Below, piece after piece: positions 1-24,648 of a stretch of 24,648 bases of DNA. The notes under the pieces were generated by a model. That model worked only from the letters and a program-made list of their open reading frames with translations, had not been told where the DNA came from and ran no database searches. The first letter of the stretch is position 1; each line of letters starts with the position of its first letter. A program made the translations under genes and the position numbers. Location: positions 1 to 24,648 of the IMG/VR virus record IMGVR_UViG_3300028298_000702, one strand, 5' to 3'. The stretch comes from a virus.

Positions 1-813
1 TCAGCCGGGCTTACCTTTTTGAATAGGATAATTGGCTGTCAATACCTCGATTTTATTTGATCTTACCGACTTCTTTGAAGCGCATAGAGGCATTTTAAAG
101 TCAAGCTGAGTCCAACCTTGCTTTCTTGCATATTTTGTTATGATGTCCTGAGGGTAATTGCTTAACAGAAACTTTCCTTGAATGTTTGATAGCCTGACCA
201 GGAGCTGTTCAAGGTTGTCCATTGTATAGCCTTTATAATGGCCGCAGTTGGTATTGGGATAAGGCGGGTCTATGTAATGAAAGGTATCTGGCGTATCATA
301 TAACCTGATCACATCAAGGGCGTCACGGCACTCTATTTGCGTTAATTCCAAACGCTCCTCCAGCAATTCTGTAAACTGCCTTTTTTTATTCATGACCTTT
401 CTTGCAATGCTGGATTTACTTTTATCGAATCCCCAGGATCCTGAAAGCTGACTGCCGAATGATTGAGTGGATAAGACCCATAAAGCCCATGCACGTGTTA
501 CCTGATCATGCTTCTCTGGCTGCTGATAAATCTCCCATGCCATCTTATGGGTCTTGCGGCTATGCAAGGTGATTTTAACAGCTTTTTGAAGGGCTTTAAA
601 CTTCGTTTTAAGAACCACGTAAAAGTTGATCAGCTCATCATTCATATCATTGATGACCTCAACCTTTGAAGGTGCCTTTAACCAGTAAATGGCGGCACCT
701 CCACAAAACGGTTCACAATAAACAGTGTGTTTGGGAATTAAAGGCAGAATATGCCTTGACATTTGCTGCTTGCCCCCATAATAGCTTATGGGGGTCTTAA
801 TCGTAGGTTCCAT
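1..813 (-). CDS. Dam-family (D12 class) DNA N6-adenine methyltransferase
   Basis: Predicted 270-aa enzyme that transfers a methyl group from S-adenosylmethionine to N6 of adenine in DNA. Seen: the N-terminal SAM-binding signature of the D12 class (YYGGKQQM, residues 11-18), a second SAM-pocket motif (EPFCGGAA, about 34-41) and the catalytic DPPY box (182-185) followed by YPNTN. The length is normal for Dam-like phage enzymes, so it looks complete; its stop codon is the first three bases of the window. It is the last visible gene of the leftward avd-RT unit, 53 bp after the preceding gene. The likely role (inference) is modification of phage DNA against host restriction or marking of phage DNA. 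The target sequence cannot be read from the protein. No partner endonuclease is next to it, so it is probably an orphan methylase. Confidence 0.9.
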   Translation of the reverse strand: MEPTIKTPISYYGGKQQMSRHILPLIPKHTVYCEPFCGGAAIYWLKAPSKVEVINDMNDELINFYVVLKTKFKALQKAVKITLHSRKTHKMAWEIYQQPEKHDQVTRAWALWVLSTQSFGSQLSGSWGFDKSKSSIARKVMNKKRQFTELLEERLELTQIECRDALDVIRLYDTPDTFHYIDPPYPNTNCGHYKGYTMDNLEQLLVRLSNIQGKFLLSNYPQDIITKYARKQGWTQLDFKMPLCASKKSVRSNKIEVLTANYPIQKGKPG

Positions 814-866
814 GTTAAAGGGTTTAGATGTTTAGTGCTTACCTCAACATCACCCCTTGTAACTTA

Positions 867-1277
867 CTATTGCTTCAGTCCGAGTGCAATTTTCTGAACC
901 GCTCCTGCCTGGCGGCACTCATCCACGATCTGCTGATACGCTATGTATTCCGCAGAAGTTTTGTCATCCTTCAGAATTGAAAACTCATCGCCGATTGAAT
1001 ACTTTTCACGAATCCTCTGCTCGACCTGGGCATTGATCTCCTTATAAAGACGACTCCCTTTGAGGATCTCCTCTATGTCAGCAAATGCCAGTTCTTCAAC
1101 CTCGCATTCATCATGTTGCTCAGGTAATACTGCATCATCTGAAATACCATGATATTCGTATCCGTCAATTCGAGCATAAAAATGATGCTGAATTTCTTCA
1201 TTGTTCATTTTGACAGGTGTAATGAATGCTAAGATTTCACCATCCTGATCGACAACTTTTGATTTAAAGTATTTCAT
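867..1277 (-). CDS. Uncharacterised 136-aa acidic protein downstream of the DGR reverse transcriptase
   Basis: I do not recognise a family. The protein is acidic, with a beta-rich start (MKYFKSKVVDQDGEI) and a more helical second half (about residues 65-130, EEILKGSRLYKEI and EQRIREKYSIGDEF). It has no signal peptide or membrane segment. Its ATG overlaps the stop of the reverse transcriptase gene by 4 nt (ATGA arrangement), so it is probably translationally coupled to it and expressed with the retroelement. It could be a DGR accessory factor or an unrelated phage protein carried in the same transcript; the sequence does not decide between these. The reading frame is intact. Confidence 0.7.
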   Translation of the reverse strand: MKYFKSKVVDQDGEILAFITPVKMNNEEIQHHFYARIDGYEYHGISDDAVLPEQHDECEVEELAFADIEEILKGSRLYKEINAQVEQRIREKYSIGDEFSILKDDKTSAEYIAYQQIVDECRQAGAVQKIALGLKQ

Positions 1278-2287
1278 TGCTTTTTCTTTTTATGTTTCTT
1301 GTACCACTTAACTATCCAGTCGCGACGCTCCGGAACAACCTGGAGAATCTGCTTGATTACGTAAACTAATGAATCTGTACGTTTGGCATGGCTTAAATAG
1401 CTTGCAATTCGATTCAGATTCGGATCTTGTTTTAGTTTGCGCTTGATTTTGAAAAGAGACCGCTTTCTAATCAACCGGCGATTGTACCAGGTGCGATATC
1501 CTACAAAGTCGATTCCCTGCCTGATTTGTGATACTTTCGTTTTAGCATTGATGTTCAGATTCAATTTATTAACCTCAATGATAATTCTCTTTTCCGCATC
1601 CTTCAGCTGCTCTTTTGACTTTGACAGCAAAATCATGTCATCCATATACCGGATGTAATGCCTGATCTTTAGTTCCCTTTTGATAAAATGATCAATCGGA
1701 TTCAAAGCCAGGTTTGCAGAAAGCTGAGAGGAAACATTGCCCAGGGGAAGCCCGACACCCTTATGATTTTTGTGAAACTTTTCAATGAGTTCAAGGGTGT
1801 ATTTGCATTTGATCACGTCCCGGTACTGAGTTTTCAAGACCAGGTGATCCACCGAATAAAAGAACTTTTCGATATCCACTTTAAGAAAATACCCTTCATT
1901 CTTGTAATTGACCAGTTTTGATATCAGCCGGTTACTGGCCGCATGGGTGCCTCGCTCTTTAATGCATGCAAAAGTCTGATCAATCAAGTGCGATTCAACC
2001 GTCATGCGGATTGCAATCAATAAGGCATGCTGAACAATTCGATCTTCTAAACAAGGAGCTTCGATTAACCTGGTCTTAGGATCATGAACATAAAACGTCC
2101 TGAGAGGTTGTGGTTCATAAGAGCCACTATCCATCTTTATGAGTAAATTCGAAAGATTGACAGCGAGGTTTTCTTCATAGGCCAGTATTGAATAGTAATA
2201 GCTTTTATGCTTTTTCACTTCATACCATGCCTCCAGAAGAACATCGTAATCGCACCACTTGGCTTTTAATCTTCCAGGTCTTCCCAT
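1274..2287 (-). CDS. DGR reverse transcriptase
   Basis: Predicted 337-aa RNA-dependent DNA polymerase that copies the template repeat (TR) RNA into mutagenised cDNA. Seen: RT motif A (FLKVDIEKFF, with the catalytic Asp at about 138), motif B with the DGR-type sequence LGNVSSQ (about 182-188; the LGxxxSQ form separates DGR enzymes from the QGxxxSP form of group II intron enzymes) and the catalytic YMDD box (214-217). The C-terminus is strongly basic (ends KKHKKKKQ) and there is no maturase or endonuclease domain. The length is within the usual range for DGR enzymes. It lies 154 bp after the TR and behind avd, the order seen in Bordetella phage BPP-1. No Shine-Dalgarno precedes the ATG, as is usual in Bacteroidota. 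All three catalytic aspartates are present, so the enzyme should be active. Confidence 0.97.
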   Translation of the reverse strand: MGRPGRLKAKWCDYDVLLEAWYEVKKHKSYYYSILAYEENLAVNLSNLLIKMDSGSYEPQPLRTFYVHDPKTRLIEAPCLEDRIVQHALLIAIRMTVESHLIDQTFACIKERGTHAASNRLISKLVNYKNEGYFLKVDIEKFFYSVDHLVLKTQYRDVIKCKYTLELIEKFHKNHKGVGLPLGNVSSQLSANLALNPIDHFIKRELKIRHYIRYMDDMILLSKSKEQLKDAEKRIIIEVNKLNLNINAKTKVSQIRQGIDFVGYRTWYNRRLIRKRSLFKIKRKLKQDPNLNRIASYLSHAKRTDSLVYVIKQILQVVPERRDWIVKWYKKHKKKKQ

Positions 2288-2568
2288 ATTGTATAAAAGC
2301 GAGGTGGCCAGACTTTCGGACTTCCTACTCGAATGACCACGCTCTTAGATTTCTGTCCCATGGACAAGGATGATGCTCCCTTTTAACTAATGCTCACTCC
2401 GGCGTCCCTTGAGATTCCGGCTCACAGCTGATGTTAAGAGTCCACCACGAAACGACACATTTCTGTTGGCGTTATTCCGATTGTTATTCCAATTGCGCGC
2501 GCCGACCCCGGCATTAGTATTGTTATTCCAATTGCCAAAACCGAGGGGCGCAACATCATACTCAAGCA
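2288..2568 (-). ncRNA. DGR template RNA region (TR plus 3' spacer)
   Basis: This 281-bp stretch between avd and the reverse transcriptase holds the template repeat (2442-2553) and a 154-nt spacer up to the RT start codon. In BPP-1 the RNA 3' of TR binds the Avd-RT complex and primes cDNA synthesis (established for that phage); the same job is inferred here from position and length. The spacer contains short self-complementary segments: TGTCC/GGACA with a 3-nt loop (near 2354-2366), and two GCCGG/CCGG-type segments around 2405-2423. Exact RNA ends cannot be read from the sequence. A short open frame runs through TR from a GTG overlapping the avd stop, but it is explained by TR being a copy of coding sequence. 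Confidence 0.75.
2442..2553 (-). repeat. DGR template repeat (TR)
   Basis: A 112-bp segment that aligns without gaps to 3026-3137 (VR), at a constant offset of 584 bp. On the coding strand it is dominated by AAT/AAC codons (asparagine), the signature of adenine-templated diversification. The 20 bp at its 5' end and the 17 bp at its 3' end (coding sense) are identical to VR and contain no adenine, so they stay constant under adenine mutagenesis. The 3' identical block is where the initiation-of-mutagenic-homing element and its TR counterpart would lie. About 29 adenines lie between the constant ends. Confidence 0.98.
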
Positions 2569-2910
2569 TCACCCTGTATTCTGAACTTTCATCCAGGCAC
2601 CGAGCATACGGCCAACTTCATCAACATTCAGCTGACTTACACGGTGTTTCTGTGCATCAATATACTTGAGTTCAAAAGCAAGATTTATCAACTGCCGAAG
2701 CGTTTCGTGCTTTACATCAAACTCTGAAAACGAAGTCTTTTTGATGTACCGCTTATTTGCCGCCACCGCAAGTTCCAGGATGTCATAACCAAGTTCCCGG
2801 ATCTTCGATGCCAAAACAAACTTTTCGAATTTCGGAAATTGCCGGAGCATGATGCTGTTGTAAATGATCATATCCCGGATCTTTTTTTCGATCAACAAGT
2901 ATTCTGACAT
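2569..2910 (-). CDS. avd: Avd-like DGR accessory variability determinant
   Basis: Predicted 113-aa helical protein that pairs with the DGR reverse transcriptase and TR RNA. Seen: almost entirely helix-forming sequence starting MSEYLLIEKKIRDMI, with positively charged segments (KFEKFVLASKIR, ANKRYIKK) and a closing GAWMKVQ, which fits the small four-helix-bundle Avd/bAvd family in length and style. It sits between the VR-bearing gene and TR, exactly the avd position in BPP-1. I chose the ATG at 2910 over the in-frame ATG at 2928. A near-consensus promoter ends at 2915, only 4 nt before ATG 2910, so the longer form would start inside the promoter. In Bordetella phage, Avd forms a pentamer and is required for retrohoming. 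Confidence 0.92.
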   Translation of the reverse strand: MSEYLLIEKKIRDMIIYNSIMLRQFPKFEKFVLASKIRELGYDILELAVAANKRYIKKTSFSEFDVKHETLRQLINLAFELKYIDAQKHRVSQLNVDEVGRMLGAWMKVQNTG

Positions 2911-2914
2911 GACG

Positions 2915-2945
2915 CAAAAATAGGGCATTTCCTTTTAAGCGCAAA
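2915..2945 (-). promoter_or_regulatory. Bacteroidota-type promoter for the avd-TR-RT unit
   Basis: On the minus strand TTTG (2942-2945), a 19-nt spacer and TATTTTTG (2915-2922) match the Bacteroidota primary-sigma consensus (TTTG/TTG, 19-20 nt, TAnnTTTG). The start of transcription would fall at or within a few bases of the avd ATG at 2910. This suggests the retroelement is transcribed separately from the tail genes, possibly also in a lysogen. Confidence 0.75.
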
Positions 2946-2980
2946 CTTTTTTCAAGATGTCAAAGAACGTTTTATCTGGG

Positions 2981-3004
2981 GGCCACTCACTACCGCTCGT
3001 GGCC
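2981..3004 (-). other. Inverted repeat just downstream of VR (candidate DGR hairpin or cruciform)
   Basis: GGCCAC (2981-2986) and GTGGCC (2999-3004) form a 6-bp perfect stem with a 12-nt loop. It begins 5 nt after the stop of the VR-bearing gene and 21 nt after the end of VR. DGRs commonly carry an inverted repeat just after VR that boosts retrohoming. This one has the right place but a larger loop than the BPP-1 example. No U-tract follows, so a terminator role is less likely. Confidence 0.5.
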
Positions 3005-3009
3005 GACAT

Positions 3010-5016
3010 TTATCCAATGAAAAGGCCACCACGAAACGACACAGACCTGTTGGCGTAAAGCCGAATGTTATCCCAAAGGCGCGCGCCGACCCCGGCACCA
3101 GCACTGCTATCCCAAGCGCCAAAACCGAGGGGCGCAAGTTGATTAACCATGTATATGTAGCAATAATCATAGCCCATCAGTGCCGTTCCAGAACCGTATG
3201 AATCCTTATTCATAGGTAACCCTGCTGCAGAAACTTTGTAGGCATTTAACGCACGATTGACCTCACCAGAGAATACTTGGTTTGCACCATTTCCGTATCG
3301 CACATCAAACCCGCCACAAAAATCAATATCAATCTCATCGTACATTGCAGCCACTCCTGTTGCGCCCCACAAATCAGTAGCTAATGAGGTGCCAGAGGTT
3401 ACATTCTTGAGATCAACGGATTCCTTAAGCATGTAAAACTTACCCGTTAAGCTGGTAAGTCCACTGGAATAATCTGCTGTCAACGCGGAGCTGTCAACAT
3501 AGGCCCCTGCCTTGTTTTTCAGCTTAAACGTATTGCCTGAAATATCGCTGATGGTAAAGAATTTATCCTTCAGAAGTGCTGCCCACTCACCGGTCAACGA
3601 TCCACCGATCATGACTGGCTTCCCATTTGCATAATTAGAATTCGCTGCAGCTGCGTCGGTAACCGTAACAACTGCCTGGGCTTCCCTTGTGATAGCGGCG
3701 ATTGCCTGAGCTGATTCAGTAATACATGTAACACCGGGGAGAAACTCCCACTGATTTGCATCCAGACATATTCCTGAATCCTGCCCGTTATGGGTAGTCT
3801 TATTGAACGGAGTGCCACCTCCATTCTTACGAGCTTCCATCGGGGCGTTTTTAGCTCCCCAGTAACCATCATCGCAGGCGGCATAAGTAACACCGTTGTC
3901 ATAATAGTCAACCCCGTAATAATTGTTTCCACGCGGCTCTGAAGGACTCACGCCGTTCCAGGCGCAATTAGCAGTACCAATAGCGGCCTGTTTGTGTACC
4001 TGTGACATGAATCTAAGCCACTCAGCGGCAAATAAACCCATCGCATGGTAAGAAGATCCACGGCTCTTGATCGCGTCAATCGCACCGGAATAGTTATCTG
4101 CAGGTGATTTGCTATTAGCCCTGCAATTAGAGAAACTACCAGCATACAGGTTGTCAGTACCGGGATTCAGCCGTTTGCTTTCAGCACTTGAGCTGATCGG
4201 GTTGCCGAGCTTGATCGAACTGGCCACACCCTTATTGGCAAGGGATCCTGAGCCATCGAGATCAGAGGCTGTAATGCCCGTTAATGACGGTTTGTATTTA
4301 TCCAGGAAGATACCCCTGTTAATCTTGCCTCCATTGATATATACCCTGGGCACTGAATAACCTGCAGTGTTTGCGGCAGCTTCATCAATGAAATAACCTT
4401 CCGGTTTGATATCTCCGGTATTATCAGCGTTTTTCTTTTGCCAGCCAAAAGGAACCCAGGTAATGATCGATCCATCATGAGAAACCTTATAATTGCCGTA
4501 ATTCGACGAGCTGATATCATAGGTCCCGTTGATCGGAAGGATCTCCTCACCAGGATGCAGAGCATTGTAGGCTCCAAGCAGCTCGGGCGGGCAAATGCCA
4601 ACCCCGAAACCCCGCTTGCCCGGCTCTCCAATGTGATTTACCAAGGTGCCGGTCTGAAGCATTACTTCGTTGCCGGTTGAATCCAGGACAAAGATGCGGC
4701 CCTCAGTATCGAGGCTGATCCGCCGTATGCCTGCACCAGGGGAACCGGGTTTTGCAGCCCGCTCAATGAAGTCCCTGTAGGCCGCTGATGCCTCAGCCCC
4801 GGTTGAATCGGAATTTACCCACTGGGCATTGGCCACATCCCATATCCAGAATGAATTTGTTGCTTTGATCATGGCGAAGTCGCCGGGATCTCCGACCGGT
4901 CGGAAGCCAGTCAGCTCGCTGGAGGTTTCAAACGGGAGGCCGTCCCTGGTGATATAATGAACAAAGTCGGCCAAAAGCGTGCCGAGGTTAACGATTTTAC
5001 TTGTGCCTGTTGACAT
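3010..5016 (-). CDS. DGR-diversified tail adhesin / receptor-binding protein
   Basis: Predicted 668-aa tail-tip protein whose C-terminus is rewritten by the retroelement. Seen: an N-terminal phage-attachment region (MSTGTSKIVNLGTLLADFV), a middle region rich in Gly, Ser, Asn and aromatics (about 130-445) and a C-terminal segment ending VSFRGGLFIG, typical of the C-type-lectin-like fold of DGR targets. A separate beta-type insert at about 447-519 (VVTVTD, GKPVMI, NTFKLKN) resembles the FCCH-type repeats found in other phage tail proteins. VR spans residues 627-664. Twelve residues there differ from the TR-encoded ones: 634, 636-640, 647, 649, 651, 653, 654 and 658. It is the last gene of the leftward tail operon, where receptor-binding proteins usually sit. 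The function in host recognition is inferred from this and from BPP-1 Mtd. Confidence 0.93.
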   Translation of the reverse strand: MSTGTSKIVNLGTLLADFVHYITRDGLPFETSSELTGFRPVGDPGDFAMIKATNSFWIWDVANAQWVNSDSTGAEASAAYRDFIERAAKPGSPGAGIRRISLDTEGRIFVLDSTGNEVMLQTGTLVNHIGEPGKRGFGVGICPPELLGAYNALHPGEEILPINGTYDISSSNYGNYKVSHDGSIITWVPFGWQKKNADNTGDIKPEGYFIDEAAANTAGYSVPRVYINGGKINRGIFLDKYKPSLTGITASDLDGSGSLANKGVASSIKLGNPISSSAESKRLNPGTDNLYAGSFSNCRANSKSPADNYSGAIDAIKSRGSSYHAMGLFAAEWLRFMSQVHKQAAIGTANCAWNGVSPSEPRGNNYYGVDYYDNGVTYAACDDGYWGAKNAPMEARKNGGGTPFNKTTHNGQDSGICLDANQWEFLPGVTCITESAQAIAAITREAQAVVTVTDAAAANSNYANGKPVMIGGSLTGEWAALLKDKFFTISDISGNTFKLKNKAGAYVDSSALTADYSSGLTSLTGKFYMLKESVDLKNVTSGTSLATDLWGATGVAAMYDEIDIDFCGGFDVRYGNGANQVFSGEVNRALNAYKVSAAGLPMNKDSYGSGTALMGYDYCYIYMVNQLAPLGFGAWDSSAGAGVGARLWDNIRLYANRSVSFRGGLFIG
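3026..3137 (-). repeat. DGR variable repeat (VR)
   Basis: A 112-bp partner of TR at the 3' end of the adhesin gene. It differs from TR at 18 positions, and every one is an adenine in TR on the coding strand (A to G, C or T). No other base is changed. One change is silent (AGA to AGG, Arg657). VR ends 13 bp before the stop codon (TAA, 3010-3012). Confidence 0.98.
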
Positions 5017-5034
5017 GGTATATATATTTTAGGA

Positions 5035-5361
5035 TTAAACGAGATAATCGATTTTGCTGATGCTTCCTGCCTTGCCTGAGCCATTGATGACTGCAACCCT
5101 GACAAAGATTCCAACCGGGGCCATAGGCCAGTTCCAGCTGTGAGAGGTTTTGGTAGGATCCACCGTTTGCACAGATCCCGGTACAACATCAAAATGTACA
5201 CCGGCAACACTCTGCTCAAGTTGGAGTTTCACATCCGTTGCAACAATACTTGCATACTGCGCCTGAATAACGGCACATTTGCCTTCTGCAATCTGAACTG
5301 CATCAAAGGCATGATCACCACCGGTGATCGCGTAATTTGGAGTTTGATTTATTAATGACAT
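5035..5361 (-). CDS. Small beta-rich tail protein, paralogous to the C-terminus of the LysM-like baseplate protein
   Basis: A 108-aa protein of unknown exact role. It is predicted to be almost entirely beta-strand, with alternating hydrophobics (VKLQLEQSVAGVHFDVV, GIFVRVAVING). Its residues from about 38 onward resemble the C-terminal half of the protein at 7571-8143: EQSVAGVHF against EQSLDGISF, DPTKTSHSWN against DATKPSHTFN, and SKIDYLV against IDDLIWRV. It lies directly before the adhesin gene (18-bp gap) in the fibre region and may link the baseplate to the adhesin. That role is inference from position and from the shared domain. Confidence 0.75.
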   Translation of the reverse strand: MSLINQTPNYAITGGDHAFDAVQIAEGKCAVIQAQYASIVATDVKLQLEQSVAGVHFDVVPGSVQTVDPTKTSHSWNWPMAPVGIFVRVAVINGSGKAGSISKIDYLV

Positions 5362-5387
5362 AATATCATGAGTTTAAAGTTTATAGT

Positions 5388-6221
5388 TTAAATACCATCT
5401 CCAGCGACCGGACCCGATCCACCTGTAGTTGGAAGTTCCCAACTAATTGTGTTCTCGAAGATGATCAGATACTGGAACGTGATGTAGTTAGGTCCCGTGA
5501 TTGATGCGCCTGAAACATACACGTTTCCATTTGCTTTAATTTTCAATACACCTGGTGCGACGGTACCATTATAGAAAAACCCAACTAAATCGCCAGTTGG
5601 CCTGTGTCCTGCAGGTAGAGTGGTTATTTGACCAGTACTTGAGGTTGCAGTAAATACGGCATGAATCATATAATTTCCAAAAGAGTTCTGCAGAAGCTTT
5701 AATCGATTGAATGCCGTTACTGGGGCGAATCCGGATCCCGTTTCATAAGGGAGGTCATGTATGAATAGCAGATCTGAATTAAGCTGGGACTGTGAAAGAA
5801 TGTAGGCACTGAGTTTGCCAATCATGGGTAAGGAATTAAAAAGGATTCCATCGTCAGGCGCAGAGCTTTCATACGCTACTGCATATCGCCTGAGTTCCCA
5901 TACGTCATGTGTTGTAGTATCTTTAAATGTCCGATTCTCACTCGTCGTTATGGCAGGCACCAGATACAAACGTTTAGATTCACTCTCTGTAAAGCTCGCA
6001 GCAGGTACATAACAGATTTCATTACCATCAAAAAAATACCCTTCAGTAACGGCAACTGCATCCTCTAAAGTGTAAACCATACCGCTAACTACGAACGACG
6101 TTTCTGCAGGCAGTAAGCCCGTTAAAATAGCCTTTAAAAGGAGTTTTTCCATGTTCTGAATGAATTCCCAGTCGGTCGTCCTGAGCGGCTGTCCGCCGCT
6201 TATGCTCTTTACTATGTCCAT
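5388..6221 (-). CDS. Putative tail fibre or baseplate-fibre connector protein
   Basis: A 277-aa protein, not recognised to family level. The N-terminus (MDIVKSISGGQPLRTTDWEFIQNMEKLLLKAIL) contains a helix. It is followed by beta-rich sequence (SFVVSGMVYTLEDA, EGYFFDGNEICYV) and a Gly/Thr-rich C-terminus ending GGSGPVAGDGI. The segment around 195-245 (HRPTGDLVGFFYNG, LKIKANGNVYVSG) looks like the strand-turn repeats of phage fibre or needle proteins. It starts 1 nt after the stop of the tail-protein-I-like gene, the usual place for the first fibre gene. The assignment rests mainly on position and composition. Confidence 0.7.
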   Translation of the reverse strand: MDIVKSISGGQPLRTTDWEFIQNMEKLLLKAILTGLLPAETSFVVSGMVYTLEDAVAVTEGYFFDGNEICYVPAASFTESESKRLYLVPAITTSENRTFKDTTTHDVWELRRYAVAYESSAPDDGILFNSLPMIGKLSAYILSQSQLNSDLLFIHDLPYETGSGFAPVTAFNRLKLLQNSFGNYMIHAVFTATSSTGQITTLPAGHRPTGDLVGFFYNGTVAPGVLKIKANGNVYVSGASITGPNYITFQYLIIFENTISWELPTTGGSGPVAGDGI

Positions 6222-6222
6222 C

Positions 6223-6681
6223 TTAAATCAATTGAATAATGAATACTTTACCGGCCAGTTTGTACTTTTTCACATAAGCCGCAATCACGTTACACTCCGA
6301 CGATAACGCCCTGGGAACCTGAACCACAAAATTCACTGTAACCGAATCCTCATCGCTGTAAACAAAATAATCCGGATCAACCATAAAGAAATCAATGTCT
6401 GCGGATGGCGGATCGGTTGAAAATACATAAGGTCCCAGTTGATACCCCTCAACAATCTGTATATCACTTCGGCCATATCGGGAATTCAAGAACTTTTCCA
6501 GGTAGCAAACCTGAGGAGTCATGAACGCTTCTTTGAGGGTCTCACCCCGAAAATGTCGCAGCTGCTCATGAACAAATACCAGGTAACTGATAAACACCTT
6601 AACCCATGCGATGAATACCGGTTTGCGCCTGCTGAAAGGCATCAGAATCTGAATGGTTTTATATAATGAAAAATCGATCAT
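6223..6681 (-). CDS. Putative baseplate wedge protein (gpI-like position)
   Basis: A 152-aa protein that follows the baseplate-J-like gene with a 4-nt overlap, the position held by tail protein I in P2- and Mu-type phages. The N-terminus (MIDFSLYKTIQILMPFSRRKPVFIAWVKV) has a hydrophobic stretch around residues 23-38, but the protein as a whole is mixed alpha/beta and soluble in character. The C-terminus repeats strand patterns (SVTVNFVVQVP, KVFIIQLI). I see no catalytic motif. The role is inferred from gene order. Confidence 0.6.
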   Translation of the reverse strand: MIDFSLYKTIQILMPFSRRKPVFIAWVKVFISYLVFVHEQLRHFRGETLKEAFMTPQVCYLEKFLNSRYGRSDIQIVEGYQLGPYVFSTDPPSADIDFFMVDPDYFVYSDEDSVTVNFVVQVPRALSSECNVIAAYVKKYKLAGKVFIIQLI

Positions 6682-7568
6682 TCAATACTCACGATTACAT
6701 TGTCAACAAATTGGTACGAGCTATCGGTTGCAATGATGAAGTACCCTGAAACACTTTCAACCTTCATGTCAACCAGGGTGTAAGTACCACCGGCAGGCTT
6801 GTGGTAGGCTGAGTTTAATTTAACGTCAATCACGCCTTCAGCCCCTTGTATTGCATCAACCAGTTTCGAGAGCATGATCACACCGTCAAATTCTAATCCC
6901 CCGGCATATGCGGCGATAGCATCGGCAATAGGGAAAACAGATGCATCCCTGAGCAGGGAATTATTCCCATTCAACACCAGCCGGTCGCGAACTATCGTAA
7001 TGGATATTTTCAGAATGTCAGCCGAGAGCGAAACGATTTCCAGAGGCACACCGGCGTCTTTCCATTTGCGCCAAAACTCTGTAAACGTTGCCTTTTCTGT
7101 TACATCGAGCGCAGCCTTCACACCGCTCACCAATTTGGCAACCTTAAGGATCACCTTGCCGTTTTTCTCACTCGCAGCGGCATATTTTACAATCTTCGCG
7201 TTTTCATCAATGCGGTCGTACACGTACTGATTGTCTTTCCAGATCAGCGCGTACCCGTACTGAAACTTCTTTGACTCCTCAGCGTACCAGCGTTCATGAT
7301 GCGGGTTCTTAGCAGCTAAAATGCCTGTGATCTCTGCCTTATGATTATCAAACAGCGTCTCAACGATCCACGATCCAACCGCAAACAGCCAGATAAACAA
7401 CCTCCATACTGCGACTTTACTTGCTGAAGTAATATCGGCAAGCAGCGTTTCCCAGGTATCCTGAACGCTGTACGAGTTATTAGCATCAACCACATAATCA
7501 TGCAGCTCCTGAAACGTTGATTTTACAACGTTAAGACGGTCATATATTTCACTGATCTTGCGAGCCAC
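6678..7568 (-). CDS. Putative baseplate J-like protein
   Basis: A 296-aa protein. The N-terminal third is helical with a hydrophobic helix (VAVWRLFIWLFAVGSWIVETLF, about 52-73). The middle contains strand-turn segments (KVILKVAKLVSG, LKISITIVRDRLVLNG), and the C-terminus has the pattern SVSGYFIIATDSSYQF. This layout and its place between the LysM-like/gp25-like genes and the gpI-like gene fit the J-type wedge protein that builds the ring of contractile baseplates. The hydrophobic helix probably packs against neighbouring wedge subunits rather than crossing a membrane (inference). Confidence 0.65.
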   Translation of the reverse strand: MARKISEIYDRLNVVKSTFQELHDYVVDANNSYSVQDTWETLLADITSASKVAVWRLFIWLFAVGSWIVETLFDNHKAEITGILAAKNPHHERWYAEESKKFQYGYALIWKDNQYVYDRIDENAKIVKYAAASEKNGKVILKVAKLVSGVKAALDVTEKATFTEFWRKWKDAGVPLEIVSLSADILKISITIVRDRLVLNGNNSLLRDASVFPIADAIAAYAGGLEFDGVIMLSKLVDAIQGAEGVIDVKLNSAYHKPAGGTYTLVDMKVESVSGYFIIATDSSYQFVDNVIVSIE

Positions 7569-7570
7569 GG

Positions 7571-8143
7571 TTATACCCTCCAGATTAAGTCGTCGATGGT
7601 TCCGGTTGCTCCACTCACATCAACCCTGATCCTGGTGAAGTCAGTAACCAAACCGGCAATATTGAACGTATGCGAAGGTTTGGTTGCATCCAGCTGAAAG
7701 GTTGCACCGGTAATCGCAGAAAAGGATATTCCGTCCAGGGACTGTTCTACATATACCCCAACGTTTCCGGTGAGTGAACTGTAATTGATCTGCACGCTCA
7801 GCTCGTCGCCCAGGTTGGCCAGGCGAACGCCGTCAAAGGATGTATCTCCATCGGCCAGGTCGTAAGCAACGATTTGTTTTATCTGTATCATGTCATCCTG
7901 TGTTATGGAAATCTCTTCACCAAGTCCTGAGACAGGCTTGATATTGTTCCTGGTATAATAATCCAGTACTGAGGCATTGATTACTTTATCCGGGACCAGT
8001 ACCTTCGTCCCTGGTGCAATGGCCATATCGAGTCTTAAAAAGGCGTTGGAAGCAATGATATCAAACACGCCCTCGATGCTACCCATTTCCTGCATGGCAA
8101 TGTCAAATACCGATTGTCCCGATACCGCAATTACTGTTTTCAT
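7571..8143 (-). CDS. Baseplate-associated protein with LysM-like N-terminus and beta-sandwich C-terminus
   Basis: A 190-aa protein. Residues 1-55 look like a LysM-type fold: an initial strand and helix (VIAVSGQSVFDIAMQEMGS), then NAFLRLDMAIAPGTKVLVPD, where PGTKVLVPD matches the usual closing strand of LysM. In phage baseplates such domains often connect hub and wedge rather than bind peptidoglycan. Residues from about 110 on form a beta-rich domain related to the 108-aa protein at 5035-5361. The gene is packed between the gp25-like and J-like genes, overlapping the former by 4 nt. Confidence 0.7.
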   Translation of the reverse strand: MKTVIAVSGQSVFDIAMQEMGSIEGVFDIIASNAFLRLDMAIAPGTKVLVPDKVINASVLDYYTRNNIKPVSGLGEEISITQDDMIQIKQIVAYDLADGDTSFDGVRLANLGDELSVQINYSSLTGNVGVYVEQSLDGISFSAITGATFQLDATKPSHTFNIAGLVTDFTRIRVDVSGATGTIDDLIWRV

Positions 8144-8448
8144 GCTATATATTCTCCTTTCACTGTAATTGTACCATCTGCCAAAAACGTGATGCTTGCT
8201 TTACGCATCCCATCAGCTTCAACCTGAAGCATGATCTCGCGGCGCAGATTATCCTTTTCTTTTTGCGAAAGCGGACCGTGGAAATAATCAATGATGTCGA
8301 TGCCGGTTAAAGGATGCTGCTTGTACTGTCCTTTGCTTGACAGCATCAGATCTTCCACGTGCTGCTCGTCAGAGAAGCCTATGACAAAATCACCAGCTAT
8401 GCTAACCACATCTCCTTCTTCTCCGATCAATATATCTCTCACCATCAT
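8140..8448 (-). CDS. Putative gp25/gpW-like baseplate wedge protein
   Basis: A 102-aa protein (MMVRDILIGEEGDVVSIAGDFVIGFSDEQHVEDLML). Its size, its position before the J-like gene and the pattern of N-terminal strands, then helix (SQKEKDNLRREIMLQVEAD), then C-terminal strands (ASITFLADGTITVKGEY) fit the small gp25/gpW wedge family. The sequence is too diverged for a certain call by eye. An alternative start is the second Met, one codon in. The stop overlaps the next start by 4 nt (ATGA), which suggests translational coupling. Confidence 0.6.
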   Translation of the reverse strand: MMVRDILIGEEGDVVSIAGDFVIGFSDEQHVEDLMLSSKGQYKQHPLTGIDIIDYFHGPLSQKEKDNLRREIMLQVEADGMRKASITFLADGTITVKGEYIA

Positions 8449-8449
8449 G

Positions 8450-8656
8450 TTAAGTCATTGATCCGATCGCGGCTACCGCTCCGGTTGGACATGTTCCTGT
8501 TGAATTTACCACTCCTGCTTTTACGTAAGTATCTATCGCTAATGCTATCGCATCAGCAAGGGCACCGATAGCCTGCTCAGGCTGCGACTCTTTCTTTCTT
8601 GCTTCCAAAAAGGCCGCCTCAATGGCTTGTTTTAATGTAGGTTGATTCAATGGCAT
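8450..8656 (-). CDS. Small Ala-rich hypothetical protein of the baseplate cluster
   Basis: A 68-aa protein, not recognised. Residues 5-48 are likely one or two amphipathic helices (LKQAIEAAFLEARKKE, AIGALADAIALAIDTYVKAG), followed by a short Gly/Ala/Thr-rich tail (TGTCPTGAVAAIGSMT). It abuts the spike-like gene with no gap and is 1 nt before the gp25-like gene, so it is clearly part of the tail operon. The tail resembles the C-terminal segment of the neighbouring spike-like protein in style (TGTGPSGTPI). A tip or chaperone role would be a guess. Confidence 0.6.
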   Translation of the reverse strand: MPLNQPTLKQAIEAAFLEARKKESQPEQAIGALADAIALAIDTYVKAGVVNSTGTCPTGAVAAIGSMT

Positions 8657-9148
8657 TTAAGAAGTTTTTAAAAGCTGACTAAATTTCTGTTTTACTGCTT
8701 CAAAGCTGGGGGCATTAATGGGAGTCCCCGAAGGGCCGGTACCGGTTGTTACCGTAATCTGCGTAATGGCATCAATCAATTCACCAATCAATCCCCCGAG
8801 ATTATTACTTGAGCGCTTCATCAGAAACCCTTCCTTATCAATTCTCATTTCGCTCTGTGGAATTTTCACGTACACCTCGTCAATTTCACTGTAACCACAG
8901 ATGAACGAACTCTCAGGTTTATTGTCGATCAATGCTACCAGCACGTAACTGTCTTTTTTAGGGATCAGCATCATGCCCGTATCCTTGCTATCCATTACGG
9001 AGCGGATTCTTGCCTGCGGACGATCTGCACCGGCTTCGATCACCAGGTCACAACTAAAAGCCTTTTTGTCCACACTCTGGACTTTGCCCACCACCACCTG
9101 AACCGGGGTCTGCCGCTTGATCTGATCGAACACGTCCTTGATGGTCAT
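8657..9148 (-). CDS. Baseplate spike / gpV-like protein with OB-fold N-terminus
   Basis: A 163-aa protein. Residues 12-90 carry the strand pattern of the OB-fold in phage spike proteins (VQVVVGKVQSVDKKAFSCDLVIEA, ARIRSVMD, MMLIPKKDSYVLVALID, SSFICGYSEID). A short C-terminal part (about 105-163) contains a repetitive TTGTGPSGTP stretch and a final helix (FEAVKQKFSQLLKTS). It would cap the hub and act as the central spike in membrane puncture. It overlaps the hub gene by 4 nt, the normal D-V type pairing. Confidence 0.75.
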   Translation of the reverse strand: MTIKDVFDQIKRQTPVQVVVGKVQSVDKKAFSCDLVIEAGADRPQARIRSVMDSKDTGMMLIPKKDSYVLVALIDNKPESSFICGYSEIDEVYVKIPQSEMRIDKEGFLMKRSSNNLGGLIGELIDAITQITVTTGTGPSGTPINAPSFEAVKQKFSQLLKTS

Positions 9149-10080
9149 TGCTTCGCTCCCAGTGTTATGGTTTGACGAAACCCGTCAACCCCGAATTTAT
9201 ACACTACCTTGTCCACCCAGTAACTGCCGGTCTTATCGCTTTCCTGCGGATGTTCCAGTGTGACAATATCGCCATGAAACACAACCGGATCGCCAAACAC
9301 GGTAAAATCCCCGTGAAACCCGTCATACTTGAGCCGGTTCAGTTCGGCCATTGCAAACTTCTTCAAAGCATCGCTGCCGATATTATAAAAATTCAGTGTG
9401 CGCTCTTCCCCTTCATTATCGCCAACTTTCACCTCTTTAATGGTTCCGTTTGGATTGTTCGAAATGGCCGTCACCTTGAGCTTCATATCTTCTTTTCGCT
9501 GATATTCCAGATTTTCTTCCAGAATATTGTAATAGAAGCCGAACGTATGGGTTGTAGCAGTTGCGTCATTGTATGTCTTGCCGATGATCAGTTTGCCTTT
9601 GCGGAAGAACGAATGAAGTCCCCGGCTTTCCCTGAGCTTCTCCAGTATCTTTGCCGGTGAAAGTCCATCGATCACGAAGGTGCCGATCTCTACATCTTCG
9701 TATTCCACTTCGATGCCCGAAAAGCATTCTGTAACGATCTTCTTTAGTGAAGCACTCTTTATTGTTTTTTTGATGGCGGATTGCTTTAGTGAATACATCC
9801 CGTCTTCACAATGAATTTCTATCGGGGTTTTAGGCCGTATTCCTACTATATAACCCTCGAACACCCTGGTCAACTGTTCGCCGTAACCCAATTCAATCGA
9901 CACGGGATTCCCGGGAGCAATCATGGACCGGAGTTTATTGCCGTCCATCTTCAGGTTCATGGGAAGCAGAATATTACAGGTATCTGTGAGCATATCCCAT
10001 GATGATTCAATTTCGATCGAATGCACGAAATCAAACGTGTAGCGGTTTGCAAGGGACATATTTATTACAGGCCGTATCAT
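9145..10080 (-). CDS. Baseplate hub protein (late control gpD-like)
   Basis: A 311-aa protein of the gpD/gp27-like hub family, which forms the ring between tail tube and spike. Seen: N-terminal strands on an elongated beta-barrel pattern (YTFDFVHSIEIESSWDMLTDTCNILLP), the typical PGNPVSIELGYGE segment at about 55-67, then FEGYIVGIRPKTPIEIHCED, a helical insert (SLKKIVTECF, AKILEKLRESRGLHSFFRKGKLIIG) and a C-terminal domain ending DGFRQTITLGAKQ. These are characteristic of hub proteins. It overlaps both neighbours by 4 nt. Confidence 0.85.
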   Translation of the reverse strand: MIRPVINMSLANRYTFDFVHSIEIESSWDMLTDTCNILLPMNLKMDGNKLRSMIAPGNPVSIELGYGEQLTRVFEGYIVGIRPKTPIEIHCEDGMYSLKQSAIKKTIKSASLKKIVTECFSGIEVEYEDVEIGTFVIDGLSPAKILEKLRESRGLHSFFRKGKLIIGKTYNDATATTHTFGFYYNILEENLEYQRKEDMKLKVTAISNNPNGTIKEVKVGDNEGEERTLNFYNIGSDALKKFAMAELNRLKYDGFHGDFTVFGDPVVFHGDIVTLEHPQESDKTGSYWVDKVVYKFGVDGFRQTITLGAKQ

Positions 10081-10706
10081 TCTGCTGAAGCGTATTGTGG
10101 TGTTGTTGGACGCAGTTTCTTATACTCATCTGTAAACCCGATCGGCCAGTCGCTGATCGCCTGGATCTGGAACGGAATGATATTTACGAAGGATGTTTGC
10201 GGCAGAGACCAGTCGGTGATCACGATTTCATAAATGCCCAGGGAGTTTAGTATATCATGCGTTACTTCGATAGCCTGCTTAGCCTCCATATACTGGCGAA
10301 GCAGAACTACATTATCACGGGGCCAGTCCAGCCCTTTCAATGCGAACATGCCCCGGATGGATACCTGGTAGTCGCCATTGCTGATAAACTCCTTCACAGT
10401 CCCGTCACGGCCCTGGATCGCCGTTGTAATGATGCTGCGGGTATTGCTTATTTCAACAATAGCGCTTTCAATGAGCAGATCCTCATCAATGTCCTTGGTC
10501 TTTTTCATCGTCAGGGGCAGAAACTTAGGCAGCTCGGGAAAGTATGTATCACCATAAAATATTTCCTTCATGGCATCGTACATCTTGGCGTTATACTCAG
10601 CCTCGGTTGTAGCCCTGAGCAGACCGTTGATCGTCGTACCAAGTCCGGGCAGGTAAAAAATACCCACCGCACGCAACAGTTCCGGTAACGAAAAGTTAAT
10701 TTCCAT
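10077..10706 (-). CDS. Putative baseplate/tail protein between tape measure and hub (DUF6046-like)
   Basis: A 209-aa protein that I tentatively place with the Bacteroidota DUF6046 tail proteins. It has an early Gly/Leu-rich segment (GIFYLPGLGTTINGLL), a central beta-rich part (SAIVEISNTRSIITTAIQGRDGTVKEFISNGDYQVSIRGMFA, about 82-123) and a C-terminal part with IYEIVITDWSLPQTSFVNIIPFQIQAISD. It fits the slot of the tail-completion or hub-adaptor protein (P2 gpU or LysM-type adaptor). It overlaps the tape measure gene by 11 nt and the hub gene by 4 nt. Family name is from memory. Confidence 0.65.
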   Translation of the reverse strand: MEINFSLPELLRAVGIFYLPGLGTTINGLLRATTEAEYNAKMYDAMKEIFYGDTYFPELPKFLPLTMKKTKDIDEDLLIESAIVEISNTRSIITTAIQGRDGTVKEFISNGDYQVSIRGMFALKGLDWPRDNVVLLRQYMEAKQAIEVTHDILNSLGIYEIVITDWSLPQTSFVNIIPFQIQAISDWPIGFTDEYKKLRPTTPQYASAE

Positions 10707-12732
10707 AGCCGGGTTGATAATCTGAATAAGCAGAATTCAAAATTCCAACAAGAGTTTCTTTTACCTTGGCCGTGCTCTGCTCAAGTTTGGTGGTATTGAT
10801 CGTGATATTGACCTCCTGCCTGGCAATGCTTAGAGATTTATTTTTCATGATGCCGGCTGCCTGATCCATGTATTCCATGCGCTGAGGACTCTCTACAAGA
10901 GGTCTACTGGGAGCAGGGGCAGGACTTCCATATTGAAGATTAAAGAGTCTTGATTCATCAATATTTATTGCTTGACGGTTTTGGGAAATTTGAGCATCCA
11001 ATTCATCTGCAGTGAGTTTATCTGCATCCTTTGCACCGCGTCGTCCTGCACTTAACTGATAATTTAGTCTTCGTGCCTTATTTTGAAGGTTTTCCCACCA
11101 ACTAAATTCGGGCCCGTTTTCTTTCAAATCTTCGCCCTTTTTTATCCTCTCTTTGATTTTTTCTTTCAACACTTCTGCCAGAGCAACCTTTTCAATCGAA
11201 GCAGCATATTCGTTAAACGCTATCGTTGCCTTTTCGGTCGTAATGGTATCAATAGTCAATTGCCCGAAATATTCCTTCGAGATCGTCTTTAGTTTGTCGA
11301 GTGCCTGTTGTCTTTGTTCATAAGACAGTCTTAAATTCCGGGCGGTTTTAATCAGTTGCTCTGCCTCAAATTTTTCATCAATGGTTGACTCTCTTGCCCG
11401 CTGTTGTGCATCCTTAAAATCCTCTGCAGCAAGTGTTGCAGCATCATAATTCTTCGAAATACTATAAATTGCCGCTCCAAGCATAGTCAGACCGGCAACG
11501 ATAGCCAGTATCGGCATGGCATATTGAGCTGCATTGAGCGCCCATTGTGCAGTGGTGAGGGCTTTGATCCCGGTCCCGATAGCCCCGAACAAGGGAACCA
11601 TCTGGCTCAGTGGCACCAGGGTCTGTATAAGGTACTCGCTCCATGGAAGCATCGAGCCAGTGGCATTAAAGATGCTGATCTTAAAATCGTCCATCCTGGC
11701 CTTGACCAGTTCGATTTCGTGTGCGTATGTCTTTGTGCGAATTGCAGCCTGCTCATAGGCGACCTGTGTGCCGGTGACCTTGTCGGTCATCTCCTTGACC
11801 GATGAGGCCCCTGAGATGAGGATTTGGGCTGCATTGATGTTTTCACGGCCAAAGAGCTTAGCCATATAGGTTGCATTGCCCAGGTGTTTCTGCATGGCCG
11901 CCAGGGCGCCTGATAATCCCTGGGTCTTTAAATTGACCCCCGGAATGTTTTGAGTCTGCAGAATCAAAAGAACGTTGCGCAAAGCATTGCCTGCTTCAGA
12001 ACCCTTTAAACCCCGTTGCGATAGTATTTCAATGGCCCCGGTTGCATCTTCAATGCTTAATCCTGCCTGCTTGGCAACAGATCCGGAGTCTTTCAGTGCC
12101 GCTGCGAGATCAGGAATTTCCGCGGCGCCGTACTTTGCCCCGGCGCCCAGAGTGTTGATCACCCGGGCGGCTTCGGATACAGGAAGCTGAAATTGATTCA
12201 GGGCAAACGACATGGTGTCGGCTGCCATGGGCAAATCCGTACCGGCAGCCTGGGCCAGTGTAATGGTTTCCTTCTGCAAGGCCTTCAATCCTTCAACCCC
12301 GCCAATGGTTGCAATATCGATATTGGAGGCAAGCAGCTTGAATGCTTCCACGGCCTGAGCCGCACCGATGCCACTTGATGTCCCCATTTCACGGGCTGCA
12401 GCGCTTAACACCGATAGGTCATTGCCACTTACCCCGGTGATGGCTGAAAGATCTGCCATCTTTTGTTCAAAGTCAAGTCCCGGCTGAACCGTTCCCCTGA
12501 ACGCATCAGTGACGTTACGAACGTTGTCGGCTATGGCGGCAAAACTGAGCTGGGAAATTGCGGTTTTATAAGTCTTAACTGAGGTGTTCAGACTGTTGAA
12601 TGATTCTTTGACATCTCCTTCAAATACAGTGACCTTCTGGATGAGCTTGTTGAACTCTCCCTGAAGGTTTTTGATGGCGATAAACGCATCACCTTCAAAG
12701 TTTATGTTTATATTTGCAGAAGCGTCAGACAT
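10696..12732 (-). CDS. Tail tape measure protein (TP901 type)
   Basis: A 678-aa protein that sets tail length and is held inside the tube until injection. Seen: an N-terminal coiled-coil region (about 15-80), then the conserved TP901-type core (about 85-300) with QKMADLSAITGVS, AAREMGTSSGIGAAQAVEAFKLLAS, GLSIEDATGAIEILSQRGLKGSEAGNALRN, hydrophobic transmembrane-like helices at about 370-430 (LVPLSQMVPLFGAIG, AMPILAIVAGLTMLGAAIY), and a charged helical C-terminal region. At 678 aa it is a fairly short tape measure, suggesting a short tail of roughly 100 nm by the usual 1.5 Angstrom per residue rule (inference). It follows the chaperone frameshift genes as expected. Confidence 0.93.
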   Translation of the reverse strand: MSDASANININFEGDAFIAIKNLQGEFNKLIQKVTVFEGDVKESFNSLNTSVKTYKTAISQLSFAAIADNVRNVTDAFRGTVQPGLDFEQKMADLSAITGVSGNDLSVLSAAAREMGTSSGIGAAQAVEAFKLLASNIDIATIGGVEGLKALQKETITLAQAAGTDLPMAADTMSFALNQFQLPVSEAARVINTLGAGAKYGAAEIPDLAAALKDSGSVAKQAGLSIEDATGAIEILSQRGLKGSEAGNALRNVLLILQTQNIPGVNLKTQGLSGALAAMQKHLGNATYMAKLFGRENINAAQILISGASSVKEMTDKVTGTQVAYEQAAIRTKTYAHEIELVKARMDDFKISIFNATGSMLPWSEYLIQTLVPLSQMVPLFGAIGTGIKALTTAQWALNAAQYAMPILAIVAGLTMLGAAIYSISKNYDAATLAAEDFKDAQQRARESTIDEKFEAEQLIKTARNLRLSYEQRQQALDKLKTISKEYFGQLTIDTITTEKATIAFNEYAASIEKVALAEVLKEKIKERIKKGEDLKENGPEFSWWENLQNKARRLNYQLSAGRRGAKDADKLTADELDAQISQNRQAINIDESRLFNLQYGSPAPAPSRPLVESPQRMEYMDQAAGIMKNKSLSIARQEVNITINTTKLEQSTAKVKETLVGILNSAYSDYQPGYGN

Positions 12733-12763
12733 ATACTATGCAAATTCTGTATTCCGTTATCGG

Positions 12764-12826
12764 TTATTTTTTCTTTGGAAGCCTTCTGTTAACTCTTGTT
12801 TTGCATATTTGGGACGGTCTTCGCAT
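12764..12826 (-). CDS. Possible 20-aa basic micro-ORF between chaperone and tape measure
   Basis: In the 106-bp gap between the chaperone -1 frame stop (12839) and the tape measure start (12732) the minus strand holds an ATG ORF of 20 codons (MRRPSQICKTRVNRRLPKKK) with 10 Arg/Lys residues. No ribosome binding site is visible, but neither is one before the real genes here. It may be a micro-protein, or chance. The rest of the gap shows nothing I can name. Confidence 0.25.
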   Translation of the reverse strand: MRRPSQICKTRVNRRLPKKK

Positions 12827-12838
12827 CGCTTTCAAACG

Positions 12839-13392
12839 TTAAGTCCCGAACATCTTCATGATCACTTTTGCCATGGCCTCTTCCATTAATTGCTGATCGT
12901 ATTGTTTGAGCCAGATTGCCTGTGAGGCAAGATCCGCAAACTCATCCTCTTCCAAACTAAAAGGATCAAGGCCGAATTGCTGACGTATCAGCGACCCGGC
13001 CTTGCGTAAGTCATCGCCTCCTGACTCCGGATCAATCAGCCGGGAGGCTACATTTTTTTTACCTGGGTTTCCAGTATGCGAAACAGCTTGTTCACCTGAA
13101 GAAGCACTGAAAACTTCACCTCATCGTTGGTTTTGATTTCCTCATCACCACCGAGCCAGCAGTTTTCCATCACCACACTTCCTCCGCGTATCGGGTCGCT
13201 GTCCATGAACCGGCTTGCAGCTGCAATCGTTTCGAGGTTGGGCTTTTTGAAATACCCGGCAACCACCCTGCCGTCATCCAGGGTAACTGTGATCTGGTTG
13301 ACTTCTCCCCAGCGTGATTTCCAATGCCCTATCTGAGCCTGGGTAACTCCACCAGGTAAACTCCCCTGGAGATCTACATCTGTCTTTTTCAT
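12839..13392 (-). CDS. Tail assembly chaperone, -1 frameshift product (GT-like)
   Basis: Predicted 184-aa fusion made when ribosomes slip back one base at A AAA AAA (13054-13060). The first 113 residues are shared with the zero-frame protein. The extra 71 residues run from NVASRLIDPESG to MAKVIMKMFGT and contain the pattern FADLASQAIWLKQYD, of the acidic-then-IWL type seen in the T part of tail chaperones. This frame has no start codon of its own near the 5' end, yet is intact for 71 codons and ends just before the tape measure gene. In lambda and most long-tailed phages the G and GT proteins, made in a fixed ratio, load the tape measure for tube polymerisation. Coordinates cover both frames. 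Confidence 0.88.
13016..13060 (-). promoter_or_regulatory. Programmed -1 frameshift signal in the tail chaperone gene
   Basis: The slippery heptamer A AAA AAA (plus-strand 13054-13060) is in the correct phase, within a run of eight adenines. The zero-frame stop TAG (13048-13050) lies 3 nt further on. After a 5-nt spacer comes a stem of GCCTCC (13043-13048) with GGAGGC (13016-13021). The interior includes a further CGG/CCG pairing. Heptamer, spacing and stem are all as in known -1 sites. Confidence 0.85.
13048..13392 (-). CDS. Tail assembly chaperone, zero-frame product (G-like)
   Basis: A 114-aa protein (MKKTDVDLQGSLPGGVTQ to LETQVKKM) that ends in a TAG just after the slippery run. The position between tail tube and tape measure, the size and the frameshift identify it as the short tail chaperone. 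Its central part (WGEVNQITVTLDDGRVVAGYFKKP) is beta-rich. I chose the ATG at 13392 because it forms a TAATG junction with the tube gene stop. An in-frame ATG at 13401 would add three residues. Confidence 0.85.
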   Translation of the reverse strand: MKKTDVDLQGSLPGGVTQAQIGHWKSRWGEVNQITVTLDDGRVVAGYFKKPNLETIAAASRFMDSDPIRGGSVVMENCWLGGDEEIKTNDEVKFSVLLQVNKLFRILETQVKKM

Positions 13393-13814
13393 TATGCCCA
13401 TTCAATATGTGTGACAATAAGTTCGAATTCGGTTTCAATCACCGTGTCGCCTGATTTCACATCCCGTTTGTTGGAAATGAATTCGCAGTTGCGGATGACA
13501 TGATTGACCAGCATGTCACTGCCCTCGGCCATAAAGGTCACGACAAGATCAAATGGAGCAATGTCAATGAGCCGTTTCATCGGTCCCAGGCTCTTGAGCA
13601 GGGCATCCACTTCATAGGAGTGCAGCGTGATCTTGGCCGAAGCTTCATATTTTCCAAGGCCACGGCTCACCGGAAATATACCAGCGCCGTAATTGTTCTT
13701 CTTATCCTGTTTCTCTTCGTATGAAACGGCAGTGATGCCCGATACGATGCGACCCAGAAGACTTACGTTCACTGATGCCCAGGAGTGACGGATTCCGTTA
13801 ATTAATGGTATCAT
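13392..13814 (-). CDS. Tail tube protein
   Basis: A 140-aa protein forming the inner tube of the contractile tail. Seen: start MIPLINGIRHSWASVNVSLLGRIVSGITAVSYEEK, a beta-barrel pattern, and the sequence GIFPVSRGLGKYEASAKITLHSYEVDALLKSL, typical of contractile-tail tube proteins, in which the YEASAKITL strand lines the ring. It directly follows the sheath gene (21-bp gap) and precedes the chaperone, the standard order. The length matches small tube proteins. Confidence 0.85.
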   Translation of the reverse strand: MIPLINGIRHSWASVNVSLLGRIVSGITAVSYEEKQDKKNNYGAGIFPVSRGLGKYEASAKITLHSYEVDALLKSLGPMKRLIDIAPFDLVVTFMAEGSDMLVNHVIRNCEFISNKRDVKSGDTVIETEFELIVTHIEWA

Positions 13815-13835
13815 GATAAATGGTTTTTAAAAGGA

Positions 13836-15026
13836 TTAAAAAGGATTTGTAAACCCTATTGAAACAATGATTTTGCTGGCCGATCCTGTCGGTACGATCC
13901 AGAAGGAAATATTCAGCTCATTGGTGGCAAGAATATTCTGGTCCGGGTCAATATACACATCCAGGGAACTGATCTCTTCGCCACGCAGCATTTCTTCCAA
14001 TGCCCTTCGGCCATCGCTTTCCCAGCTTTTTACTACCGCCGGGGACAGTTTGCCGCTCGCCTCATCGATCAGTACCGGAGAGTCCAAACGGGGAAGCATC
14101 ACTTCACGAATCAACCTTACGGCTTTACCGATGGTGCGGGAGTTCTCAAGGAACGCGTAATCGCTTATCAGTTCGGTGCAGGCATGAGAGTTGTTAAAGT
14201 ACAACCCGGCCTTACCGATATGGGTGCGGAAAAAGATCGTGCCCTTGGCCTCAAGGCTTTCTACCTGGCCCTCAGTAAATGAGGTCAGTGCAAGGCCACC
14301 AAGACCGGAAGCCGAAAGAGAACCTCCATACATGTTGAATTTCTCAACCCAGGAGATCTTCTCATTTACCTTGGCAAGACTCACCGCTCCAAGCATGGTA
14401 CCAACGGCTGCATACAATGCAAAATCTGTATCCAGTTTGGATACCGAAAGACTCTGCCCGCACATGACAGCAACATCTTCGCTATTCTGTGCCCTGAAGT
14501 CAAACAAGGTAGCGGCATCGGGATCAAATCCCTTACCTTCCAGGATAATGAATACCGGGCGATGTTTCACATATTCGTCTTCAGCCAGTTCCTGGGCCTT
14601 GACAATGGCTGCCGTGGTGGCCGTGAAGTCTGCAACCGGAGTTGACGGATTGTATGCGACGGCCAGTTGGCGGATTGCTCCTTCGCTGTCAAGAAGCAGC
14701 TTCTTGGCATTACCGGCCTCGGCTTTGTCAAGCATGTCTTCAAAACTTACGCTTTGTGCCACCAGCATCAAAAACAGGTCCCCGTTAGGGTTCACCCTGA
14801 AGAACTCGCTTATGTGCTCGTACACGAGTACCGTGTTGGTGGTGTCGTAATCGGCATCAATACCGATAGCCACTGCATCGCTCACGCCCTTGAGGCGGTA
14901 AATCGTTCCCAGCTGGGCGCCTGCCGAAACGGCAACACCGTTGGCCAGAAGTCCGCTGTACATGTCCTGGTTAGGCAACCGGCGACCCAGTCCACCTCCC
15001 AGTTTATTGATAATTACATCGTTCAT
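13836..15026 (-). CDS. Tail sheath protein (DUF2586-like)
   Basis: A 396-aa contractile sheath subunit, which makes this phage a myovirus-type particle. Seen: N-terminal donor-strand region (NDVIINKLGGGLGRRLPNQD), the segment ISGLLANGVAVSAGAQLGTIYRLKG-like start, a central alpha/beta domain (ATTAAIVKAQELAEDEYVKHRPVFIILEG, about 145-175) and a conserved C-terminal assembly domain (RTIGKAVRLIREVMLPRLDSPV, ending LNISFWIVPTGSASKIIVSIGFTNPF). The C-terminal strands would exchange with neighbouring subunits. It matches what I recall of the Bacteroidota DUF2586 sheath family. Confidence 0.87.
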   Translation of the reverse strand: MNDVIINKLGGGLGRRLPNQDMYSGLLANGVAVSAGAQLGTIYRLKGVSDAVAIGIDADYDTTNTVLVYEHISEFFRVNPNGDLFLMLVAQSVSFEDMLDKAEAGNAKKLLLDSEGAIRQLAVAYNPSTPVADFTATTAAIVKAQELAEDEYVKHRPVFIILEGKGFDPDAATLFDFRAQNSEDVAVMCGQSLSVSKLDTDFALYAAVGTMLGAVSLAKVNEKISWVEKFNMYGGSLSASGLGGLALTSFTEGQVESLEAKGTIFFRTHIGKAGLYFNNSHACTELISDYAFLENSRTIGKAVRLIREVMLPRLDSPVLIDEASGKLSPAVVKSWESDGRRALEEMLRGEEISSLDVYIDPDQNILATNELNISFWIVPTGSASKIIVSIGFTNPF

Positions 15027-15044
15027 TGTCGTATGGTATTTGAA

Positions 15045-15317
15045 TTACTTTTTCTTTGATTTGGGCTTCGTAGCAGCATCATCTGCCGGCACAAGATCAA
15101 CCGGAGCGGGATCCGTCGAAGGCTCTGCGCACTGGGTTTCCTTGCGGGTGATCTCGAAGAGCTGCACCCCGAATTTATTGCAATGATTCTTGGCCAGTGA
15201 AAGGGCATTGGGAAGGAAAAAGTTTCCATCACCTGTGGCGATTACTTTGTCCACATGAGGATAATCTTTAAATACTGCCTTGGCTCCTTCCAGAAATTGA
15301 TTTTTATCAGGTTTCAT
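15045..15317 (-). CDS. Small hypothetical protein before the tail sheath gene
   Basis: A 90-aa protein, not assigned to a family. Residues 1-58 look like a small folded alpha/beta domain (FLEGAKAVFKDYPHVDKVIATGDGNFFLPNALSLAKNHCNKFG), followed by an acidic/Pro/Ala-rich linker (about 62-82) and a basic tail (TKPKSKKK). Small proteins of this type sit at the head-tail boundary in related gene orders, but whether it is a connector, chaperone or other factor is unknown. It has an intact frame, 11 bp from the holin gene and 18 bp from the sheath gene. Confidence 0.65.
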   Translation of the reverse strand: MKPDKNQFLEGAKAVFKDYPHVDKVIATGDGNFFLPNALSLAKNHCNKFGVQLFEITRKETQCAEPSTDPAPVDLVPADDAATKPKSKKK

Positions 15318-15328
15318 ATCGATTGAAT

Positions 15329-15790
15329 TTATGATTTGTCTTTTTTGCCCATGCCGTATTTTCCCATGGTTTCTACAATCTTTTCAATACCACGGCTTCC
15401 AAAGTAAAACGACATGATGAGCATTCCCCATTGACCGAGTAATTCCACGTAGGCCGAATTGATCTTGAAAGTAGGTACCACAACTCCGTTAATGATTTCC
15501 CGGCCCATATTACCATCAATGAGCGAAAGCAGGCTATACATCACCAGGATAAACACAAGAACCAGCGGGCGTATGTTCTTAGCCAGCCATGAATCACTGT
15601 TCATATCGATCTTCTGGCGCTGGGTCAATTCATCCTGCGCCTGGGCTTCTGCCTGAAGCAAAACCTGGGTGAGTTCTTTCTTTGCAGCTTCTCTCTCGGT
15701 GTCGGTGGTAACAAACTTGTCGATGATCCCTCCAACCTGGCCAATCAAACCACCTCCAAGAAGACTGATTATTTGTTCTACAATTGGCAT
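15329..15790 (-). CDS. Holin of the 3TM family
   Basis: A 153-aa membrane protein. Seen: an amphipathic N-terminal region (MPIVEQIISLLGGGLIGQVGGIIDKF), a charged helical spacer (TEREAAKKELTQVLLQAEAQAQDEL, about 31-55), the typical SWLAKNIRPLVLVFILVMYSLLSL transmembrane helix (about 67-90) and a final hydrophobic helix (VELLGQWGMLIMSFYFGSRGIEKI, about 115-138). The xxNIRPLVLVFI segment is characteristic of this holin family. It would form lesions that release the endolysin. It overlaps the endolysin gene by 13 nt, so lysis genes are coupled. Confidence 0.85.
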   Translation of the reverse strand: MPIVEQIISLLGGGLIGQVGGIIDKFVTTDTEREAAKKELTQVLLQAEAQAQDELTQRQKIDMNSDSWLAKNIRPLVLVFILVMYSLLSLIDGNMGREIINGVVVPTFKINSAYVELLGQWGMLIMSFYFGSRGIEKIVETMGKYGMGKKDKS

Positions 15791-16320
15791 GATGCGTTGT
15801 ATGTATGTTTAACACGGTTATTCCAGCCGTCAAGATATTTGATGAATTTTGGCTTTGCTTCAACCAGGTCTTCATAAAACAGGTATCGACCCTGCATATA
15901 CCGGTAAGCAATGTTGTCTTTGAAGGTGTTGGCTGCTGCAATAGTTTTTGGACCGATTACACCGTCCTGCTTGCAACCGGCAATCCGCTGAAGGATCATT
16001 ACCGCTGACCTTATCCCGGCATTCACCCCATGATCCATCACCTCAAGGGCAAGGGCCGTGCTGGTCAATTCATCCAGGCGCAAAGGCGCATAAAACCGTT
16101 CAAAATAGATTTGCTTTGCAATCTCGGGGGTAAGGCCACGAATGTCATCGATGTCAATGTCGCCGTCATGATCCAGGTCGTAGCGCAGATCTCCAACCGA
16201 TTTGAGAAACCGAAGGGATACGCCTAACTTGGTCGCTCCGCCTGGATCCAGTGCGTCATTGACGAAGCCCCCCTCGTTTTCGAGGATAATTGCAATAATC
16301 CGGTTAAAGCGATCAGTCAT
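15778..16320 (-). CDS. GH108 endolysin (N-acetylmuramidase) with peptidoglycan-binding domain
   Basis: A 180-aa lysozyme-type enzyme that cleaves the glycan strand of peptidoglycan at lysis. Seen: the GH108 catalytic motif ENEGGF (about 14-19, the EGG glutamate being the predicted catalyst) followed by NDALDPGGATKLGVS, and a C-terminal PG_binding_3-like part (about 95-175, HGVNAG, LQRIAGCKQDGVIGPKTIAAA). Between them is a calcium-loop-like insert DLDHDGDIDIDD (about 48-59). There is no signal peptide, so release needs the holin. I chose the ATG at 16320, which forms a TAATG junction with the preceding gene, over an in-frame ATG 12 nt upstream. Confidence 0.93.
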   Translation of the reverse strand: MTDRFNRIIAIILENEGGFVNDALDPGGATKLGVSLRFLKSVGDLRYDLDHDGDIDIDDIRGLTPEIAKQIYFERFYAPLRLDELTSTALALEVMDHGVNAGIRSAVMILQRIAGCKQDGVIGPKTIAAANTFKDNIAYRYMQGRYLFYEDLVEAKPKFIKYLDGWNNRVKHTYNASCQL

Positions 16321-16586
16321 TATTCTATACAAAATTTACAGGCATCCTGAGTTCTTTCAACATCCCTAAGCCTTTCGGCATGTTCATTGATTCGTTTTTC
16401 ATGCGTCTCAACCTTGCTTTCAACCAGTTCGAGTTTGCCATCGTGAACGATCCCTTTGTCAGATATACACTTGAGGTTGTCGTTCATCTCTTTGAGTTCA
16501 CTCAGTATTCGTTTAGCAAAAAACCAGATCACTCCCAGTGCCGCTACGATCACACCCCTGTAAAGCCAGGTCTCAAATTCGTTCAT
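16320..16586 (-). CDS. Small membrane-anchored coiled-coil protein of the lysis region
   Basis: An 88-aa protein with one N-terminal transmembrane helix (about residues 7-27, LYRGVIVAALGVIWFFAKRIL) followed by a long charged helix likely to form a coiled coil (ELKEMNDNLK, LELVESKVETHEKRINEHAERLRDVE) and a C-terminal CKFC. It is joined to the endolysin gene by a TAATG junction. The place and layout resemble phage spanin-like or haemolysin XhlA-like proteins, which help lysis. Function is inferred; there is no lipobox or second partner visible. Confidence 0.7.
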   Translation of the reverse strand: MNEFETWLYRGVIVAALGVIWFFAKRILSELKEMNDNLKCISDKGIVHDGKLELVESKVETHEKRINEHAERLRDVERTQDACKFCIE

Positions 16587-16623
16587 GCTGTAAGTTCAAT
16601 TGAGTTATGAAACATCGTGTTTG

Positions 16624-16695
16624 TTGCGGCGGTGGGATTTGAACCCACGACCTGAGGGGTATGAACCCTCCGAGCTACCTCTGCTCTACGCCGCG
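16624..16695 (-). tRNA. tRNA-Met (CAU), initiator type
   Basis: A complete 72-nt cloverleaf on the minus strand. Acceptor stem GCGGCG/CGCCGC (positions 2-7/66-71), D-stem GAGC/GCTC, anticodon stem GAGGG/CCCTC around loop TTCATAC (anticodon CAU), T-arm GTGGG-TTCAAAT-CCCAC. It has the three initiator hallmarks: a C1 x A72 mismatch at the acceptor end, three consecutive G-C pairs (29-31/39-41) next to the anticodon loop, and A11-U24 in the D-stem. The 3' CCA is not encoded. It lies between two phage genes, so it is carried by the phage and read leftward with the late genes. Confidence 0.95.
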
Positions 16696-16713
16696 TGCCT
16701 TTAAGTATTTTAG

Positions 16714-16727
16714 GGCCTCTTCAGGCC
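16714..16727 (-). terminator. Short hairpin between the signal-peptide protein and the tRNA
   Basis: GGCCT/AGGCC with a 4-nt loop (minus strand GAAG) lies 2 nt after the stop of the 127-aa gene and is followed by a weak tract (CTAAAATA). It may attenuate the transcript or mark a processing site 5' of the tRNA. It is too weak to call a firm terminator. Confidence 0.4.
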
Positions 16728-16729
16728 GG

Positions 16730-17113
16730 TCAGTCTGTAATTGATTTACACAGCTTTTTGTAGGCTGTCCCATCCCATATAAAGGAGTACGTCCACGTCT
16801 TATTGGTGGCAATCGTATCGTTAAGTCCATCCAAGGCAGTTCCCCAGGTTAAGACACGCTGGCGGGTATTTCCCTTGATACGGAATATGAGCAAGTCGGC
16901 AGGAACTGCATAGGTGGTCACCGCATTGAAGGTCACGTTGGTGTCAGCTGTGAGTGTGTAAAGCGTCAGGCTGGAAGCAGGGGTGATAGAAATCGTCAAT
17001 GCGGATGTTAAAGCGGATTGGGTTTTATCCCCGAATTTATAGGCTTTCTGGCCTATGGTCTGCACGGCAAAACCTATTGCCATGCAGAGCAGAAAAACAA
17101 TGTACTTTTTCAT
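16730..17113 (-). CDS. Secreted-type small protein next to the capsid gene
   Basis: A 127-aa protein with a clear signal peptide (MKKYIVFLLCMAIGFAVQTIG, cleavage near residue 20-22), followed by a beta-rich domain with repeated Ser/Thr strands (ALTSALTISITPASSLTLYTLTADTNVTF) and a C-terminal half (LLIFRIKGNTRQRVLTWG, TWTYSFIWDGTAYKKL) that resembles beta-sandwich phage decoration or fibre domains. The position after the major capsid gene suggests a decoration protein, but a signal peptide would send it across the membrane, which is unusual for a capsid part. Not recognised as a family; function open. Confidence 0.7.
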   Translation of the reverse strand: MKKYIVFLLCMAIGFAVQTIGQKAYKFGDKTQSALTSALTISITPASSLTLYTLTADTNVTFNAVTTYAVPADLLIFRIKGNTRQRVLTWGTALDGLNDTIATNKTWTYSFIWDGTAYKKLCKSITD

Positions 17114-17131
17114 TGTATGATCAGATTGAGA

Positions 17132-18187
17132 TTAAACGAGTTCAGAAACGATCGCGCCAAAGCCCGTGACTTTTTTGGGCAGGCAGATATGGTAGGTGCG
17201 GAAACCAACCACGCTTTCGCGGAACTGCGGATTGGTGAAGGCATCCTGATAGAACATTTCAACGTCGCCACGGCACTGGAATGCACGCTGGTTATAGAAG
17301 AAGATGGAAGAATCCTGGTCGGTTGACGGGGTAGATGCTGCACCAAAGGCTTTCTTGGTGAGCGTCCCGGTAACGACCTTGTAAAGCGGGGTGTTGAGAT
17401 ACTGGTAGATCTTGAACCCGTAAAGGTTGAGGATCTGGCCGGCGGAAATGTCTTTGTACTGCTTTGCAAACACCTCATCGATCAAGAGCAGGTCCTGAAT
17501 GTGACGGTTGCAAAGTACCAGGATACGTCCCTGAAGGGGAACCTTCAGATCGTCAAGGCGGCGTTTTGCTTCAATGATGTTATCCATCTTGATACGCTTG
17601 CGGGCGTAAGTAGTGGCATCACTGCTTCCATTAGTCAGAATAATCGGACTTTCGTCACCACTGACCGAAGGAGCCAGGGAATGGCAGGCTTTGTCTGCCG
17701 TCTTGTCTTCCAGCGCCAAACGGTGCTGTTCCAGAATACTGGCCATCTTGTCATAGGACAAAGCATACAGCTCATCACGGGTTACCTTGGTGTTCTCCGT
17801 ATCGAATTTATCAAGCGCCACGGCGACATCTTCATCGGTTCTGGTGGTACTGGCAATAGGATAGGTGGTATTGTTAATGAGAACCTCCGGATCAGCGCCC
17901 ACATCGACCATATGTACCGCATTATTATTGACCAGGTCGTTACGGGAAGGGATCTCGGCTAAGAACTGCTTCTCATGCCTGAACTTTTTAATCAGTTCAC
18001 CGGTCCAGATTTCCTTGAGTACACCCATGGCCAGCGAACCCGATGGCTGCATGGGAATGAAAGAGAGTGCAATACAGGCGCCGGTGACGATCATCGGATC
18101 AAAACCGGTTGCCATTGCGAGGCCTGCTCCGACCACGCAGGAGATCAGAATCGAGGCGAGAATTCCAAAGATGAGATTTGTTTTCAT
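17132..18187 (-). CDS. Major capsid protein with hydrophobic N-terminus
   Basis: Predicted 351-aa capsid subunit. The position just after the protease/scaffold gene, the size and the middle and C-terminal sequence (RHEKQFLAEIPSRNDLVNNN, VALDKFDTENTKVTRDELYALSYDKMASILEQH, ILVLCNRHIQDLLLID, GFKIYQYL, RESVVGFRTYHICLPKKVTGFGAIVSEL) fit the HK97-fold major capsid proteins of Bacteroidota phages. Residues 1-47 are strikingly hydrophobic, with two membrane-like helices (NLIFGILASILISCVVGAGLAM and MIVTGACIALSFIPM). I chose the ATG at 18187; an upstream in-frame ATG at 18241 would overlap the previous gene. The hydrophobic part could be removed by the protease (inference). Confidence 0.85.
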   Translation of the reverse strand: MKTNLIFGILASILISCVVGAGLAMATGFDPMIVTGACIALSFIPMQPSGSLAMGVLKEIWTGELIKKFRHEKQFLAEIPSRNDLVNNNAVHMVDVGADPEVLINNTTYPIASTTRTDEDVAVALDKFDTENTKVTRDELYALSYDKMASILEQHRLALEDKTADKACHSLAPSVSGDESPIILTNGSSDATTYARKRIKMDNIIEAKRRLDDLKVPLQGRILVLCNRHIQDLLLIDEVFAKQYKDISAGQILNLYGFKIYQYLNTPLYKVVTGTLTKKAFGAASTPSTDQDSSIFFYNQRAFQCRGDVEMFYQDAFTNPQFRESVVGFRTYHICLPKKVTGFGAIVSELV

Positions 18188-18221
18188 GGTATGATTTAGT
18201 GTTAGATTGCGAAAAATGTGA

Positions 18222-19169
18222 TTAGTCCAGTACCGGATCAATGCCGTAATTTTTACGGTAGAGCTGGCGGTACTTCTGGGGATCCTCCGTGCGGAGTTTG
18301 ATCAGGTTTTCACTGCCCGAATCAACCAGCTTCTGCCAGTCGTCGATTTCAGTTTCAGCCCCGGTATTGCCAGGGGTAATAACTGCCGATGGTTTTATCT
18401 GCACCGGAAGTGCTGCAAGTACTGCTTTACAGCCATCAAAATCGCTGGCTGCCATCTTAACGAAAGTTTCCTTCTTGTCGGCAGTGATCTTGCCGGAGGC
18501 GATAGCCTGGTCAACCAGGTTGGCGGCCTTTTCGTCATTGATCCTTTTGAGCGAGGCAGTCAAATCGGTATTCGAGGTTTTCAATGTGGCATGTTCTGCC
18601 TGAATTTCGCCGATTTTCTGCAAAATCTGGTCTTCGGTTGCGCTCTCCGACAGACCCAGTTTAATAGCAATTGGTTTCATGTTCTTGGTTTTAATTATGG
18701 GTAAAATATCGTTATCAACTCCATCTGCAAGTTTCACCTCAACGCCGTTATGGTAAAGTTTCAAGGCATTGGGATTGCTGCCTATGTCTACCAGAGATAC
18801 TTCCTTGAGCAGGCTCTTGACCACCGTGGGACGGGTTTGTCCAGGGAGCAGGTATTTAGAATCCATCGAGGTCTCAATGATATCAATGCCGATAGAAGCC
18901 ATGTTAATGATCCCCTGCTCAGCTTTAGATTTGATCTTCACAGCAAATTCATCGGTTTCATCATACACCGCTTCCATGATCACAGCATCCCCTGTAAGCT
19001 CACGGTTCTGCCACTTGCCCAGGGGAAGTGGATCCTCTTTGTAAAATGGACGATTGTGCATCCACAGCATGATCGGGTTCTTATCAAAGAAGGTAAAATC
19101 AATGCCCTCGGTCAATACCCGGAATCCGTATGAGTTCAGCGAAGAGTCGGTGACACGAAATTTCGTCAT
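18222..19169 (-). CDS. Fused prohead protease and scaffold protein
   Basis: Predicted 315-aa protein. The N-terminal part (residues 1-150) matches HK97-type prohead proteases: SYGFRVLTEGIDFTFFDKNPIMLWMHN (His at the end of a strand, probable catalytic His) and, later, VKSLLKEVSLVDIGSNPNA, where LLKEVSLVD is the conserved catalytic-Ser segment. The C-terminal half (about 165-300) is helical and charged with LGLSESATEDQILQKIGEIQAEHATLK and FVKMAASDFDGCKAVLAALP, a scaffold-like region as in Mu gpI. I chose the ATG at 19169, 15 nt after the end of the -7 box of a promoter; a TTG at 19214 would place the promoter inside the gene. Confidence 0.87.
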   Translation of the reverse strand: MTKFRVTDSSLNSYGFRVLTEGIDFTFFDKNPIMLWMHNRPFYKEDPLPLGKWQNRELTGDAVIMEAVYDETDEFAVKIKSKAEQGIINMASIGIDIIETSMDSKYLLPGQTRPTVVKSLLKEVSLVDIGSNPNALKLYHNGVEVKLADGVDNDILPIIKTKNMKPIAIKLGLSESATEDQILQKIGEIQAEHATLKTSNTDLTASLKRINDEKAANLVDQAIASGKITADKKETFVKMAASDFDGCKAVLAALPVQIKPSAVITPGNTGAETEIDDWQKLVDSGSENLIKLRTEDPQKYRQLYRKNYGIDPVLD

Positions 19170-19183
19170 CGGTGAATTTTTGG

Positions 19184-19215
19184 CAAAGATGAACGCTAAA
19201 ATTTCGTTTTGCAAA
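19184..19215 (-). promoter_or_regulatory. Leftward promoter of the head-tail operon
   Basis: On the minus strand TTTG (19212-19215), a 20-nt spacer and CATCTTTG (19184-19191) fit the Bacteroidota consensus with one mismatch (C for T at the first base). The extended motif TTCATCTTTGCC also occurs, inverted, in the rightward promoter at 19307-19318. The first ATG downstream is at 19169. Confidence 0.7.
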
Positions 19216-19223
19216 TGGTTTAA

Positions 19224-19276
19224 TTTATCATAATCAATTTGTTATAGTTTATCATATGAATCCATATTATGATAAA
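19224..19276. promoter_or_regulatory. Three-copy TTTATCATA operator-like repeat between the divergent promoters
   Basis: TTTATCATA occurs at 19224-19232 and 19248-19256, and inverted as TATGATAAA at 19268-19276. The last two form a 9-bp inverted repeat with an 11-nt gap. They lie between the -33 elements of the leftward and rightward promoters, where a repressor or late activator could control both. Confidence 0.6.
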
Positions 19277-19285
19277 TAAACATTA

Positions 19286-19316
19286 TTGTATTCGCTGTCA
19301 ATTTGCTTCATCTTTG
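19286..19316 (+). promoter_or_regulatory. Rightward promoter of the packaging operon
   Basis: TTG (19286-19288), a 20-nt spacer and CATCTTTG (19309-19316) fit the Bacteroidota consensus with one mismatch. The spacer and -7 sequence match the leftward promoter, and the TTG start codon of the small terminase lies 9 nt after it, so the transcript would be nearly leaderless. Confidence 0.7.
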
Positions 19317-19325
19317 CCGGAAAAC

Positions 19326-19778
19326 TTGACGAAAGTGAAATCAAGAAAAGATAACCGTGAAAAGAAGGAACTGGCTAACTTACTGTTCCAAAGCGGCGAA
19401 ACACAAAAAAGCATTGCAGAGCGTGTAGGGGTTTCACAGCAAACCATGATGGCATGGGTTAATCAGGGCGGATGGCGTGAAAAGCGTGCGGCCAGCACAA
19501 TCACCCGCAGCGAGCTGATCAACAAAACGCTGAAAAACATCAGCGACCTGCTCGAAGATGGTGGCGAAAATGCAGACCAGCTATCCAAACTGGCTTCTCT
19601 GATTGAGAAACTCGACAAAAAGAATTCCCCGATCCTGATCATGGATGTGTTTGTTGCCTTTGGCCGGTGGCTCGAAACCCAGGCTCCGACAAACAAAGAC
19701 GTGGAACTTGATTTCGTAAAGAAAGTTACCCGATATCAGGACGCTTACATCACTGAAAAATTGAGCTTTAATGAGTAA
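19326..19778 (+). CDS. Small terminase subunit (DNA-binding)
   Basis: Predicted 150-aa protein that recognises phage DNA and recruits the large terminase. Seen: a helix-turn-helix near the N-terminus (ELANLLFQSGETQKSIAERVGVSQQTMMAWVNQGGW), then a helical oligomerisation region (about 60-110) and a C-terminal helix. I prefer the TTG at 19326 to the ATG at 19269 because a good promoter lies at 19286-19316, inside the longer form. The context TTGACGAAA also mirrors the ATGACGAAA start of the divergent gene. It overlaps the large terminase gene by 8 nt. Confidence 0.85.
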   Translation: MTKVKSRKDNREKKELANLLFQSGETQKSIAERVGVSQQTMMAWVNQGGWREKRAASTITRSELINKTLKNISDLLEDGGENADQLSKLASLIEKLDKKNSPILIMDVFVAFGRWLETQAPTNKDVELDFVKKVTRYQDAYITEKLSFNE

Positions 19779-21303
19779 AGCATCCGTTGCATATAGCCAG
19801 TGGAAAGATCACTGCAGACGAATCCTTGACTGCACCCGCATTGAGGTCGTGGAGTCGGCAGAGCAAGGCCGCAAAAGGGTGACTGCACTGCTGAAGGATT
19901 ACCCAAAGTTCGTTCAGTATTACTTCCCTCATTATGCTCTGGGCGGATGTGCTAAATTTCATATCGAGGCTGCCAATCGTATCAGAAAGGACCGCAATAT
20001 CATGGCTGTTCTGGAATGGCCCCGTGAACATGCCAAAAGCGTCCATGCCGATATCATCATACCCCTTTGGCTCAAAGCATTGGGTGAACTCCAGGGCATG
20101 GTGATCGTGGGCAAGAATGAAAAGGATGCCTGTAACCTGCTTGGTCACATGCAGGCTGAGCTGGAAATGAATCAGCGGTATATGGCTGACTTCGGTCCTC
20201 AAAAGAAGTTCGGCTCCTGGGAGGAAGGGGGATTCGAAACACAGGACGGGATCCTGTTTAAAGCATACGGACGCGGACAATCCCCCAGGGGCCTAAGAAA
20301 TCGCGAACGCAGGCCTGATTACTGCGTGGTGGATGACATCGACGACGATGAGATCATACATAACCCCGCCCGGGTTGACAAAACAGTAGAGTGGATCCTG
20401 GGATCCCTCTATGGATCACTCCGAATCAAAGGATCCCGGTTCATCATGATCGGTAATCGAATCCATCCACGCAGCATCCTTGCTCAGATCGTAGGTGATA
20501 CCGATGACTCGAAAGTCAAGCGTAAAGGCCTGTATCATTCAAAAGTGATGGCCACCACCGACGGCACCTTTACCGGTACCCCGTCATGGCCTGAGTATTT
20601 TACTACAGCGGAATTACAAACCCGGTTTGAACGTATGGGGTACTACCTGGCCATGCGTGAGTACTTTCATAAACCGGTGATCGTTGGAAAAATATTTAAA
20701 AATGAATGGATTCGCTGGGCGAAGATCCCTCCATTGAATCAAATGGATGACATCATAGCCTACTTTGATCCTTCTTACAAGCCTAAAACTACCAATGATT
20801 TCAAGGCGATCAAAGTATGGGGTAAAAAAGGACTCAATCTTTACTGCATCGATGCCTTTGTCAAGCAAACTTCAATTACCGAGGCCGTTAAATGGTTCTA
20901 TGACCTGCATGAAAGCCTTCCCCAGAATGTAATCATGGATTATTACATGGAAGAAGTGTTCCTGCAGGACATGTTTTATGAGGATTTCGCCATTGAGGCC
21001 CGTAACCGGGGCTATTACCTCCCGATCCGGGGCGACAAACGCGACAAGGGCGACAAATTCGCCCGTATTCAGGCCATTGCAGCCCTGTGGGAACGTGGTC
21101 TTGTAACATATAACATCGATAAGCGTAACTCGCAGCATATGATATCGGGCATTGAGCAGACTCTCGCCTTCCAGAAAGGCGCCTCCATTCATGACGACGG
21201 ACCCGATGCCGACGAGGGCGCCATATGGCTGCTGCAACGCCGATCAAGAATAGATTCATTCACCCCCTCAACAGGAGGTCGTATTCATTCAAAAAACTGG
21301 TAA
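19771..21303 (+). CDS. Large terminase subunit (ATPase and nuclease)
   Basis: Predicted 510-aa packaging motor. Seen: a Walker A-type segment WPREHAKS (83-90; a deviant P-loop as in many phage terminases), Walker B CVVDDID (185-191) with adjacent acidic residues, the coupling segment MIGNRIHPRSI (about 226-236), and a C-terminal RNase H-like nuclease starting IIAYFDPSYK (about 328-337, Asp333 catalytic) and finishing near DDGPDADEGA with further acidic metal ligands. The length is normal. It translocates DNA into the prohead and cuts at the end of filling. The ATG lies inside the end of the small terminase gene. Confidence 0.95.
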   Translation: MSKASVAYSQWKDHCRRILDCTRIEVVESAEQGRKRVTALLKDYPKFVQYYFPHYALGGCAKFHIEAANRIRKDRNIMAVLEWPREHAKSVHADIIIPLWLKALGELQGMVIVGKNEKDACNLLGHMQAELEMNQRYMADFGPQKKFGSWEEGGFETQDGILFKAYGRGQSPRGLRNRERRPDYCVVDDIDDDEIIHNPARVDKTVEWILGSLYGSLRIKGSRFIMIGNRIHPRSILAQIVGDTDDSKVKRKGLYHSKVMATTDGTFTGTPSWPEYFTTAELQTRFERMGYYLAMREYFHKPVIVGKIFKNEWIRWAKIPPLNQMDDIIAYFDPSYKPKTTNDFKAIKVWGKKGLNLYCIDAFVKQTSITEAVKWFYDLHESLPQNVIMDYYMEEVFLQDMFYEDFAIEARNRGYYLPIRGDKRDKGDKFARIQAIAALWERGLVTYNIDKRNSQHMISGIEQTLAFQKGASIHDDGPDADEGAIWLLQRRSRIDSFTPSTGGRIHSKNW

Positions 21304-21304
21304 C

Positions 21305-21718
21305 ATGGCATTTCTTACAGATGACGATTATAACGCTCAAATCAACGGAGATGATCTTGATGTGGTCATTCAAAGTGATTCTGCAACCCGTGAAAAGGCC
21401 GAAACCATGGGCATTGCCCAGATGAGTGGCTACCTCAGGCAGCGATTCGATGTTACGGCTATATTTAACGAAGAAGAGACCAGGGACGAGCTGATCATCA
21501 TGTATCTGATCGATATCGTGCTGTATCATTTGTATTCAAGCCTGCCCAACCGGCTGGGTCTGGAACTGCGCAGAACACGTTACGAAGATGCCGTGCGCTG
21601 GCTTGACGATGTAGCTAAAGGCAAGATCACTCCCGGGCTTCCTCTGGTGGATCCTTCTTCAGTCGATCCCCTGCCAGGTAACTGGGGCAGTGACACCCGC
21701 AAAACGTATCAGTGGTAA
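21305..21718 (+). CDS. Mu gp36-like head-tail connector protein (DUF1320)
   Basis: A 137-aa protein. The sequence FLTDDDYNAQI, then REKAETMGIAQMSGYLRQRFDVTAIF, then ELIIMYLIDIVLYHLYSSLPNRL and EDAVRWLDDVAKGKITPGLP, is the standard pattern of the DUF1320 family, to which Mu gp36 belongs. It has helical bundles typical of head completion/connector proteins. It starts 1 nt after the large terminase stop and precedes the portal, as in other Mu-like Bacteroidota phages. Confidence 0.88.
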   Translation: MAFLTDDDYNAQINGDDLDVVIQSDSATREKAETMGIAQMSGYLRQRFDVTAIFNEEETRDELIIMYLIDIVLYHLYSSLPNRLGLELRRTRYEDAVRWLDDVAKGKITPGLPLVDPSSVDPLPGNWGSDTRKTYQW

Positions 21719-21739
21719 TCATATTTAAAGACCAAAACA

Positions 21740-22993
21740 ATGTCATTTACTGATCTTTTAAAACGTCCTTTCTCCTCGAATAAACAATCAGAGCGTAAGA
21801 TCGGATTCTCAACCTTTACCATGGCCGATAAAGCGGCTATTGCCGAAGCTAAAAAAGTGCTGATTGATATGGCCTTTAAAACCCGGCAGCTTACCAAAAA
21901 GGATATTGATAACTGGCGGATGGCATGGCAGGTGGCGATCAACTATGAGACCCCCAAACGAAACCGGCTGCTTGATGTATATAACGATGTGATCATCGAT
22001 GCCCATCTTAACGGGGCTATCCGTAACCGAAAGATCAAGACCATGAGCAAGTCCTTTCGCATTGTGAACATCAAAACCGGGGAGGAAAATCCTGAACTTA
22101 CCCAGATCCTTGAAGCCGGTTGGTTCAAGCGGTTTATTTCCCTCAGCCTGGATTCCATATTCTGGGGTCACAGCCTTATTGAGTTCGGTAACGTGATGAA
22201 CACAACGGTGAGAAGTTTTGACCAGGTGAAACTTATCCCCCGCGAGCACGTGGTACCTGAATATAACCGCGTACTGAAGGACCCATCGGATGAATGGAAT
22301 AAAGGATTCGATTTCACCATTCCTCCATTCAGCGACTGGTGCATCTCAGTGGGAGACCCTTACGATCTGGGAATTCTGCTTAATGCTTCCCCGCATTGCA
22401 TCTCAAAAAAGAACATGATGGCCTATTGGGATGAGTTTGGCGAACTCTTCGGTATGCCTATCCGTATCGGCACAACTTCAACCCGGGATCCAAATGAAAG
22501 AGTCAAGGTAGAAAGCATGCTCACCGAGATGGGATCCAAGGCCTGGGGACTATTCCCTGAGGGAACCGATATCAAGCTCATTGAAACGACCCGTGGGGAT
22601 GCCTACAACGTCTATGATAAACGGGTTGAACGCTGTAACAGCGAACTATCGAAACTCATTAACGGCGTTACCATGGTCATGGATAACGGAAGCAGCAAGT
22701 CGCAAGCCCAGGTGCATGAACATCAGTTTGACGATATCTGCGATAACGATGCTGATTTCGTTCGGGATGTGATAAACACGAAACTATTTCCGTTACTAAA
22801 GATTCACGGATTCAATTTTGATAATCATCGCTTTGATTGGGATGAATCCATTGACTACACGCCCGAACAGCAGTTGGATATTGATAAGTTCATGGTGGAG
22901 AACTTTGAGATCGATCCCCAGGTGTTTGCCGATAAATACAACACGCCGGTAATTGGACCCAAACAGAATGCTCCTTCCAGTTTTTTCGACTAA
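21740..22993 (+). CDS. Portal protein (DUF935, Mu gp29-like)
   Basis: A 417-aa portal subunit that forms the DNA entry ring and docks the terminase. Seen: helical N-terminus with KKDIDNWRMAWQVAINYETPKRNRLLDVYNDVIIDAHLNGAIRNRK (early portal pattern), EAGWFKRFISLSLDSIFWGHSLIEFGN (about 127-153), the FGMPIRIGTTS segment (about 237-247) and a C-terminal half of long helices ending in TPEQQLDIDKFMVENFEIDPQVFADKYN. The frame ends SSFFD-stop. The last codons contain a slippery TTTTTTC, and the -1 frame runs on into the MuF gene (see the frameshift feature). Confidence 0.92.
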   Translation: MSFTDLLKRPFSSNKQSERKIGFSTFTMADKAAIAEAKKVLIDMAFKTRQLTKKDIDNWRMAWQVAINYETPKRNRLLDVYNDVIIDAHLNGAIRNRKIKTMSKSFRIVNIKTGEENPELTQILEAGWFKRFISLSLDSIFWGHSLIEFGNVMNTTVRSFDQVKLIPREHVVPEYNRVLKDPSDEWNKGFDFTIPPFSDWCISVGDPYDLGILLNASPHCISKKNMMAYWDEFGELFGMPIRIGTTSTRDPNERVKVESMLTEMGSKAWGLFPEGTDIKLIETTRGDAYNVYDKRVERCNSELSKLINGVTMVMDNGSSKSQAQVHEHQFDDICDNDADFVRDVINTKLFPLLKIHGFNFDNHRFDWDESIDYTPEQQLDIDKFMVENFEIDPQVFADKYNTPVIGPKQNAPSSFFD

Positions 22994-23012
22994 GCCCCGC
23001 GCGGGCGGGGTT
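22981..23012 (+). promoter_or_regulatory. Predicted programmed -1 frameshift signal at the portal stop
   Basis: The heptamer T TTT TTC (22981-22987) is in canonical phase (AGT TTT TTC GAC TAA). After a 5-nt spacer a hairpin follows: AGCCCCGC (22993-23000), 4-nt loop, GCGGGGTT (23005-23012), with six GC pairs plus a G-U and an A-U pair. The hairpin overlaps the portal stop codon. The -1 frame (CGA CTA AGC) is open with no stop into the MuF gene. All elements sit at the spacing of known -1 sites. Confidence 0.65.
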
Positions 23013-23055
23013 CCCGACAACATTACCATCCATCACCAGGAACCTGGTCGATGCG

Positions 23056-24417
23056 ATGTACTACTGCTCAGGGGATTTCTCAACCGAGCATATCACCTTA
23101 GCTGATAACCCTTCGCTGAAGAACCTCTACGATGACCTGGTCATCCAAACCCGGTCTCTGATCAAAAAGATCCATGACAAGAAGATCAAACAGGGAGATA
23201 TCGATAAGGCGACCACCGGTCTTACCCATCAGATCCTTATGGACGGGGTGGTTAAGGGTCTGAAGATCGACCTGAGCAAAGTCGATTACTCAAGCAATGA
23301 CGGTAAAAAGCTCAAAGCCCTGCAAACCCATGTATTCAGGTTCTCGGCTTGTAAAAACTACCTTGAAGTATCAGCTCTCAGTAGTGCCCTCATGGATCCC
23401 AAAGGAAATCCGCGCACATTTGAGGAGTTTAAAACGGTAGCCGGTAAGATCGATGCTACCTTCAATGGCCCCTGGCTCAGAACCGAATACGCCCAGGCCC
23501 AGGTAACCGCAACCCGTATTGCCGATTATAAGCGCATGGACGACCTGCGTGACATCTATCCGACCTGGCAATATAAAACACGCTCCGATGGCCATGTGAG
23601 AGAAGCTCACGCTGCCCTGCACAACATGAAACTTGCCGCAAGCGACCCCGCGTGGGCTTTGATCTATCCTCCCAACGGATGGAACTGCCGCTGCTTTGTA
23701 CAACCCCTCAGCGATGATCCACCTCACATGGGCAAAGGCCAGCAAGCCATCACAGAGCTACAGAAAACCATTGTCAACAAGAAAACCGGCCTGAGTGAAT
23801 GGGATAACATGGTCAAGCAGGGATTTAACCAGAATCCAGCAATGACAAACTCACTTTATCCTAAAAATCATCCGTATTGGAGGGCCAAAGATTCTGCATC
23901 GGTCTTGAAATCAGTCCAGGAGTTTCAACACCGACTTGACCAGGCAGAAGAACGTTCTGCGTTATATAAAAAGCTTAAAAAGAACAATGATTACCTGGAT
24001 GTTGATTTCAATCCTGCGAATGGTGGATTAAAAGCTACGCATGTTGAGCATCTTTTTGATAAACGCACAGGTGCTAATGAAAAACATGCACAAGAATTAC
24101 TATTTCAAGAAGGACATTTGGTCATTCTTGAAAGCGAAAAGCAAAAAATCCGCTATAAGAAAATACCTGAAGGTTTATTGGATGATCAGGTTATGGAGAT
24201 CAGTTCTATTTGTGGTAGCGGAAAAAATACTGTAAAAAAAGCATTACAACATGCCGCAGGTAAAGGAGCCGATACATGTGTTCTATATTTTACGCCTCAG
24301 TCTAATTTTACAAAGGAGCGATTAATTGAAGGGTGTAAGAGTTTTGATAATATAACTCCTTATAGATTTAAACGCATTATTTACATCGTTAAAGATAACC
24401 TTAATGAGATAAAATAA
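23056..24417 (+). CDS. MuF head protein with C-terminal nuclease-toxin-like domain
   Basis: Predicted 453-aa minor head protein from the first ATG. Seen: a MuF domain (about 10-270) with WQYKTRSDGHVREAHAALHN and WNCRCFVQPL (about 208-217), the family signature, followed by a helical linker (about 275-305) and a C-terminal toxin-like domain (about 305-453) with THVEHLFDKRTG, IPEGLLDDQVMEISSICGSGKNTVKKAL and ADTCVLYFTPQ, which resembles the tRNase domains (barnase-EndoU-RelE superfamily) of CdiA-type toxins. The frame is also open 69 nt upstream of the ATG to the slippery site, so it may be made as a portal fusion. The toxin part is AT-richer than the rest. Confidence 0.85.
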   Translation: MYYCSGDFSTEHITLADNPSLKNLYDDLVIQTRSLIKKIHDKKIKQGDIDKATTGLTHQILMDGVVKGLKIDLSKVDYSSNDGKKLKALQTHVFRFSACKNYLEVSALSSALMDPKGNPRTFEEFKTVAGKIDATFNGPWLRTEYAQAQVTATRIADYKRMDDLRDIYPTWQYKTRSDGHVREAHAALHNMKLAASDPAWALIYPPNGWNCRCFVQPLSDDPPHMGKGQQAITELQKTIVNKKTGLSEWDNMVKQGFNQNPAMTNSLYPKNHPYWRAKDSASVLKSVQEFQHRLDQAEERSALYKKLKKNNDYLDVDFNPANGGLKATHVEHLFDKRTGANEKHAQELLFQEGHLVILESEKQKIRYKKIPEGLLDDQVMEISSICGSGKNTVKKALQHAAGKGADTCVLYFTPQSNFTKERLIEGCKSFDNITPYRFKRIIYIVKDNLNEIK

Positions 24418-24438
24418 AAAAGCCACATTGCTGTGGCT
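24411..24438 (-). terminator. Leftward intrinsic terminator after the MuF gene
   Basis: On the minus strand AGCCACA-GCAA-TGTGGCT (24421-24438, 7-bp stem, 4-nt loop) runs straight into TTTTTATTTT (24411-24420). This is a good intrinsic terminator for leftward transcription. It faces the opposite way to the MuF gene. Confidence 0.8.
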
Positions 24439-24441
24439 GGC

Positions 24442-24470
24442 ACGGCGGGTGGTCAAGCCCCCCGTAATTT
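24442..24470 (+). terminator. Possible weak rightward terminator
   Basis: ACGGCGGG (24442-24449) and CCCCCCGT (24458-24465) form an 8-bp stem with one mismatch, followed by AATTTT. This could end the packaging operon transcript. It is the same hairpin as in the small RNA read on the other strand, so the two uses overlap. Confidence 0.4.
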
Positions 24471-24481
24471 TAACGACGATA

Positions 24482-24512
24482 CAAAGATACAACATAATTT
24501 AAGCGAAAGCAA
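24482..24512 (-). promoter_or_regulatory. Leftward promoter for the small RNA
   Basis: On the minus strand TTG (24510-24512), a 20-nt spacer and TATCTTTG (24482-24489) match the Bacteroidota consensus fully. It is the best -7 box seen in the window. Confidence 0.75.
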
Positions 24513-24525
24513 GGAATCTTTCATT

Positions 24526-24648
24526 ATGCCAGTAACCGGGAACATAAATTCCAAGCTCAGAGACATCCACAGAGATCAGGTCGGCAAAAAAGTACTGGCA
24601 AATCAGACCAAATTCCCATTACCCGGCCAAGTATACCGATTTTTATAA
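24526..24648 (+). CDS. Short hypothetical ORF at the right edge
   Basis: A 40-aa ORF (MPVTGNINSKLRDIHRDQVG to FPLPGQVYRFL) ending with TAA at the last base of the window. It has no recognised domain, signal peptide or ribosome binding site. It might be a small gene or the remnant of a longer one. An in-frame GTG at 24433 would add 31 codons but would run through the small RNA gene and its promoter, so I take the ATG. It could be the immunity partner of the toxin domain, but nothing in its sequence supports that. Confidence 0.35.
   Translation: MPVTGNINSKLRDIHRDQVGKKVLANQTKFPLPGQVYRFL

Follow-up and report, generated by a model that had tools for sequence, protein, structure and literature searches.

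Two described systems stand closest to the locus analysed here, the diversity-generating retroelement (DGR) of BPP-1 and that of the hankyphage. In BPP-1, a hairpin located 3' of the variable repeat (VR) is required for efficient homing, and it is the structure of the stem that counts and not its sequence; homing hairpins carry a GRNA loop, and the stems published for phage DGRs are continuous and 7-10 bp long (PMC3240598). The spacer that follows the template repeat (TR) of BPP-1 folds and recruits both Avd and the reverse transcriptase (RT); the adenine used for priming lies within it (PMC12875486). The hankyphage is a Mu-like Bacteroides phage whose DGR has an A-restricted repeat pair of 117 bp, its VR forming the C-terminal end (residues 2188-2225) of a large ORF (PMC6199706).

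The stretch of DNA studied here (the window) is a whole IMG/VR virus record of 24,648 bases. It almost certainly contains a complete DGR of the BPP-1 type, carried by a phage whose head module is of the Mu type and predicted to vary the C-terminus of a tail adhesin. A complete DGR targeting a tail adhesin had been proposed in the original prediction, and its components were all found: an A-restricted TR/VR pair, a DGR-type RT, Avd and the gene order of BPP-1.

Locus layout and phage genome

The element is located where the tail gene block ends, and all of its parts lie on the minus strand. In the direction of transcription, the adhesin gene (3010-5016) is followed by avd (2569-2928), TR (2439-2553), a spacer, the RT gene (1274-2287), a gene for a 136-aa protein (867-1277) and, downstream of the latter, a gene for a Dam-type methylase (1-813). 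The order agrees, as had been predicted, with the annotated BPP-1 record, in which mtd with its VR precedes avd, TR and brt. The span initially assigned to the element, 2442-5016, holds the adhesin, avd, TR and VR, but the RT falls outside it.

Searches against Pfam identified Mu-type head genes in the record, namely Portal_Mu (8.2e-73), Mu-like_Pro (the I protease, 2.5e-7) and Phage_Mu_F (4.3e-12), and a DUF2586 protein is also encoded. Together, portal, protease, MuF and DUF2586 protein identify the head module as Mu-type; no transposase was identified within the 24.6-kb record, and the Mu-type label refers to the head genes. Relatives of the portal are mostly found in phages of Bacteroidota, and no close cellular relative of the RT was detected among cellular genome contigs (best identity 33%, besides a short stretch of 49%). 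We infer the host only indirectly, as probably a member of the Bacteroidota.

The MuF homologues of the two nearest phages can be aligned over the first ~290 residues only, the C-terminus being variable, and a sub-threshold CdiA_C match (Pfam) is present at the end of the MuF encoded in the window. Both features would fit a polymorphic-toxin tail on MuF. The proposed coupling of the DGR to a MuF-toxin phage amounts to co-occurrence in one genome, the sole link between MuF and DGR.

Template and variable repeats

TR (minus strand, about 2439-2553) lies between avd and the RT gene. VR (minus strand, about 3023-3137, 115 nt) reaches codon ~664 of the 668 codons of the adhesin gene and ends a few bases short of its stop codon. 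The two repeats align without gaps, with a best-scoring length of 115 nt. TR contains 30 adenines, of which 19 differ in VR (9 to G, 5 to C and 5 to T), and there are no differences at other bases; the restriction of 19/19 differences to TR adenines over 115 nt corresponds to a hypergeometric P of 2.3e-14. Within the 112-bp, gap-free pair described beforehand, 18/18 differences are at TR adenines. No further VR copy was found in the 24.6-kb record.

In the frame of the adhesin, the TR adenines touch 16 codons; 15 of these are able to alter the residue and 13 differ at present, which agrees with the expectation of twelve or more varied residues. Thirteen of the 16 adenine-bearing codons are AAY (AAC or AAT), in which adenine mutations cannot create a stop, and the possible changes at TR adenines amount to ~10^16.6 protein variants.

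Relatives with the same layout were gathered by scanning viral contigs. Seven loci close to the window together show 128 TR/VR differences, 120 of them at TR adenines. Among five close relatives, the TRs differ from one another at 21 aligned sites that lack an adenine in every TR. Counted over ordered pairs, at sites without adenine in either TR, VR matched its own TR 245 times, the other TR twice and neither of them once. Because VR tracks its own TR, which an un-renewed duplication would not do, TR-to-VR copying (retrohoming) is implied to have occurred repeatedly along the branches of these five relatives, a result that speaks for past events and not for today's activity.

Homing signals

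On the minus strand, TR and VR share an identity run without TR adenines at 3023-3043, past which the homology stops with A/C and C/T differences. By analogy with BPP-1 (PMC3240598), this run is the probable initiation of mutagenic homing (IMH) segment. A hairpin or cruciform, GGCCACGAGC-GGTA-GTGAGTGGCC (minus strand, 2981-3004), begins 18 bases beyond VR and comprises a 6-bp stem, a tandem G-A step, two further pairs and the GRNA-type loop GGTA (shuffle P about 5e-5). As a positive control, the scan recovered the BPP-1 hairpin, GCGGGGCC-GAAA-GGCCCCGC.

A GRNA hairpin scoring at least 15 was present in 32 of the 68 loci that have a TR/VR pair, compared to 0.12 expected from shuffles. In the branch to which the window belongs, the tandem G-A step interrupts the stem two pairs off the loop, and this pattern occurs in the best hairpin of 21/68 loci. 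The stems are compensated among relatives (GGCCAC/GTGGCC, GCCGC/GCGGC and GGGGAT/ATCCCC), and G-T, T-A and G-C all occur as the pair adjoining the C-G closing pair. Folding of the hairpin as DNA returned the same pairs, with an energy modestly better than that of shuffles (z -1.7). On this pattern of conservation the hairpin is read as a homing signal in a variant form with a tandem G-A step, by which the repertoire of homing hairpins is extended. A terminator reading was set aside since no T run follows the hairpin.

The spacer RNA

TR is joined to the RT gene by a structured spacer RNA of ~154 nt (minus strand, 2288-2442), which is supported by an Rfam match and by covariation. The family RT-14 (RF02921) matches positions 2301-2440 over its full length (1-144) with 35.9 bits (E = 0.0025 for a search of 501 bases and 0.12 for the window as a whole); the match starts at the end of TR and stops short of the RT gene. 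Because this score is below the gathering score of 48.1, the spacer is termed RT-14-like and not a member of the family. RT-14 also matches at the equivalent position in the records of four relatives and, in a Clostridia genome, next to a DGR-type RT; a weaker match lies directly upstream of the DGR RT in a Helicobacter prophage.

When 13 spacers were aligned, they showed helices with compensated changes in 26 of 36 pairs. Pairing is possible in 93.7% of the cells, compared to 72.4% in shuffles, and 107 cells are changed on both sides, compared to 35 in shuffled and at most 29 in slid versions of the alignment.

In Rfam, RF02921 is labelled merely 'RT-14 RNA'. A search of 398 Bacillota genomes found the family above cut-off in 10 of them. 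Twelve loci from 11 genomes were inspected, one of them just under the cut-off and two sharing one contig; every one of the 12 has a DGR-type RT downstream and avd upstream, and an A-biased TR/VR pair is detectable in 9. A model derived from the 13 phage spacers alone finds the spacers of several of the Bacillota RT-14 loci, together with many other DGR spacers, at matching positions. We conclude that, across a large branch of DGRs, RT-14 is the template-RNA spacer. This gives a place to a public RNA family whose function had not been assigned, with a structure backed by covariation. By analogy with BPP-1, the spacer in the window is presumed to be the part of the template RNA that binds RT and Avd and primes cDNA synthesis.

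Reverse transcriptase and Avd

The RT (minus strand, 1274-2287) is a protein of 337 aa with a match to RVT_1 (9.5e-21, Pfam). It contains both motifs noted in advance, the YMDD box and LGNVSSQ. Its best PDB relative is 8ub7 (2.7e-46), labelled just 'Reverse transcriptase' in the search output, which we take to be the structure of the BPP-1 RT-Avd-RNA complex; the next is a group II maturase (6.6e-15). In a tree of 24 RTs, which includes four group II RTs and leaves out retron RTs, a branch with 100/100 support splits the group II RTs from the RT of the window, BPP-1 brt and the other DGR RTs. The motif [ILV]GxxxSQ is present in every DGR RT row of the alignment, and the group II rows have QGGxxSP instead. 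The best NCBIfam family for the RT is a group II maturase, far under the cut-off. An assignment to other RT classes was rejected on the tree split and the PDB search.

Upstream of TR, avd (accessory variability determinant; minus strand, 2569-2928) was identified by NCBIfam NF033474 (4.6e-26, above cut-off), Pfam bAvd (1.6e-25) and PHROG 3206 (Avd); the start conserved among relatives is at 2910. Neither RT nor avd is truncated, and their motifs are intact.

A small gene after the RT

The stop codon of the RT gene is overlapped by ORF136 (minus strand, 867-1277), a gene for a small protein that is retained 3' of the RT in relatives. Among 86 loci with an RT, 28 have a gene of ~140 codons that overlaps or abuts the RT stop codon, and 79 extend far enough downstream to contain one. 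A direct search for ORF136 led exclusively to DGR loci (5/5). AlphaFold predicts the protein with a pLDDT of 91.5, with strands in the N-terminal and helices in the C-terminal part; no family match, no significant match in PDB or BFVD and no counterpart in annotated phages was detected.

The conserved position makes the gene a candidate, and its product may act as an adhesin chaperone or as an accessory factor of the DGR. It is conceivable, if rather unlikely, that ORF136 is a dedicated DGR gene, co-translated with the RT and aiding either mutagenic homing or the folding of the ever-changing adhesin. If true, ORF136, the RT-14-like spacer and the G-A-interrupted hairpin would together set apart a mechanistically distinct branch of phage DGRs. 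The small gene, the homing hairpin and the structured spacer RNA are three parts that the original prediction had missed, and the assignment of RT-14 is the most useful of these additions.

The target adhesin

The target gene (minus strand, 3010-5016) is the last gene of the tail block and encodes a tail adhesin of 668 aa with VR at its C-terminus. Relatives of the adhesin at the same position of the locus share 85, 66 and 74% identity. Residues 133-351 match phrog_20912. The middle portion is similar to Campylobacter phage proteins, and in a Helicobacter prophage a longer relative adjoins the DGR. Searches of Pfam and PDB found no relative of the adhesin, and profile searches yielded nothing of use; the VR region has no family or PDB match either. 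An AlphaFold model computed with eight relatives reached a pLDDT of 31, too low to give a fold. With hhalign, the VR region could be aligned in register with a DGR target of the FGE-sulfatase type from a Photobacterium plasmid (42% probability), which hints at a C-type-lectin fold, and the comparison of the adhesin with Mtd produced nothing significant.

Proposed mechanism and alternative explanations

By homology to BPP-1, the transcript covering avd, TR and spacer would fold, and its RT-14-like 3' spacer would recruit RT and Avd and prime the copying of TR. The RT would then misread adenines in the template, and the mutated cDNA would replace VR at the 3' end of the adhesin gene, a homing event that may be steered by the IMH and the hairpin immediately downstream. 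Some 15 C-terminal residues of the tail adhesin would be randomised, which most likely alters the binding targets of the phage and might allow it to switch receptors.

Chance can put repeats near RT genes, and a group II maturase as best NCBIfam family, although far under its cut-off, could be taken to suggest that part of the adhesin 3' end was duplicated long ago next to an unrelated RT (retron, group II intron or defence RT). This explanation has a negligible probability and is refuted by the confinement of the differences to adenines (P 2.3e-14), by the agreement of every VR with its own TR between species, by the grouping of the RT with BPP-1 and other DGR RTs, set off from group II RTs by a 100/100 split, and by the presence of an Avd above cut-off. 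A chance repeat or a simple duplication is likewise rejected, since the differences are A-restricted and VR tracks its own TR.

The remaining alternatives accept the DGR and differ in what it does now. It is improbable that the element has lately become inactive, with its parts intact and VR no longer rewritten in this lineage. One virus record offers a single VR state of the adhesin, and activity is invisible in one assembled sequence; against a recent loss stand the full-length RT and avd with intact motifs, the pairing retained in spacer RNA and hairpin, and the lack of any non-adenine TR/VR difference over 115 nt, to which decay would have added some. Unlikely, too, is a working DGR whose diversified protein serves a role other than choosing the host receptor, such as mucus, glycan or particle attachment. 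The adhesin is without a family match, which leaves room for such a role, but as the last gene of the tail block it occupies the usual place for receptor-binding proteins. The preferred reading is a complete, presumably active DGR that would vary the probably receptor-binding end of a tail adhesin.

Comparison with known systems

As one further DGR in a large catalogue, the element is of use mainly through its mechanistic annotation. It is of a known kind: the combination of a Mu-like Bacteroides phage and a DGR has already been described with the hankyphage (PMC6199706). The nearest relatives of the DGR in the window are unannotated metagenomic records. The target of the hankyphage is far larger than the adhesin of the window; the comparison with this phage draws on its published description.

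The nearest relatives, IMGVR_UViG_3300028283_000029 and IMGVR_UViG_3300029268_000104, share 85 and 66% identity in the adhesin and 94 and 87% in avd, respectively. Both also share the DGR layout and encode a Mu-type portal, but differ from the window in their VR states and in the C-termini of MuF.

With the BPP-1 DGR (mtd-avd-TR-brt) the element shares gene order and spacing, A-only differences between TR and VR, a VR at the end of a tail protein, a GRNA-loop hairpin after VR and a structured spacer between TR and RT. The RTs are ~35% identical, and the target protein of the window is not detectably related to Mtd. The spacer of BPP-1 belongs to the Rfam family Phage_DGR (RF03022, 104.7 bits) and not to RT-14, whereas that of the window is RT-14-like. 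In the window, a tandem G-A step divides the hairpin stem, which has 6 bp plus an interrupted step in place of the 7-10 continuous pairs published for phage DGRs.

Other genes in the phage record

The RT of the DGR is followed by a small gene of 136 codons (ORF136, 867-1277, minus strand), which overlaps the RT stop codon; its position 3' of the RT is kept in 28 of the 86 loci of relatives, and no known family was found for it. A Dam-type adenine methylase (1-813, minus strand) also adjoins the DGR, and a similar ORF lies 3' of the DGR in two related loci, L003 and L013.

The MuF head protein is encoded at 23056-24417 on the plus strand. Its C-terminal third is unconserved in the two nearest phages, with alignments ending near residue 290, and a sub-threshold match to CdiA_C is found at its C-terminal end; judged by sequence, these features would fit a polymorphic MuF toxin. 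The middle part of the record also holds a tRNA gene (16624-16695, minus strand; Rfam, 64 bits).

Layout in related loci

In L102, L103 and L109, the TR of the detected repeat pair lies upstream of the VR by some 2 kb, which places the target on the opposite side of the RT. The DGR of L087 lies between two adhesin-like ORFs (2174-4283 and 6730-8884), one of which is possibly a second target gene. One Bacillota genome carries two RT-14 copies (L131 and L136) 593 bases apart on the same contig. Both are located between avd and a DGR-type RT, and they may represent two template RNAs.
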